From Duganella dendranthematis (GTDB lineage: Bacteria; Pseudomonadota; Gammaproteobacteria; Burkholderiales; Burkholderiaceae_D): DNA of 64,000 bases. A model generated the notes under the pieces. It made no database searches. It saw nothing but the letters and a program-made list of their open reading frames with translations, and was not told where the DNA came from. Positions 1 through 64,000 of this stretch are shown piece by piece (within the stretch, counting starts at the first letter, position 1; each line of letters starts with the position of its first letter). The translations under genes were made by a program, and so were the position numbers. The stretch covers positions 1,798,001 to 1,862,000 of the forward strand of contig NZ_CP051684.1 in NCBI RefSeq assembly GCF_012849375.1, written 5' to 3'.

Positions 1-2
1 AC

Positions 3-203
3 AAGCAGGACCGCTACAAGGTCACCTTGCTGGTCAACAACCTGTTCGACAAGCGCTACGCGACCGGCCTCAACAACGCCATCGCCAACGGCACCTGGAG
101 CCCGAAAGCGCCGAACACGCCGGTGGCGGTCAACACCACCGAATGGATGCCGCCGCGCGACTTCCAACGCTACTTCGGCGCCCGCCTCGACGTGACCTTC
201 TAA
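3..203 (+). CDS. TonB-dependent receptor, C-terminal fragment (cut by window edge)
   Basis: Only the last 66 residues are inside the window. The reading frame is open from the first bases and contains VNNLFDKRYATG, the usual late beta-barrel strand motif of TonB-dependent receptors. It ends in FGARLDVTF, whose terminal aromatic residue is the outer-membrane protein sorting signal. The protein would be an outer-membrane barrel importing a substrate with TonB energy. The substrate cannot be told from this piece. A strong hairpin terminator follows 40 bp after the stop, so this is the last gene of its transcript. Confidence 0.85.
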   Translation, partial: KQDRYKVTLLVNNLFDKRYATGLNNAIANGTWSPKAPNTPVAVNTTEWMPPRDFQRYFGARLDVTF

Positions 204-243
204 ACATCTCCCTCGCGACGCCGTTGTATTTGTCGCAATTTCG

Positions 244-274
244 CCCTCGCAGCTTGCTGCGGGGGCTTTTTTTT
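244..274 (+). terminator. Rho-independent terminator after the TonB receptor
   Basis: A nine-pair stem (CCCTCGCAG with CTGCGGGGG, one T-G pair) closes a CTTG loop and is followed directly by a run of eight T. It lies just after the receptor stop and before uppP. Confidence 0.88.
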
Positions 275-409
275 CATTCAGCCTTAACAGAGGCTCGATT
301 ACGCTTGAGTCACATTGGCAAAATTGCGTGTCCGGCATGGTAAGCTTCGACCCCGGCGCCCTGCTGGCCGTTCCTTTTTCTCAATCCTCCACGTGTAAAT
401 ACTTAATTC

Positions 410-1246
410 ATGGATATCGTACTCGCGCTGAAAGCCCTCATCATGGGCCTGGTAGAAGGTTTTACGGAATTCTTGCCGATTTCCTCTACTGGTCACCTGA
501 TCCTGACTGAGCACCTGCTGGGTTTCCACGGCATGGAAGAGAAAATGAAAGTGTTCGAGATCGTCATCCAGGCCGGCGCCATGCTGGCCGTGATCTGGGA
601 GTTCCGCGCCCGCATCATCGCCGTGCTGACCGGTCTCGGCGATCCAAAACAACAACGCTTCGCCACCAATGTGCTGATCGCCTTCATCCCGGCCGCCGTG
701 CTGGGCGTGCTGTTCGACAAGGCCATCAAGCAGGTGCTGTTCGCGCCGGTGCCGGTGGCGCTGGCCTTCATCATCGGCGGCTTCGTCATCCTGTGGGTGG
801 AAAAACGCGCCAAGGACAAGCCGACCTCGGCTCGCATCACCTCGGTCGACGATATCAAGCCGCTGGACGCGCTGAAAATCGGCATCGCCCAGGCGTTTGC
901 GCTGATTCCCGGCACCAGCCGCTCCGGCGCCACCATCATGGGCAGCATGATCTTCGGCCTGTCGCGCCAGGTCGCCACCGAATTTTCGTTCTTCCTGGCA
1001 ATTCCGACCCTGATGGGCGCCACCATCTACTCGCTGTACAAGGAACGCGCGCTGCTGTCGGCCGCCGACCTGCCGCTGTTTACCATCGGCACCGTGTCGG
1101 CGTTTATCTCGGCCTTCCTGTGCGTGCGCTGGCTGCTGCGCTATATCAGCTCGCATACCTTTACGGTTTTTGCGTGGTATCGCATCGCTTTTGGCCTGCT
1201 GGTGCTCGTGACCGCGTATACTGGCGCCATCGTCTGGGCCGAATAA
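410..1246 (+). CDS. uppP: Undecaprenyl-diphosphatase (UppP/BacA)
   Basis: This integral membrane enzyme removes one phosphate from undecaprenyl diphosphate, recycling the lipid carrier for peptidoglycan and other envelope polymers; its overproduction is known to give bacitracin resistance. The 278-residue length is typical. Residues 16-29 hold the family signature [14 protein letters not shown], and [10 protein letters not shown] lies near residues 165-175; these two motifs form the active site. The rest is a series of hydrophobic helices. The start ATG gives the standard [14 protein letters not shown]-terminus; no strong ribosome site is visible before it. recQ follows after 28 bp on the same strand. 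Confidence 0.96.
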
Positions 1247-1274
1247 CACTTTTCCGTAAAGCAGTCGCAGTAAC

Positions 1275-3095
<1,821 letters not shown>

Positions 3096-3098
3096 GCG

Positions 3099-4025
3099 TC
3101 AAGTGTGAATGATGTGGCGGTAACGGCTGGGCGGAGCGCCGATCGCGGCGCGGAAGCGGTGGCTGAAGTGGCTCAGGTCTGCGTAGCCGCAGGCGTCAGC
3201 GATCTGCTGCAATGGCTGGTCGCTGCTCTTTAGCAGCGCGCGCGCATGGTCGATGCGGCGCGCGGCGATCCATGCCGATGGCGGCATGCCGAACGACACC
3301 CTGAACATTCGCACCAGGTGATATTCCGACAGCGAGGCCAATGACGCCAGCATCCCCAGCGTGATGTTCTGCGCCAGGTGCGCTTCGATGAACTCCGCCA
3401 GCCGCCGGCGCACCACCGGCGCCAGTCCACCCCGCACGCGCTGCTGATGCTGCGGCACCGACTGCGCCAGCAGTAGATGGCTCAAGGTTTCATGCGCCAC
3501 CTCGTTGGCGCGCAGCTGCGCATCCGGCCCTTCCCATGGCATGGCTGCCAACGTTGCGCACAGGTGGGCGATACGCTGGTGTTCGAAATACGTGCGGTCG
3601 CTGAGCGTCAGCTCGCGCGGTTCGCGGTCCAGCTCCACCACCGCGCGCCGCGTGAAATGCTCGGGCAGGAAGTACAGGTGCACGAAGTGCATATGGCCGC
3701 GCACCGTCCAGCTGGACTCGTGCCAATCCGGCAAGGTGCATAGCCGCTGCGGCGCGCCGTAAATGCCCGGCAGCTCCGACCGCTCGGTGCGGTGGCCGCC
3801 TTCCAGGTACAGCGACAGCGTGTGGTGGCCCGGCTTGTCATAACTGGTTTCGGCCACCAGCGTATCGCGCCGCCAGATGGCGACCGCCAGTTCATCCCCC
3901 AGCCAGGCAAAGCGCTCCAGCTTGGCGTCGGTCTCCGACATGGTCTTGAAAACAGAGCGCGACAGCGCGCCTTCCGGCATGGATTGCGATTCAAGCGCGT
4001 TGGCGATGGCGGGACGTGGCGACAT
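3099..4025 (-). CDS. AraC-family transcriptional regulator
   Basis: The 308-residue protein has a variable N-terminal sensor domain and a C-terminal pair of helix-turn-helix motifs typical of AraC/XylS. Residues from about 205 show LAQNITLGMLASLASLSEYHLVRMFR, then the second helix-turn-helix with QIADACGYADLSHFSHRFR, the family hallmark. It is transcribed away from the EamA transporter gene, with about 110 bp between the starts, so regulation of that exporter is the natural guess. A shorter start at Met16 or Met29 is possible. Confidence 0.9.
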   Translation of the reverse strand: MSPRPAIANALESQSMPEGALSRSVFKTMSETDAKLERFAWLGDELAVAIWRRDTLVAETSYDKPGHHTLSLYLEGGHRTERSELPGIYGAPQRLCTLPDWHESSWTVRGHMHFVHLYFLPEHFTRRAVVELDREPRELTLSDRTYFEHQRIAHLCATLAAMPWEGPDAQLRANEVAHETLSHLLLAQSVPQHQQRVRGGLAPVVRRRLAEFIEAHLAQNITLGMLASLASLSEYHLVRMFRVSFGMPPSAWIAARRIDHARALLKSSDQPLQQIADACGYADLSHFSHRFRAAIGAPPSRYRHIIHT

Positions 4026-4136
4026 GAAGAAAGTCTAGCACGGCGCCAGCCGCGCCGCCGGCCGTGGCGCCGGTCGCAGCGCGATATGCGCAATTTCAGA
4101 CAAGTCGGCGGCGCGCGCGGAAGGCATGCTGGCGGC

Positions 4137-5039
4137 ATGAATACACTACTCTACGCCCTCACAGTCCTGATCTGGGGTACCACCTGGATCGCCATTTCCT
4201 TTCAACTCGGCGTGGTGCCCGCGCCGGTATCGATCGCCTACCGCTTCTGGATCGCCGCCGCCGTACTGATGGCATTTTTGCTCATTAGCCGCAAGCCATG
4301 GTGGCCGCCGCGCCAGGCGTGGCCCTACCTCTTCGCGCAAGGGATCGCGCTATTTTGCGTCAACTTTTTGTGCTTTTACTACGCCAGCCAATGGATCACC
4401 AGCGGGCTGGAAGCGGTGGTGTTCTCCACCGCGCCGCTGTGGAACGCCATCAATGGCCGCATCTTCCTCGGCAAACCGATCAAGCCGCAGGTGATGGTCG
4501 GCGCACTGCTCGGCCTGTGCGGCATCGTGATGCTGTTCGCGCCGCAGATGGCCGGCCACTGGCACGACAGCTATACGCTGTGGGGCCTGGCGCTGACGCT
4601 GGGCGGCACCTTGTGCTTCTCCTGCGGGAATCTGCTGTCGAGCCGCATGCAGTCGATGGGGTTGGGGCTCACGCCGTGGCTGACCAACACCTGGGCGATG
4701 CTGATCGGCTCCACCACGCTGGGCGTGGCGGCGCTGGCATTGGGCATGCCGTTTGCGCTCGATCCGTCACCGCGCTATCTCGGCGCGCTGCTGTATCTGG
4801 CGATTCCCGGCTCGGTGATCGGCTTTACCGCCTACCTGATGCTGGTGGGCCGCATCGGTCCTGACCGCGCAGCCTATTCGACGGTATTGTTTCCCATCGT
4901 GGCGCTGACCGTTTCCACCTTCTACGAAGGCTATCATTGGACAGCGCCAGCGCTGGTGGGCCTGGCGCTGGTTTTGGCGGGCAACCTGCTGGCCTTCCTG
5001 CCGCCGCTGCGCCGCGCCACGCCGCTCAAGACTTACTGA
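4137..5039 (+). CDS. EamA-family (DMT) exporter
   Basis: This 300-residue membrane protein has ten predicted hydrophobic helices in two repeated EamA halves. It starts MNTLLYALTVLIWGTTWIAI, the usual first helix of RhaT/YdcZ-like drug and metabolite exporters, so the ATG at this point is preferred over longer in-frame openings that run through antisense sequence of the AraC gene. Exporters of this class move amino acids, sugars or small metabolites; the substrate is unknown. It is divergent from an AraC regulator. Its last 7 bp overlap the end of the convergent FKBP-type lipoprotein gene. Confidence 0.9.
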   Translation: MNTLLYALTVLIWGTTWIAISFQLGVVPAPVSIAYRFWIAAAVLMAFLLISRKPWWPPRQAWPYLFAQGIALFCVNFLCFYYASQWITSGLEAVVFSTAPLWNAINGRIFLGKPIKPQVMVGALLGLCGIVMLFAPQMAGHWHDSYTLWGLALTLGGTLCFSCGNLLSSRMQSMGLGLTPWLTNTWAMLIGSTTLGVAALALGMPFALDPSPRYLGALLYLAIPGSVIGFTAYLMLVGRIGPDRAAYSTVLFPIVALTVSTFYEGYHWTAPALVGLALVLAGNLLAFLPPLRRATPLKTY

Positions 5040-5851
5040 ACCGAGATCAGCTCGATGGTAAAGATCATCCCCGAGTTGCCAGGGATCGAACCCGAGCCGC
5101 TCGTGCCGTAAGCCAGCGTGGACGGCATGGTGATGGTGCGTTTGCCGCCCACCTTCATGCCGGTCACACCTTGGTCAAAGCCCTTGATCACGCCACCGCC
5201 GCCCAACACGAACGAGAAGTTGGTGGTCGACGTGGTGTTGGTGTCAACCAGAATGCCCTTGTGGTCAGCGGCGACGCTGCTGTACAGGTAAGCGCTGTAT
5301 TTGACGTTGGCGGTGCTGCCGGCAATCGCGGTAGTGCCGGTGCCGACCACCGTATCAACAGTGCCGAAGGCCGGCGCTTCGGCCAGCGCCTGCACGTCCG
5401 TCAGCTGCACATCGAATACCAGACCCGAATTGGCCGGTATCGAGGCCGACGCGGTCGCGCCAAACGCCAGGCTGGCCGGGATGATCAAGGTGCGCTGGCC
5501 GCCGATCTTCATGCCGGTCACGCCCTGGTCCAGGCCTTTCAAATTGCCGCTCGCACCCAGCGTAAACACATACGGCGTCGCGCTGGTCAGATTGGAATCG
5601 ATCTTGGTGCCTTTATGATCGGCCGCCGAGGCGCTATACAGCCAGTAGGAATAACGGATGCCAACGATATCGGTGCTGCTGGCCAGCGTGCCGGTACCGA
5701 GCACGGTGTCGGTCTGGCTGAAACTGCCCGGATTGTCCGCCGGCGTGGTCGTGCTGCCGCCGGCACTGGAACTGGAGCCGCCGCCACCACCGCAAGCGGT
5801 GAGAGTCGACAAAACAACACAGGCTGCGATCAAAGACGACTTCAACTTCAT
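5033..5851 (-). CDS. Lipoprotein with two FKBP-type peptidyl-prolyl isomerase domains
   Basis: The start at MKLKSS gives a lipoprotein signal with lipobox LTAC, then a glycine/serine/threonine-rich linker. Two tandem FKBP-like repeats follow. Each has a GIRYSYWLYS-type strand, GLDQGVTGMKIGGQR or GFDQGVTGMKVGGKR, then a proline/alanine-rich loop with IPANSGLVFDVQL or IPGNSGMIFTIELISVQ. The family catalyses cis-trans proline isomerisation and assists folding of exported proteins, here probably anchored in the envelope. Tandem duplication in a lipoprotein is less common than the single-domain form. It ends convergently against the EamA gene. Confidence 0.88.
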   Translation of the reverse strand: MKLKSSLIAACVVLSTLTACGGGGGSSSSAGGSTTTPADNPGSFSQTDTVLGTGTLASSTDIVGIRYSYWLYSASAADHKGTKIDSNLTSATPYVFTLGASGNLKGLDQGVTGMKIGGQRTLIIPASLAFGATASASIPANSGLVFDVQLTDVQALAEAPAFGTVDTVVGTGTTAIAGSTANVKYSAYLYSSVAADHKGILVDTNTTSTTNFSFVLGGGGVIKGFDQGVTGMKVGGKRTITMPSTLAYGTSGSGSIPGNSGMIFTIELISVQ

Positions 5852-5964
5852 GGCGCGTTTATCCTTATAGGGTGGCAAAATGTCAAGACGCCAGACAATA
5901 CCTTATGGAAACTACCAGTGCGCTGTAAATTTGTAATCGTTTGTATCACCAACGCGAGGATCGC

Positions 5965-7746
5965 ATGACCCGAATTGGCTGTTTTGTCGCTTTAACTCTG
6001 ATGCTGTCGGCCGCCCACGCGGCAGATAAACCGGCCGACACGGTCTACCGCAACGGCTATGTCTACACGGTGGACGCCAAGGACAGCGTGCAGCAGGCGC
6101 TGGCCGTGCGCGGCGGCCGCATTGTCTACGTCGGCGATAACGACGGCGCCCAAGCCCTCACCGGCAAGAAGACCGAAGTGATCGACCTGCAAGGCCGCAT
6201 GCTGATGCCCGGCCTGATCGACGGCCATATGCATCCGCAATCGGGTGGCAGCCGCCTGCTCAATTGCAGCCTGAATTACGAGCCGCTGACGGTGGCGCAA
6301 TTCCAGTCGCGCATCCAAACCTGCCTGGACCGCGACAAGAAAACCGGGCCGGAGCGCTGGATGATCGTGGTGAACTGGTTCCAGCAAGGGATGCTGCCGG
6401 ACGGCGTCGACACCACCGCCGCCACGCTCGACGCACTGAAGACCGACCGCCCGATCATCGTGCGCTCGTCCTTCGGCCACTCGGCGCTGCTCAACACCAA
6501 GGGCCTGCAGACCGCGAAGATCACACGCGAAACGCCCGATCCGGCGGGCGGCAAGATCACCCGCGACGCCAAGGGCAACGCTACCGGTCTGCTGGAAGAC
6601 GCCGCGCAGGATCTGGCCATGAACCTGCTGCCGCCGCTGACGGTGGCCGAAAACCTGGCCGCATCCAAGGCCGCCCTCGCGGCGATGCGCCAGCAAGGCA
6701 TCACCAGCTTCCTCGACGCCTACACCGATCCCGAAACCATGACCGCCTTCACCGACCTGCAAAAGCAGGGCAAGCTGACGGCGCGCGCGCACTTCGCCGT
6801 ATTGATCGATCTCGATAAAGGCGCGACGCCGCAAAGCGCAGTAGCGGAACTGCTCAAGCAGCAAAAGCAGTTCGACCAGGGACCGACCAAGGTCGCGCCA
6901 TCGATGCAGGTACGCCACGCCAAGCTGTTCATGGATGGCGTGATCTCGGCGCCCGCCTTTACCGGCGCGATGATCGAACCATACCTGACCAACAAAGGCA
7001 CGCCGGAGAAGCCGGACTGGCAGCCCGGCCCGCACAACGGTCCGCCGAGCTACTTCACGCCGGAAGCGCTGCGCACCACGCTGAAGGAACTGGCGCGCGC
7101 GCACATCGATCCGCACATTCACGTCGATGGCGACCGCGCCGTGCGCGAATCGCTGGACGCCATCGAAGACCTGCGCGCCACGCCGGAAGGCAAGCGCGTA
7201 CGGCCGGTACGGGCGCATGATGAAATCGTCGACCCTGCCGATTACCCGCGCTTTGCGCAGCTGGACGTGACGCCGGTGCTGTCCTTCCAGTGGGCCAAGC
7301 CGGCGCCGGATACGCTGGGCGCGCTGAAGGACTATATGGGGCCAAAGCGCTACGCCACCGTTGAACCGCAGGCGCTGCTGCTGAACGCCGGCGCGCGCAT
7401 CGCCTATGGCAGCGATTGGCCGGTCGACCCGCTGGACGAATGGTTCGCGCTGAAAGTCGGCGTGACCCGCACCGCCGCGCCGGATGCCGGCAAGGAGTAC
7501 GCCGGCCGGCTGACCGCGCAACCGGGCATGCCACGCGCCGAAGTGCTGCGGGCGATTACGCTGAATGCGGCCTACACGCTGCGCCAGGAAAAGGAGAGTG
7601 GATCGCTGGAAGTGGGCAAGCTGGCCGACATGATTGTCCTCGACCGTAACTTCTTCACGATACCGGCCGAGGACATCGCCAACATCAAGGTGCTGCTGAC
7701 GGTGGTGGGCGGCAAAATCGTCTACCAGTCCAAATTCATGCGTTAA
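5965..7746 (+). CDS. Exported amidohydrolase family protein (YtcJ-like)
   Basis: This is a 593-residue member of the amidohydrolase 3 family, metal-dependent hydrolases of amide or related bonds. A signal peptide (FVALTLMLSAAHA) precedes the composite beta-sandwich start YRNGYVYTVDAKDS and the metal motif DGHMHPQSG near residue 85. Later metal ligands lie in HIHVDGDRAV and GSDWPVDPL. The C-terminus SGSLEVGKLADMIVLD is typical. The ATG is preceded by GAGGAT. An upstream in-frame TTG would spoil the signal peptide. The substrate is unknown. Confidence 0.9.
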   Translation: MTRIGCFVALTLMLSAAHAADKPADTVYRNGYVYTVDAKDSVQQALAVRGGRIVYVGDNDGAQALTGKKTEVIDLQGRMLMPGLIDGHMHPQSGGSRLLNCSLNYEPLTVAQFQSRIQTCLDRDKKTGPERWMIVVNWFQQGMLPDGVDTTAATLDALKTDRPIIVRSSFGHSALLNTKGLQTAKITRETPDPAGGKITRDAKGNATGLLEDAAQDLAMNLLPPLTVAENLAASKAALAAMRQQGITSFLDAYTDPETMTAFTDLQKQGKLTARAHFAVLIDLDKGATPQSAVAELLKQQKQFDQGPTKVAPSMQVRHAKLFMDGVISAPAFTGAMIEPYLTNKGTPEKPDWQPGPHNGPPSYFTPEALRTTLKELARAHIDPHIHVDGDRAVRESLDAIEDLRATPEGKRVRPVRAHDEIVDPADYPRFAQLDVTPVLSFQWAKPAPDTLGALKDYMGPKRYATVEPQALLLNAGARIAYGSDWPVDPLDEWFALKVGVTRTAAPDAGKEYAGRLTAQPGMPRAEVLRAITLNAAYTLRQEKESGSLEVGKLADMIVLDRNFFTIPAEDIANIKVLLTVVGGKIVYQSKFMR

Positions 7747-7776
7747 GATGGCGGCCTTTGTTTAAGTAAACACGCT

Positions 7777-8286
7777 ATGACATCCATAATCTCCCTGTTG
7801 ATCATCCTCGCCACGGGGTTGGTGGTCTACGCCATCATCAAGAGCAATCCGGTCAAGCCGCAGCCATTGCCGCTGCCGAGCGGCGTGCCGTATGAGCCCA
7901 CTCTGCCGGATAGCGCGCCAGCGCTGCACTGGTCCGACGGCGGCCGCTTCATGGTGGAGCTGATGAACGAGTCGCGCTATCAGCCTACGCTGCAGGCGCT
8001 GGCCGGCGCGCATGGCGACAGCGCTGCTGCGGCGCCGTATGTGGCGACGCTAATGCCGGATGACCGCAACGCCTACGAGAACGAAGCGGTGGCGGTGTTC
8101 ATCGAAGGTCGCATGGTCGGCTATCTGTCGCAGAAGGCGTCGATCAAGTTCCGCGAACTGCTGCGCAAGAAGGAAGCCGTCGGCCAGTTGAGCACCGTCG
8201 ATGCGCAGGTACGCGGCGGCGCGCTGTGGCAGGGTAAGCGCTTGCAGTACATCGTGGTGCTGGACGTGGAGCCGCTGGAGAAATGA
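7777..8286 (+). CDS. Membrane-anchored protein with HIRAN-like domain
   Basis: The protein has 169 residues. One N-terminal hydrophobic helix (IISLLIILATGLVVYAII) is followed by a soluble domain. The segment LMPDDRNAYENEAVAVFIEGRMVGYLSQKASIKFRELL matches the pattern of HIRAN domains (loop with N-Y-E-N-E-A-V, then GYLS). HIRAN domains elsewhere bind DNA ends or accompany nucleases and helicases, but this form with a membrane anchor is of unknown role. Its stop overlaps the next start in ATGA, so the two are translationally coupled. Confidence 0.65.
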   Translation: MTSIISLLIILATGLVVYAIIKSNPVKPQPLPLPSGVPYEPTLPDSAPALHWSDGGRFMVELMNESRYQPTLQALAGAHGDSAAAAPYVATLMPDDRNAYENEAVAVFIEGRMVGYLSQKASIKFRELLRKKEAVGQLSTVDAQVRGGALWQGKRLQYIVVLDVEPLEK

Positions 8287-8663
8287 ACAGGCTTGCGGCC
8301 ACGTTGATGGTGCTCGCCGCGCCGGCGCTGGCCGCCGAGCCGCTGGCGATCCACTACAACGAGCGTCCGCCGTATCACTACACCATGAGCGGCATGGCGC
8401 AAGGCGAAGGCATCGACAAGCTGCTCGCTGCGCTGAGGGCCGCGAACATCCCCTACCAGTTGCGCAGCACACCGGCCAAACAGCAGTTGATCCTGTTGAA
8501 AGCGAATGTGCAGCCAGCCTGCATGCTGGCCTGGGTCGGCCTGCCGGGCCGCGAACGCGCCGGAAAACTCTCGGAGATAGTCTATGCCGACCGCCGCCTG
8601 TGGTGTACCCAGACGACGCCGGATGACGTGATGCAGCGCCTGAACCAAGCGCTGCGCAAATAA
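8283..8663 (+). CDS. Short periplasmic protein resembling a solute-binding protein lacking its second lobe
   Basis: A signal peptide (LAATLMVLAAPALA) is followed by IHYNERPPYHYTM and a segment that reads like the first lobe of family 3 amino-acid-type binding proteins (PAKQQLILLKANVQPACMLAWVG, then KLSEIVYADRRLWC). It passes directly to VMQRLNQALRK, which in full proteins is the end of the second lobe. At 126 residues it is about half the usual length, so it looks like an internal deletion that kept the frame. It overlaps the HIRAN-like gene by 4 bp and abuts trmB tail to tail. Function unknown. Confidence 0.6.
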   Translation: MNRLAATLMVLAAPALAAEPLAIHYNERPPYHYTMSGMAQGEGIDKLLAALRAANIPYQLRSTPAKQQLILLKANVQPACMLAWVGLPGRERAGKLSEIVYADRRLWCTQTTPDDVMQRLNQALRK

Positions 8664-8664
8664 T

Positions 8665-9384
8665 TTACTTCTTGGTGAACACCAGATCCCACACCCCATG
8701 GCCCAGCTTCAGGCCGCGGTTTTCAAACTTGGTCAGCGGACGATACGCCGGCTGCGGCGCATAGCCTTCAGCGGTATTCTGCAAGCCCTCTTCCGCACTC
8801 AATACTTCCAGCATCTGCACCGCGTAGTCTTCCCAGTCGGTCGCCAGATGGAGATAGCCGCCCACTTCCAGCTTCTGCACCAGATGCTTGACGAACGGCG
8901 ACTGGATCAGACGGCGCTTGTTGTGGCGCGCCTTGTGCCAAGGGTCCGGGAAGTAGATATGCACGCCGTGCAGCGAACCATCCGGAATCATGAAGTTCAA
9001 CACTTCCACCGCATCGTGCTGGATGGCTTTCAGGTTGGTCAGATTCTGCTCGCCGATCAGCTTCAGCAAACTGCCCACGCCCGGCGTGTGCACTTCCACG
9101 CCGATGAAGTCCTTCTCCGGCATCACGCCGGCGATGTGCGCCGTGGTGCCGCCCATGCCGAAGCCGATCTCCAGCACCACCGGCGCCTTGCGGCCAAAGG
9201 TCTGCTCGTAATCCAGCGGCGCTTTTTCGTAAGGGATCAGGAACTGCGGACCCAGTTCTTCCAGCGAACGCGCCTGCGCCGTCGACAGGCGGCCGGCACG
9301 GGTGACGAAACTGCGGATGCGGTGTTCGGTCGGGTCGTACAGCATGGCGCGCGCTGGGGCGTCTTTAGGCGTATCGGAAGACAT
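8665..9384 (-). CDS. trmB: tRNA (guanine-N7-)-methyltransferase
   Basis: TrmB uses S-adenosylmethionine to make m7G46 in the variable loop of many tRNAs. The 239-residue protein shows the SAM-binding motif [17 protein letters not shown], then [16 protein letters not shown], and the family-specific [18 protein letters not shown]. The C-terminus has [16 protein letters not shown]. The ATG at this position is preferred to an in-frame TTG 15 bp upstream. The divergent neighbour is the regulated glucosidase gene. Confidence 0.95.
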
Positions 9385-9453
9385 GGTCGGATTCAGCAAA
9401 AATTTATTGAGGCGGCATTATATCAGGCTTGCCTGCGCGCTTTTTCAAATCGA

Positions 9454-9482
9454 TTGACACTCACAAGTAGTTGAGGTCTAAT
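9454..9482 (+). promoter_or_regulatory. Sigma-70 promoter of the glucosidase gene
   Basis: A perfect -35 TTGACA is separated by 17 bp from TCTAAT, five of six matches to the -10 consensus. It is about 85 bp upstream of the GH1 start and immediately upstream of a LacI-type palindrome, an arrangement that would let a repressor block initiation. Inferred from sequence only. Confidence 0.75.
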
Positions 9483-9497
9483 CATCATCTGAGGCGT

Positions 9498-9509
9498 GAA
9501 ATCGTTTTC
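9498..9509. promoter_or_regulatory. LacI-family operator (GAAATCGTTTTC)
   Basis: This 12-bp near-palindrome with a central CG is the type bound by LacI/GalR-family repressors. It lies about 16-27 bp after the -10 box of the glucosidase promoter. The identical 12-mer is the third of four copies between the TonB receptor and the halogenase around 21.4 kb, which suggests one regulator for both loci. Confidence 0.7.
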
Positions 9510-9567
9510 AAACGTAGCTATGTCCTCCCCTCCGCACCCGTTAATCCTATTAAAACGATAAAGACAC

Positions 9568-10905
9568 ATGACCGATTTCACGCAATTCCCACCTTCGTTT
9601 ACCTGGGGCGTTGCCACCAGTGCTTTCCAGATTGAAGGCGGCGCGACCGCCGACGGCAAAGGCCCGTCGATCTGGGATACCTTCAGCCACACGCCGGGCA
9701 AAGTCATTGACGGCACCAACGGCGACGTCGCCTGCGACCACTACAACCGCTACCCGGAAGACGTGGCCATCATGGCCAGCCTGGGCGTGGACGCCTACCG
9801 CTTCTCGATGGCCTGGGCGCGCGTGCAGCCGCAGGGCAAAGGCGCGTGGAACGAAGCTGGCTGGGATTTCTACGACCGCTTGCTGAAGGAACTGGAAAGC
9901 AAAAACATCGCCGCCCACATCACGCTGTACCACTGGGATCTGCCGCAAGGCCTGCAGGAAGACGGCGGCTGGCTGAATCGCGACACCGCGTATCACTTCG
10001 CCGAATACGCGGCGGAAGTGGCGCGCCGCTTCGGCAACCGGGTGAAAACGATTGCAACGCACAATGAGCCATGGTGCACGGCCAATCTGGGCTACGGCAA
10101 CGCGCAATTCGCGCCGGGCGTGACGGACCTGAAGCAATCGATCCAGGTATCGCACCATCTAGTGCTGTCGCACGGCCTGGCGATGACCGCCATGCGCAAG
10201 GTCGGCAGCTCGGCCCAGCTGGGCATTGTGCTGAACCAGTGGACCGCCGATCCGGCCACCGACAGCGACGCCGACAAGGCCGCCGCCGAATTTGAATATT
10301 CGCGCTCGGTGGAATGGTTCATGGACCCTATCTTCAAAGGCAAATATCCGGAACTGGCGCTCAAGGTCCACGGCGACAACGCGCCGGTGGTGCAGCCCGG
10401 CGACTTGGAAGCCGCACACCAGAAGATCGACTTCCTGGGCGTGAACTACTACTTCCGCGCCTTCTGCTCGACCGAAACGCCGCCGCGCCAGCCGGAGTGC
10501 AAACTGGGCAAGACCGACATGGGCTGGGAAATCTACCCGGACGGCCTGACCGAACTACTGCTCAAGCTGAACGCCGATTACGACCTGCCGCCGATCTACA
10601 TCACCGAAAACGGCATGGCCAATCCGGACACCATCGTCAACGGCGAAGTACCGGACGAAGCGCGCATCGATTTCGTCCAGCGCCACCTGAAGGCCCTGAA
10701 CGACGCCCGTCTGCAAGGCGTGAACATCCAGGGTTACTTCCTGTGGTCGCTGCTGGACAATTTTGAATGGAACTCCGGCTATGCCAAGCGTTTCGGCATC
10801 GTCCACGTCGACTACGAAACCCAGAAGCGCACGCCGAAGCATAGCGCGCTGTGGTACCGCGATTACCTGATCCAACAGCGCGCAGAGAAACAGCACGCTG
10901 CCTGA
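9568..10905 (+). CDS. Beta-glucosidase, glycoside hydrolase family 1
   Basis: This cytoplasmic enzyme (no signal peptide) hydrolyses beta-glucosides such as cellobiose by the retaining mechanism. At 445 residues it has the GH1 length. FTWGVATSAFQIEGG opens the barrel, THNEPW carries the acid/base Glu167, and ITENG carries the nucleophile Glu347. The C-terminal SLLDNFEWNSGYAKRFGIVHVDY is diagnostic. It is followed by a hairpin and an AmpG-like sugar permease. A strong promoter and a LacI-type site upstream point to control by sugar. Confidence 0.95.
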   Translation: MTDFTQFPPSFTWGVATSAFQIEGGATADGKGPSIWDTFSHTPGKVIDGTNGDVACDHYNRYPEDVAIMASLGVDAYRFSMAWARVQPQGKGAWNEAGWDFYDRLLKELESKNIAAHITLYHWDLPQGLQEDGGWLNRDTAYHFAEYAAEVARRFGNRVKTIATHNEPWCTANLGYGNAQFAPGVTDLKQSIQVSHHLVLSHGLAMTAMRKVGSSAQLGIVLNQWTADPATDSDADKAAAEFEYSRSVEWFMDPIFKGKYPELALKVHGDNAPVVQPGDLEAAHQKIDFLGVNYYFRAFCSTETPPRQPECKLGKTDMGWEIYPDGLTELLLKLNADYDLPPIYITENGMANPDTIVNGEVPDEARIDFVQRHLKALNDARLQGVNIQGYFLWSLLDNFEWNSGYAKRFGIVHVDYETQKRTPKHSALWYRDYLIQQRAEKQHAA

Positions 10906-10925
10906 GCAACGCAACCGTAGTACCG

Positions 10926-10947
10926 CCGCCGGCCTTCGGGCCGGCGG
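10926..10947 (+). terminator. Hairpin after the glucosidase gene
   Basis: A perfect nine-pair GC-rich stem (CCGCCGGCC with GGCCGGCGG) closes a TTCG tetraloop. The following TTCCCGTTT is a poor T tract, so it may be a weak terminator or an mRNA-stabilising hairpin between the glucosidase and the permease. Confidence 0.6.
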
Positions 10948-11023
10948 TTCCCGTTTGAACGTTTTACCAAAAATGGCCGCAGAGCCAGTGCTACACTCCA
11001 CCGAGAACAACGAGGACGACACT

Positions 11024-12400
11024 ATGAGCACCGCCCCTTCCGCCCTGCCGCAAGAATCGCCGGCCGCCGCCGCTGCGCCATCGACGCCGACACCGCCGCC
11101 ATCGCTGCTGCGCGCCATGTTCGCGCGCAATACGCCGATGCTGTGGGTGCCGAGCGGCTACTTCGCCATGGCGCTGACCTACGTGATGCTGACCAGCGTC
11201 ACCTCCATCATGTTCAAGAACCTGGGCATGGACAACGGCCAGGCCGCGCAATACGCCAGCTACCTGATCCTGGCCTACACCATCAAGCCGCTGTTTGCGC
11301 CGTTCGTGGAAATGTACCGCACCAAGAAGTTCTTCGTGCTGTGCGCGCAACTGATCGTCGGCGTCGGCTTTGCCGGCGTGGCGCTGGCGATGTCGCTGCC
11401 GGACTACATGGTCATCATGGTGTTCCTGTTCGGCATACTGTCGCTGGTCGGCGCCACGCAGGATATCGCCTCGGACGGTGTCTACGTCACCGCGCTCGAT
11501 GGCAAGACCCAGTCGCTGTTCTGCGGCATCCAGAGCCTGAGCTGGAACATCGGGCCCATCGTCGCCTCGGGCGGCATGGTGTACCTGAGCGGCTGGCTGC
11601 ACACCCATTACTTCCACCACCAGGCCGGCGTGTTCGGTCCGGAGTGGATCGAATCGTGGCGCGTGATCTTCTTCATCGTCGCCGGCATCACCATCCTCAC
11701 CGCGCTGTGGCATATGCGCGTGATGCCGGATGGCGCCAAGGCCGAAAACGCGCCGAAGTCGGCGGCCGAAGCGGCCTTCATCCTCAAGGATTCCTTCGTC
11801 ACCTTCTTCCAGAAGCGCGACGTCTGGCTGATGGTTGGCTTTGCGTTTGTGTTCCGCCTCAGTATCGGCCTGCTGGAAAAAATCGGTCCCTTCTTCATGG
11901 TCGATCCGGTGGCGCAGGGTGGCCTTGGCCTGTCGAACGAGATGCTGGGTCTGATCTACGGCACCTATGGCCTGATCGCGGTGCTGGTTGGTTCGCTGCT
12001 GGGCGGGATCTTCGTGGCCCGTCGCGGCTTGCAGAACACCCTGTTCACCCTGTGCTGCGCGGTCAATATCCCCAACGTCACCTTTCTGTTGATGAGCATT
12101 TACCAGCCGGATAACCTGATGATCATCAGCGCCGGCGTGGCGGTCGAGAAGTTCTTCTACGGCTTCGGCTCGGTGGGTTTCATGATCTACCTGATGCAGC
12201 AACTGGCGCCGGGCAAATACACCACCACCCACTACGCCTTCGGCACCGGCCTGATGGGCCTGTGCATGATGGTGACCGGTGTGGTCAGCGGCCACCTGCA
12301 GCAGATGCTGGGCTATGTGCACTACTTCTGGCTGGTGATGGCGGCGACCATTCCGTCGTTCCTGGTTACGTGGTTCGCGCCGTTCCATAATAAGGAGTAA
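11024..12400 (+). CDS. AmpG-like major facilitator permease
   Basis: This 458-residue protein has about twelve hydrophobic helices and the segment GILSLVGATQDIASDGVYVTALD, the D-rich loop typical of AmpG/PAT-type permeases. AmpG itself imports muropeptides, but members beside glycosidases are thought to carry sugars. Its place directly after the GH1 gene suggests uptake of a beta-glucoside. The start at MSTAPS is chosen because the preceding in-frame codons have no hydrophobic or conserved character. The last 35 bp overlap the convergent acyltransferase gene. Confidence 0.85.
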   Translation: MSTAPSALPQESPAAAAAPSTPTPPPSLLRAMFARNTPMLWVPSGYFAMALTYVMLTSVTSIMFKNLGMDNGQAAQYASYLILAYTIKPLFAPFVEMYRTKKFFVLCAQLIVGVGFAGVALAMSLPDYMVIMVFLFGILSLVGATQDIASDGVYVTALDGKTQSLFCGIQSLSWNIGPIVASGGMVYLSGWLHTHYFHHQAGVFGPEWIESWRVIFFIVAGITILTALWHMRVMPDGAKAENAPKSAAEAAFILKDSFVTFFQKRDVWLMVGFAFVFRLSIGLLEKIGPFFMVDPVAQGGLGLSNEMLGLIYGTYGLIAVLVGSLLGGIFVARRGLQNTLFTLCCAVNIPNVTFLLMSIYQPDNLMIISAGVAVEKFFYGFGSVGFMIYLMQQLAPGKYTTTHYAFGTGLMGLCMMVTGVVSGHLQQMLGYVHYFWLVMAATIPSFLVTWFAPFHNKE

Positions 12401-13421
12401 GCGGGAACCAGGCCGCGCGCAGGCGCATGAAGGGCTGCTCGATCAATTGATACAGCAGCCATCCGCCGCCCACGCCGGCCAGCATCACCACCGCAATACC
12501 GGGCGCCGCATGACGGTCCAGCGGCAGCCCCTCCCCCACCACTTTGAACAGCGGCTTGTGCGCCAGGTAGATCGCGTACGACCACAGGGCCAGACTCTCC
12601 GCCCCCGGCACCCGCACGCGCGTCAGCAGCGATGAAGGACTGAGGGCCGCCATCAGCAGCAGGCTGAAACTCAGCGCCAGCAACGTAAAGCCGAACGCCG
12701 TCATGAAGAACGATTCGTCGTCGAAGTGCGCCAGCAGTATGCCGGCCATCGCCAGTCCCGCGACCAGCAGCAGATTGCCGTGCCGCAGAATACGCTCGTA
12801 CAGTGCAGCGTGATGGTTCTTCAGCAGGGCGATCGCCACGCCGGGCAGCAGTTCGTCGAAGCGCGCGAAGGTGGAGTAATACAGCTCCTGCGAAAACGGC
12901 TGCATGCCGTGCGACCAGCCGTTGATACGAAAGGCGGTGGCGCCCGCCACGGCCAGCGCCATGCCGGCCCAGATCCAGCGCGGACGGCGCAGCAGCAGGA
13001 GCGCCAGCGGCAGGATCAGGTAGAACTGTTCCTCGATACACAGCGACCACGAATGGGTGAAGGTCTGGCCGTATTGCAGGCCGATGTTCTGCGTGAAGGT
13101 AAGGAAGCGCCATAGCGGCGCGGTGGCGCTGCCGCCGAGCGTTGACGGCAGCAGGAAGTACGCGGCCAGCACCACGTAGTAGTTCGGCACGGTGCGCAGC
13201 AGGCGGCGGCCGAAGAAAGTCGATAGCGGCATGCGCTGCACCAGCAGTTGATTGCCGATCAGGTATCCGCTCAATACAAAGAACAGGTCCACGCCGGCCC
13301 AGCCGATGCGTCCCGCCTCGCCAAAGTCGCGGCCACCGGCCACCACGCCGTAGTGGTACATCAGCACCAGCACAATCGCCGCGGCGCGCAAGGTATCCAG
13401 CCCGTGTATCCTGCCCTTCAT
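12366..13421 (-). CDS. Acyltransferase 3 (OafA/YrhL-type) membrane protein
   Basis: The start MKGRIHGLDTLRAAAIVLVLMYHYGV contains the family motif RA(A)AI..V...H with its catalytic histidine. The ten or so hydrophobic helices include GVDLFFVLSGYLIGNQL and HSWSLCIEEQFYLILPL, both standard for acyltransferase 3. Such enzymes O-acylate envelope sugars or lipopolysaccharide. At 351 residues it is a stand-alone domain without an SGNH partner. The reading frame stays open far upstream, but that stretch is antisense to the histidine kinase gene and lacks family similarity. Confidence 0.92.
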   Translation of the reverse strand: MKGRIHGLDTLRAAAIVLVLMYHYGVVAGGRDFGEAGRIGWAGVDLFFVLSGYLIGNQLLVQRMPLSTFFGRRLLRTVPNYYVVLAAYFLLPSTLGGSATAPLWRFLTFTQNIGLQYGQTFTHSWSLCIEEQFYLILPLALLLLRRPRWIWAGMALAVAGATAFRINGWSHGMQPFSQELYYSTFARFDELLPGVAIALLKNHHAALYERILRHGNLLLVAGLAMAGILLAHFDDESFFMTAFGFTLLALSFSLLLMAALSPSSLLTRVRVPGAESLALWSYAIYLAHKPLFKVVGEGLPLDRHAAPGIAVVMLAGVGGGWLLYQLIEQPFMRLRAAWFPLTPYYGTARTT

Positions 13422-13553
13422 TGTGTTCCTTTGAGATTTGCAAAAGGCGATTCTGCCGCCGCCGCGCGGCCTTGCGCAAGGCGTGGGACGAAAGCCCGGT
13501 TCCATGTGACGCAGCTGCCCGGCAGCGCAAAACGCCCTGCTATACTCGCGCCG

Positions 13554-14711
13554 ATGACCTCCCCGCCCAACGCCAAACTCGCAACCGCGCGCGCCATGCC
13601 AGGCAACGTGTCGCCGACCGCCGACGCGCATGGGACGCCGCGTCCGCGCTGGACCGCCGTGCTGCAAGCGGTGGTGCTGAACGTGCTGGCATGGGCCGTG
13701 ATCAGCGCTGCCGGCGCTTACGGTGCGGCCAGCGCCACCAGCTTCCTGCGGCTCTGGCAGCAGTGGTGCATCGACTACCTGCCGATGCTGCTGATGAGCG
13801 CAGCGCTGTGTCTCGCGCTGCTGCGCTGGCCCACGCTGTTTGAACCATGGCGCAACATCGTCGGCTTCTTCATCGTGGTGATGGTCGTGTTCCAGCCGCT
13901 GCAATGGCTTTATGTAGACTGGGTCCGCCACGGCGGCGACGTCGCCGGCATCAACCTGGAAAACATCTACCAGGCGCGCCTGCGCATGCGCCGTTTCAGC
14001 TGGTTCGTCACCGGCGCCACCTTCGCCATCATCGTCGGCATTGGCAACTGGCGACTGGCGCGCGCACGGGAACGAGCCTTGCAACGCACGCACACGCACA
14101 ACCTCGAACTGTCGCTGGCACTGGAGCAGCAGCGCATGCTGTCCCTGCGCGCGCAGCTGGAACCGCACTTCATCTTCAACGCCCTGAACGCCATCAGCGC
14201 CCTGGTGCGGGATGGCGACAAGGCCGTATCCCTGCAAGGCATCAGCCGCCTGAGCGACTTGCTGCGCTACGCACTATCTGCCAGCCTGCGCGACACCGTC
14301 CGCCTCGGCGAAGAACTGCAATTCATCCACGATTACACCGACCTGCAAAGGCTGCGCTACGGCGACCGCCTGCACATCGATATCCACTGCGACGACGCCG
14401 CGCTGCACGAAGCCCAGTGCCCGCCGCTGTTGCTGCAACCGCTGATTGAAAACGCGTTGCGTCACGACCTTGATGGCCACGACGGCCGCAGCGACATTCG
14501 CGTCCACATCACGCGCCACAACTCCGAACTGCTGATGACCGTCTCCAATCCCCTCAGCGCACAAGCGCCGGCCAATCCCGGCACCGGCCTCGGATTGAAA
14601 AACACGCGCGAGCGGCTGATGATGTTTAACCCAGCCGCTTCGCTGCACACTGAAACGCGCGGCGACCGCTTCTACGCCGCAATCCGCCTGCCGCTGGGAG
14701 ACTGGGATTGA
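13554..14711 (+). CDS. LytS/YehU-type sensor histidine kinase
   Basis: The protein has 385 residues. About four N-terminal membrane helices (TAVLQAVVLNVLAWAVISAA and later segments) are followed by a short coiled region and the His_kinase domain with LEPHFIFNALNAISALVRDG; His205 is the likely phosphorylation site. The ATPase part has QPLIENALRH and GTGLGLKNTRERL. It phosphorylates the LytTR regulator encoded next, with which it shares a 4-bp overlap. The signal sensed is unknown. Confidence 0.92.
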   Translation: MTSPPNAKLATARAMPGNVSPTADAHGTPRPRWTAVLQAVVLNVLAWAVISAAGAYGAASATSFLRLWQQWCIDYLPMLLMSAALCLALLRWPTLFEPWRNIVGFFIVVMVVFQPLQWLYVDWVRHGGDVAGINLENIYQARLRMRRFSWFVTGATFAIIVGIGNWRLARARERALQRTHTHNLELSLALEQQRMLSLRAQLEPHFIFNALNAISALVRDGDKAVSLQGISRLSDLLRYALSASLRDTVRLGEELQFIHDYTDLQRLRYGDRLHIDIHCDDAALHEAQCPPLLLQPLIENALRHDLDGHDGRSDIRVHITRHNSELLMTVSNPLSAQAPANPGTGLGLKNTRERLMMFNPAASLHTETRGDRFYAAIRLPLGDWD

Positions 14712-15472
14712 TCCGCTATATCATCGTTGACGACGAAGCGCCCGGCCGCGCCAACCTGCGCCTGGCCATGGAGGCGCAAGCCGGCTGGCAGCTGCTGGCC
14801 GAATGCGACAGCGCCGCCGCCGCCCGCGAGGCCATGGCGCGCACGCCGGCCGACGTGATTTTCCTCGACATCCAGATGCCGCGCGAAAGCGGCCTGGAAC
14901 TGGCGCGTGAACTCAGTCGCGTGCCGGCGCCGCCGTTGATCGTCTTCGTCACCGCCTACAACACCCACGCGGTGGACGCGTTTGAAGTCCACGCGCTGGA
15001 CTACCTGCTCAAGCCCATCGACGACCGCCGGCTGGCGCAAGCCATCGAGCGCGCCAACGCCATGCTCGGCCTGCGCCAGCACGACGCCTACCGCGCCGCG
15101 CTGCAAGGCTACACCGCCGCCACCCACACGCAGCAAATGGAAAGCTTCAGCGTGCGCTCGGTGGGCAGCATCGAGCAGATCCCCGTGCGGGATGTGCTGT
15201 GGCTACAGGCGGCGGGAAATTATGTGGAGTTGCATCTGGCGGCGCGCACGGTGCTGCACCGCGTACCGCTCAGCCGCGTCGAGCAACTGCTGCGGACAGA
15301 GGATTTCCTCCGCGTGCACCGCACCGCCATCGTGCGGCGCGATCAGGTACGACGCTTGTCGGTGGTGGGCGACGGCCGCTATCAACTGACGCTGGCCTGC
15401 GGCGCGCAACTGGCGGTGAGTGCGCGTCATCTGCCGGAACTGAAAACCTGTCTAGGCGTCGCCGGTCAGTGA
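14708..15472 (+). CDS. LytTR-family response regulator
   Basis: The gene starts with TTG inside the TTGA that also ends the kinase gene, so translation is coupled. The receiver domain opens IRYIIVDDEAPGRANL, and Asp54 in VIFLDIQMP is the phosphorylation site. The C-terminal LytTR DNA-binding domain includes LWLQAAGNYVELHLAARTVLHRVPLSRVEQLL and FLRVHRTAIVRRDQVRRL. The pair resembles LytSR, BtsSR and YehUT. Target genes are not apparent here. The 3' end overlaps a small convergent gene by 21 bp. Confidence 0.93.
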   Translation: MIRYIIVDDEAPGRANLRLAMEAQAGWQLLAECDSAAAAREAMARTPADVIFLDIQMPRESGLELARELSRVPAPPLIVFVTAYNTHAVDAFEVHALDYLLKPIDDRRLAQAIERANAMLGLRQHDAYRAALQGYTAATHTQQMESFSVRSVGSIEQIPVRDVLWLQAAGNYVELHLAARTVLHRVPLSRVEQLLRTEDFLRVHRTAIVRRDQVRRLSVVGDGRYQLTLACGAQLAVSARHLPELKTCLGVAGQ

Positions 15473-15685
15473 CCGCAAATCTTCCTCGCGCACGCGGCGT
15501 TCGGGGGACAGCACGCGGGCGATGACTTGCGCATTGAGGCCCATATTCTGCAGCATCTCTACCGCGCCGGGCGTGCCGATATCGCGCTGCACCTGCAATG
15601 CCTGCCGCACGATGAAATCAAACGAATGCCAACCCGCGGTATCGGACGTCTGCGGCCGTTGGCGCCTGTCGTGTTCCGGTGTCAT
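15452..15685 (-). CDS. Small conserved-looking hypothetical protein
   Basis: The 77-residue product has no recognised domain. Its C-terminal half (GTPGAVEMLQNMGLNAQVIARVLSPERRVREEDL) reads as a folded helical segment. The codon choice fits the neighbouring GC-rich genes, and its ATG lies after an AGGACGCC-like stretch. It overlaps the end of the LytTR regulator gene tail to tail. Function unknown; it could be a small regulator, but nothing shows that. Confidence 0.55.
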   Translation of the reverse strand: MTPEHDRRQRPQTSDTAGWHSFDFIVRQALQVQRDIGTPGAVEMLQNMGLNAQVIARVLSPERRVREEDLRSLTGDA

Positions 15686-15753
15686 GATGGCGTCCTCCCC
15701 TTTGCATCCGCATAGATTAACGCAAGATGGGGCCGCGTGCGCGTCCGGTACGC

Positions 15754-16919
15754 TTATTCCTTGGCCGGGTCGTAAGACAGCTGTGGCCGGTAACCTTCCG
15801 GTGCAATCGAGGTATCAAACGGATAGTTAGCCAGGTTTTGCTGGTCCAGCATCCCCAGCTTGACCAGGATGGTGTGCGGCTGCTCCCTGGTACGGCCTTC
15901 CAGCAGGTTGACGGCGGCGTTGATCGCCACCCGCGCCTGGCTGACGCCCTTGGTATCGGCCGCCGCCGAGATTTCCTTGCTGCGAATCAACTGCGCGATT
16001 TCGCCGGTGAGGTCGAACGCCACCACACGGATCTTGTCGTCCAGCTTGGCTGCCTTGATCGGCCCCAGCGCCGCCGGCGCGCAGCCGGTGCAGCCCAGAA
16101 TATAGTCGAGCCGCGCGCCGTGCTTGTTGAGAATGCGTCCGGTCAGCTGCGCCTGCAAGCCGCGCTCACTGTCGCCGTAGCGGATGTCCAGGATATTGAC
16201 CTCGATCGGCGCCTCCTGCGCGGCGATGCGCGCGCCATCCACCTCGCCCTTGACCCAGCCGGCGCCCATCGGCCCCGGCAGCAAGGCAATATTGATGGTT
16301 TTCAGGCCGCGCTGCTGGGCGTCGCGGATGGCCCAGCGGGTCGCTTCCATGCCCATGCTACGCAGCGAGGTGGTGACCTTCAGCGCCAGCTCGTCGCTAC
16401 GGCTGTCGTTGGCCAGCTCCAGCACCGGAATGCCGGCCGCGCGCGCCTTGGCAATGGACAGGTTATTGGCCGTCATGCTGATCGGCGACACCACGATGGC
16501 GTCATACCTGGCGGCGATGGCTTCATCCATTTTCTGCAACTGTCCATGCAGGTCGTCGTAGCCGGTGGCGGGCAGGATATCGACCGCCACGCCCAGCCGC
16601 CTGGCCTCGCTGATGACGCCGTAAGCCACGCCGGCCCAGTACGGATCTTTCATGTGCGGGAACAGGAAGGCGATGCGCCAGTGCTTGCCGGCATGCGCGG
16701 CCGGCGGATACACACCCGCCACCACGCGGCCGCTGGCCAGCGCATCGTCGGCAGTGCCGTTGGCCTGCACCGGGCGGAAGATGGAATTGACGGGTATCGG
16801 TGCGAACGTCTGCGCGGACTTGCTGGACGCCTGCTGCGTCGGCCCGGCCGCGAGGCATACACCGGCTGTCGCCAACAGCGAGAGGGAGAGCAAGCCCAGG
16901 GGAACAAACCTATCTTCAT
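15754..16919 (-). CDS. TorT-like periplasmic binding protein, apparent frameshift in the signal peptide
   Basis: The main frame encodes a ribose-binding-type fold: WRIAFLFPHMKDPYWAGVAYGVISEARRLGV, then DAIVVSPISMTANNLSIAKARAAGIPV and later CTGCAPAALGPIKAAKLDD. It resembles TorT, the periplasmic partner of the TMAO sensor TorS. The natural ATG (MKIGLF) is in another frame. Adding one base to the G run at 16899-16902 would join it to PLGLLSLSLLATAGVCLAAG, a perfect signal peptide. As written, only a TTG at 16893 could start the frame. It follows another binding-protein gene by 5 bp. No torS or torR is adjacent. Confidence 0.75.
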
Positions 16920-16924
16920 TATCG

Positions 16925-17728
16925 TTATCCGCGTTTATCCGCACAGTTGGCGGCGGGACGGGCGGTGTCGGCAGCGGGCACCAGCACGCCATTGCGCGCA
17001 CCCAGCCGCGCCAGTTCACCGGAGCGTACCATTTCCGTGAACAGCACGTTATAACGCGCGCGCACGGCAGAGAATGTGGGATCACGCGGGAAGGCGAGAT
17101 AGCCATCCAGTTGCGTGATGTCGGGACACAGCACCGTCAGCGCACCATCCAGATGCAGGCTGTTGATCAGTGCGGTGCTGTTGCGTTGATTACTGGCCAG
17201 CAGTTCGACGCGGCCATGGGCCAGCATCTGCAGGCCGTTTTCCAGCTGCGGCACCTCGCTGATGTCGAGCAGCTTGCGGGTCTGGTCGAACTGGGCGCCG
17301 TAGTGCCAGCCGCGCACGGCGGCCAGACGATGGTTCTTCAGCGCGGCCAGGTCGCCTTGCCACGGCGGCGCGCTGTCGCGGCGCACGTAAAACACCATAC
17401 GGTCGCGATAAAAAGCTTGATCGAGAAAGGCGAAGCGCAGCAGCCGCTCTGGCGATTTGTAGGGGCCGACCAGGATGTCGGCCTGGGCCCGTTCCACCAT
17501 CGCCTGCGCGCGCGGCCACGGGTAGAGCTGGAAGCGAATCGTATCGCCGGCGCGCGCGGCCAGCAGCCGCAACACGTCCACGCCCAGGCCACGCCACTGG
17601 CCGTCCCTGCCCTGCTCAAAGATATTGCTGAAGGTAGTGCCTACCGCCAGGCGCTCGACTGCATATGCCGGCAGCGGCGCCATCGCACCGATCGCCAAGG
17701 CCAGCAGAAGAGAGGTCGTCTTTCGCAT
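16925..17728 (-). CDS. Family 3 periplasmic solute-binding protein
   Basis: The 267-residue protein has a clear signal peptide (SLLLALAIGAMAPLPAYA) and the two-lobed fold of amino-acid-type binding proteins: GQWRGLGVDVLRLLAARAGDTIRFQLYPWPRAQAMVERAQADILVGPY, then FYRDRMVFYVRRDS. No permease or ATPase genes lie beside it, as is common for the large orphan family of such proteins in Oxalobacteraceae. It is upstream of, and probably cotranscribed with, the TorT-like gene, which suggests the two may serve one sensing system. The ligand is unknown. Confidence 0.85.
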   Translation of the reverse strand: MRKTTSLLLALAIGAMAPLPAYAVERLAVGTTFSNIFEQGRDGQWRGLGVDVLRLLAARAGDTIRFQLYPWPRAQAMVERAQADILVGPYKSPERLLRFAFLDQAFYRDRMVFYVRRDSAPPWQGDLAALKNHRLAAVRGWHYGAQFDQTRKLLDISEVPQLENGLQMLAHGRVELLASNQRNSTALINSLHLDGALTVLCPDITQLDGYLAFPRDPTFSAVRARYNVLFTEMVRSGELARLGARNGVLVPAADTARPAANCADKRG

Positions 17729-17750
17729 CGTGTCTGAATACTAGCATGAG

Positions 17751-18671
17751 CTACTGCAAGTATTGCTGCAAGAATGTGACGGTCTTGTCCACCGTTGGCT
17801 GGAGCCAGGGGTCGAACAGCCAGAATGAATGGGGCGTGCCGGGCAAGATCAGCTCGTCGCTGGCGACGCCGAGCGCCGTCATTTGCTCCCGCATCGCTTC
17901 GCGGCCGGCGGAAAAACGCGGCTGCGCGCTGCCGATAAATAAAATCGGCGGCATGCCGGCGTGGACGTACCGGATCGGCGAGGCTTCGCGCCACAGCACC
18001 GGCTGCTCTTCGTACCGGCCGCCGAACCAGGCGCCGGCCGAGGACGGATTTTTCTTCGGATCGTTCTCGTACTTCAGCGCCAGTTCGGTAGTGAAGTCGG
18101 ACAGGCCGTCGATATTGACGATGCCCTTGACGTCGCCGCCGGCCGTGACGCCGGCCAGACTGGCGATCTGGCCGCCGGCCGAGCCACCGGCCAAGGCGAT
18201 GCGCTGCGCATCGAGGCCGAATTCCACCGCATGCGCGCGCACCCAGCGCACCGCGTCCTGCACGTCCTGCACCGCAGCCGGATAGCGTGCTTCGCCGGAC
18301 AGTCGATAGCTGAGCGTGACCGCCGCGTAGCCGTGCTGGGTCAGCCGCAGCGCCATCGGCACGAATTCGGAACGGTAGCCGGACTTCCAGCCGCCGCCGT
18401 GGACGAACAGCACCACCGGCAGCTTATCGCCGGGCGGGCGGTACAGGTCCAGCTTGAGGCAGCGGGCGCCGTATTGGGCGTAGACCTGATCGGCGACCTT
18501 GCGCACGCCGGGCGGCAGCGCATCGCTGGCGATATGGATGTCGGGATAGTCGCGCACCAGCTTGTCGTAGGTGTGCGGCGCATCGTAGGTATTGGACGGA
18601 TCAGGCGGCGGCTCCACGCACGGCGGCGCGGCCAGCAAAGCGGCGGCAAGAACGGCACTCAGGACAGGCAT
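17751..18671 (-). CDS. Exported alpha/beta hydrolase (carboxylesterase-like)
   Basis: Starting at MPVLSAVLAAALLAAPP gives a signal peptide and a 306-residue esterase of the BD-FAE/hormone-sensitive-lipase type. The oxyanion-hole motif HGGGW is followed by the nucleophile elbow GGSAGG, an Asp in the DPKKNP to GAGAWFG region, and a terminal His in GTPHSFWLFDPW. Such enzymes hydrolyse short acyl esters, some of them on plant polysaccharides. It lies after the TonB receptor on the same strand but behind two hairpins, so it probably has its own promoter. Confidence 0.88.
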   Translation of the reverse strand: MPVLSAVLAAALLAAPPCVEPPPDPSNTYDAPHTYDKLVRDYPDIHIASDALPPGVRKVADQVYAQYGARCLKLDLYRPPGDKLPVVLFVHGGGWKSGYRSEFVPMALRLTQHGYAAVTLSYRLSGEARYPAAVQDVQDAVRWVRAHAVEFGLDAQRIALAGGSAGGQIASLAGVTAGGDVKGIVNIDGLSDFTTELALKYENDPKKNPSSAGAWFGGRYEEQPVLWREASPIRYVHAGMPPILFIGSAQPRFSAGREAMREQMTALGVASDELILPGTPHSFWLFDPWLQPTVDKTVTFLQQYLQ

Positions 18672-18745
18672 CAAGACCCCAGCGAAATACACAGGCCCCC
18701 AGTATAGCGTGCGGCACCAGCTAAACCCGCAAACCACTGCGGCCA

Positions 18746-18773
18746 GGGTCCGACCCCGTACGGGGTCGGACCC
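18746..18773. repeat. Perfect 12-bp inverted repeat (GGGTCCGACCCC)
   Basis: Arms GGGTCCGACCCC and GGGGTCGGACCC flank a GTAC centre, making the whole 28-bp unit a perfect palindrome. It stands between the esterase gene and the receptor terminator. The same motif recurs, as I recall, in intergenic regions of this bacterial family. It could act as a hairpin in either transcript. Confidence 0.7.
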
Positions 18774-18787
18774 TTTCGTTTGGGGTT

Positions 18788-18825
18788 AAAAAAAAACCCC
18801 TCGGCCGGGGACGGCGCGAGGGGTT
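18788..18825 (-). terminator. Terminator of the TonB receptor gene
   Basis: Read on the minus strand, AACCCCTCG pairs with CGAGGGGTT and is followed by a run of nine or more T. It lies about 40 bp after the receptor stop codon. Confidence 0.85.
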
Positions 18826-18866
18826 AAAACCACAGACAACACTGGACTACATGAAAAACACTTTAC

Positions 18867-21344
18867 TTAGAACGAGCGGCCCACGTTGATGCCGAAGGTG
18901 CGTGGCGGCAGGTACTGCGCTTGCCACGGACCATTGGCGTTCATGGCGCTGGTCTTGATCTTGCCGTCTTCGACGTTGCGGACGAAGGCGTCGAAGTACC
19001 ATTTCGCCTGGGCGTCGTAACGCAGGCCGATGTCGGTACGGTTGTAGGCTTTCTGACGATCCGGATCACCCAGGTTGAACACGCTCAGCCAGCTGGCGGT
19101 TTCGTAGTGGGTGCTGATGCGCGGAATCAGCGTGCCGTCGGCCAGTTCGAAGCTGTGCTGGTATTGCAGCTGCATGGCGAACTTCGGCGCGTGCGGCATG
19201 TCGTTGCCGGTCACGTCCAAGCAGGTGCTGATGTCAGGGATCGAGCACTTCGGCAGCACGTAATCGTTGCTGCCGCCGATCAGTTTCTTCAGCTTGGCAT
19301 GGGTGTAGGCGGCGGTGAACTGCACGCGGTCCACCGGCGTGATCTTGGCGGCGATCTCGGTTTCCAGGCCCCAGACATTGGCGCCTTCGGCGTTGTTGGT
19401 GGCCAGGCCGCGGGTGCCGTCAGGATTGGTGACCGGCGCGCTGAACTGGAAGCCCTTGAATTTCTCGTAGTAGGCCGAATTGTTCATCCGCACTTTGCCG
19501 CCCAGGAAGGTCGACTTGGAACCGACTTCGTAGTTGGTCAGCGTTTCCGAACCGTAGGGACGGCCGCCATCCTGCAGACCGCCCGACTTGTAGCCGGTCG
19601 AGACCGACGCGAACACCATATTGTTCTTGTCGATGTCATAGCTGATACGGCCCAGGCCGGTCAGCTTGTGGTCCTTGTACACGCCGTCGTTGCGCTGGTA
19701 GGTGGTGAAGCCGGACGATGGCGACAGCGGATCGGATGACGGGCTGATCGGCACCAGCGGCGAATCGTAGTCCGAGAAGTTATTGTTGGTGCCGCCGATG
19801 TTCTTGCGCTTGTCCGAGGTGTAGCGGAAGCCGCCGGTCAGGTGCCAGGCGTCGGCGATGTTCCAGGTGGCCTGGCCGAAGGCGGCGGTCGAATCGACCG
19901 TTTCCTTCGGCTGCACGAAGGAACCCTGCCAGCTGATGGTGCCCTGCTCGGTGCCGTTCATGATCGGGATGTCGAAGCGGATGCTGTTGTCTTCGTTGGC
20001 GTAGTACAGGCCCAGCAGCCAATCGACTTCACGCTTGCCGGTCGACATGAATTCCAGCTCGTGGCTGTAGTTCTTGTACTTGGAACCGACGGTGTTGTTG
20101 GCCTGGTAGCCGGCGCTGGCGCTGCTCGTGGCGGTGGTGAAGCTGGTGGCCGGATTGGCGCCGCCGTCCTGGTCGAAGGTCGACGAACCGTTGAAGCGCG
20201 AGTAGCCGGCGATGTAGGCCATTGCGATGTCGGGGTTGATCTGCCAGTCGACGCGGCTGCGCACCGAGTTCGACTCGCGGTCCACGCTCGGCGCGGTGTC
20301 CACCAGCGCCGACCAGAAGTCCTGGCCCGGGCGCTGCTGTTGCAGCAGGTTGATGCTCGGGGTGCCGCGGTCAACGTAGTGCTCGTACGAGATGTTCCAC
20401 TTCAGGTCGGCAGACGGCTGCCACAGGAAGCTCAGGCGCGCCGCGCTCTGGTCCTGGGCGCTGTACTTCTTGCCCATGCGAACGTAGTTGTTCGGGTTGA
20501 TCGGCTGGAAGGCGATCGGATTGGTCGGGTGCGCGGTGTTCCACGCGGCGATCACCGGTGCGGCGGCAGCCTGCTGCGACGCCAGCGACGGGATGTTCGG
20601 CGCCTGGTAGTCGACATAGCCGTCGTGCTGCTCATGCACCACCGACACGCGCATCGCCATGGTGCTGTTGATCGGGATGTTCAGCGCGCCGCGCGCGCCG
20701 ATACGGGCGTAGTTGCCGTAGCCCAGTTCGAAGTTGCCGGCATTGCTGCCGATTTCCGGTTTGACGGTCTGCATGTTGACCGCGCCGACGGTGGAGTTAC
20801 GGCCCCACAGCGTGCCTTGCGGGCCGCGCAGCACTTCGATCGCGTCCAGGTCGAACAGCAGCGCGGTGGCGCCTTCCGGACGCGGCGAGTAGACGCCGTC
20901 AACGAACGAGGCCACTTCCGGGTCGGCGTATTCGGTCTTGGCCGAATCGTTGCCGATGCCGCGCATGGTCATGGTGATCACGCCGTGGTCGCCCTGGCCG
21001 GTGGCCGAGAAGCCCGGCACCAGGTTGACCACGTCCTGAATGGTCTGGACGTGGTTGTCGTCCAGCGCAGCCGCGTTGAGCGCGGTCACCGCCACCGGGG
21101 TCTTTTGCAGCGAGGTCGTGCGTTTGGTAGCGGTAACGTAGACTTCCGTAATTTTGCCGCTATCGGCTGGTGCGGCCTGAGGTGCAGATTGTTCAGCGGC
21201 GGGTGCGGCCTGGCCGGCCTGCGCATCGGCGGCGGCTGGAGCGGCATCGGCGGCATAAACGTGGGCGTTGGTCATCAGGGCGAAGATGGCCAAGGAAATA
21301 GGGGTGAGCAAACGCTTCCCGGATTGCGGTACGTGCAGGTTCAT
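18867..21344 (-). CDS. TonB-dependent receptor
   Basis: This 825-residue outer-membrane receptor starts at MNLHVPQSGKRLL after a good AGGAG. A signal peptide precedes an alanine/proline-rich linker, then a TonB box region (ITEVYVTATKR), a plug domain (LQKTPVAVTALNAAAL, IEVLRGPQGTLWGRNSTVGAVN) and a 22-strand barrel ending GINVGRSF. It resembles the iron-complex OMR type of Xanthomonas/Caulobacter receptors that import oligosaccharides or other large nutrients. It is divergent from a flavin halogenase gene. Four LacI-type sites in the shared upstream region suggest sugar control. Confidence 0.94.
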   Translation of the reverse strand: MNLHVPQSGKRLLTPISLAIFALMTNAHVYAADAAPAAADAQAGQAAPAAEQSAPQAAPADSGKITEVYVTATKRTTSLQKTPVAVTALNAAALDDNHVQTIQDVVNLVPGFSATGQGDHGVITMTMRGIGNDSAKTEYADPEVASFVDGVYSPRPEGATALLFDLDAIEVLRGPQGTLWGRNSTVGAVNMQTVKPEIGSNAGNFELGYGNYARIGARGALNIPINSTMAMRVSVVHEQHDGYVDYQAPNIPSLASQQAAAAPVIAAWNTAHPTNPIAFQPINPNNYVRMGKKYSAQDQSAARLSFLWQPSADLKWNISYEHYVDRGTPSINLLQQQRPGQDFWSALVDTAPSVDRESNSVRSRVDWQINPDIAMAYIAGYSRFNGSSTFDQDGGANPATSFTTATSSASAGYQANNTVGSKYKNYSHELEFMSTGKREVDWLLGLYYANEDNSIRFDIPIMNGTEQGTISWQGSFVQPKETVDSTAAFGQATWNIADAWHLTGGFRYTSDKRKNIGGTNNNFSDYDSPLVPISPSSDPLSPSSGFTTYQRNDGVYKDHKLTGLGRISYDIDKNNMVFASVSTGYKSGGLQDGGRPYGSETLTNYEVGSKSTFLGGKVRMNNSAYYEKFKGFQFSAPVTNPDGTRGLATNNAEGANVWGLETEIAAKITPVDRVQFTAAYTHAKLKKLIGGSNDYVLPKCSIPDISTCLDVTGNDMPHAPKFAMQLQYQHSFELADGTLIPRISTHYETASWLSVFNLGDPDRQKAYNRTDIGLRYDAQAKWYFDAFVRNVEDGKIKTSAMNANGPWQAQYLPPRTFGINVGRSF

Positions 21345-21396
21345 AAGTCTCCTTTTGCGGTGCGAGCGCCGGGCGGCGGTGCTACCATTTATCGTG

Positions 21397-21471
21397 GAAA
21401 ACGATTTCAAGCGGCTTGAAAACGTTTTCTGTCGAACTGAAATCGTTTTCTTAATTTTTGAAATCGATTTC
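21397..21471. promoter_or_regulatory. Array of four LacI-type operators at 21-bp spacing
   Basis: Four 12-mers of the form GAAA[AT]CG[AT]TTTC begin at 21397 (GAAAACGATTTC), 21418 (GAAAACGTTTTC), 21439 (GAAATCGTTTTC) and 21460 (GAAATCGATTTC). Starts are exactly 21 bp apart, two helical turns, so bound repressor dimers would sit on one face of the DNA. The second and fourth are perfect palindromes. The array is between the divergent receptor and halogenase genes and could control both. Confidence 0.82.
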
Positions 21472-21577
21472 ATGGTACATAATCCTGTTTGGACATGTCA
21501 ATTTAAAAATTGTAGCAACGTTGTATCCCCTTGCTTTTGATAGGGTTACTTTGCTGCACTACGGAGACAAACGTGCT

Positions 21578-23152
21578 ATGAAAACGTTACCAAAAGATGG
21601 CATCAAACAAGTGTTGATCGTCGGCGGCGGGACTGCCGGCTGGCTGACGGCGTGCTTTTTAGCCAAGCAACTGGGCACCGGCGCGGACGCCGGCAGCGTG
21701 CGCATTACGCTGGTGGAGTCCAGGGAAATCGGCATCATCGGCGTCGGCGAAGGCACTTTCCCGTCGATTCGCGGCACGCTAGCCACCATCGGCATCGATG
21801 AAGCCCGCTTCATCCGCGAGTGCAACGGCACGTTCAAACAGGGCATCCGCTTCAACCACTGGGTGCGCGAACCGGGTGCGGCCGGCGCCGACCACTATTT
21901 CCACCCCTTCAGCCTGCCGAGCCAGCGCCCCGGCGGTCCGGAACTGCTGCCGTACTGGCTGCAGGGCGCAGCAGGCCCCGGCGTGGCGTTCGCCGCTGCG
22001 GCCACCATGCAAAAGCGCGTGGCCGATGCGTCGCGCGCACCCAAGCGTCCGGCCGATCCCGACTTCAACGGCCCGCTGAATTATGCCTATCACTTCGACG
22101 CCGGCAAATTCGCCGCCCTTCTGTGCACCCATGCGCAGTCGCTGGGTGTACAACATGTGCAGGCCACGGTGGAACGGGTGGGGCTGGACGCCGATGGCGC
22201 CATCGGCGCGATCCACACCAAGGAAGCCGGCGTGCTGACGGCCGACCTGTACATCGACTGCACCGGCTTCCGCGCGGCGCTGATCGGCGAGGCGCTGGGT
22301 ACCAGCTTCCGCAACATTAACGACGTGCTGTTTGTCGACCGCGCGCTGGCGATGCAAGTGCCGTACGAGCGTCCGGATGCGCCGATTCCGTCCTACACCA
22401 TCGCCACCGCGCACGAAGCGGGATGGACCTGGGACATCGGCCTGCACCAGCGGCGCGGCATCGGCTATGTGTATTCCAGCCGCCATACCGATGACAGCCG
22501 CGCCGAAGAAGTCCTGCGCGGCTATATCGGCAAGGCCGCCGACGGCCTGAATCCGCGCCAGCTCAAGCTGAACGTCGGCTACCGCGAACAGCACTGGGTG
22601 AAGAACTGCGTGGCGGTCGGTTTGTCGGGCGGCTTCCTGGAGCCGCTGGAATCGTCCGGCATCGGCCTGATTGAAACGGCTGCTTATCTGGTCAGCTACC
22701 TGTTCCCGCATGACGGCGACTTTGAACCGGTGGCCAAGGTGTACAACGAGATGATGAAGGCGCGCTACGAGCGCATCGTCGATTTCGTCAAGCTGCACTA
22801 CTGCCTCACGCAGCGCAAGGACAACGCTTTCTGGACCGATAACGCCGATGCGGCCAGCATTCCGGATTCATTGCGGGACAAGCTGGCCATGTGGCGCAAG
22901 CGCGCGCCGCACCGCATGGACTTCGTGGTGGACTACGAGATGTATCCGCCATCGAGCTGGCAGTATGTGTTGTATGGGATGGAGTATCCGACCGACTTGT
23001 ACGCCAACGCCAAAACACTGCCGCGCATGGAGGAAGCCCGCAAGGAGTTCGCCATGATCGAGCAGGTGTCACACCGCGCGCTGGCCGACCTGCCCGACCA
23101 CCGCGCCATGGTGGAACACCTGCTGCAACGCGGCGAACGAAAAATTGCCTGA
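21578..23152 (+). CDS. Flavin-dependent tryptophan halogenase family protein
   Basis: The 524-residue protein starts at MKTLPKDG. It has the FAD-binding GGGTAGW near residues 16-22 and the catalytic lysine (Lys87) in CNGTFKQGIRF, aligned with Lys79 of RebH/PrnA. The halogenase signature WxWxIP appears as WTWDIG near residue 283, with Pro replaced by Gly. The active-site Glu-Ser pair is in LEPLESSGIGLIE. Relatives beside TonB receptors have poorly known substrates. It is divergent from the receptor and shares the operator array, so a role linked to the imported substrate is inferred. Confidence 0.92.
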   Translation: MKTLPKDGIKQVLIVGGGTAGWLTACFLAKQLGTGADAGSVRITLVESREIGIIGVGEGTFPSIRGTLATIGIDEARFIRECNGTFKQGIRFNHWVREPGAAGADHYFHPFSLPSQRPGGPELLPYWLQGAAGPGVAFAAAATMQKRVADASRAPKRPADPDFNGPLNYAYHFDAGKFAALLCTHAQSLGVQHVQATVERVGLDADGAIGAIHTKEAGVLTADLYIDCTGFRAALIGEALGTSFRNINDVLFVDRALAMQVPYERPDAPIPSYTIATAHEAGWTWDIGLHQRRGIGYVYSSRHTDDSRAEEVLRGYIGKAADGLNPRQLKLNVGYREQHWVKNCVAVGLSGGFLEPLESSGIGLIETAAYLVSYLFPHDGDFEPVAKVYNEMMKARYERIVDFVKLHYCLTQRKDNAFWTDNADAASIPDSLRDKLAMWRKRAPHRMDFVVDYEMYPPSSWQYVLYGMEYPTDLYANAKTLPRMEEARKEFAMIEQVSHRALADLPDHRAMVEHLLQRGERKIA

Positions 23153-23157
23153 GAACG

Positions 23158-23218
23158 GTCATTCCCGCGCAGGCGGGAATCCATGCTGACTATGGGTTCC
23201 CGCCTCCGCAGGAATGAC
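23158..23218. repeat. Intergenic palindromic repeat (GTCATTCC...GGAATGAC)
   Basis: A 61-bp element bounded by GTCATTCC and GGAATGAC has a second inner pair of arms (GGCGGGAA and TTCCCGCC). This is the common dispersed REP-like unit of many betaproteobacteria. It lies between two convergent genes and can fold in either transcript, so it may also end transcription. Confidence 0.82.
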
Positions 23219-23226
23219 AACGACGG

Positions 23227-24369
23227 TCAGGCTTTGCGGGCAGCGCCCAATCGGGCGCTGGCGGCGATCAGCAGCATGAAGCAACCCAGCCCGCCAAAGG
23301 CCAGGTTTAAACTCGACACGTGCGCGACGAAGCCGATCATCGCCGGCCCGGCCAGAATGCCGGCGTAACCTAGCGTGGTGACGGCGGCAATCGCCAGGCT
23401 GGCCGGCATCGAGGTCTGGTTGCCGGCCGCCGTGAACAGAATCGGCACCACGTTCGACGCCCCCAGTCCAATCAGCACAAAGCCCACCAGCGCCAGCGGC
23501 GCGGACGACGCCAGCACCGACAGGAAGAACCCAGCCGCGCCGCACAAGCCGCCCAGCAGCAGCACACGCTTGCCGCCCAAGGCGCGCACCACGCGGTCGC
23601 CGGTGAGACGGCCAACCGTCATGGCGATCGCGAACGCCGCGTAACCGAGGCCGCCACGGCTGGCGTCCAGCCCCTGCTCCACCGTCAGCAGCAGCGCGCT
23701 CCAGTCGAGAATCGCGCCCTCGGCCAGGAACGACAGGAAGCACAGCGCGCCGATCAAAATCACCGCGCCATGCGGCACCACGAACAGCGGCCCGTCGCGC
23801 TCCGCCGCATCCGGCTCGCGCAGCAGATGCGGCGCGCACAAAATCAACGACAAGGCCACAAGCGCCGCAACCACGGCAGTCGAGGCGGTCGGCGTCATGC
23901 CGGCCCACAGCATCAGCGCCATCAAACCGGCGCCGATGAAGCCGCCGACGCTGAACAGGCCATGGAAGCCGGACATCAGCGAACCGCCGCTTTCGCGCTC
24001 GACGATCACCGCCTGCACATTCATCGCCACATCCAGTGTGCCGATTGATGCGCCGACCGCAAACAGCGTGGCGCCCAACAGCAGCGGCGTCGGCGCGTAG
24101 GCCAGGCCGGGCACGAACAAACAGGTAAAGGCGCCGGAGATCAGCACCACCAGCCGGCAGCCGTAGCGCGACGTCAGGATGCCGGTCACCGGCATCGCCA
24201 CCAGCGAACCGGCGCCGAGGCACAACAACAGCAGGCCCAGTTCCGCCTCGCCCAGCGCCAGCCGCGTTTTGGCGAACGGCACCAGCGGCGCCCAGGCCGA
24301 CATGGCCAGGCCGGCGGCCAGAAATGCGAGACGGGTAGATAAACGCTGTTGCGGTCCGACGTGGTTCAT
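23227..24369 (-). CDS. Major facilitator superfamily transporter
   Basis: The 380-residue protein has about twelve hydrophobic segments, beginning LAFLAAGLAMSAWAPLVPFAKTRLALGEAELGLLLL and including GSLVAMPVTGIL and FHGLFSVGGFIGAGLM. The latter pattern matches the FucP/YbjJ-like branch of MFS (inner membrane transporter YbjJ). The substrate is unknown; the branch includes sugar and drug carriers. It is convergent with the halogenase gene across the REP-like repeat, and may belong functionally to the receptor-halogenase group, though no operator is seen at its start. Confidence 0.86.
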   Translation of the reverse strand: MNHVGPQQRLSTRLAFLAAGLAMSAWAPLVPFAKTRLALGEAELGLLLLCLGAGSLVAMPVTGILTSRYGCRLVVLISGAFTCLFVPGLAYAPTPLLLGATLFAVGASIGTLDVAMNVQAVIVERESGGSLMSGFHGLFSVGGFIGAGLMALMLWAGMTPTASTAVVAALVALSLILCAPHLLREPDAAERDGPLFVVPHGAVILIGALCFLSFLAEGAILDWSALLLTVEQGLDASRGGLGYAAFAIAMTVGRLTGDRVVRALGGKRVLLLGGLCGAAGFFLSVLASSAPLALVGFVLIGLGASNVVPILFTAAGNQTSMPASLAIAAVTTLGYAGILAGPAMIGFVAHVSSLNLAFGGLGCFMLLIAASARLGAARKA

Positions 24370-24499
24370 GCGCGATGGCCTCCAGGGATGTGGCCGCCAG
24401 TATAGTCAATCTGCACCAAGGTGGCGCATATGTTGGAGCACGAACATACCAACGGCCCGGCACAGCGCATGATCACTTCACCAACAATAAGGAGTAATC

Positions 24500-25420
24500 A
24501 TGCAAACACAACCTCTCAATGCAGGGCCAGGCCTGGCGGTGGGCGCCGTGCCGGCCGTCGACGGCAACGCTTCCGGCGTTTCCTGGGGCGCCATTTTGGC
24601 CGGCGCAGCCGCTGCAGCCGCGCTGTCCTTCATCCTGCTGATTCTCGGCATGGGCCTCGGCCTGTCGTCGGTGTCGCCGTACCAGTACAACGACAAACCG
24701 CTGGGCACCGCCAGCGTGGTGTGGATCGCCTTCATGCAGCTGGCTGCCTCCGGCATCGGCGGCTACATGGCCGGCCGTCTGCGCGTGAAATGGGCCAGCA
24801 TCCACACCGATGAAGTCTACTTCCGCGACACCGCCCACGGCCTGCTGGCATGGGCTGTTGCTACCCTGGTGACCGTGGCCGTGCTGGCCGGCGGCGCGCG
24901 CGCAGCCCTGAGCGGCGCGATCGACACCGGTGCTGCCGTCGCCACCGCTGCCGCTCCGGTCGCTGCCGCAGCTGGCGCAACTGCCGGCGCCAATGCTGGT
25001 GCGGGCCGTAGCAACACCTACTTCGCCGACATGATCCTGCGTTCGCCCAACGGCGATGTGGCGACCGACGCACAGCGTTCGGAAATCAACCGCATCCTGC
25101 TGACCGACCTGGCTGCCGGCAAAATCAGCGGTGAAGACCGCGTCTACCTCGCCCAGCTGGTTGCCAAGCGCACCGGCATGACGCAAGCGGAAGCGGAACA
25201 GCGCATCGACCTGATCTACGCTCAGGCCACCCAAGCCGCCGCCGACGCCAAAGCCAAGGCCATGGCTGCCGCCGAAGAAGCGCGTAAAGCCGCTGCCCAC
25301 TCGGCACTGTGGATGTTCGTGGCCCTGCTGCTGGGTGCCTTCATCGCCGCCATCTCCGCCATTGCCGGCGGCCGTAACCGCGACCACGCTCGCGTGCTGA
25401 TCACCCAGCGCACCATCTAA
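24500..25420 (+). CDS. Conserved membrane protein of unknown function
   Basis: The 306-residue protein has two N-terminal helices (ILAGAAAAAALSFILLILGMGLGLSS and VVWIAFMQLAASGIGGYMAGRL), a third with alanine-rich flank, a soluble stretch that includes an alanine-rich helix (TQAAADAKAKAMAAAEEARKAAA written in parts), and a final helix (LWMFVALLLGAFIAAISAIAGG). AAGGAG precedes the ATG. Similar proteins in the family are annotated only as hypothetical or as stress-related membrane proteins. A 24-residue hydrophobic peptide gene follows 15 bp later, as a likely partner. Function unknown. Confidence 0.8.
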   Translation: MQTQPLNAGPGLAVGAVPAVDGNASGVSWGAILAGAAAAAALSFILLILGMGLGLSSVSPYQYNDKPLGTASVVWIAFMQLAASGIGGYMAGRLRVKWASIHTDEVYFRDTAHGLLAWAVATLVTVAVLAGGARAALSGAIDTGAAVATAAAPVAAAAGATAGANAGAGRSNTYFADMILRSPNGDVATDAQRSEINRILLTDLAAGKISGEDRVYLAQLVAKRTGMTQAEAEQRIDLIYAQATQAAADAKAKAMAAAEEARKAAAHSALWMFVALLLGAFIAAISAIAGGRNRDHARVLITQRTI

Positions 25421-25435
25421 AACAAGGAGAACACC

Positions 25436-25510
25436 ATGCGTTCGATCTTACTGCTGTTACTTGGCATCCCCCTGCCGATCGTCATCCTGATCGCACTGTT
25501 CGTGCGTTAA
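25436..25510 (+). CDS. 24-residue membrane microprotein
   Basis: A tiny frame beginning MRSILLLLLGIPLPIVI, with AAGGAG 8 bp upstream, encodes one hydrophobic helix with a positively charged residue at each end (Arg2, Arg24). It sits 15 bp after the larger membrane protein gene and overlaps the end of the convergent hydrolase gene by 4 bp. The ribosome site and the clean hydrophobic pattern support translation. Function unknown; it may be a subunit or regulator of the preceding protein. Confidence 0.7.
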   Translation: MRSILLLLLGIPLPIVILIALFVR

Positions 25511-26490
25511 AGACGACCCACCTCGATCACCGCGTTGGCAAATGCTTCGGGCGCTTCCTGTGGCAGGTTGTGCCCGATGCCACCGGTGATCAGTTCGTGT
25601 TTGTACTTGCCGGTGAAGCGCTTCGCGTAGCTTGCCGGTTCTGGATGCGGCGCGCCATTGGCGTCGCCTTCCAGCGTGATGGTCGGCACCGAGATGCTCG
25701 GCAATGCCGCCAGTTTCGCTTCCAGCCCCGCGTACTTCACCTCCCCCGGCTCCAGGCCGAGGCGCCAGCGGTAGTTATACACCGTCACCGCGGCGTGGTC
25801 GGGATTGTCCAGCGCCACGGCGCTGCGCTCGTAGGTCGCATCATCAAACTTCCATTCCGGCGACGCCAGCTTCCAGATCAATTTGGCGAAGTCGCGGTGG
25901 TTCTTCTCGTAGCCCACGCGGCCTCGTTCCGTCGCAAAGTAGAACTGATACCACCATTGCAGTTCCGTCGCCGGCGGCAATGGCTGCTTGCCGGCCTCCT
26001 GGCTGCCGATCAGGTAACCGCTGACCGATACCAGCCCCTTGACTCGCTCCGGCCACAGCGCCGCGACGATATCGGCGGTGCGCGCACCCCAGTCATAGCC
26101 GGCCAGCGTGGCCTTGTCGATCTTCAGCGCATCCATCAGCGCGACGACGTCGCTCGCCAGCGCCGCCGGCTCGCCGTTGCGGATCGCCTTGGCGTCGAGG
26201 AAGCGCGTGGTGCCGTAACCGCGCAGGTGCGGCACGATCACGCGATAGCCTTGTGCGGTCAGCTTCGGCACCACATCGACGTAGCTGTTGATATCGTAAG
26301 GCCAGCCGTGCAGCAGGATCACCACCGGTCCGTTGACCGGGCCTTGGTCAACATAGCCGACATCCAGTTCGCCGGCCTTGATCTGCTTGATGTCGGTAAA
26401 GCCGGCCGGGCTGGCGGCGTGGGCGCCGGCGAGGCCGAACAGCGTCGCGATGGCCAGCGCGCTGGCGGCGAATATTTTAGTGGTGTTCAT
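25507..26490 (-). CDS. Exported alpha/beta hydrolase, epoxide-hydrolase-like
   Basis: A signal peptide (FAASALAIATLFGLAGAHA) leads a 327-residue alpha/beta hydrolase. HGWP is the oxyanion motif, GYDWGARTA carries an Asp nucleophile as in epoxide hydrolases and haloalkane dehalogenases, and the final GIGHNLPQEAPEAFANAV carries the catalytic His. The Asp nucleophile rules out a simple serine esterase. The start codon overlaps the stop of the GFA-family gene in TAATG, so the two form an operon. Confidence 0.88.
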   Translation of the reverse strand: MNTTKIFAASALAIATLFGLAGAHAASPAGFTDIKQIKAGELDVGYVDQGPVNGPVVILLHGWPYDINSYVDVVPKLTAQGYRVIVPHLRGYGTTRFLDAKAIRNGEPAALASDVVALMDALKIDKATLAGYDWGARTADIVAALWPERVKGLVSVSGYLIGSQEAGKQPLPPATELQWWYQFYFATERGRVGYEKNHRDFAKLIWKLASPEWKFDDATYERSAVALDNPDHAAVTVYNYRWRLGLEPGEVKYAGLEAKLAALPSISVPTITLEGDANGAPHPEPASYAKRFTGKYKHELITGGIGHNLPQEAPEAFANAVIEVGRL

Positions 26491-26867
26491 TATGCGTCCT
26501 CCAGGGTAATGGTAGAAAGGCTGGCGCCGTCACTAAGGCCGGCGTCGAGCGAATAGGGATCAATGCCATCCAGGCAGCCGAGGTTCACGCGCCACTGCAG
26601 CGGGTCTTTGCGGGTCTGGTGGAACGGATAGATACCGCAATGCTTGCAGAAGTAGTGTTTGGCGACGTGAGTGTTGAACTGATACAGGGTCAGCGCATCC
26701 TCGCCCTGCACGATCGTCAACCCGGCCGCCGGGAACAGCGGCGACATCAGCGCGCCCTTGCGACGGCACAGACTACAGTTGCAGCGCGCGGCCGGCGTCA
26801 GCGCGGCGCGGACTTCAAATTGCACGGCGCCGCAGTGGCAGGAACCGTGATGCAGATCGTTCGACAT
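26490..26867 (-). CDS. GFA (glutathione-dependent formaldehyde-activating) family protein
   Basis: The 125-residue protein has the full set of zinc-binding cysteines of the GFA/CENP-V fold: SCHCGAVQFEV near the N-terminus, CNCSLCRRKG around residue 35 and FCKHCGIYPFH around residue 70. Founding members were proposed to speed glutathione-formaldehyde adduct formation, but most of the family has no proven reaction. It is the first gene of an overlapping pair with the epoxide-hydrolase-like gene, and starts 21 bp after the end of ohr. Confidence 0.9.
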   Translation of the reverse strand: MSNDLHHGSCHCGAVQFEVRAALTPAARCNCSLCRRKGALMSPLFPAAGLTIVQGEDALTLYQFNTHVAKHYFCKHCGIYPFHQTRKDPLQWRVNLGCLDGIDPYSLDAGLSDGASLSTITLEDA

Positions 26868-26887
26868 GATGCGCTCTCCCCTTCCGT

Positions 26888-27298
26888 TTACACCAGGTTG
26901 ATCTCGACGTCGATATTACCGCGCGAGAGCTTGGAGTACGGGCAGGCCTGATGGGCGCCGTCGACCACGGCGCGGGCGGTGGTGCTGTCCAGGCCGGGCA
27001 GGCTGACGTTCAGGCGGGCCGCCAGGAAGTAGCTGCTGTCGTCCTTGTTCAGGTCTACTTCCGTATCGACCGCCAGGTCGGCCGGCAGTTTCACGCCCAG
27101 CTTGCCGGCCACCAGGCCCATGGCGCCGATGAAGCAGGCCGACCAGCCGGCGGCAAACAGTTGCTCCGGATTGGTGCCCTGGCCGCTGCTGCCGGGCGAC
27201 GACAGTTGGATATCCAGACGGCCATCATTGCTGCGGGCGGCGCCTTCGCGGCCGCCGGTGGTGTGGGTTTTGCCGGTGTACAGAACTTGCTTGGTCAT
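26888..27298 (-). CDS. ohr: Organic hydroperoxide resistance protein (Ohr)
   Basis: Ohr is a thiol peroxidase that reduces organic and fatty-acid hydroperoxides using lipoylated partners. The 136-residue protein starts MTKQVLYTGKTHTTGG, with a ribosome site (AAGGAG) on the minus strand. The two catalytic cysteines are Cys55 (GWSACFIG) and Cys119 (HQACPYS). It is divergent from ohrR, and the intervening DNA holds clear inverted repeats, the classical self-contained peroxide switch. Confidence 0.95.
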   Translation of the reverse strand: MTKQVLYTGKTHTTGGREGAARSNDGRLDIQLSSPGSSGQGTNPEQLFAAGWSACFIGAMGLVAGKLGVKLPADLAVDTEVDLNKDDSSYFLAARLNVSLPGLDSTTARAVVDGAHQACPYSKLSRGNIDVEINLV

Positions 27299-27330
27299 GA
27301 TGAAACTCCTTAGTTGATTTATTTTGTATC

Positions 27331-27417
27331 GCATACGATAGAAGCGTATGCGTCGCATATTACTTGAAAGTTTTGGCGTGTCAAGCAATTCCGATTAAAT
27401 CGGATGCGATGTATAAT
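27331..27417. promoter_or_regulatory. Divergent ohr/ohrR promoter with MarR-type operators
   Basis: For ohr (minus) TTGACA (27379-27384) and TAATAT (27357-27362) are 16 bp apart. For ohrR (plus) a perfect TATAAT lies at 27412-27417. Inverted repeats are GCATACG/CGTATGC (27331-27351), ATGCG-T-CGCAT (27348-27358) and TCCGATT-A-AATCGGA (27390-27404), candidates for OhrR binding over both promoters. Confidence 0.78.
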
Positions 27418-27443
27418 CGAGGCATTGAACAAGGAGGCGCACC

Positions 27444-27890
27444 ATGAGCAAACCGACCACCCCGCAGCTGGCCGACTTTCTATGCTTTGCGGTTTATTCC
27501 GCCAACTTGGCCTACGGCAAGGCGTACAAGCCGATTCTGGACAAGCTGGGGCTGACGTACACGCAGTACATCGCCATCATCGCGTTGTGGGAAGAAGACA
27601 ATCAGACCGTGAGCGGCCTGGGCGAAAAGCTGTACCTGGAATCCAATACGCTGACGCCGATCCTGAAAAAGCTGGAAGTGATGGGCTACGTCCACCGCGC
27701 GCGCGATCCCGCTGACGAGCGCGTCGTCCGCGTCGGCCTGACTGCCGAAGGCCGCGCCCTGCGCGAAAGCGCCCTGAACATGAACCTGCGCGACGCCACC
27801 GGCCTGAGCGCAGAAGAATTCCCGGTCCTGCAAAAAGCCGTCGCCAAACTGCGCAACAACCTGGTAAAGGCCGCGCCGGGCAAGGGGTGA
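27444..27890 (+). CDS. ohrR: MarR-family peroxide-sensing repressor (OhrR)
   Basis: OhrR represses ohr and releases DNA when its reactive cysteine is oxidised by organic hydroperoxides. The 148-residue protein has Cys14 in the expected FLCFAVYSANLAYGKAY context and the two tyrosines that hydrogen-bond it. The winged helix is TVSGLGEKLYLESNTLTPILKKLEVMGYVHRARDPADERVVRVGLT. The ATG follows AAGGAGG. It is divergent from ohr. Confidence 0.94.
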   Translation: MSKPTTPQLADFLCFAVYSANLAYGKAYKPILDKLGLTYTQYIAIIALWEEDNQTVSGLGEKLYLESNTLTPILKKLEVMGYVHRARDPADERVVRVGLTAEGRALRESALNMNLRDATGLSAEEFPVLQKAVAKLRNNLVKAAPGKG

Positions 27891-27942
27891 TCGAGCCAGT
27901 GCTACTATAAAGGGCTGTTAAAAGATCTTTAGAGGCTTGATC

Positions 27943-28194
27943 ATGGACGCGATATTGGCCCCCTCCTCGGTCGGCATCAGCGAACTGAAGGCAAATCCTA
28001 CGGCGGTACTGGAGGCATCCGGCGACCAGCCGGTCGCCATCCTGAACCGTAACAAGCTGGTCGGCTACCTGTTGACGGCGGATGCGTGGGCTAAAATCCA
28101 CGAAATACTGGAAGATAAAGAACTGCTGAAGATCGCAGAGACCAGAATGTCAGATGGGAAAAAACCTATACGGGTGACCCTGGATGACCTATAA
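27943..28194 (+). CDS. Phd/YefM-family antitoxin
   Basis: The 83-residue protein has the Phd fold: SVGISELKANPTAVLEASGDQPVAILNRNKLVGYLL, followed by a C-terminal toxin-binding segment (ELLKIAETRMSDGKKPIRVTLDDL). The ATG at this point is used; an in-frame TTG 6 bp earlier is possible. Such antitoxins neutralise RelE-type ribosome-dependent ribonucleases and repress their own operon. The partner toxin frame overlaps its end but is cut after about 19 codons, so this antitoxin is now an orphan. Confidence 0.88.
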   Translation: MDAILAPSSVGISELKANPTAVLEASGDQPVAILNRNKLVGYLLTADAWAKIHEILEDKELLKIAETRMSDGKKPIRVTLDDL

Positions 28195-28252
28195 CCTGGA
28201 CTTTCACCCGGATGCCTACAAGGAATGGCAAAAGCTGGGCTGGAGCGGGTGA
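28184..28252 (+). pseudogene. RelE-type toxin remnant, truncated at the tRNA-Gly gene
   Basis: A frame overlapping the antitoxin end begins MTYNLDFHPDAYKEW, the usual N-terminus of RelE/StbE toxins, and then runs into the encoded CCA end of the tRNA-Gly gene. The remaining 65 or so residues, with the catalytic residues, are missing. The break falls exactly at the tRNA 3' end, so an earlier integration or deletion at this site probably removed the rest. Confidence 0.82.
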
Positions 28253-28314
28253 AGGGAATCGAACCCTCGTATGAAGCTTGGGAAGCTGCCGTTCTACCAT
28301 TGAACTACACCCGC
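28241..28314 (-). tRNA. tRNA-Gly (anticodon CCC)
   Basis: The 74-nt sequence with encoded CCA folds as a cloverleaf: acceptor GCGGGUG, D stem GUUC/GAAC, seven-base anticodon loop UUCCCAA with anticodon CCC, and T arm GGG-UUCGAUU-CCC. It resembles E. coli glyU. The anticodon stem has one mismatch, C28 against U42 (GCAGC with GCUUC). The gene's 5' half, from the anticodon to the first base, is the left attachment repeat of the island. Confidence 0.93.
28276..28314. repeat. Left attachment repeat (within intact tRNA-Gly)
   Basis: These 39 bp are identical to 57630-57668. They cover the tRNA from the anticodon stem 3' side (C40) to the first acceptor base. The left copy is joined to the tRNA 3' half, so it restores a complete gene. 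Confidence 0.88.
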
Positions 28315-28323
28315 ATGCCCCGC

Positions 28324-28353
28324 ATTCTATGCGGGTTTGACCGCTGTTGGCAA
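28324..28353 (-). promoter_or_regulatory. Island-borne promoter for tRNA-Gly
   Basis: On the minus strand TTGCCA (28348-28353) and TAGAAT (28324-28329) are 18 bp apart, ending 9 bp before the tRNA 5' end. The counterpart beside the right repeat has TTGTCA and TAGAAT at the same spacing. The element thus supplies a replacement promoter for the tRNA it interrupts. Confidence 0.75.
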
Positions 28354-28483
28354 CCTTGCCCTGATGGTTGCTGTGATCGGAAGTATGATGGCCGATGTCA
28401 CCAAGGTGTGATGGCCGACCAAGCAAGTTGGTGTGGACGATAAAAAACTAAAGGCGTCACCGACGTCAAGCTAACCGGCATCT

Positions 28484-28894
28484 CTACAGTCCGTTTGCAT
28501 CACGAACGATGAGTTCGTGTCGGCCAGAAATGTCGTTGCTATCAACGGCGCACTGAGCCAACTCCAACGCTATATTTTTCGGCAGTGAATGGACGATATT
28601 AAAGTCTCCAGCCTGCTTCTTTTGAAGTAATTTTAAATTATCAAATTCGTAGTACTCAACCAAACAAGCCCACGTTGGTTTTGGGAATTGGCAGCAGTTT
28701 TGCACCAAGTGAAAATTGGGGAACCGGTGCTTGCATTGGCATCCGTATGTCAGTAGATATCGCCATCCTTTTGATGTAGTCTTAACTAGTACTGTTATAC
28801 CAGAAGCACTACCCAAAGAAATAAGGTATTTGTCTCGAACCGCACCGTCATGAAACACAAAGTTCGGGAAGTGGATTACGGTGCCTGGGCTCAT
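28484..28894 (-). CDS. Putative toxin of a Panacea-type toxin-antitoxin pair
   Basis: The 136-residue protein overlaps the Panacea-domain gene by the ATGA of its start. Its first part (PGTVIHFPNFVFHDGAVRDKYLISLG) reads like the opening strands of a MazF/PemK-type barrel, but I cannot place it firmly in a named toxin family. It has five cysteines, including the CQC and CC groups near the middle. Position directly after a SocA/Panacea antitoxin is the main reason for the toxin call; Panacea antitoxins are known to pair with many unrelated toxins. Confidence 0.6.
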   Translation of the reverse strand: MSPGTVIHFPNFVFHDGAVRDKYLISLGSASGITVLVKTTSKGWRYLLTYGCQCKHRFPNFHLVQNCCQFPKPTWACLVEYYEFDNLKLLQKKQAGDFNIVHSLPKNIALELAQCAVDSNDISGRHELIVRDANGL

Positions 28895-29448
28895 ACGTTA
28901 GAAAAGTTATTCCTCATTTCATCATGCTCAAGCTGCAATTGCTGAATCTGCTCCGCTTCAGCCGCTCGGCTGGCTAGCTCATAAGGAATCATTGCCTGTT
29001 TTTGGCCTTGAACGTTAAAGATTTTATCCCAAGGCTGATTCTCGAAATGCGTAGCCTCAATCATATTATCAGCGGAGGAGTCACAAAATTCCTTGGCCAG
29101 ATTTTCCAGCAGTCTTAATTCGCGTTTACTGAAGAGGCTCGCATCAAAGTCTACCTTAGGCGTGACGGTCATTGCCACGCCTTTTTCAAACTCGTGCAAT
29201 TGGAGATCCAGCTTTTCTTTCATGTCATCGGCTGGCTTGCTTACTTCATTTTGAAGCTCTACCGGAACAGGACCTTTGGGCCATGCAAAGTACTGCAATC
29301 CAGTCACCGGCCGCCCGACGTCACGATAATGCTGAAAATCCAGAAAATAGAGTAGCTTCCAAAGCTTAACTTTGCCAAGATTACGGGTGTTCGTTGCGAA
29401 AAATATGATCACATTCAACAATTTTTCGCGGTCGTGGTTCCTCAACAT
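28891..29448 (-). CDS. Panacea (SocA-like, DUF4065) domain antitoxin
   Basis: The 185-residue protein shows the Panacea/SocA pattern: GKVKLWKLLYFLDFQHYRDVGRPVTGLQYFAWPKGPVPVELQNEV, in which K-L-LYF-D and Y-W--GP are conserved. The C-terminal part (LRLLENLAKEFCDSSADNMIEATHFENQPWDKI) is also typical. Panacea domains neutralise diverse toxins, often by direct binding. It is the first gene of a two-gene operon with the putative toxin and is the cargo nearest the left end of the island. Confidence 0.85.
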   Translation of the reverse strand: MLRNHDREKLLNVIIFFATNTRNLGKVKLWKLLYFLDFQHYRDVGRPVTGLQYFAWPKGPVPVELQNEVSKPADDMKEKLDLQLHEFEKGVAMTVTPKVDFDASLFSKRELRLLENLAKEFCDSSADNMIEATHFENQPWDKIFNVQGQKQAMIPYELASRAAEAEQIQQLQLEHDEMRNNFSNV

Positions 29449-29688
29449 TCTTATTTGGTCGAAATCATCGACACTCTCCTTTTCATTGTACTTTATACCA
29501 CTTCAACAGCATGCAATGTGACCTGCATCACGTATCCCCAAAAAAATCATAGGAAAACGACATCTCATGGACATCACTGCAATCAGCTTGCCACGAAGCA
29601 CCAATAAATGCACTTTGGAAATTTCTATCAATACATCTGCATTGTTTGAAAAGGAAATCCATCTTGGCCTCTCAACAACAACGGCTGA

Positions 29689-30834
29689 CTACTCGCGGCC
29701 ACTCATCCAGTCCGGCTCAATGTCATCAAAATCTACATGAAGTGCATCTGGCTCTACATCCCATTCCAAATCGCTCAAATCACCTGTTTTTATTGGCATA
29801 TTTAATACGATTGAGACATTAAGAGAAAAATCAATCGATGGGCTTCCGCTACCCATCGGCAAATATTCTCGATCAATGCCATCCCATTTTCTAAATGAAT
29901 AATACACGGTGACCACACCATCTACCCGAAGTGTAAAAACAACAGAAACTGAATCATCACAAATTTCGGTAATTTTTATATTCTCCGAGTCATCTACAAA
30001 GCAACATCTTGAAATATCAGCATGAATCTCTTCTTCCTCATATTCAAACTGTGAATTAGCCTCAACTGAAGTATGTCCATGCCAATCGAAATTTTCTATC
30101 GTTCGTCTTACGGCCGCAAATATTTCTGACGATTCATCGCTCAGTGCTGCCCGCAGCCTTTCGACCATACCTTCAACAATTTCTTCAGTAGATTGGAATA
30201 GCGAAAGGGCAGTTGCCAAATCCCTAACCAAATGCAACTTTTTTGATTCTGCGCAGAAACCGGCCCAGTCTGAGTCTCTGGATACCACTACTATTTCAGT
30301 ATCGTTATTTGTCGCCCACTGCTCAAGACTCAATAGGGCAATGGCGTCAGGAAATTCTGATTTTTTGGGGTTGTCTGCTTGAAAAGGCGGCTGACTGGTA
30401 AAATATAAACGCAATATATCGCTTACCGCAACAAAATCATCCGCACTCAAAACGCTTGCCGCAGACTCATCCAAAAACAATTTAAGTTTTTTTGTACACA
30501 ACTCTTCAGCACTTGGTAACGAATCAAGGCGTCCTCTCAATTCTGCCAGCTCGGCCATATTATATTCAACGAATTCACACGCCTCAGACATATCCCTAGA
30601 GAAGCGTTCCTTTTTCACAGAAATTGACGCGGCAAGATGCCGATGAATTTCATTCAAGACAACTTCTGAAATTACGAAATTCACAGGATGACGCCCGAAT
30701 TGGCGAAGCTGAGAAAATACACCTCCATCAACGCGTTTTCCACCATCATCAAAAGTAGTGGTATCAACGCTAATTGCAGTGATTACACCATCTTCAACGT
30801 TCTTTTTAATCTCTATTGATGTTGTCTCTGGCAT
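29689..30834 (-). CDS. PIN-domain protein (DUF4935-like)
   Basis: The 381-residue protein begins with a PIN-like nuclease domain. An early acidic site lies in ISVDTTTFDDGG, SEVVLNEIHRHL supplies a second acidic residue, and the later DAIALLSLEQWATNNDTEIVVVSRDSDWAGF has the D...D-SDW pattern. This matches the larger PIN_8/DUF4935 type, putative RNases found in defence islands. The C-terminal 150 residues are strand-rich and unassigned. GGAG precedes the ATG. It is divergent from the ABC three-component operon. Confidence 0.75.
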   Translation of the reverse strand: MPETTSIEIKKNVEDGVITAISVDTTTFDDGGKRVDGGVFSQLRQFGRHPVNFVISEVVLNEIHRHLAASISVKKERFSRDMSEACEFVEYNMAELAELRGRLDSLPSAEELCTKKLKLFLDESAASVLSADDFVAVSDILRLYFTSQPPFQADNPKKSEFPDAIALLSLEQWATNNDTEIVVVSRDSDWAGFCAESKKLHLVRDLATALSLFQSTEEIVEGMVERLRAALSDESSEIFAAVRRTIENFDWHGHTSVEANSQFEYEEEEIHADISRCCFVDDSENIKITEICDDSVSVVFTLRVDGVVTVYYSFRKWDGIDREYLPMGSGSPSIDFSLNVSIVLNMPIKTGDLSDLEWDVEPDALHVDFDDIEPDWMSGRE

Positions 30835-30974
30835 TTCCCAGTCTCCAAAATAAGTCCGCCAAATGATGATTCAATTCCCCATAATTACAGGATCTCTCCG
30901 ATTGCTCATGCCCATGGGCGTCTTTGAAAGCTCAGCCTGCTGAGGCAACAACATAAGATTGCATCTTGCAATAA

Positions 30975-34698
<3,724 letters not shown>

Positions 34699-34756
34699 CT
34701 TCGTCTCTAAAAATCGAGTAAAGTTCGATCTGTCACCACAACTGCAAAGGAAATCC

Positions 34757-35044
34757 ATGTCTACCTATCAGGAATACGCCGCAAAGATCGCAGAGTTGCA
34801 ACAGCTCGCAGAAGCAGCACGCAAGAACGAAATCGCCGATGCGAAAGCTCAGATCGCTGCGATCATGAAGGATTACGGCCTGACCGTTGAAGACCTTGGC
34901 GGTGCCAAGACGAAGGCCGTGAAAGTACGTATTCCAGTCGCTGCGAAGTATCGTGATGATGCGACCGGCGAGACCTGGACTGGTCGCGGGCGTTCGCCAA
35001 AGTGGCTGGAAGGTAAAGACAAAGGGCAGTATCTGATCAAGTAA
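34757..35044 (+). CDS. H-NS-family DNA-binding protein
   Basis: The 95-residue protein has a charged N-terminal oligomerising helix ([20 protein letters not shown]) and the C-terminal DNA-binding motif [14 protein letters not shown], the standard AT-hook-like loop of betaproteobacterial H-NS proteins. Such proteins bind AT-rich DNA and silence horizontally acquired genes. AAGGA precedes the ATG. Being encoded inside an AT-rich island, it may silence the island's own cargo to limit cost. It stands between the ABC-3C operon and the DUF91-like gene. Confidence 0.93.
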
Positions 35045-35086
35045 GTGACAAGGTCCGGCGCTTATACCAACTCTTTGATACTGACA

Positions 35087-36127
35087 ATGCCACTATACGA
35101 ACTTTCTTCGGATTCAATAGCCGAAATCCCTACTGTAACCTATGCTTCACTTGGACTTCGTGAGCGGGAAGATGTTCAGAGAGTTCTTCGGGAACATATT
35201 GATGTTATATCGCCAGATACCCTCATTCTCGCTGAAGAGTTTGGGGAGTGGACAGACTCTCGCAGGCGTATTGACTTACTCGGTCTAGACCGTGATGGTT
35301 GCCTTGTCGTCATTGAGCTTAAGCGGTCAGAGGACGGTGGCCACATGGAACTCCAGGCGTTGCGCTATGCGGCAATGGTTTCAACTCTCAAGTTTGAACA
35401 AGCTGTCGATGTCCATAAAAAATTTAGAGAGTCACGTGGGCTACTTCCAGATTCAGCGGAAACTATCATCCGCGAATTCCTCGATATCGCTGACGGCCCA
35501 GTAGCGTTCAGCAACAAGGTTCGCATAATCCTGGCATCTGCCGACTTCTCTAAAGAAATCACGTCAACTGTTTTGTGGTTGAATGCGCAAGGACTTGATG
35601 TGACATGCGTCAAGATGCGCCCTCATTCTTTTCAAGGGCGAGTCTTGCTAGACATTGAACAGGTAGTTCCGTTGCCTGAGGCAGCTGCTTTTCAGGTTGC
35701 AATTCGCGAAAAATCGCTTGCGCAGCAAGCCGTCGCAGCCAATGGCCGCGACTTCACGCGATATCGTCTGACAACGCTTCAAGGCGAAATGCTTACCAAT
35801 TTGCCGAAGAGGCGATTCATATATCAAGTTGTTTCTGAGGCAATCAAGCTAGGAGTTAAACCGGCAGAAATCCTTGGCGTCATACCCTGGCGGCAAGCAA
35901 ATATGTTCATCTCTGCGCCTGGCCGATTATCCGGAGCCGCACTCATGTCCACTGATTCGGATAGATCGCCAACACGCTATTTTTGCGAAGACGATGAAGT
36001 GTTCCATGTCGATGACCACACGTACTCTATGAGCAACCAGTGGGGAACACGTACCGAAGAGGCAGTAAAGAAAATCCTAAAAATCCTCCCCGCTAATCAC
36101 GGCATACGGTACGAATACGAAGGATAA
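35087..36127 (+). CDS. DUF91/NucS-like nuclease domain protein
   Basis: The protein of about 346 residues has a PD-(D/E)XK site, RRRIDLLGLDRDGCLVVIELKR, where Asp and the E-x-K are the metal and catalytic residues. This matches DUF91, the NucS-type endonuclease domain. The middle has a second small domain around VTCVKMRPHSFQGRVLLDIEQVVPLPEA, and the C-terminus is unassigned. A GTG directly after the H-NS stop could give 14 more residues; the ATG giving MPLYELSSD is chosen. Probably a defence nuclease cotranscribed with the H-NS gene. Confidence 0.72.
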   Translation: MPLYELSSDSIAEIPTVTYASLGLREREDVQRVLREHIDVISPDTLILAEEFGEWTDSRRRIDLLGLDRDGCLVVIELKRSEDGGHMELQALRYAAMVSTLKFEQAVDVHKKFRESRGLLPDSAETIIREFLDIADGPVAFSNKVRIILASADFSKEITSTVLWLNAQGLDVTCVKMRPHSFQGRVLLDIEQVVPLPEAAAFQVAIREKSLAQQAVAANGRDFTRYRLTTLQGEMLTNLPKRRFIYQVVSEAIKLGVKPAEILGVIPWRQANMFISAPGRLSGAALMSTDSDRSPTRYFCEDDEVFHVDDHTYSMSNQWGTRTEEAVKKILKILPANHGIRYEYEG

Positions 36128-36169
36128 CTCAGCGCTCTGTGATGCATCATGGTACGGGGACAGCGCTTA

Positions 36170-36200
36170 AAATCGATTCTAAGACGCCTAGAATCGATTT
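36170..36200. repeat. 12-bp inverted repeat (AAATCGATTCTA, 7-nt loop)
   Basis: AAATCGATTCTA at 36170-36181 and its exact complement at 36189-36200 flank AGACGCC. No T tract follows, so it is not a typical terminator. It may be a protein-binding or recombination site. Confidence 0.7.
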
Positions 36201-36246
36201 CATTTCGATTCGGCGCATCGATGCATCTCTCGCAAGCTCCACGGCT

Positions 36247-36260
36247 TAGAAACGTTTCTA
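36247..36260. repeat. 14-bp perfect palindrome (TAGAAACGTTTCTA)
   Basis: The palindrome is 47 bp after the preceding inverted repeat and shares its TAGAA ends with a central CG. The two may be operators of one regulator. Both lie near the small gene whose C-terminus resembles the regulator encoded at 37.2-37.7 kb. Confidence 0.6.
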
Positions 36261-36311
36261 CTCGTTTTAAAGGCGTGGTCTGAGATCGCTGCATCGAAGC
36301 GCTCATGCAAA

Positions 36312-36554
36312 TCACGGTATTTTATTTTCCTGTTCAATAAGGATACACCGAATGATGTCTTCCATGAGATGCAAGTTTGATGGCGACAGCTTCGCGAGCA
36401 TTTCGGCGATGGGCTGAAGTGCTGCGCTATCAGCGCCATTGTCTGCGGCAGGGGATGCCGGCAGATGGGCCATATTGCGGAGCGTAGCCGCGTCTAGCTT
36501 TGTGGAATGGCGTGCTGGCGTATGCTTGCGAGTTGCGGGCTTTTTGTTCGTCAT
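36312..36554 (-). CDS. Short protein sharing the C-terminus of the nearby HTH regulator
   Basis: The 80-residue protein has a basic N-terminus (TNKKPATRKHTPARHSTK) and ends LAKLSPSNLHLMEDIIRCIL. The regulator encoded 700 bp to the right ends LAKLSPKNIHLVEGIVRCVL, so 14 of these 20 positions are the same. The helix-turn-helix part is absent here. It could be a shortened paralogue that pairs with the regulator through the shared tail, or a decaying copy. The start MTNKKP is chosen because the upstream codons are unlike a protein. Confidence 0.55.
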   Translation of the reverse strand: MTNKKPATRKHTPARHSTKLDAATLRNMAHLPASPAADNGADSAALQPIAEMLAKLSPSNLHLMEDIIRCILIEQENKIP

Positions 36555-36722
36555 TCTAGGCTTTCGGTCATTGATGGTGCTGATACCGTCAATGCGAATG
36601 CGGAGAACCTCAACGCAGCCTGCCGCTATTTGTACCGGTGGAAGCCATGCCATCATGTACATTAAGCTCGAGTGGCATATGCAGTATCATCCAATACGCT
36701 GCCACCTCCTTAAGGGATAAAG

Positions 36723-37235
36723 ATGACCTATCGGATGATTACAGATAACGAGATTCGCTCGCTCCCATTGCATGAACAGTTCTTTGCTATGGCTGATGCT
36801 TATCTAGACGCGGCAATCCGCCAAACCGAGCATGTCAACGAGGTGGCCGATAGCGAATGGTCCGATGCAAGTGTTGCGATGTTTCTTTTTGCGCATGCAA
36901 CCGAGATGTTCCTAAAGGCTGCAATTTTGCTCCGCGCTCCCTCAACGAAAGTCAAGGACCTCAGTCACAGCATTCGTGACCTCGTAACTGAGTACATGCG
37001 CCTGTATCCCGGCCCCGAATACGAGGGCGACTTCCGCTTTTATACCGAAGATATGCCGCCTGACACACCGAAGAGCGTGAAGGCAGAGATCAATTCCCCG
37101 AGCATGGTGTTCCGCTATTCAGTGAACAAGGAAAACGCACAATGGCAGACGCTGAATGGATTCGTCGCATCAATGCTGCTGCGGGATTTGCAGGAAATCA
37201 AACAGACCTTTGCACGCCTCCGCTCAATTTTTTGA
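36723..37235 (+). CDS. HEPN-like protein
   Basis: The 170-residue helical protein contains AMFLFAHATEMFLKAAILLR and VKDLSHSIRDLVTEYM, which match the HEPN-type pattern of a helix with H-x2-E-x2-LKA followed by a second helix with a conserved His. The catalytic R-x4-6-H of HEPN RNases is not obvious, so enzymatic action is uncertain. AAGGGAT lies before the ATG. It is convergent with the HTH regulator; a minimal toxin-like or accessory role in the island is inferred. Confidence 0.6.
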   Translation: MTYRMITDNEIRSLPLHEQFFAMADAYLDAAIRQTEHVNEVADSEWSDASVAMFLFAHATEMFLKAAILLRAPSTKVKDLSHSIRDLVTEYMRLYPGPEYEGDFRFYTEDMPPDTPKSVKAEINSPSMVFRYSVNKENAQWQTLNGFVASMLLRDLQEIKQTFARLRSIF

Positions 37236-37245
37236 CACGTATCGA

Positions 37246-37686
37246 CTACGAACCGTTTTCCTGACTGGCGAGAACGCAGCGAACGATGCCCTCCACCAAG
37301 TGGATATTCTTCGGCGACAGTTTCGCCAGCAGCTCAACCACCGGCACGACGGCCGCCTTATGCTTGCCGACGACCACAACGCCAACTTCGCCATCCACCT
37401 GTTTCTCGCCAGTCTTCGCGGCCTTACGCTTGCCTGTGCCAAAACGCAACCACTCTGCCGACACCTCTAGCCATTCCGCCAGGTTCATCAACTTCGCTTG
37501 CGTTGGTATCGCATCGGCAAGAAGCCACTTGCGAACCGTTTGCGCAGCGATCTTGTTTGCTGGATAGCGGGCGTTGAACTCCTGCGCGATCTGCGTAGGA
37601 CTTGCAACCGGCAAGCCTATGCGGGTGAACTCTTTCGTCAGCCTCGCGCTGAACTGTTGCCTGAGCTTTTCATTGGTGTTTTCCAT
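37246..37686 (-). CDS. Phage-type HTH transcriptional regulator
   Basis: The 146-residue protein has a Cro/CI-like helix-turn-helix in residues 27-75 (SPTQIAQEFNARYPANKIAAQTVRKWLLADAIPTQAKLMNLAEWLEVS in parts), a variable linker and a C-terminal helix LAKLSPKNIHLVEGIVRC that may mediate dimerisation. It faces a divergent group of small membrane proteins, and the intergenic DNA carries repeats suited to a repressor. Probably controls the integrase module to its right, or itself. Confidence 0.82.
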   Translation of the reverse strand: MENTNEKLRQQFSARLTKEFTRIGLPVASPTQIAQEFNARYPANKIAAQTVRKWLLADAIPTQAKLMNLAEWLEVSAEWLRFGTGKRKAAKTGEKQVDGEVGVVVVGKHKAAVVPVVELLAKLSPKNIHLVEGIVRCVLASQENGS

Positions 37687-37712
37687 GTTGCCGGAAGCTA
37701 CCGACTATGAAA

Positions 37713-37779
37713 GTAACTCTACAGAACTATATCGTTTGCACGGTAACGCAAAGTTACTATAAACTATTCCCATTGGGAA
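37713..37779. promoter_or_regulatory. Operator-like repeats upstream of the HTH regulator
   Basis: GTAAC occurs at 37713-37717, and GTAAC-GCAAA-GTTAC forms an inverted repeat at 37743-37757. TTCCC-ATT-GGGAA forms a second one at 37767-37779. They lie between the divergent regulator and small secreted-protein genes and are likely binding sites for the regulator. Confidence 0.6.
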
Positions 37780-37867
37780 CTATCCGCATGGCGGTTTCCA
37801 ACTACAGCGGCGCAATGGGATGTACGCGCAGATTAGGCAAGTTGCTTTGAGCAAGGGGTTATCCAGT

Positions 37868-38206
37868 ATGCGCATCATCGCTTTTGCTCTGCTCACACTT
37901 CCGATTGCAGCCATCAGCAGTCCTACAGAAAAGCCTCGTGACGAGTCCGAGCAGGCACGTTTTCAATTCGTTGAGGTGCTGGAAGTCACACCGCAGTACG
38001 TTCAGGTGCCGTGCGAGAGCTGCGGCCCGATGCCAGATCTGCGATTTGATGGCACCAAGTTCAGGTATCGATGCGACGGACAGCTTTATGAAAATTGGAC
38101 GGCAGCGGCACTACAGACCGGCCGACGTATTCAGGTGGTCGATTGTTCAAAGGTCGTTGTTACGAAAAATCGGCAACCAGTTTTTGAGGATAAGAAACAT
38201 CAATAG
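37868..38206 (+). CDS. Small secreted protein of unknown function
   Basis: Starting at MRIIAFALLTLPIAAISS gives a signal peptide and a mature part of about 95 residues. It contains CESCGPMPDLRFDGTKFRYRCDGQLYENW, with a C-x2-C pair and two further cysteines that could form disulfides in the periplasm. No known domain is recognised. It begins a run of three small same-strand genes (secreted, zinc-ribbon membrane, membrane) opposite the HTH regulator. Confidence 0.6.
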   Translation: MRIIAFALLTLPIAAISSPTEKPRDESEQARFQFVEVLEVTPQYVQVPCESCGPMPDLRFDGTKFRYRCDGQLYENWTAAALQTGRRIQVVDCSKVVVTKNRQPVFEDKKHQ

Positions 38207-38240
38207 CAGTTTGTTTTTTACTAAACCACAGTCAATTGGG

Positions 38241-38588
38241 ATGAAAATGAACGACCAAAACAACAACGGAAATGTTTTACCTGAGCATATCAGGGAGAGC
38301 TTGGCCCGATACACAGTTCATGAAAATATAACTTGTCTGCAATGCGGATATTCGGGTCTGATGGGCGTAAAGGGCGAGAAAGATATGGTTAGCGGGTCAA
38401 GTTGGGCAATCAAGTTCTTCTCGCTATTGGCTGTCTTCGGTATCGTCCTCTACATTGCAAGAGAGCAATTTGGTATTTCGTTTCCTTGGTGGCTTGGATT
38501 CGCAGCAGCAGTAGTCTTTCATTTCCTCATCAAGAACACAAAGAAAATTTACGAATGCCCTAACTGCCAATCTGAATTATTGAAGTGA
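38241..38588 (+). CDS. Zinc-ribbon membrane protein
   Basis: The 115-residue protein has ITCLQCGYSGLMG near residue 30 and IYECPNCQSELL at the end, together a C-x2-C plus C-x2-C zinc ribbon split by two hydrophobic helices (WAIKFFSLLAVFGIVLYIA and WWLGFAAAVVFHFLI). The ends therefore face the cytoplasm and may join in one zinc site. Function unknown. It lies in a row with two other small envelope-type genes in the island. Confidence 0.62.
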   Translation: MKMNDQNNNGNVLPEHIRESLARYTVHENITCLQCGYSGLMGVKGEKDMVSGSSWAIKFFSLLAVFGIVLYIAREQFGISFPWWLGFAAAVVFHFLIKNTKKIYECPNCQSELLK

Positions 38589-38616
38589 TTCAGCCAGCAT
38601 GGGGGATGGAAGACAA

Positions 38617-39138
38617 ATGGATCTTAAAAATATTCCGATTATTCGGCATTTGCCATTAGCCGCTGGAATACTGAAGGTAGCTGTTATTCTTTCCGGCTAC
38701 CTGCTGTTCCCAGGACTTGTGCTCTACTACATTGATCGCTATCAGGACCACGCGTATTCCATTGAGGCGAAATGGTACTTCGGTCTTAAAGCATTCATGT
38801 GGGCTGTGGTGACGTGGATATTCATCACCTTCATGCAATGCATGTGGACTAATATGATCGGTGGTCCTGATCCAATGGAGGGACACTGGTTCTTCTTCTC
38901 CTGGCCGTACACCAAACTATTTTCAGATACTACGGCGACTGATGTCTGGTTCTACAATGAAGCAGCGATGTGTGCGATTCTAATCGGTGTAAGCTTGCTG
39001 GCAGCGTTCTGCCTAGGCAAAGAAAACAGCTCGGGCGATTTCATCACGCACGAGTCATATGACGAGGGACTGCGTAAATTGCGTGAATCGGGTGATACAT
39101 ATGACGATCTGCTCCGTAAAGAGCGCGAGAGACGGTAA
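38617..39138 (+). CDS. Membrane protein of unknown function
   Basis: The protein of about 173 residues has hydrophobic helices around LAAGILKVAVILSGYLLFPGLVLYYI, FGLKAFMWAVVTWIFITFMQ and AAMCAILIGVSLLAAFCLG, and a charged C-terminal tail (YDEGLRKLRESGDTYDDLLRKERERR in parts). GGAAGA sits before the chosen ATG; an in-frame ATG 18 bp upstream lacks a ribosome site. No family is recognised. It follows the zinc-ribbon gene on the same strand. Confidence 0.6.
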   Translation: MDLKNIPIIRHLPLAAGILKVAVILSGYLLFPGLVLYYIDRYQDHAYSIEAKWYFGLKAFMWAVVTWIFITFMQCMWTNMIGGPDPMEGHWFFFSWPYTKLFSDTTATDVWFYNEAAMCAILIGVSLLAAFCLGKENSSGDFITHESYDEGLRKLRESGDTYDDLLRKERERR

Positions 39139-39156
39139 CTAGCTCAACTAACAATC

Positions 39157-39552
39157 TCAAAAATCAGCAGCCCACCGATCCCAAAAGCCAGGCGCATCCT
39201 GTTGGGCGTTTCGCATACAGTAATCGAGCGGATAGCAGATGAAGCGCGCGCCGTCCCACCGCATCGAACCATCAGCATGTTCTAGGAATGCTTCAAGCTG
39301 CATGTACGCCGGATCGCTGACCTCATACGGCACGTCAATGTAGACTTGCCCGCGATACGGTTCCGTCCGCATTTCGCTCGTGTAGCCGCCGCATTCGACA
39401 TACACGATGCCGTTCGCGTCGAACCACGTCAGGATTTTTTCACGCGCAGGATTCGACGCATAGGGAGCGGCGGTGTTGGTAAATTCCAAGAAGAGTACGT
39501 CACGCTGCTTGGCGCGGCCGATCTGGTCGATGTTTTGTAAGAGCTGTGGCAT
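39157..39552 (-). CDS. Hypothetical island protein
   Basis: The 131-residue soluble protein is rich in aromatic residues. It opens MPQLLQNIDQIGRAKQRDVLFLEF and includes GQVYIDVPYEVSDPAYMQLEAFLEHADG and a final PGFWDRWAADF. AGGAAG precedes its ATG. No domain is recognised. It lies beyond the tandem repeats that follow the integrase gene, on the same strand as the integrase. Confidence 0.6.
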   Translation of the reverse strand: MPQLLQNIDQIGRAKQRDVLFLEFTNTAAPYASNPAREKILTWFDANGIVYVECGGYTSEMRTEPYRGQVYIDVPYEVSDPAYMQLEAFLEHADGSMRWDGARFICYPLDYCMRNAQQDAPGFWDRWAADF

Positions 39553-39598
39553 GCGCTTCCTGTTGCAGTTGAAGGTGAATCAAGCGAAGATTTTCGTT

Positions 39599-39955
39599 AC
39601 TTCCAAGGGGCGTTTTCCGTTTTAACCCAGTGCAGTATCAACCCCTTTTGTGTCCACTAAATGGGAGCGAAAATTTGCATGTTTCGCCTGTATCTATCAG
39701 GGCTACTTCGGAATGCCGTACTCCGAAGAATATGACGCCGAAAAATTCGCCACGTTAGTACGATGCGGCGAGTAATTTCGATGGCGTCACTGTCTGTAAT
39801 TATCAAGCAATCTGCATGACTTCGGAGGGGCGTTTTCCGTTTTAACCCACTCCGATTCTATCAACTTTTAGCATGCTAAATTTTTACGAAATTCTCGCGT
39901 TTCGCCTGTAGATATAAGGCTTACTTGAAAATTCCGTATGAAAGTAAAGCTCACG
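39599..39955. repeat. Two imperfect direct repeats (220-bp period) beside the integrase
   Basis: The 19-mer CGTTTTCCGTTTTAACCCA begins at 39611 and again at 39831, each preceded by GGGG. A second shared block, GTTTCGCCTGTA..TAT..GGCT.ACTT, follows about 85 bp later in both. Each unit is thus about 110 bp, and the two are separated by unlike sequence. The stretch is otherwise without genes. Repeats next to an integrase gene may be arm-type integrase sites or part of an attachment or control region. Confidence 0.72.
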
Positions 39956-39969
39956 CCAACGACGTAGCA

Positions 39970-41109
39970 TTACGAATGCATCGTATTGATGATGTCAACG
40001 GCCTTCCTGCTCGCGTCATTCGGTGCAAGGTGGGCGTACCGCTGCGTCATCTTCGGATCGCTGTGACCGAGCAGCACAGACACTTCAAAAAGACTAACGC
40101 CGTTCTTAACAAGCTTTGACGCATAGCTGTGCCGTAACGTGTGCATCGTGACCTTGCCCCCCTTCTCTCTCACCACATCGGGATCATTCACGCCGGCACG
40201 ATCCATCGCCTTCTTAATTCCCTGCGCGGCATAGCCGCGTGCCATGCCTGACTTGTTTTCAAAGACGTAGCGTGCATCAGGCCGGCGCTCTGCCCGACGG
40301 CGTACCATCACTTCACGCAACCGATCTGTCATGAACAACACGTCTTCATTGTTGACTTTGCTGCGGTAGATGTTCAGCGTTCCGGCCTCAAGATTCACAG
40401 CCGTCCATGGCAAGTTCGCGGCCTCAGAATAGCGACAGCCGGTATCGAGAAGCATGATGACCAGATCGTAGTTGTCTTGGATATTGCGTTGCATCTCAGG
40501 GGTGCGATCCTCAGGCGCTTTAACGCCGCTTCTCGGTGATTTCGGATCGAGTTCGCGTAGCAATGCCGCTTCGTCGTTGGAATCGAGATAGCGCAGCCGA
40601 TACGCGGATTTCAACTGTGGAAAGACAACGTCACGATTCGTCTTGTAGCCAAGTCGCTGCATCTCACGCAGCGTTGAACTGATCAGGCCGATTTCATGTT
40701 TGATAGTGGCGGGCTTGTCGCCCTCGGCCTTCCGCTTCGCTACTAGTCGCTCGATATGCTTGGTCTGGATCTCATGAAGGAACAAATTCAACGGCAAGCC
40801 GTAGCATGGATTTTCGCGCTTGGTCTTCGGATCACGTTTGCTACCGAACATCTTGCGTGAGATTGATTCCATGCCGCGATAGTACGAATACTTCTTGCGT
40901 GGCTCCAGGTACTTGACCAAGGCATCGCGCAGTGAAATTTCTTCAGCCTCGCCCAGATAAGTTTCACTATGGATTTTGTTACGCATCTCACGCTCTACCT
41001 GCAACGCCTTTGTCTTGTTTGCAGTGCCGGTGCTGCCCACATACTTTTTATTTTTCGCCTGAAAAGCGTAATACCAGTTACTACTATTATCTCTCTTGTG
41101 CAGACCCAT
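39970..41109 (-). CDS. int: Tyrosine-type site-specific integrase
   Basis: The 379-residue phage-type integrase has an N-terminal arm-binding part (WYYAFQAKNKKYVGSTG), a SAM-like core-binding domain and the catalytic domain. The catalytic residues are Arg in LDTGCRYSEAANLPW, H-x2-R in MHTLRHSYASKL, and the second His and nucleophile Tyr in LLGHSDPKMTQRYAHL. The start MGLHKRDNSS is chosen; upstream codons are unlike the family. It probably inserted the island or a smaller element within it. Located mid-island, 12 kb from the left and 17 kb from the right repeat. Confidence 0.93.
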   Translation of the reverse strand: MGLHKRDNSSNWYYAFQAKNKKYVGSTGTANKTKALQVEREMRNKIHSETYLGEAEEISLRDALVKYLEPRKKYSYYRGMESISRKMFGSKRDPKTKRENPCYGLPLNLFLHEIQTKHIERLVAKRKAEGDKPATIKHEIGLISSTLREMQRLGYKTNRDVVFPQLKSAYRLRYLDSNDEAALLRELDPKSPRSGVKAPEDRTPEMQRNIQDNYDLVIMLLDTGCRYSEAANLPWTAVNLEAGTLNIYRSKVNNEDVLFMTDRLREVMVRRRAERRPDARYVFENKSGMARGYAAQGIKKAMDRAGVNDPDVVREKGGKVTMHTLRHSYASKLVKNGVSLFEVSVLLGHSDPKMTQRYAHLAPNDASRKAVDIINTMHS

Positions 41110-41228
41110 GTTGTTACCCCTGTAGTATACATTTGAAGACCATCCATCAATTTCCGATGAAAGAAAACGGTGGGACTCCACGCAGCTGCTGGACCTTACG
41201 CCTACGGAAGGCCCAGCAGGCACCTGTC

Positions 41229-43424
41229 TTAGTCGCGATACATTTTTAATGCGGACAATTTCTCGCCGTTCTTTTGCAGCGCCTCAGTCAGGGGAGTGCG
41301 TAAGCCGAGCCCAATGTATTTCCGCTTGGCAGTTTTGGCCTTCTCGTATCCGCGTTCAATTAGCAGCATCCCAAGCTTCCTTTTGGTGTAGCTGAACCCG
41401 AAGTAGTCTTTCGCCCACGTAGAGAAGGATTCATACGCCTCATCGAAGACCATTTCGAGGTATGGCCCTTCGACGCAACACTCGCGAATCCATGACCCCA
41501 CGACGTCCATTTCGCTGCGGTACTCCGCCGTAGCAGCAGCCACTGCTTTAGGAATTGGCAAGCCATGGTGTTGCCAGTCGAGGCATCCACGAATGGCCCA
41601 GTTCAAAATTCCAGGTAACTCCGCTTTCAGCTTGCTCTCCAAATTCGGATCACGATCCTCCTTCTTGAACGACACAGGAAAAGGAATCAGGCGCATACGA
41701 CGCCAGATACCTTCATCCGTCCCCTTAATAACCGGCTTATGATTACCGGCTACGAACATCTTATGAGTAGGGACAAAAGTAAATTGGCTCTGATACATAT
41801 GACGTGCCACGATCGGGTCGCCGCCAGTCATTGACTTGACAAGCGCTTCGCTGAAATGACGCCCTTCATCTACCTCACTCATGGCCACGAACCGTTTCCC
41901 CCGCAGGCTTGCGATGTCGCCAGATGGTCCACTGCTGTTACGCTGACGGTCGAGCAACAAGTCTCCCGATGCCTGCGCGCCGTAGTCACCCATCAACGAT
42001 TGAGTTACATTCAGGAATGTGCTTTTGCCATTGGCGCCGTAGCCATAACCGAAGCCCATGCACTGCTCACTGAGAGATGCAGTAAGTGAGTAGCCAATCA
42101 GACGCTGGAGATATGTAACGAGCTCCATGTCGCCGCCCATCACTTGCTCTAAGAACGTAATCCACTGCGGACAAGTCGATTCGAGTTGATGCGATGCGCC
42201 CGCTACCTGCGTAATCAACTTGGATTGGTCCGGCGCATGGAACTTGCCCGTCTTGAGATTGACATAGCCGTTTTGTACACCCAGCAGAAAGCCGTCGCTG
42301 TCCAATTTAGAGATCGGCAGCCCGATCCCCGGCTCAGACTTGAACAAAGTGATCATGTCCTTTATGCGCGTAGCACCTTCGGAGGCGAGCGCATGTTTTT
42401 TCAAGCGGGTTTTCACTGGCCCTTGATCCATTCCATCTGCCTCTTTGTGCAAGGCTTTTGCTACGTCCTTAGCCAACCCTTGGATGACGATATAACTAGT
42501 TGGCTCCCAGTAGACACCGTTCCACCGCAGCCAGCTATCGGTCTCAATCACGTAGCGTACTATGTCGCCGTAGAGTTCCGCGAGCTTTGCAGCGTTGCCG
42601 CTATCCGTGCAGTGCATATGCGCGGTTTTTTCGTACAGTCGAAACACGTTATCCACGACTTGCATCACCTCATCTTGTTCCATTGGCGGCTGGAACAGTT
42701 CATTGGCACGAACCGAGAACGCCTCCACTTCGGCTCTTGAGTGGCCGGCCTTCATCTGGCTCAACGCAAGGCGGAATAGCTTCTCGTTACGGCTGCCAGC
42801 AATGACCGGCTCGGCAGATACAGACCCTAAGTTGACGGAATCATGCGTAGGATGAGGGCCACGCTTCTCGGTCAGTCTGCGGACCATAGCTTCTGGCATT
42901 TCAATAGGCTGAGCAGCACCGCTTTTCCACTGATAGGGTTTGCCGCTAACAATAGACGGCGATGCGACAAAATAGCCGCCCTCGCCGCGTACATCGAGGC
43001 CGGGCATAAAACCGACCTTGTTACCGATACTCACACCTTGTGGGGATTTATAAACCACATGCATGCCACCGCTAGGCGTGTCGCTGCTGAGCGAGGACTC
43101 CAGCGCCCCGATTTCATTGCAAAACTTCTGCCATGATTCAAATCCTTGAGCTCCACTCTTCACATCGATATCCATGACGGTGCGGTCATTCAGCTTCCCT
43201 GTAGGAATACCGATATTATTCAACGATCCCGGCGGCCACCACGCCGCGACCTGCGCCAAATCGCTCGAAGCAGACTTAAAGCCTCCAGCAACTGCGGGGA
43301 TTTTTTTCCCGGGGACGAGTGGGAAGATTGCAATCCCTGCTTCGGCATATGCCCTTGCAGCATCTGGAAGCGACAGTTGATTGATTTCTGTCATGTTGGG
43401 CGTTGTAGCTATAGGCGAATTCAT
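41229..43424 (-). CDS. Prim-pol/D5-type primase-helicase
   Basis: The 731-residue replication protein has an N-terminal bifunctional primase-polymerase domain (VMDIDVKSGAQGF with the DxD metal site, then SGGMHVVYK). A middle D5_N region follows, then an SF3 helicase with Walker A GANGKSTFLNV, Walker B in FVAMSEVDEG, and KMFVAGNHKPVI. Such proteins replicate P4-like satellites and plasmids. It is transcribed toward the integrase, 120 bp away, forming a phage-satellite-like core. No origin is recognised nearby. Confidence 0.93.
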   Translation of the reverse strand: MNSPIATTPNMTEINQLSLPDAARAYAEAGIAIFPLVPGKKIPAVAGGFKSASSDLAQVAAWWPPGSLNNIGIPTGKLNDRTVMDIDVKSGAQGFESWQKFCNEIGALESSLSSDTPSGGMHVVYKSPQGVSIGNKVGFMPGLDVRGEGGYFVASPSIVSGKPYQWKSGAAQPIEMPEAMVRRLTEKRGPHPTHDSVNLGSVSAEPVIAGSRNEKLFRLALSQMKAGHSRAEVEAFSVRANELFQPPMEQDEVMQVVDNVFRLYEKTAHMHCTDSGNAAKLAELYGDIVRYVIETDSWLRWNGVYWEPTSYIVIQGLAKDVAKALHKEADGMDQGPVKTRLKKHALASEGATRIKDMITLFKSEPGIGLPISKLDSDGFLLGVQNGYVNLKTGKFHAPDQSKLITQVAGASHQLESTCPQWITFLEQVMGGDMELVTYLQRLIGYSLTASLSEQCMGFGYGYGANGKSTFLNVTQSLMGDYGAQASGDLLLDRQRNSSGPSGDIASLRGKRFVAMSEVDEGRHFSEALVKSMTGGDPIVARHMYQSQFTFVPTHKMFVAGNHKPVIKGTDEGIWRRMRLIPFPVSFKKEDRDPNLESKLKAELPGILNWAIRGCLDWQHHGLPIPKAVAAATAEYRSEMDVVGSWIRECCVEGPYLEMVFDEAYESFSTWAKDYFGFSYTKRKLGMLLIERGYEKAKTAKRKYIGLGLRTPLTEALQKNGEKLSALKMYRD

Positions 43425-43553
43425 ATGATTTTTCGTTTTTTTTGATTGAGTTAGTCCCTACCGCATAGGCAGTATTTTTTAGAGACAAGTTTGAAGTGCG
43501 CTGCCTAGACGTCAGCGCACTTATCTATATCGATTAGGTGGTTCGCAGAACTG

Positions 43554-43994
43554 CTAATCCCGGGGAATTTCTGGAGCAGCGGCTTCCAAATCATCGAACT
43601 CTTTCATGAATTCCTGAACGAGATCACTGACAATCCGGCCGACATTCTTCGGATCATAGCTATCCATCACATAGCTGAATTCTTTCGTGTTATGTTGACG
43701 TTGGACATGTTTCGCGAATTCATCCGGCATCCCGAAGCGACGCAGCAACGCTGCGTCAGGGGTGAACACCATTTCGGCTTCCGCAGAGACGGCAATTTTC
43801 TTGGGAGCATATTGATAGCAATCCGTACCCAAAACGACGATGATTTTGCCTTGGACCCGATGTCCAAACGTGGCGTTGACTTCCTCTTCTAGCGCGGAAT
43901 ATACCGAGCGATGGAATTCATTATGTAGGTTGGTTTTGTTGCGACGTGCCTTTTTCAGGTGACGTGCGTTTTTCAGACGAGCTTTGGCTGTCAT
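43554..43994 (-). CDS. Hypothetical protein upstream of the primase-helicase
   Basis: The product of about 146 residues is basic at the start (MTAKARLKNARHLKKARRNK) and acidic at the end (FMKEFDDLEAAAPEIPRD). No domain is recognised. GGAAAA lies before the chosen ATG; two upstream in-frame ATGs are less well placed. It lies 130 bp upstream of the primase-helicase on the same strand and may be an accessory replication or control protein of the same module. Confidence 0.55.
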   Translation of the reverse strand: MTAKARLKNARHLKKARRNKTNLHNEFHRSVYSALEEEVNATFGHRVQGKIIVVLGTDCYQYAPKKIAVSAEAEMVFTPDAALLRRFGMPDEFAKHVQRQHNTKEFSYVMDSYDPKNVGRIVSDLVQEFMKEFDDLEAAAPEIPRD

Positions 43995-44033
43995 GACATT
44001 TTCCATAAGTAAGTAACAATGAAGACCTACCAT

Positions 44034-45132
44034 AGAGGCTCATGAGAACGCGTTCAGCCAATAGACGTAAAGGCGCTCCTAGAGACAATCTAAGTACGTA
44101 GGTAAAGCAACTGGTTTAGTGAATCTTGACCAATACTTTTTTGTCATCATTGAGTTAGAGATCTGTGCGATAGGCATCGGACTGAGCTGGCATTGCGCCA
44201 GCTACATTTGATCAAACTCACCATATAGACGTTAGTGCTGCGTCAGTTCCTGCATAGTACGACGAAGAACCTCACCGGCGCAACCATGTATACTTTTTCC
44301 GTCAAGTAGTAGCGCCATCCTACATACGTCATTTGGCGAACGCGGGCCTACCTTACAGCGGCTGGTGGCAGATGCTGTAGCCTACAACCGCGACACGTCA
44401 CCATTCATGCTTCTTCAGTTTGCCACCACCCTAGTCCGTGATTTGACGCTATCGCGCCATCGCCACGTGCAATGATGTTGGATGACGATTTTTCTTAAAA
44501 ACAAAAATACTTTAATATCTTCTCTCGTTCTCCATGGGGTTAAGGAAAAAAGTAAAATCGTCTATATCGTTTATCCTGTTTAGAGAAGAAGCAGAAGGTA
44601 CAGCCAAAACAACGAAAGGGGCAGCCAGGATTGAACTAAGGTAGAAGCCTTCGAACCTTCCAACCTGACCGGCGCGATGAAGTTCCCAGGCGGGACCGGG
44701 CCGTGCGGCTGAATGGCTGCAGTCAGAAATGAGATGGCTTGGCTGTAGGGCATTCGGCAAGTACATCATGAGCCTATGACCCCAAACATACATCCTGGAA
44801 GCAAGCAAGGACGCCGAGTTATGCCATATCGTCATCCGCCTGTGAGTATAAACGCTATAGTTCGGCGCGATGTGCCGTCACTCCTACGGGTGCTGCTACG
44901 ACATGAGCCATCAGCCGTCTTAACGTACAGAATTCTTGGGCCCATGCGGCTTGAGGCGATTGTCGGCAAATTGCAGGCAGGAATGCGATACGTCGCTCAC
45001 GCGAGCAGTGAGCGACAAAACTGAAATGACATCACCGTCAAACAGATGCAGCGCAGCGGGACCACATAAAGCAAGCAGCATTGCTCAACTAACGAACTTC
45101 GCTAGGGCCCAGATTAATGACTATCCAAAATC
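44034..45132. other. 1.1-kb stretch without a convincing gene
   Basis: Short open frames exist on both strands, but none has a ribosome site, a protein-like composition or a known motif. The composition is mixed, with GC-rich blocks around 44640-44720. The 18-mer GCAAGTACATCATGAGCC at 44757-44774 recurs with two changes at 46858-46875, and TCATGAGCC occurs inverted near 44037. It may hold regulatory or structured RNA elements of the replication module. Confidence 0.5.
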
Positions 45133-46626
45133 TTAAACGTTCAGCGCTGCATTGCATTTCATTCCACATGGCGGCGATGAGCCATCGATTGCCGGTGGCT
45201 CAACCCACCCTATAAGCTTGCCTAAAAGATGTTTTCCCGTTTTAGCAGGGAAATGTTGAGCAGTGGCTACGCCTTTCGATGTGGGCGGAACATCTCCGGA
45301 ATTGCCACTCGTTGTCCATCCATCTAATCCCCAACCAATTTTTGCATATCTTTTTGTCATCTCATGTGTAGGATGACTAACCGAAGTACTACCGTGGACA
45401 TTTCCAGGACCAAATGTGAACGCCAAAACCGCGTAGTCGTCTTTTGTCCCGTATGGCGCTGGTACATTTTTTGAGCCAACATCCGCGCCATGATGCGATG
45501 CCACAATTGCTACGTAACGATCCTCATACCACTTTGAAGGCATGTTCGAATAAGAGATATCTCCCGGCAACAGCCACTTTCTATCGGGCATTTCGTCCAA
45601 GACTCTTATGACAATGCATTGATGGTTATTTCTATCGTCGCTATTCGCACCGGTACCTAATGAGATTTCTATCGTACGGCTTCCTTGAATTGGTATAGAC
45701 AAAAGATTTGAAGTTCCTATATTTGAGTTATCTACTATAAATATAGTCCCGTTTTCTGAAATTATTCTTTCCGCAAATTTCACGTGTTGTGGGCCAACTT
45801 CTTGACGGGGCACTATCCAGGTACGGTTTAGGAATATATTTGGCTGAGCTGCAGGTGCGCCTTTTCGTGCGCCAGCCCAATGATCTTTATCCCAATGAGT
45901 AAGTAAAATAGGCGCACTTTTCGAATAGCAGAGGACTAGACCGGAGGGCACTGTCGACGCATTTCTATTTACACCACATCCGATATCAATCCAAAGATTG
46001 ACAGGCTTATCGCTGGCACCGCGAAAACCACAGGCGTTACCCTGACCAATATCGTGCACTGCTAATACTGTCGCATCCGCCTTGCTTAACACATTAACTA
46101 CGTCGGCAATATTAGCTGCGGGCCATGAGGTCATGCTGAAAACGGCGCCCAAGGTAGTCGCGACCTTTCCCTTGATTTTTTTCGCGGTCCTTACGGAAAA
46201 AGCCAGAGCTGGCGAAAATAGATTAGGGTATACAAGCGCCTTCAAGTCATTATCGTTTTCTACTCTATCTTTTAACTCTATTTCATACCATCCGCGACGC
46301 CCCTGTTGCAGATGTGTTTTCAACCACCTCTTCGCAATATGATTTTCAGTAGATAAAGAAAATTCAATGTTAACAAACTTGACCCCTTGGAATAGTGATG
46401 GGAGGTTATGATTACCTTTACTATTTATTTTATTTTCCCACATTTTCATCCAAGAATTTTTATCATATTTAATTTTTTTAAAATCCGGTTTCGAGATGGC
46501 TGAAAATTCAAAAAACACCACTTTACGTTCAGTGTCTATCAAGGGTTCTTCATCTAACTTTGCGTATAGAGACAATGGGACGTCGTCTCGATTCGGCAAT
46601 CGCTCAGAAACATCGAACAAATCCAT
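45133..46626 (-). CDS. MBL-fold metallohydrolase, ComEC/Rec2-like
   Basis: The 497-residue protein has an unassigned N-terminal half and a metallo-beta-lactamase domain from about residue 190: VHDIGQGNACGF, the metal site ILLTHWDKDHWAGA, WLLPGDISYSNMP and IVASHHGADVG. This arrangement matches the ComEC/Rec2-type hydrolase domain without its membrane channel. Such proteins hydrolyse phosphodiester bonds in nucleic acids or nucleotides. GGAG lies before the ATG. It is downstream of a TIGR04141 gene on the same strand, 455 bp away, and may be part of one defence module. Confidence 0.83.
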   Translation of the reverse strand: MDLFDVSERLPNRDDVPLSLYAKLDEEPLIDTERKVVFFEFSAISKPDFKKIKYDKNSWMKMWENKINSKGNHNLPSLFQGVKFVNIEFSLSTENHIAKRWLKTHLQQGRRGWYEIELKDRVENDNDLKALVYPNLFSPALAFSVRTAKKIKGKVATTLGAVFSMTSWPAANIADVVNVLSKADATVLAVHDIGQGNACGFRGASDKPVNLWIDIGCGVNRNASTVPSGLVLCYSKSAPILLTHWDKDHWAGARKGAPAAQPNIFLNRTWIVPRQEVGPQHVKFAERIISENGTIFIVDNSNIGTSNLLSIPIQGSRTIEISLGTGANSDDRNNHQCIVIRVLDEMPDRKWLLPGDISYSNMPSKWYEDRYVAIVASHHGADVGSKNVPAPYGTKDDYAVLAFTFGPGNVHGSTSVSHPTHEMTKRYAKIGWGLDGWTTSGNSGDVPPTSKGVATAQHFPAKTGKHLLGKLIGWVEPPAIDGSSPPCGMKCNAALNV

Positions 46627-47081
46627 TTATGTCGCTCCAAAAAAAATATTAAAATATTTCGTTTACGAATTTAATTTAAGATAACACGGAGTACTTTCTG
46701 CACGCAACCTTGAAGGCGCTTTCCAATTGCTGAATTTAGTAGACTAGAGCGATTAACCCTTCTACTTTCCGGCGGAAAGTAAACGGCCATGAGGCGCCTG
46801 TGGGGTGTGGGCCTCTGGCTGAAGGTGGAATGTAGCAGACTTTCGCGTCACGGGTCTGCAAGTAGGTCATGAGCCATCAGACCTTCTAACCTGGGGTTAA
46901 AATGCGAGCTTTACGCTGTCTCCGATTCGGCGACAAACAATGTATGCAGACAAACGATAGGGCCACCTCTACTGGCACTTCTCTTTTCTACGCTTGTGCC
47001 TCGAAACTCGCAAGTCATATAGAGGCCATTTTAGTTGCAATTGCAAGCACTAAAAATTGGGTAATACTTTAGGACTGCGGA
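46627..47081. other. 455-bp intergenic stretch with a structured GC block
   Basis: Upstream of the MBL-fold gene is AT-rich DNA. It is followed at 46735-46960 by a GC-rich block with pairing segments (CTTTCCGGCGGAAAG; GAGGCGCC) and the sequence GCAAGTAGGTCATGAGCC at 46858-46875, which resembles 44757-44774. No coding frame is convincing. Confidence 0.5.
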
Positions 47082-48776
47082 TTACGGCGAAGTTTTCTTA
47101 CCCTTAGTTGCGGTTTTCTTAGTCGATACAACCGGCGCAGGAATAATAGCTGATGACAGATCAGCCCCCGCGATTGATACTTCGAAATTTCTTTGAGTCA
47201 AACTCAAATAGGTTATCCACAAATTCACCTTACTAAAAAATGGAAGATTATTTTTAACATCTATTGATGCATCTCCAAGCACTAAAAATACTATCTCAGC
47301 TTTGCTCGCATCAAATTTTTGAAGCGGAACCAAATCTTTGCTTCTCCCCTTTAGTTCGGCTCGGGCTCCTTCTCTAAATTCCTGATCAGACAATAATAAC
47401 TCGGCTGCTATCCTCCCCTGAGCAAATAAATGGCTGATACCGGAAGATCCCCCTTTTCGATGCTTTGCATGAATAAACTCGCCTTTGTTCGATAGCAAAT
47501 CACACAGTTCTATCGAGGAAGCCCCTACTCGTGGCTTGATTAGCTTCTTATCAAGTAAGTGATATCCGGACGTTTTACTAACTCGTAGATTATAATCTCC
47601 TTCATTTTCCAATGAAATTCCTGCCTTATTTGTTGGTGTGACTGGCACCGAATACCTTATAACATCAGGAAACTTCAAGCTTGAAACCGGTATTGTGCGT
47701 AAGGCCTCATTTATCGAGTCTAAAAAATCTATATCGATACAAAACCAGCTGTTTGAAAATAAAACATAAATCTTTTTTTTATAGAGGCGCTCGTAATATA
47801 TGCAACTATAAACTGAGAAATTTGTTTCGAAACCGTTTATATCGTAACAAAAAACTCGATTTGATTTTAATTTCTCTATAGTGTGTCCTTTGGAAGGATT
47901 TATAGAAAAATAGTCTAACGCTGAGATAGATGATTTGACGTTAGTTTTCCCATGCGTGTAACTAAACCCAGATATTTTGTCCCACTCCCCGATTTCCGGA
48001 AGCGTAAGCTGTAATTCAGCCGGAGCGCCTTTTTGCAAATCCCCAATCAATAGGCCATCCAAAGTAGCCCGCAAAGCGTCACTTTGCACTCGTTGAATAT
48101 TATCTACCCATTCAAAATCTGTTTTGTAAATCGACAGATCATAAAAGCTACTTAACTCTTCTGCTATCGCTTTAAGCTCATTGAATCCTTGGATTTTTGC
48201 GGTAAAGCTATACTGTGGCCCGCCTCCATGAATCGTTTCCCATTCAATCCCTGTACGTGCCTCGCCAGTGACTGCTTTCAATATATCTCGACTTACATCG
48301 ATCCCAAACGCGTTGATATTGGAATTTCTAACCGCCTGATTTCGTTTCTGCATCGGCTCTTGCTCCATAGAGTAAAGATCTACGCTACGAAGCGTGGTGT
48401 TATCCAAAGTGTTTAGCGCAGTTTTTATTCCGAAATCTAAAACATAAGTTCCATCATCTAATAAATATCTTCCATAACCAAAAACAAACGCTACAACCCG
48501 GTTTTTTGTCTTAATAAATACAACTGCTGAAGCCGATTTTGTATCTAATCCTGGTATATTCTTACCATGCATTAAGTCAAGCTGATCTGCCCATTTTGGG
48601 CGCCCAGCTTCCTTCTCCTGGACATAGATTTTCCCCTCGATTCCAAAGCCAGGTTGAAGATCATAAGACTTTACACCACGTCCCGCCTCGCCCAAGAACA
48701 TTTGAAAATTCGATGATTTCTTATTAAAGAGAAATGCATTCAAACGAATCGAGAATTTTTTTGGTTGCGTGGCCAT
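47082..48776 (-). CDS. TIGR04141/DUF6119-family protein
   Basis: The 564-residue protein matches the sporadically distributed TIGR04141 family: KKFSIRLNAFLFNKK at the start, VFGYGRYLLDDGTYVLDFGIKTALN around residue 120, SKGHTIEKLKSNRVFCYD in the middle and FSKVNLWITYLSLTQRNFEVSIAG near the end. A lysine-rich tail (KKTATKGKKTSP) follows. The family is scattered among bacteria and is found in mobile and defence regions; its activity is unknown. It is strongly AT-rich, so recently acquired. The MBL-fold gene lies downstream. Confidence 0.8.
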   Translation of the reverse strand: MATQPKKFSIRLNAFLFNKKSSNFQMFLGEAGRGVKSYDLQPGFGIEGKIYVQEKEAGRPKWADQLDLMHGKNIPGLDTKSASAVVFIKTKNRVVAFVFGYGRYLLDDGTYVLDFGIKTALNTLDNTTLRSVDLYSMEQEPMQKRNQAVRNSNINAFGIDVSRDILKAVTGEARTGIEWETIHGGGPQYSFTAKIQGFNELKAIAEELSSFYDLSIYKTDFEWVDNIQRVQSDALRATLDGLLIGDLQKGAPAELQLTLPEIGEWDKISGFSYTHGKTNVKSSISALDYFSINPSKGHTIEKLKSNRVFCYDINGFETNFSVYSCIYYERLYKKKIYVLFSNSWFCIDIDFLDSINEALRTIPVSSLKFPDVIRYSVPVTPTNKAGISLENEGDYNLRVSKTSGYHLLDKKLIKPRVGASSIELCDLLSNKGEFIHAKHRKGGSSGISHLFAQGRIAAELLLSDQEFREGARAELKGRSKDLVPLQKFDASKAEIVFLVLGDASIDVKNNLPFFSKVNLWITYLSLTQRNFEVSIAGADLSSAIIPAPVVSTKKTATKGKKTSP

Positions 48777-49123
48777 CGGGAGGATTTATTGTTAGTAATT
48801 GAGAAATTAAAGGAATTGTTCAGACAATACTATTACGATCGTTCCCTTAGTGCAAGATTAAATTCTTACTATCATTTTCGTAGGCACTATTGAATTGATG
48901 CTTGAGGATGTGAGCAACGTGCCCAGAAGGCGTACTATCCCTCGAAGCTGATGCGATGGAGGTAGATCAAAAGCGTTTGCACCTTTTGACGTACCTATGC
49001 AAAGGCAGCGTTTATGCGCTGCTCACGGCTGCGGAGGGCGTCCCTGTAGTAAGAAATGCGGTAGTTGCCAAGCGGCCTCAGCACTCTGCTAGAGTATGTG
49101 TTTGGCAACTTCATCGACACGAC
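48777..49123. other. 347-bp intergenic stretch between divergent genes
   Basis: This region separates the TIGR04141 gene and the HNH gene. An open frame leads into the HNH gene from 48956, but its codons do not resemble a protein extension. Weak promoter-like TATA runs lie near 48880. I see no clear repeat or RNA. Confidence 0.5.
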
Positions 49124-49867
49124 ATGACTAGCTTCGAGAGTTGGATGCAGCAACAAGGATTGTCCGAATCGTCTGTAAAGAAATACGGCAGCGCAGTGAG
49201 CGGCCCGCTCACTGCATGGGCAAATGCAAACTCAGTCTTAAGCGGCTCGCTTACCGATATCGGGGATTTATCAACATTTGAGTCAATCGCGTCTGCCATC
49301 CGGAAGCTCCCGATCTTCATTGAAAGGGACAGCACCGGACATGGCATGTACAACGCCGCCTTGGTGAAGTTCGCCAGATATCTGACGTCCGGCAAGCCCA
49401 TTACGACAGCCAGCTCGGCTATCGTTGAGGTGCCCCCTCCTGCTCCTACCCTAGTGTCCGTCGATGCATGGAGCCATACCGCTCGACGCATGGTGAAGAC
49501 AGCACAGCAAACGACAAATGCATCGAACGGACAGGAGGTTTTGCAAACGATCAAGAATAAGAACAATGCGTTCGTATCCGAGGAAAAGTTTAGCCAGTAC
49601 GTAGCAGATTTGCTCAACCACCAGGGATTTTGTTGTGCAATTAGCGGCCTACCGATTCATCCCGACAATTCGCCGAACGTTGACGACGAAATGAAAGCAT
49701 CTCTGGACCGTATCGACAGCAGCGGTCACTATGAGCCAGGCAATCTCCAGGTGGTATGTAAGTTTATCAATCGTTGGAAAGGTGCAGACCAAAATACACA
49801 ATTTCTGAGCTTAATGGATGGGCTTCGCAAACACTGGCAATCTAAGTTGCCCTATAAAACGATATAA
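49124..49867 (+). CDS. HNH endonuclease with N-terminal SAM-like DNA-binding domain
   Basis: The 247-residue protein starts MTSFESWMQQQGLSESSVKKYG. Residues 1-80 resemble a phage-integrase-type SAM-like domain (SSVKKYGSAVSGPLTAW, then YNAALVKFARYL). The C-terminal HNH part is CCAISGLPIHPDNSPN followed by ASLDRIDSSGHYEPGNLQVVCKFINRWKG, where His, Asn and Asn are the metal and catalytic positions. Such proteins are usually restriction-like nucleases. It is a candidate type IV or defence nuclease; no methyltransferase partner is nearby. Confidence 0.75.
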   Translation: MTSFESWMQQQGLSESSVKKYGSAVSGPLTAWANANSVLSGSLTDIGDLSTFESIASAIRKLPIFIERDSTGHGMYNAALVKFARYLTSGKPITTASSAIVEVPPPAPTLVSVDAWSHTARRMVKTAQQTTNASNGQEVLQTIKNKNNAFVSEEKFSQYVADLLNHQGFCCAISGLPIHPDNSPNVDDEMKASLDRIDSSGHYEPGNLQVVCKFINRWKGADQNTQFLSLMDGLRKHWQSKLPYKTI

Positions 49868-50146
49868 ACGATTTATATTAATAGCCATTAAAATTGGATA
49901 GGGAACTCGCAGTACGGCTCTTAAAGCTTCTAACGTAGCTCTGCAAGCCCTGGATTCATGCAGGTCTTAAGCGTAGACCCTTGCGGGTGTGATGGGAACT
50001 GTGGTGGTTGCTCTGCGAAAACTGCCGATACCGCCTTGTGCGAATCGATGGAGGTGAAGCGAAGAATCTGGGCCTGCTAACTGGCCGTTGCCTAGTCATG
50101 GAAAACTGTTGATGGTAAAGGCTCCTTAACCAAACGAGCCTAAATC

Positions 50147-50545
50147 ATGAACGTAAAGACTACTGCGACCGATCTGCCGAAGGCAACGACTGATCAGAAA
50201 TCGACAGCACCTGCCGCCACGAATACGCCGCAAGCTGTTGCACCGGCATCGCCCGGCGCGGTCGGACCGATTAAAAACGTCTCTACGCCGATTTCGTCGA
50301 CGGCGACGACGGATACGACGGCGAATGAAGGAAAAAGCGATGCTAGCAATTCTCCTGCGGTCAAAGCCGAAAAGAAACCGAAAGCACCGACGAAGATGGT
50401 AATGGCTTCCGCCATCTACCTGCGTATGTCAAAACAAAAAGACGTAACTCGCAAGCAGATCGTCGAACAGTTCGTCACAGAGGCCAAACTGAGCGCAGCC
50501 GGTGCCAGCACGTATTACCAGCTAATAAAAGCAAAACTGGGCTGA
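50147..50545 (+). CDS. Putative DNA-binding protein with disordered N-terminus
   Basis: The 132-residue protein has a Pro/Ala/Thr/Ser-rich, probably disordered, N-terminal part of about 80 residues. A compact basic C-terminal helical domain follows: KMVMASAIYLRMSKQKDV, then RKQIVEQFVTEAKLSAAGASTYYQLIKAKLG. That domain recurs in plasmid and integrative-element proteins, where it is thought to be a winged-helix-like unit. A clean GC-rich reading frame supports it. Function unknown; structural or regulatory DNA binding is inferred. Confidence 0.65.
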   Translation: MNVKTTATDLPKATTDQKSTAPAATNTPQAVAPASPGAVGPIKNVSTPISSTATTDTTANEGKSDASNSPAVKAEKKPKAPTKMVMASAIYLRMSKQKDVTRKQIVEQFVTEAKLSAAGASTYYQLIKAKLG

Positions 50546-50732
50546 GCATCGTATGCCACCAGCCTACATGCGTGGGCTGGCTTGATCTTCTACTGGCAAC
50601 TTGCATCCACTGCGCAAATCCGGCATAGTCAAACCGGATGTGCCAGAGGCCGCCCAATTTGCCAGCCTGACAGAGTCAGCTGGTCCCGCGATGTTCTGAG
50701 AGCAGACGGGGTTTCTTAACACAGGAGCCCAT

Positions 50733-51116
50733 ATGCCCAATACCCTCAAGCGCTTTCGCGCAAGTGCATTTCTTCGTCAACATGGCCGTTGCATCTACTG
50801 TCACAAACTGATGTGGCTATCCGAACTTGACCATTTCGCCGCCGAACAAAATCTCACCGTCAAACAGGCCCGCCATCGTCAATGCACAGCTGAGCATCTC
50901 TGCGCAAGAAAGAATGGCGGCGGCGACACCGCCGCCAATATCGCTGCCGCCTGTCGGTTCTGCAATCTGCACCGCCACAAGCGTAAAGCTGAATTGACGC
51001 CAGAGCAGTTTCGAGTTCACGTGCGAACGCGAGTTGCGCGGGCCGGTGGCATTTATGATCAATCCCGGCAGGCCAGAATTGCGCTTGCTCATTGCGCAAG
51101 TTCGGCCTTTGGTTGA
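50733..51116 (+). CDS. HNH endonuclease
   Basis: The 127-residue HNH protein has CIYC near residue 20, a central TAEHLCARKNGGGD containing the HNH His, and ACRFCNLHRHKRK, with a second C-x2-C and N-x-H. AGGAG precedes the ATG. Single-domain HNH nucleases of this size occur beside terminases or in defence islands; no phage packaging gene is present here. It overlaps the convergent DUF1249 gene by 28 bp. The 190 bp upstream hold a small hairpin (CCAGCC/GGCTGG) only. Confidence 0.85.
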   Translation: MPNTLKRFRASAFLRQHGRCIYCHKLMWLSELDHFAAEQNLTVKQARHRQCTAEHLCARKNGGGDTAANIAAACRFCNLHRHKRKAELTPEQFRVHVRTRVARAGGIYDQSRQARIALAHCASSAFG

Positions 51117-51493
51117 CATCGCCCATCGGCAATCATCTTCGTTAACCACTGATCGAGGAAATTGTTCAGCTCCGACTTCGCCATCGGACTGAACGCCATC
51201 ATCTCTGGACAGAACACCCGGCGCGATCCAAAGCAATCAGTGTATGTCAGTGCGCCCACAGTCTCCGCAACCAAGAACACCTCAACAGTCATATCAGGAT
51301 CAGGAATCGCTGGGCCATGCAGTCGTTGAAGATAGTGGCTCATGCGCAGCACCAGCCGATGCTTGTGACGTTCGATTACATCGATATTCACATCGTTGTG
51401 GCCTATGGCGGTGAGTTTGGCAGGCCCATTAATGCCATGCAAGTCAGGCATAAGTTGAAGCAGCTTGCGATAGTTTTTTTGGTAGAGATCCAT
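51089..51493 (-). CDS. DUF1249 family protein
   Basis: The 134-residue protein starts MDLYQKNYRKLLQLMPDL, the signature of DUF1249 (YqiB-like), usually a core bacterial protein encoded near cpdA/parE in gammaproteobacteria. The middle VIERHKHRLVLRMSHYLQ and the C-terminal LNNFLDQWLTKMI also fit. Its role is unknown. Here it lies inside the island beside an HNH nuclease gene, so it is probably acquired with that region rather than native. Confidence 0.85.
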   Translation of the reverse strand: MDLYQKNYRKLLQLMPDLHGINGPAKLTAIGHNDVNIDVIERHKHRLVLRMSHYLQRLHGPAIPDPDMTVEVFLVAETVGALTYTDCFGSRRVFCPEMMAFSPMAKSELNNFLDQWLTKMIADGRCQPKAELAQ

Positions 51494-51834
51494 GTCGATT
51501 CCACGTCGTTTACGGTACGGGAACCATCTATGAAAAAGCGCAAACGGACAACGCAGTTTGAGGCGATCGTCGATACATCGAGCAATTAAAATAATTGCAT
51601 TTAAGCAATGGCGCGCAATGAAACAGCTACATGATGACGTGAAGGAACTGGCATTGATTTACATCAGAAATTGAGCCACAAAAAAAATATGTAGAAAGAA
51701 CAATCATCGCAAAGAAAGAATGCTACCATTTATGCAAATAATCATTTTGCTCATGCTTCCGGTTCTGCACTATTCGCAATTACACAGAGAACCAATTGTT
51801 TTTCATTTAGCCATCCGAACGTAAGGATTCGAAA
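51494..51834. other. 341-bp AT-rich region upstream of the NHLP-like gene
   Basis: No convincing gene is present. A 34-codon hydrophobic frame from 51720 lacks a ribosome site. The last 20 bp carry AAGGATTCGAAA, the probable ribosome site of the next gene, which starts with TTG. A promoter is expected here, but no close -35/-10 pair stands out. Confidence 0.5.
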
Positions 51835-52422
51835 TTGAATGAATTCAACAAAAAAATTGGTGATTTGATATCATCGCTATGGATGGATGAGTCCTCAAAA
51901 AAAGATTTCGTTAAAAATCCACATATTATGATGGAAAAATACGGAATTTTTCTAAGTGGATCCACCGAAATCATCGTCCTCATAGACACTCCCGATCTTG
52001 CAAATTTCATCTTGCCCGAAAAATTACCGGTAGACGATGCTCATGAGGATTTTCTTAGGAAGAATTTAGTCTGGTTTTGCCGAGGAAGCACATTCCGGCC
52101 TGATGACGCGAAATATTTTTCGCCAATAAGAATGAGCTATAACAAAATCCGGAGTGTTTATGATCGTATCATTCAAGAGCCTTTGCTATGCGAAAAAGGA
52201 GGAGAAATTATTGGTTTTCTGAAAAACCTTGATATTCCTTATTTTGAAAATGTAAAATCAGTGAATGTGCGACAAAATTCTACTAGTGTCGCATATATCG
52301 TAATACCGCTAGCACCAGCTGGAGCAAGTTCTGAGATCGAATTGCGAAAGGCCGCCCGTGCAAATGATTGGGTGACCTACGCATCCTTTATAAGCTATCT
52401 TTCTCTAGCTCCAAAGCAATAA
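51835..52422 (+). CDS. NHLP-like-leader-domain protein of the RiPP locus
   Basis: The 195-residue protein opens MNEFNKKIGDLISSLWMDES, followed by KDFVKNPHIMMEKYGIFLSGSTEIIVLIDTPDLANFILPEK. This matches the nitrile-hydratase-like leader peptide (NHLP) fold: D/KNP..MMEKYGI, then strand, then NFILPE. About 125 further residues follow, so it is longer than a typical precursor and could be a partner that recognises or carries the RiPP. It starts with TTG after AAGGA. It converges on the oxygenase gene with an 18-bp overlap and is the only plus-strand member of the group. Confidence 0.65.
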   Translation: MNEFNKKIGDLISSLWMDESSKKDFVKNPHIMMEKYGIFLSGSTEIIVLIDTPDLANFILPEKLPVDDAHEDFLRKNLVWFCRGSTFRPDDAKYFSPIRMSYNKIRSVYDRIIQEPLLCEKGGEIIGFLKNLDIPYFENVKSVNVRQNSTSVAYIVIPLAPAGASSEIELRKAARANDWVTYASFISYLSLAPKQ

Positions 52423-53223
52423 CGGATTATCTCCTTTTGCACCGATAAAGCAAGTTTGAACGATTCTTCGCCCTTCTTCGAATCCGCGAACCGCATGTGG
52501 ATTTCGCGTGTCTATAAGTATCAGATCGCCAATTTCCGGCTTTATACTAATTGGATCTGGTAGATCCACTCGCCTAAGGGTTCCTCTCGTTTCAATGAGG
52601 AACATGATACGATCAAGGGAAACGTTCCAAATCTCTAGCTCGCCCCCTTTTGCCGGGACATCGAGGTATGTTATCGCAGAAAACTGTCTGTCTAAGGAAG
52701 CGATTGATGGAGGAAGCCAATCAAGGTGTGGATTGGAATCGGCTTGCAGTTTCGCTCCAGGGGCAATTATCCGTGCCAATCCAATACAGGGCTGGAGTCC
52801 CATGAACGTCGCGACCTTGGCACCGCTCGGCCAAAGAGCATTGAGTAAAAATTTGATGCTGTCAATCGGTGATTCAAGAGGCATAAATTGACGAGAAATT
52901 GATTCCATATGCTCCTGACTGGTTCTCGCCAAGTCGCGACGAATACACTCAATATCATGCTGGCTAGTACTCGGATCTAATAAGAATTTATAAAATTCAC
53001 TAAATGGTACTCCGACCCTATCCGTGTCTGAATGATGAAGATGACCTGTTGCGTCAGAATATCGGTAGTTCTGCCTACCCTCATGATAAAAAAACCAATC
53101 TGACATCGCCGCAGATTGTTCTCGCCCACAAAAATTCTTTACTATTAAAGCTAGTGCAGATCTAGAAAATAGCGCATCAATACCGGCTACGTTAAGCTCT
53201 TTATCTATCAGAACTCCATCCAT
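52405..53223 (-). CDS. 2OG-Fe(II) oxygenase of the RiPP locus
   Basis: The 272-residue protein has the non-heme iron facial triad: His166-x-Asp168 in NPHLDWLPP and distal His243 in NPHAVRGFEEGRR, with Arg252/253 positioned to bind 2-oxoglutarate. A strand-rich core, ITYLDVPAKGGELEIWN, fits the double-stranded beta-helix. Such enzymes hydroxylate peptide side chains. GGAGGT precedes the chosen ATG, one base after the peptidase stop. It is the last gene of the radical SAM-precursor-peptidase-oxygenase operon, so hydroxylation of the peptide is inferred. Confidence 0.82.
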   Translation of the reverse strand: MDGVLIDKELNVAGIDALFSRSALALIVKNFCGREQSAAMSDWFFYHEGRQNYRYSDATGHLHHSDTDRVGVPFSEFYKFLLDPSTSQHDIECIRRDLARTSQEHMESISRQFMPLESPIDSIKFLLNALWPSGAKVATFMGLQPCIGLARIIAPGAKLQADSNPHLDWLPPSIASLDRQFSAITYLDVPAKGGELEIWNVSLDRIMFLIETRGTLRRVDLPDPISIKPEIGDLILIDTRNPHAVRGFEEGRRIVQTCFIGAKGDNPLLLWS

Positions 53224-53224
53224 A

Positions 53225-54322
53225 TTAACCTCCGGCTTTTGCTGTGAACGCCAAGTCTGCCTTAATTTCCCCTCCACTTGTCAGAAAGAATGAGGTGCCA
53301 TCTATTCCAACCTTCCTAAAGATCTGAAATCTGCTCATCGCAATAAAAGAGCGTTCCCAATAATAAAGTGGATCGATAGTGACATGCGCGGAAGGATGAA
53401 GAGTTTGAATAACGCCCTTGGCCTCACTATCCGAGTACACCTGTAGAGCATTACCAAATCTTTCAATTTCGAGCAAATTTCCACTAGCCGAATCCACCGC
53501 AACGTAAACAAAATCTTTAAAATTGGCACTATTGGTCCCATCCATCGGTATTATTGTATAATCGCCGTTCCCAGCGAGATCCACGACATCAATGGGAGCT
53601 AAAATATCCCCAGCACCACCTCCAAGGTTGAGAATTTCATTAAAGCCGTGCTCGCGTAAGGCCGACTGTGCAAGCTGGCTTTTAGTCAGAAAAGCTGAGG
53701 GCCGAAATGAAATTAGAGTGTGAGACGACTGCATAGCGGCGATGTTCTGGGGCCTAGGCGCCTTCTCATCGGACATTATCACTAAAGAATTTTTCCATGT
53801 TTCCCCCCAGGCAATTGGTGTCAGCCAACCATCGAGAAACTCTGGTGTTGCGACATACTTGTTTGCAGTGCTCCCATACCACGGATTTTGAATATATACA
53901 CCGCGCATCTCGCGGTTTCCCCCGACTTCTTCAGTCATTCGTACTGCACTAATCACCACCCAATGATTCCCTTTTTGCACGAGTACCAGGCACGGAATAC
54001 GCAGAAACTTCAAAGTGTAATATATCTGATCAAGTACGATCGACTTGTCAGTAGAGGAAAAGTCCTGGACTTCGAACGATATATCAACAGGCGTCTTAAT
54101 ATTGAGGCAAGCTGCAATACCCAACGGATCGGAGTATAGCTCCTCCGTTTTGAACCGCTCGTCGTTGTGTATAATTTGGTATGCTTCCGCTTGCGAGACT
54201 GGAATTTTCAAATTATCGAAGACCATCTTACAGCATGCAGCTCCGCAATAAAATGCGGTTTGCTGTTCAACACGTTCACATGGCGAAGCCACTTCTTCAA
54301 AAACAATGTTTTCAATAGTCAT
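53225..54322 (-). CDS. Stand-alone C39-like cysteine peptidase of the RiPP locus
   Basis: The 365-residue protein has the C39 peptidase pattern at its start: Gln21 and Cys26 in QTAFYCGAACCKMVF, His120 in KGNHWVVISAV and Asn146 in YIQNPWYG, the usual catalytic Cys, His and Asp/Asn order. C39 domains normally cut after double glycine at the N-terminus of an ABC exporter; here there is no transporter part, and the 200 C-terminal residues are unassigned and strand-rich. GGAGG precedes the ATG. It lies 45 bp after the precursor gene, so GG cleavage of the leader is the natural role. Confidence 0.8.
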   Translation of the reverse strand: MTIENIVFEEVASPCERVEQQTAFYCGAACCKMVFDNLKIPVSQAEAYQIIHNDERFKTEELYSDPLGIAACLNIKTPVDISFEVQDFSSTDKSIVLDQIYYTLKFLRIPCLVLVQKGNHWVVISAVRMTEEVGGNREMRGVYIQNPWYGSTANKYVATPEFLDGWLTPIAWGETWKNSLVIMSDEKAPRPQNIAAMQSSHTLISFRPSAFLTKSQLAQSALREHGFNEILNLGGGAGDILAPIDVVDLAGNGDYTIIPMDGTNSANFKDFVYVAVDSASGNLLEIERFGNALQVYSDSEAKGVIQTLHPSAHVTIDPLYYWERSFIAMSRFQIFRKVGIDGTSFFLTSGGEIKADLAFTAKAGG

Positions 54323-54367
54323 GACTTCGCCTCCAAGCTGATAAGCTTACGAAATTTCGCTCTTTTT

Positions 54368-54568
54368 CTAGTTAAAAAATAGCGATAACGTTGGTTCCGC
54401 CGCCGCCCCGCCAGTGACTGCTTTAATAGCGTCCTCGTCAAAGCTCTTTAACAGAGTCTCATCCACGACAACCCCGTTTTTCTCAAAGAATTCAATCGCG
54501 GACTCCACGTACTTGAAGCGTGCAACACGATCTGTCTTGAGTTTTTCCTTCAATTCATCTAGCGTCAT
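54368..54568 (-). CDS. RiPP precursor peptide with GG motif
   Basis: The 66-residue peptide has a helical charged leader (MTLDELKEKLKTDRVARFKY, then VESAIEFFEKNGVVVDETLL and KSFDEDAIKAVTGG) and a predicted core AAAEPTLSLFFN after the Gly-Gly. GGAG precedes the ATG. The leader resembles Nif11/NHLP-type leaders in layout but not clearly in sequence. It lies between the radical SAM gene (158 bp upstream) and the C39 peptidase gene on the same strand. Thr, Ser, Phe and Asn in the core are possible modification sites. The peptide is the substrate of the flanking enzymes, by position. Confidence 0.72.
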   Translation of the reverse strand: MTLDELKEKLKTDRVARFKYVESAIEFFEKNGVVVDETLLKSFDEDAIKAVTGGAAAEPTLSLFFN

Positions 54569-54726
54569 GATTTCTCCATAGAAAAGTAATTAATGCGAGA
54601 TAGCCCGCCCCAAATCCGGGTAAAACCCGAATACGTTGATTGTGCTCGTTTCATTTCAAGCAACCTCAAAAAACCGACCCAATCAAAATCACCAATACCG
54701 CAATATATAAACAGCCACAAATACTA

Positions 54727-55743
54727 TCAGCCAGCAATCATCGTTATATCGTGAATTTTTTTCCAGTTTTTTTCAACAGATTCAATAACATGTTCAATTT
54801 CCATTTCCTCATATATTAAGCTTAATTCATTCATTAAATCCTTATTTGAGTGCAAGTCGCGACAAATTTCACACACAGAATCAACCTCTGCAAACTTCGG
54901 CAGTCGCTCTATTAGATCAGGCCGATTTTTTATTATATTGTTATATAGCCTATCAAACCCAACTTCCTTAGCAATCCTTGCATGGAAATGATGAAATACT
55001 GAAGATAAAATATCTGCCGCGTTGTCTTCAAAAACATTTCCACAAATGATACCAGCTTCCTTATTGAACCCACCCGAACAACACGGATATACGGCCCCAT
55101 CGGGGTATATGGCTACGTCATAAATTGATGGCTTTCCGCAAGAATATTTATCGGAATCTGGCTTGTTATAACGTCGCCCCTTGAAATGCACTCTGGCCGC
55201 ACCAATTGGCATCACCATGCCAGAATAGATGCTTTCGGCCCCTCTTATTTTCGGTAAAAGATCCTCGACACGCTCTCCGGGATTCCAAAAATGGCCGAAT
55301 ATTTCAAGGCGTAAACCGATCTCCTCGCAACACTCTCCGATCCGATAAATGTTCTCTGGCGGGACAAACCGAGCATGCTCGGTGTCGTAACTGACGTCCA
55401 AAGCGTCCATACCAGCACTATGCAATCGCTTAAGGACATCCTTCGTGTATTCTGAGTTAGTTGCCCAATACCCTGAAGTTACAATGTGAAAAGGTTGATT
55501 AACGCCCGCAGCACGAGCTTTGATCATCGCATCAATTATGTCATCGATAAAAAGAAATGGGTCGCCGCCAGAAAATGCGAAACGTGTAACTGACGGCTGC
55601 TCGGCAAAAGAAATAATAAGAGGGACGATGATGTCTGGTGTAAATTTACCAGAGCCGACCACTTCTTTTGTATGGCAACAAAAATTACAACTCAGTGGGC
55701 AAGCTTGCGTATAGATAAATCCGACTATTGCGTAGTTTTTCAT
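54727..55743 (-). CDS. Radical SAM/SPASM peptide-modifying enzyme
   Basis: The 338-residue enzyme carries the radical SAM cluster ligands Cys15, Cys19 and Cys22 in ACPLSCNFCC and the GGDPFLF SAM-binding loop. A C-terminal SPASM-type set of cysteines follows (SCGKPSIYDVAIYPDGAVYPCC and VCEICRDL), which bind auxiliary iron-sulfur clusters. SPASM enzymes modify RiPP peptides by crosslinking, epimerisation or thioether formation. It is the first gene of the operon, with the precursor next. GGTAGGG lies upstream of the ATG. Confidence 0.9.
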   Translation of the reverse strand: MKNYAIVGFIYTQACPLSCNFCCHTKEVVGSGKFTPDIIVPLIISFAEQPSVTRFAFSGGDPFLFIDDIIDAMIKARAAGVNQPFHIVTSGYWATNSEYTKDVLKRLHSAGMDALDVSYDTEHARFVPPENIYRIGECCEEIGLRLEIFGHFWNPGERVEDLLPKIRGAESIYSGMVMPIGAARVHFKGRRYNKPDSDKYSCGKPSIYDVAIYPDGAVYPCCSGGFNKEAGIICGNVFEDNAADILSSVFHHFHARIAKEVGFDRLYNNIIKNRPDLIERLPKFAEVDSVCEICRDLHSNKDLMNELSLIYEEMEIEHVIESVEKNWKKIHDITMIAG

Positions 55744-56207
55744 ATTTACCCTACCTGAAGTTTCTTCTATTAAATCTGAGAAATTCCCCGCAAATATATT
55801 TCTTCAGTTTCATAATTAATATTTCATGATATTAATCATAAATTAGACGTCATTCATTGAACAAAAATTAGAAAATTAAAGCAGAAAACAGCAGAATATA
55901 AATTTAATATTTCTGCGACAAGTTTTATTTGAACTACTGTTTTAATGCTTAATGCGATATCGACACAACCCTTGCCCATGTGTTTTTAATGATAATTGAG
56001 ACGTTGGGAGCATGCATTAATAATAGGTCTTTGTGCTTTTACGCTGCTTTGCTCCCGCATTGCCTCCCAAACGGCTTGCAGGTTGGGTCACTTCTTTAAC
56101 TGAACAGCGAAAGCGGAAAATTATCATGCAGGCACAATTTGACATACCGGACAGTTCTCGGTCCTCTTGATTTTGAATTCTGATGGCCAGTTCGGAACGA
56201 CGCGACG
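55744..56207. other. 464-bp AT-rich promoter region upstream of the radical SAM gene
   Basis: The region separates the RiPP operon from the DUF1353 gene, which converges from the right. It is highly AT-rich from 55744 to 56000, as expected for H-NS-silenced promoter DNA, then becomes mixed. No gene or clear hairpin terminator is found. The promoter of the RiPP operon is expected here. Confidence 0.55.
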
Positions 56208-56759
56208 CTAGTGTTCAAGATGCCTTATAACTACTTGCCTAACTTCTTCGAAATCGTCACCGGTCGACTCAAGATCTTTCGCCATCAGGATAAACTTCGC
56301 GCGCACTTCTACCTCGGCTTGCGAGTGCTCACTCGGCAGCTTGAAAGCCTTCTCGTCATTTGTTGTGAGATAAGGGGAACGCAACTTCCAGTCGCCAGTC
56401 GCAGCGCCGATACACACTCCGGCATAAAGTATTTTGGCTTGAAATAAGGTGCATCCTCCGGCCAAGCAGGCTTGGTAGAACATGCGGTCTGCATCATCCC
56501 GAGAGATTTTCGGGTTAGAACAAGCGACGTCGTGTACAATCGATGCCATCCGGTAATCCCCGGTATATGGACTGCCTACCGAAGACCATAGCGTTTTGGG
56601 AATACTGGCACCATTGATAATACTTCCTCGCGGCGCATTCCAACGAAATCCATTGGGATCGTCATACCAGAAAGCCTCAAGCAATTGCATTCGCTGATCG
56701 GGTCCAGATTCAGATAACCACTCGGTCCTTGGATTTCCTGAAAACCTACCATTGCTCAT
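56208..56759 (-). CDS. DUF1353 family protein
   Basis: The 183-residue protein matches DUF1353: WNAPRGSIINGASIPKTLWSSVGSPYTGDYRMASIVHDVACS, then DADRMFYQACLAGG. The family is common in prophages and in phage-like integrative elements, near tail or lysis genes, with an unproven role; a cysteine/histidine site is sometimes proposed. GGAGG lies 6 bp upstream of the ATG. It stands alone between the RiPP operon and the IS21 remnant. Confidence 0.85.
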   Translation of the reverse strand: MSNGRFSGNPRTEWLSESGPDQRMQLLEAFWYDDPNGFRWNAPRGSIINGASIPKTLWSSVGSPYTGDYRMASIVHDVACSNPKISRDDADRMFYQACLAGGCTLFQAKILYAGVCIGAATGDWKLRSPYLTTNDEKAFKLPSEHSQAEVEVRAKFILMAKDLESTGDDFEEVRQVVIRHLEH

Positions 56760-56971
56760 GTTCAACCTCCAATCATTGGTTCAATCATTGGCGCCAATTG
56801 AGACTGTAAGATTCGGTAGGGGCTCTAATACCGAATTTCGGAAAATCATTTTTCAGAGCATTTTATAATTCCGCCGGGGAAACTTTCAAAATATTGCATT
56901 GACTTCCAAGAAACCGACGAATCAATATAGTCACTTATGATGATAATGTAAACTTTTTTCGGCTGGTTCGA

Positions 56972-57076
56972 TGTTGATTTGCACCGAAAGTTTGCCCACT
57001 TCCTCTAGTAATTTGCAACTGAATCTTACCCACGTGAAGAGCACAATTCGACCTGTCTTATCGGTAGGAGAACGGA
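56972..57076. repeat. Probable left end of an IS21-family element
   Basis: The sequence starts TGTTGATTTGCACC and contains repeated TTGC..CCAC-type blocks, like the terminal repeats of IS21-family elements. It directly precedes the istA remnant. No matching right end is seen before the attachment repeat. Confidence 0.55.
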
Positions 57077-57450
57077 GTGATCAACGTGGCAGTACTAGGC
57101 ATAATTCGACGCTGGCACATTCGTGACCAGATTCCCTTACCGGAGATTGCCAGAAGGCTGGGTGTCTCACGTAACACCGTCCGGCGCTATTTGCGTTCGG
57201 AAACCACCGAGTCCACCTATGCGAAATGACGTATAGCGAGCGGGCTGGACAAATATTCCGTGCAGTCAGGATGGCTCAAGGCCGAGACGAGCAAGCAGCG
57301 CGGTAGTTTGAAGCAGATCCACGCGAACCTGAAAGAGATGGGATATGAAAGATCTTACGACCGCGTGGCAGCGTTTGCCAGACAGTGGAAGGCGGGGGCA
57401 AACCGAGTGGGTCGATTCATCGAGCAAACGAACATACACTGTTCAATGAA
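57077..57450 (+). pseudogene. istA: IS21-family istA transposase remnant
   Basis: The GTG-led frame encodes WHIRDQIPLPEIARRLGVSRNTVRRYLRS, the helix-turn-helix of IstA transposases. An in-frame TGA at 57227-57229 interrupts it, and the same frame continues SGWLKAETSKQRGSLKQIHANLKEMGYERSYDRVAAFARQWKAG in parts. About two thirds of the protein, including the DDE catalytic part, and istB are missing. It is a dead fragment just inside the right end of the island. Confidence 0.85.
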
Positions 57451-57579
57451 TAGCAAGCGCAGTCCGATTTCTCGAACTGCGATCACAGCGTATCAGCAGC
57501 TTTTTCGACTAGCTGTGGGGTCGAAACTGTGATGGCGGATAACTTGTTGATTAAGGTGGAGTTTTTGTGTGAACGCATA

Positions 57580-57604
57580 TTCATGCGTTTGAAACGCGCA
57601 TGAA
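57580..57604. repeat. 8-bp inverted repeat beside the right attachment site
   Basis: TTCATGCG and CGCATGAA flank a 9-nt loop 26 bp before the right attachment repeat. It could be a binding site for integrase or an accessory factor. Confidence 0.5.
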
Positions 57605-57629
57605 CAGTGGCGTTTAACGAGGTGGCGGG

Positions 57630-57668
57630 GCTTGGGAAGCTGCCGTTCTACCATTGAACTACACCCGC
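57630..57668. repeat. Right attachment repeat (tRNA-Gly 5' half)
   Basis: The 39 bp equal the left repeat at 28276-28314. Here they are not joined to a tRNA 3' half, so no functional tRNA results. Beyond them lies the tRNA promoter of the backbone, TTGTCA and TAGAAT on the minus strand at 57678-57707 with an 18-bp spacer. Confidence 0.87.
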
Positions 57669-57721
57669 GTGCCTCGCATTCTACGCGGCTTTGCGCGGGA
57701 TTGACAACTTCCCAGCCACCG

Positions 57722-59200
57722 CTAATGGTCCGACTCCGGATCCGACCACAACGCCATATACTGATCCGAATGATTCATCAGGCTTTTGTCCATCTCGGCA
57801 AAGCGCCCTGGCGGAGGTTGTAGCGCGTGCTGGTTGAAGCCGCTGTAGCCCAGCCCCATGCGCCCGTCCGCCAATGAGAAGCCGGTGAACTCCAGGATGG
57901 TCGGCATCAAATCAAAGTGCAGCAGTTGCGTGCGGTTCGGCAGCGGCGCGTCTTTGGCGATGAAGCTGTTGAAGATGGTGCGGTCGGGCCGCTGCGTCAG
58001 CTGGTCGGTCAGCGGATTCTTGCGCGACAGGTGGTCGCCGAGGATGACGATGTTGGTGTCCTCCAGATAGCCGTTGTCCTTGGCGTAGCGCACAAAGTCC
58101 GCCACCTCCGCCGCCGTGCACGAGATCACGCCGTCAAAGCCATTGAAGCCGCGTTGCGCGCAGTTGTGCGACAAATACCCTTCCGGCTCGTGCGTATCCA
58201 CCGTCAGCAGCGTCAGGTTGAATTTCTGCCCGCTGGCCGACAGTTCGCGCAGCTTGGTTTTGGCGCGGCTGAACAGGTCCCCGTCGTACAAACCCCAGCC
58301 GTTCAGCGCGCTTTCCGGCACGCCGCTCTTGAGCCACTCTTCGCGGCCGTACGCTTCGTGATAGTGATGCTGGCTGAGGAATTTGTCCTTGCCGGCGAAG
58401 CTGGTCGAGGCGCCGCCCATGAAGACGTTGCGGTAGCCCTGTTCCGCCAACAGGTCCGGCAGGCACACGGCATTCTTCAGGAAGGAGTTGATCACCTGTC
58501 CCTGCGTGTTGGGATCGAATACCGTCACCCGTTCCAGCGGCACGCCGCACTGCGTGGCGACGATGGCGGCGATGGTCCAGCCGGTGCCCGGCACCTGTTC
58601 GTAACTGGGGAAGTTAGTCCCATGCAGCGCGGTCAGTGGCGCCAGCAAGTCACGTCCAAACACTTTGCGGTCGGTGTAGCCCTGCTCCAGGCTTTCGACG
58701 TAGATCAGGATCAGGTTCTTCGGCTTGGTGGCGACCAGCGGCACCGATTTCGGCGGCACGTAGTTGGCGCCGAAATAGTCCGGGCCAAAGTCGGAGGTGA
58801 TGTACTTAAAGGCCGAGACGTCGCACATCCAGAACATGGTGGCGCTGAACACCACCGCCAGCGGCACCCATTTGTTCAGGCGCGAGCAGATCGTGCGGCA
58901 GCGCTGCGAACGGCGCGCCAGCACGCGGCGTCCGCGCCGCTCCATATAGCACAGCAGCGCGAAGAAGATCAGCGGCGCCACAATGCACCAGCGGACGAAG
59001 CGGCGCGTCACTGCCGGGTCCACTGTGTTCATCAGCTCCATCCCAAAATTCATGTGGTAGGTGATCTGCTCGATATCCGGCTTGCCGAACGAGCGATGCA
59101 GCCAGTAGCTGAAGCAGAACAGGAAGATACCCAGCAGGTACATACTGCTGCGCATCAGGCGTGGCGCGGTCGATTTGAAGGTGTGTGAAGAGAGGTTCAT
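57722..59200 (-). CDS. LTA-synthase/OpgB-like sulfatase-fold phosphoglycerol transferase
   Basis: The 492-residue protein has four or five N-terminal membrane helices and a periplasmic sulfatase-fold domain. NLILIYVESLEQGYTD holds the metal Glu, VPGTGWTIAAIVATQCGVPL the catalytic Thr, and LLTVDTHEPEGY and VILGDHLSRKNPL the other metal residues. This matches LtaS/OpgB phosphoglycerol transferases, which decorate membrane-derived glucans. The start MNLSSHTFK is chosen. It is the first backbone gene right of the island. Confidence 0.88.
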   Translation of the reverse strand: MNLSSHTFKSTAPRLMRSSMYLLGIFLFCFSYWLHRSFGKPDIEQITYHMNFGMELMNTVDPAVTRRFVRWCIVAPLIFFALLCYMERRGRRVLARRSQRCRTICSRLNKWVPLAVVFSATMFWMCDVSAFKYITSDFGPDYFGANYVPPKSVPLVATKPKNLILIYVESLEQGYTDRKVFGRDLLAPLTALHGTNFPSYEQVPGTGWTIAAIVATQCGVPLERVTVFDPNTQGQVINSFLKNAVCLPDLLAEQGYRNVFMGGASTSFAGKDKFLSQHHYHEAYGREEWLKSGVPESALNGWGLYDGDLFSRAKTKLRELSASGQKFNLTLLTVDTHEPEGYLSHNCAQRGFNGFDGVISCTAAEVADFVRYAKDNGYLEDTNIVILGDHLSRKNPLTDQLTQRPDRTIFNSFIAKDAPLPNRTQLLHFDLMPTILEFTGFSLADGRMGLGYSGFNQHALQPPPGRFAEMDKSLMNHSDQYMALWSDPESDH

Positions 59201-59374
59201 TTTGCGCACGGGGTTTGGGTGGTGCCTCATATTCCCCGCTGCGTTTGTCTGAAAAATTGCTGAAGTCCGGCGTTTTGTATCGAAGTGTGGTGTTGTGCTT
59301 ACACGGATTTACTTCACACGGCGTGTGCCTGTCATGCACAATGTGCAGGCACTTTTAACAATAAAGGATGACCC

Positions 59375-60613
59375 ATGAAAGCAGTTGCAGGTTTGAGCGC
59401 AGCCCTGGCCCTGGCGCTGGCCGCCCCACTGGTTCTGGCGCAGGAAGCCGCGCCGCCCGATCCCGTCTCGGTGCTGGTCAAGCAGCTGGAGCTGGACAAG
59501 TACAAGGCCACCATCAAGAGCCTGACCACGTTCGGCGACCGTCGCCAGGGCACGCAGCGCAACCGCGATGCGCTGGACTGGATCGAGGCGCAACTCAAAT
59601 CCTACGGCTGCACCAATACGGAACGCCTGCAATACCAGTTCACCCAGCCGGCGCCTGGCGCGCCGTCGGCCCGGCGCGCGGCCGGCATTCCGAGCGGCGG
59701 CGCCGGCGGTCCGGCCGGACAAGGCGGCAGCACGCTGTTCGGCAACCGCATTCCGACCGGCGTCAATGCCGATCCGCTGCGCCAGCCGAATGAGCGCCTG
59801 CGCGCGCTGAACGCCGAGCAGACGCCGGTCGGCACCTCGCTGCGCGAGAATGTCTACTGCACCAAGGTCGGCAAGACGCATCCGGAAGAGATGTACATCG
59901 TCAGCGCCCACATGGACGGCATCGGCTTCGGCGAGGCGGCCAACGACGACGGCTCCGGCACCGCGCTGGTGATGGAACTGGCGCGCATCTTCAGCATGCC
60001 GGGCGTGGAGACTGATCGCTCGATCCGCTTCATCCTGTGGAACAACGAGGAAACCGGCTTGAATGGCGCCGCTGCCTATGTCGAGCAGCGCAAGGATTTG
60101 CAGGGGATCGAATCGCCGAAAGGCTCGGGCAAGTATCCGGAGCCGAAGTGGCTGGGCATGATCCAGCACGACATGATGATGTACGACCATGGCATGCCGA
60201 TGCCAAAGCAGGACGCCAGCGGCAAGACCACCTACGTGTCGCCGCCGGAGCAGCGGCTGGAGGCGGACGTCAACATCGAGTACCAGTCGGTGTCGAAGCA
60301 GGCCGAGGGTTCGGCCAAGCTGGCGTGGGCCTTCCGCGCCGCCAACGACAAGTACGCGACCAATTATCCGGCCGCCGTTGGCTTCCACATGACGAACACC
60401 GATTCGACGCCGTTCATGGATCTGGTACCGTCGATTTCGCTGCGCGAGAATGAGCGCGGCCAGCAGATCGGCGCCGGCTGGAACCCGAACTGGCACCAGC
60501 CGACCGACAACTACGACACCTATTCCGACAAGGACTTCCTGCTTGGCCTGAACGCGGCGCAGACCACGCTGTCCGGCGTGGCACAGCTGGCCGGCACCCG
60601 CATCAGGGACTGA
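59375..60613 (+). CDS. M28-family zinc peptidase
   Basis: The 412-residue exported protein has a signal peptide (LSAALALALAAPLVLA) and the M28 aminopeptidase core. The metal ligands lie in IVSAHMDGIGFGEAANDDGSGTALVMEL (His, Asp), ILWNNEETGLNGAAAYV (Glu pair) and NWHQPTDNYDTY (final His). The loop around residues 90-130 is glycine-rich and unlike shorter members. It hydrolyses peptides in the periplasm. An ATG preceded by AAAGGATGA is used. It abuts the DUF799 gene tail to tail. Confidence 0.92.
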   Translation: MKAVAGLSAALALALAAPLVLAQEAAPPDPVSVLVKQLELDKYKATIKSLTTFGDRRQGTQRNRDALDWIEAQLKSYGCTNTERLQYQFTQPAPGAPSARRAAGIPSGGAGGPAGQGGSTLFGNRIPTGVNADPLRQPNERLRALNAEQTPVGTSLRENVYCTKVGKTHPEEMYIVSAHMDGIGFGEAANDDGSGTALVMELARIFSMPGVETDRSIRFILWNNEETGLNGAAAYVEQRKDLQGIESPKGSGKYPEPKWLGMIQHDMMMYDHGMPMPKQDASGKTTYVSPPEQRLEADVNIEYQSVSKQAEGSAKLAWAFRAANDKYATNYPAAVGFHMTNTDSTPFMDLVPSISLRENERGQQIGAGWNPNWHQPTDNYDTYSDKDFLLGLNAAQTTLSGVAQLAGTRIRD

Positions 60614-61279
60614 TTACTGCGTAGCGTATTGCGCCGAACGCGGGCCGTACAGCAGGCCGTTGTTCATGCCCGCCGACAGCAGGCGCACGCTGGCCACGCC
60701 GGCCACCGGGTGCGACTGGTCGGTGGTGCTGTTGATGACCTGCTTGACGGCCGCCGCCACCAGCGCGCCGATCAACCCGCCGCCGCCGTTGTTGCCGCCT
60801 TCGTTGTTGGAGGCGCTGGCGGCGCCGGTCCACAACACGGTGCCGGTTTTCAGGTCGACCAGCTTGGCCTGCACCGAAACCACCACCACGCTATCGAGCA
60901 CGGTATAGGTCGCGCCGTACTTGGAGATGGTGATGTACAGGCCGGCGTCGGCGCCAAAGATTTCCTGCAGCTTGGCCGGCGGCAGCGTGTGGATATCCTG
61001 CGCCACCGTCATGCCGTTCTGCTTGAAGGTCTCGCCCACCAGTCCCACCGGCAGCACGTAGTAGCCGGCTTCCGCCAGCGGATACGTCACTTGCGCGTAG
61101 ACGCTGTTGCCGGCGTTGACTTCCGGCGAATTGTTCAGCGGCGGCAGCACCAGGATCGAGCGCGGCTTGGCGGCCTTGAAGGCGGTGTAGTCATACGCCG
61201 CCGGCTTGTTGCTGGCGCAGCCGACTGCCAGCAGCATCGGCGCCACGCAGGCCGCCAGTTTCAGGAATCGCTTGATCAT
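60614..61279 (-). CDS. DUF799 (GNA1162-type) lipoprotein
   Basis: The 221-residue lipoprotein has lipobox LAVGC and the DUF799 core: RSILVLPPLNNSPEVNAGNSVYAQVTYPLAEAGYYVLPVGLVGETF, then GLYITISKYGATYTVLDSVVVVSVQAKLVDLKTGTVLW. It is the family of Neisseria GNA1162, an outer-membrane-associated protein. It is the third gene of the CsgG-DUF4810-DUF799 operon and starts in the ATGA that ends DUF4810. The three are thought to form a complex at the outer membrane. Confidence 0.92.
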   Translation of the reverse strand: MIKRFLKLAACVAPMLLAVGCASNKPAAYDYTAFKAAKPRSILVLPPLNNSPEVNAGNSVYAQVTYPLAEAGYYVLPVGLVGETFKQNGMTVAQDIHTLPPAKLQEIFGADAGLYITISKYGATYTVLDSVVVVSVQAKLVDLKTGTVLWTGAASASNNEGGNNGGGGLIGALVAAAVKQVINSTTDQSHPVAGVASVRLLSAGMNNGLLYGPRSAQYATQ

Positions 61280-61640
61280 ATCTTGTCACCCTTCTTTACC
61301 TTGGCCAGCAGGAAGTCCATATACGTGGCCGACTCCGGGAACAGTTTTTTCTCGTCCTCGAATTGCGCCGCCATCTGGTCCGACTTGCCGGCGATCGAGT
61401 ACAGCATGCCCAGGTGGGCGTGGAAGCCCGGCGGCACCGAGGCCCCTTGGCGCTAATGGTTTGCAGCGCTTTTTCCATCTCAGCGATCTGCTGGTCCGGG
61501 CTCTCGCCCTTCAGATGCTGATAGACCTGCGGCTGATAGCCGTCCCAGCCGTACAAGGTTTTTGGCGGCGAGGCGCAGCCGGTCAGGAAGGCCGTGCCGG
61601 CCAGCGTCAGCACCAGGCCGGCGCGCTTGATGTTCGTCAT
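61276..61640 (-). pseudogene. DUF4810 lipoprotein gene, apparently frameshifted
   Basis: The start MTNIKRAGLVLTLAGTAFLTGC gives a lipoprotein, and the product continues GWDGYQPQVYQHLKGESPDQQIAEMEKALQTISAKG, the DUF4810 pattern. At the four-base C run at 61443-61446 (plus strand) the frame shifts. One added base would restore PPGFHAHLGMLYSIAGK and on to a stop overlapping the DUF799 start. As given, it reads 20-odd unrelated codons. Because the normal stop overlap is intact, a recent mutation or a sequence error is likely. Confidence 0.82.
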
Positions 61641-61657
61641 GTGCATGAAGGTCGGCC

Positions 61658-62335
61658 TTATCGACGCAGGTTGAGCGCGCCGGCATCGACGCCAGCCACC
61701 AGTTTGTCCACCGCTTCGCGCATGGCCAGGTCCAGCACCTTGCCGTTCAGCGTGGCGTCGTAGCTGGCGGTGCCGCCAAAGCCCAGCACTTCGCGGTTCG
61801 ACAGGCTGTATTCGCCGGCGCCGGCCGCCGAGTACACCACTTCCGAGGTGGCGATATTGACCACGTTGAGCGTGACCTTGGCGTAAGCCACTTGCGTCTT
61901 GCCGCGGCCAGCCAGACCGAACAGCTGGTGATCGCCCACTTCCTTGCGGCCGAATTCGGTCACGTCGCCGGTGACGATGAAATCGGCGCCCTTGATCGAT
62001 TGGGTCTGCTGCTTGAAGCCGGCTTCCTGTTTCATTTCGCTCAGGTTGTCGCGGTCCAGCACGTTGAAGCGATTGCTCTGCTGCAGGTGCGAGATCAGCA
62101 CCGTCTTGGCCTGGCTGCCCAGACGGTCGACGCCGTCCGAGAAGATGCCGCGCATGAAGCTGGAACGGTTGTCGAACTTGCCGACCGCGATCGGCGAACG
62201 TGGACCCGCGTATGGCTTGGTGGCGCTGGCCGTGGTGGCCACGGCGACCGCCTGCGAACTTTCGGTGGCGCAGCCGGCCAGTGCCGAAACGGCCATGACG
62301 GTCGCCAGCATCTGGATGGTTTTCATCTTTTTCAT
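61658..62335 (-). CDS. CsgG/HfaB-family lipoprotein
   Basis: The 225-residue lipoprotein has lipobox LAGC and the CsgG core: SPIAVGKFDNRSSFMRGIFSDGVDRLGSQAKTVLISHLQQSNRFNVLDRDNLSEM, then GADFIVTGDVTEFGRKEVGDHQLF. CsgG proteins form outer-membrane secretion channels, though this short operon type (with DUF4810 and DUF799) is not tied to curli. AGGGAAA precedes the ATG. It is the first gene of the three-gene operon. Confidence 0.92.
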   Translation of the reverse strand: MKKMKTIQMLATVMAVSALAGCATESSQAVAVATTASATKPYAGPRSPIAVGKFDNRSSFMRGIFSDGVDRLGSQAKTVLISHLQQSNRFNVLDRDNLSEMKQEAGFKQQTQSIKGADFIVTGDVTEFGRKEVGDHQLFGLAGRGKTQVAYAKVTLNVVNIATSEVVYSAAGAGEYSLSNREVLGFGGTASYDATLNGKVLDLAMREAVDKLVAGVDAGALNLRR

Positions 62336-62433
62336 TATTTTCCCTGTAGTGAACTGGATTCTTGCCTAACAACAAAGAATTCCAAGGGGAAATTTTATAG
62401 AGTTTTGCCGCTAGGAATCTATCCAATAGTCAC

Positions 62434-63312
62434 TCAGAACAACGCTTGCAGGACAATGTCGTGCAGGTGCTGGGCCGGTGGACTTAGGTGGGGCTCGGCG
62501 CGGTACAGGCGCAGGCCGATGTCGGGCAGTGGCGGCAACGATGGCGCGTCCAGCAGGCGCAGCGATGGCGGCAGGCCAACGGCGGTGCGCACCGTTACGC
62601 CCAATCCGGCCGCCACCGCCGCCCATACGCCGGACAAGCCGGGACTGGTGAAGACGATGCGCCACGGGATGCCTGCCTCGTCCAGCGCGCGCGTGGCGGC
62701 GGCGCGCATCACGCATGGGGCGTCCAGCATCACCAGCGGCAGCGGTTCTGCTGCAGTGCCGGCGGCGAGTGCGGGGGCGAGGCGCGCCTCGTCAGCGGCG
62801 CCGATCCAGCGCATGTTGAGCCGGCCGGCGTCCACCACGTGCGGCGCGACGACGCCGCCCTCCCAGGCCAACGCCATGTCCAGCCGGCCGCTGTTCAACA
62901 ATTCCATCAACTCGGCGTTGCGCGCTGCGCGGGCTTCGATACGCACGCGCGGATGCACGCGGGCGTAGCGGCCCAGCACTTCCGTCAGCACGTGTTCGCC
63001 GAAATCCTGCTGGATACCGAGCCGCACGCTGCCGGCCAGTGCGGCGCCACGCACCGCATTGGCGGCTTCGTCGTTCAGTTCCAGCAGGCGGCGCGCATAG
63101 CCCAGCAGCGATTCGCCGGCAGGCGTGGGGACCATGCCGCGTCCTTCCTTGCGCAGCACCGGCATGCCCAGCTGGTCTTCCAGCTTTTTCAATTGGGCGC
63201 TGACGGCGGAGGTGGAGCGGCCAAGCTTGTCGGCCGCCTTGGCGAAGCTGCCCATGTCGACACCAGTGACGAAGGTGCGCAAGACGTCGAGGTCAAAGGT
63301 CAGGCGGCGCAT
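62434..63312 (-). CDS. LysR-family transcriptional regulator
   Basis: The 292-residue protein has the N-terminal LysR helix-turn-helix (LDVLRTFVTGVDMGSFAKAADKLGRSTSAVSAQLKKLEDQLGMPVLRK) and a substrate-binding domain with SVRLGIQQDFGEHVLTEVL. It is divergent from the DUF4865 gene, with 99 bp between starts, so it probably controls it. The inducer is unknown. The pair is common in this arrangement. Confidence 0.93.
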   Translation of the reverse strand: MRRLTFDLDVLRTFVTGVDMGSFAKAADKLGRSTSAVSAQLKKLEDQLGMPVLRKEGRGMVPTPAGESLLGYARRLLELNDEAANAVRGAALAGSVRLGIQQDFGEHVLTEVLGRYARVHPRVRIEARAARNAELMELLNSGRLDMALAWEGGVVAPHVVDAGRLNMRWIGAADEARLAPALAAGTAAEPLPLVMLDAPCVMRAAATRALDEAGIPWRIVFTSPGLSGVWAAVAAGLGVTVRTAVGLPPSLRLLDAPSLPPLPDIGLRLYRAEPHLSPPAQHLHDIVLQALF

Positions 63313-63411
63313 TGATCATCCTGTTTTTCTGAAGTGTCTATCAAAATATTCCTGATTTTCAGGATTAAGATAGGACGGTATCGTGGCGGTGTCAATCAAA
63401 AGGAGACTTTC

Positions 63412-63978
63412 ATGATCGCGATGCAATATAGCTTTGTGCTGCCGGGGGATTACGATATGGCGGTGGTGCGGGAGCGCATCGCGACCAAGGGGCCGTTGCT
63501 GGATGAGTTGCCGGGTTTGGTCTTCAAGGCGTATCTGCATGCGTCGGCGCCGGAGAAGACGTATGCACCATTTTATCTGTGGCGCGATGAGGAGGCGATG
63601 CACGGCTTCCTGAATAGTCCCGCGTTTGCCGGCGTGGCGCGGGCGTTCGGCTGGCCGTCGGTGAAGACGTGGACGCCGTGGCAGGCGACGGTGGGAGACG
63701 GTATCCGTGAGGCGCGCTTTGCGACGCGCAGCAGCGCGGTGATTGCGCCGTATGCGGCATTGGCCGAACTGCGCTTGCAGGAAGAGGCGTATGCGCAGCA
63801 GGCCTTGGCGCTGGGCGCGCTGGCGGTGGTGATCGGCTTCGAGCCGGTGACGTGGACAATTGCGCGCTTGGTGCTGTGGCGCGATGCGGCGGCCAGCGAG
63901 GCTATGCCGGTAGCGCTGCACGGCGGCGCGGACGTCAAGCGCTACGACGTCGGCCACCTGTCGGCGCCCGGCGCGTGA
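63412..63978 (+). CDS. DUF4865 family protein
   Basis: The 188-residue protein starts MIAMQYSFVLPGDYDMAVVRERI after AAGGAG. It matches DUF4865: AYLHASAPEKTYAPFYLWRDEEAMHGFLNSPAFAGVARAFGWPSVKTW is a dimeric alpha/beta-barrel-like part resembling monooxygenase-type ABM domains, then VIGFEPVTWTIARLVLWRD. The role is unknown. It is divergent from a LysR regulator and is the last complete gene in the window. Confidence 0.85.
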   Translation: MIAMQYSFVLPGDYDMAVVRERIATKGPLLDELPGLVFKAYLHASAPEKTYAPFYLWRDEEAMHGFLNSPAFAGVARAFGWPSVKTWTPWQATVGDGIREARFATRSSAVIAPYAALAELRLQEEAYAQQALALGALAVVIGFEPVTWTIARLVLWRDAAASEAMPVALHGGADVKRYDVGHLSAPGA

Positions 63979-64000
63979 TTGCTGGCTTAGCGGCGCTCGG

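Follow-up and report, generated by a model that had tools for sequence, protein, structure and literature searches.

A probable RiPP cassette joining an EpeE-like radical SAM enzyme, a Gly-Gly precursor, a C39-like peptidase, and an oxygenase in an integrative island of Duganella dendranthematis

An integrative island in the window (the whole 64-kb stretch of DNA analyzed here) carries a RiPP cassette that is real and probably functional. Its parts are of known kinds; the gene combination and the precursor family look new. Four minus-strand genes follow one another in the order radical SAM enzyme, 66-residue peptide (pep66), C39-like peptidase, and 2OG-Fe(II) oxygenase, with gaps of 158, 45, and 1 bases (Table 1). 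We think it somewhat probable that together they produce a ribosomal peptide, matured in the cell by the steps proposed below. A preliminary description of this DNA had listed these four frames and a fifth, NHLP-like one, and a check of ORFs and sequence finds all five in place with the motif positions correct. Of the ribosome sites it mentioned, GGAG or GGAGG sequences of this type precede the ATG of three genes, those for the peptide, the C39-like protein, and the oxygenase. The oxygenase start is an ATG one base beyond the C39-like gene; a longer frame of 290 aa, opening with GTG, exists as well. The NHLP-like gene is convergent, and its 3' end shares 18 bases with that of the oxygenase gene. 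Rfam returned nothing at gathering score between 51000 and 57800, and promoter-like and terminator-like sites showed no excess over shuffles.

Table 1. Features of the window and the basis on which each was placed
Feature	Position in window	Strand	Basis
Integrative island with cassette, ~29.4 kb	28276-57708		Direct repeats, tRNA-Gly, integrase, primase
Lamassu LmuA/LmuC/LmuB	31056-34698
PDC-S11 candidate	35045-36127
Phage-type integrase	39970-41223
Primase	41229-43424
NHLP-like N-terminus protein, 195 aa, TTG start	51835-52422	+	TIGR03793 below cut-off
2OG-Fe(II) oxygenase, 272 aa	52405-53223	-	PF13640, HxD...H
Stand-alone C39-type cysteine peptidase, 365 aa	53225-54322	-	C39 fold model, Cys/His
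Precursor peptide pep66, 66 aa, GG at residues 53-54	54368-54568	-	Profile recovery
Predicted core of pep66, AAAEPTLSLFFN, residues 55-66	54371-54406	-	Inferred from GG site
Leader part of pep66, residues 1-54, Gly-Gly end	54407-54568	-	-4/-7/-12 rule
Radical SAM/SPASM enzyme, EpeE/YydG-like peptide epimerase homologue, 338 aa	54727-55743	-	PF04055, PF13186

The island is bounded by a 79-nt direct repeat (28276-28354 and 57630-57708, a spacing of 29,354 bases), the first copy of which begins inside a tRNA-Gly. The two copies are 87% identical, with the first 39 bases exact, and GC content drops from ~63% to 38-54% between 28 and 57 kb. The cassette lies at the far end of the island, within which a Panacea protein is also encoded.

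The radical SAM enzyme exceeds the cut-offs of both the Radical_SAM (PF04055) and SPASM (PF13186) models of Pfam. Its C-x3-C-x2-C motif, reported earlier at residues 15, 19, and 22, is well kept, C15 and C19 in 31/31 and C22 in 30/31 aligned rows (alignment and profile were built from 30 of 80 listed homologues plus the window protein). The closest relative, P0001 (81%), has Tyr at residue 22, the third Cys of the motif, possibly through a sequencing error or as a changed motif. Which known enzyme does it most resemble? Among NCBIfam models, that of the YydG peptide epimerase ranks first (TIGR04078; E 1e-27), but with 97.4 bits against a cut-off of 300 the enzyme stays below the score for the curated family. 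In a structure search, the enzyme profile matched EpeE/YydG (PDB 8ai1) at E 2.6e-37 over profile positions 4-313 of 340, and the next other protein after EpeE came at E 3e-8. The cysteines of SPASM and hydrogen-donor type, C222, C221, C202, C291, and C294, are kept in 31/31 rows, and D209 is found in 23/31, being replaced in 8/31 homologues. C222, the second Cys of a PCC motif, aligns to the EpeE residue taken as Cys223, an assignment that uses a chain offset of 25 derived from tag length and entry 8ai6 rather than a number printed by the alignment. Entry 8ai6, used for the offset, has Ala at the position of the Asp aligned to D209, an Asp that we take to be EpeE D210. Cys223 is reported as the proposed hydrogen donor of EpeE in the review PMC8326336. 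In a quick tree of 48 rows, which carried long-branch warnings, the window enzyme falls into a clade of 34 rows (support 99), and two annotated YydG rows (Macrococcus and Macrococcoides) lie outside it. As far as can be read from sequence, the enzyme is EpeE-like, yet outside the curated family.

Likeness to EpeE/YydG predicts epimerization, a change without mass shift, and the mass shift of -2 suggested in the preliminary description therefore gives way to that expectation. Homology to EpeE over most of the length, a Cys aligned to the hydrogen donor, and conserved cluster cysteines all argue for this reading. The reaction may nevertheless differ from that of EpeE, given how far the enzyme falls short of the YydG cut-off (97 of 300 bits) and its separate branching. 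It is rather unlikely, in our view, that the pathway is the same but the enzyme carries out another reaction on the core, for example a C-C or C-O crosslink on Phe, or an oxidation; the low score, the separate clade, and the two Phe of the predicted core would suit such chemistry, whereas EpeE is by far the closest solved relative (2.6e-37 versus 3e-8), the donor-aligned Cys is invariant (31/31), pep66 has no Cys, and the C-terminal ends of three related peptides (L011, L012, and L053, introduced below) contain no Phe, Tyr, or Trp. The absence of Cys from pep66 makes thioether formation on it unlikely, and a sactipeptide or ranthipeptide reading was ruled out for that reason. Viperin identity (pVip, E 1.5e-7) was likewise ruled out, since the match is confined to the radical SAM core and EpeE is far closer.

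Is the 66-residue frame a precursor gene? Six other loci encode a peptide of 64-75 residues directly after the enzyme or overlapping it by a few bases: Paracidobacterium (L005), Rhizobium sp. BK650 (L006), Palleronia (L008), Bradyrhizobium cytisi (L011), Streptomyces sp. F001 (L012), and an IMG/VR phage contig (L053). These six peptides were picked by position and by eye, as were their starts. A leave-one-out profile test searched 5,734 ORFs (30-200 aa) drawn from the window and these and other fetched loci, excluding four that repeat the window stretch, and recovered the window peptide at E 2e-12, right behind the six training peptides. Of the other six, five were recovered at 1.8e-7 or better and the Rhizobium peptide at just 0.028, rank 8. 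The preliminary description had held that a frame lacking conservation would count against the finding; a family peptide adjoins the enzyme in seven loci, window included and other taxa among them, so this point falls in the finding's favor. Five of the nine loci L005-L013 (E at most 1e-30, of 23 listed) carry the family peptide, and the other four (L007, L009, L010, and L013) carry other kinds of candidate precursor. The count leaves aside L029, L060, and L068 as weak profile matches. The phage-contig peptide is 38% identical to pep66.

The family peptides finish in a short hydrophobic or beta-branched stretch: TLSLFFN in the window and STFAIITIF, STNIITVTT, STFIITITK, SSAVVTIIH, NSNLITVL, and PYPIVILLPIRR in the relatives. 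The pep66 leader has a Gly-Gly end with V-4, I-7, F-12, and L-15. This agrees with the -4/-7/-12 rule for GG leaders as given in PMC10885120 and PMC6363468. Gly-Gly is not family-wide, being found in L006 alone among the six relatives, with Gly-Ser in L005. No second copy of pep66 was found in its own genome at E up to 1, and no NHLP or Nif11 leader on pep66 was found among NCBIfam models at E up to 1. From that library, which we take to include the YydF model, pep66 drew just two matches (E up to 1), both weak and to unrelated models, so it is not assigned to the YydF family. On the phage contig, which has terminase, tail, and endolysin-like genes, the radical SAM relative (43%) and its precursor (8001-9265) lie on the strand opposite to their phage neighbors. 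At L060 (808-3296), an EpeE-like enzyme stands behind a 172-aa protein whose leader is weakly similar (E 0.0033) and which contains SDAASSVADIATDAAS-type repeats; after the enzyme comes a 299-aa protein lacking a Pfam match, and the layout of L058 is similar.

The C39 pattern described earlier also bears up under alignment of the window protein with six of seven others (one fragment was omitted): C26 and H120 are present in 7/7, and the third position is Asn in six and Asp in one. The protein falls below the gathering score of Pfam PF03412 (15.6 versus 22 bits), but its structure model is predicted to adopt a C39 fold with the catalytic Cys and His, and the best structural match of that model is 6mpz, a GG protease solved with its leader. 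The C39 domain spans approximately residues 6-188, an extra C-terminal domain (approximately 211-360) follows, and the protein itself ends in Gly-Gly; the fold search says little of this second domain, as the listed matches hardly cover it. The last two residues (window codons 53228-53233) are Gly-Gly or Gly-Ala in 8/8 homologues, although the stretch before them is variable. No Pfam match to a fused ABC transporter, as in the PCAT/AMS proteins, was found in the 365-aa protein. Together, the Gly-Gly with V-4, I-7, and F-12 and the model best matching 6mpz point to cleavage of pep66 by this peptidase. Counted against it is that LahT150 is impaired by Phe at -12, as stated in PMC6363468. A distant C39-like relative of 472 aa at L061 (7894-10651) has no radical SAM neighbor within the stretch read; its gene precedes two frames named by eye, a small one resembling PepSY and one resembling a signal peptidase.

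The oxygenase scores 34.8 bits with PF13640 (2OG-FeII_Oxy_3; cut-off 27), and the HxD...H residues noted before, H166, D168, and H243, are kept in 5/5; in domain score and motif alike it resembles the known 2OG-Fe(II) oxygenases. A protein search listed four proteins besides the window's own. Its plasmid relatives comprise eight records at 24-35% identity; among four plasmid regions inspected, one, on a Streptomyces plasmid, places the gene beside LanC-like and GrrM genes, and the rest have other settings. With a mean pLDDT of 48.6, the structure model of the oxygenase could not support a fold search. The L068 locus (959-3116), from a different genome of the order, has an EpeE-like enzyme flanked upstream by a 174-aa candidate precursor that contains four PTPTPTPVNVPP-type repeats and downstream by a 2OG-Fe(II) oxygenase (PF13640, 61.3 bits), making this locus a multi-core RiPP candidate. 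BLAST finds no significant similarity between its oxygenase and that of the window, so the pairing of an EpeE-like enzyme with an oxygenase may have arisen twice.

How might these parts work together? The gene identities, the precursor family, the GG pattern, and the C39 fold model are computed. From there we infer the reactions, their order, the product, and the action of oxygenase and protease on pep66. In the hydrophobic C-terminal core of pep66, the EpeE-like enzyme would abstract the C-alpha hydrogen of at least one residue, and Cys222 would return a hydrogen on the opposite face to give one or more D-residues. The oxygenase would then hydroxylate one core residue. Finally, the C39-type peptidase would recognize the leader helix (V-4, I-7, and F-12) and cut behind Gly53-Gly54, freeing approximately AAAEPTLSLFFN. 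By analogy with the epipeptide, the product may be membrane-active.

Do all four genes belong to one pathway, as had been proposed? Two pairs of protein clusters suggest so. For P0003 (radical SAM, 64%) and P0088 (C39-like, 42%), the longest contig of each cluster is 29310 bp; for P0082 (C39-like, 67%) and P0090 (oxygenase, 58%), it is 15471 bp. Source labels are identical within each pair, and from the equal bp figures the members of each pair seem to share a metagenome contig. The remaining C39-like entries have no bp match to any radical SAM or oxygenase contig. Along with the seven enzyme-precursor loci and the EpeE-like/oxygenase pairing of L068, these pairs favor the four-gene reading. 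Counted against it are the six related loci, in which BLAST found no C39-like or oxygenase relative (within 2.5-2.8 kb per side at L011), a Gly-Gly that is not family-wide, the failed oxygenase model, and the dependence of contig sharing on equal bp. Distinctly improbable, we think, is that these are two neighboring units, a minimal enzyme-precursor RiPP pair and an unrelated peptidase/oxygenase pair that came in with the island. Related pairs elsewhere do manage without the latter two genes, and G231 holds a distant C39-like relative near a signal-peptidase-like frame (named by eye) with no radical SAM gene within the stretch read; however, the layout is tight (gaps of 45 and 1 bp), the GG pattern of pep66 suits a C39 partner, P0003 and P0088 both occur on 29310-bp contigs, and L068 makes a similar pairing.

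The fifth gene fares differently, and here the one-pathway claim finds no support. Residues 10-64 of its product match the NHLP leader model TIGR03793 at E 3e-10, with 39.8 bits against a cut-off of 50.9. Searches of plasmids, viral contigs, and the fetched loci turned up nothing related to it. Its membership in the pathway is not supported, and we do not count it. That the NHLP-like protein is a second precursor or partner in a five-gene pathway seems unlikely: its leader-like domain and its place in the same low-GC patch (38% GC) speak for this, while its convergent orientation, the ~130 residues beyond the leader-like part, and the lack of relatives in those searches speak against it.

Draws of genomes gave few matches, with the window's own genome counted each time. 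The radical SAM profile, at E 1e-25, matched in 2/369 genomes of the class, 4/398 of the phylum, and 2/399 of the order; the C39-like profile matched in 2/399 of the order. In the genus, 22/74 genomes have a radical SAM match, but the 21 besides the window's own are partial and none is better than 1.4e-16; at family level, the enzyme is absent from the 73 other genus genomes searched. Plasmids gave 11 radical SAM records, all at most 29% identical, and no C39-like relative. No radical SAM relative was found in phage records, nor any C39-like, oxygenase, or NHLP-like relative in viral contigs at the sensitivity of the search.

How would the product leave the cell? The preliminary description saw no transporter, and three ABC ATPase queries, taken from the epipeptide locus L072 and from L013 and run at E 1e-4 against frames of at least 120 aa, likewise gave zero matches in the 64 kb. 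The same queries found ABC proteins within 2.5 kb of the enzyme in L013, L072, and L073, also when the other locus's query was used. None was found near the enzyme in L005, L008, L012, L028, and L053 (~8 kb per side) or within 1.1-2.8 kb per side in L007, L011, L060, and L068. In L006 an ABC protein lies 6.2 kb from the enzyme, and in L029 one lies inside a sugar operon. It is quite possible, if short of probable, that the product is kept inside the cell as a signal, a cofactor-like molecule, or an anti-phage molecule rather than secreted as an antimicrobial. The missing ATPases at the window and five other loci, set beside their detection in epipeptide loci, are consistent with this, as are the Lamassu genes of the island and the sister pair on a phage contig. 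On the other side, the search covered ABC ATPases, and an exporter may lie elsewhere; the genome has three more C39 frames, one of 739 aa.

Among known systems, the epipeptide pathway (epeXEPAB/yydFGHIJ of Bacillus and relatives) comes closest in its EpeE-like radical SAM/SPASM enzyme, hydrogen-donor-type Cys, and short adjoining precursor. The cassette differs in its precursor family, an enzyme under the family cut-off, a C39-like peptidase paired with a GG leader in place of the different peptidase of epipeptide loci, an added 2OG oxygenase, and no ABC exporter found in 64 kb; an adjacent peptidase and ABC exporter of epipeptide type are annotated in L072 and L073 but have no counterpart in the window. 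Proteusins of the polytheonamide type also combine an epimerase (PoyD) with a stand-alone cysteine protease (PoyH) acting at a GG-type leader end, according to PMC10885120 and PMC8326336. Unlike theirs, the window precursor has no NHLP or Nif11 match, and the window enzyme is EpeE-like; PMC8326336 reports no significant homology of EpeE to proteusin epimerases. The C39 proteases of the PCAT/AMS type (LahT, PCAT1, and ComA) share the fold, the Cys and His, and the GG substrate pattern, whereas the window-type protein lacks a transporter domain, has Asn for Asp in 6/7, and carries an extra C-terminal domain with its own G-[GA] C terminus. The preliminary description knew of no characterized pathway with exactly this set, and none came to light here: the open full texts surveyed (reviews, epipeptide papers, and protease papers) describe neither the gene set nor the precursor family, which is weak evidence of absence as the survey covered few subscription papers.

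Few EpeE-type peptide epimerases have been characterized so far, according to the review PMC8326336. The precursor family is common to the window genome, Rhizobium, Bradyrhizobium, Palleronia, Streptomyces, an acidobacterium, and a phage contig, and apparently two genes suffice. It thus offers simple substrates for studying EpeE-like recognition and whether the reaction is always epimerization. The C39-like protease and oxygenase partners would offer a transporter-free route to short D-residue peptides, and the cassette raises the question of what role such a peptide has where no exporter is obvious. A broader speculation, which we consider doubtful, is that the window shows a more elaborate form of a so far unnamed RiPP class, minimal, epimerized, and exporter-less, found in several phyla and a phage, each member consisting of one EpeE-like enzyme and one short leader peptide with a tiny beta-branched or hydrophobic C-terminal core. 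The products of such a class would act intracellularly where mobile elements and their hosts are in conflict, and here the G-[GA] tail of the C39 protease would be a built-in product mimic gating or inhibiting the protease.

Two further neighborhoods of EpeE-like enzymes are worth recording. GNAT acetyltransferase genes adjoin the enzyme-precursor pair in Palleronia (L008, 9182-9706) and in Bradyrhizobium (L011, 2131-2607). On an Allochromatium plasmid (L028, 5417-8996), the gene of an EpeE-like enzyme is accompanied by another radical SAM gene and by a short peptide that ends in STSIVTIVY; the trio lies within a type III CRISPR locus, with cmr genes on one side and csm6 on the other.
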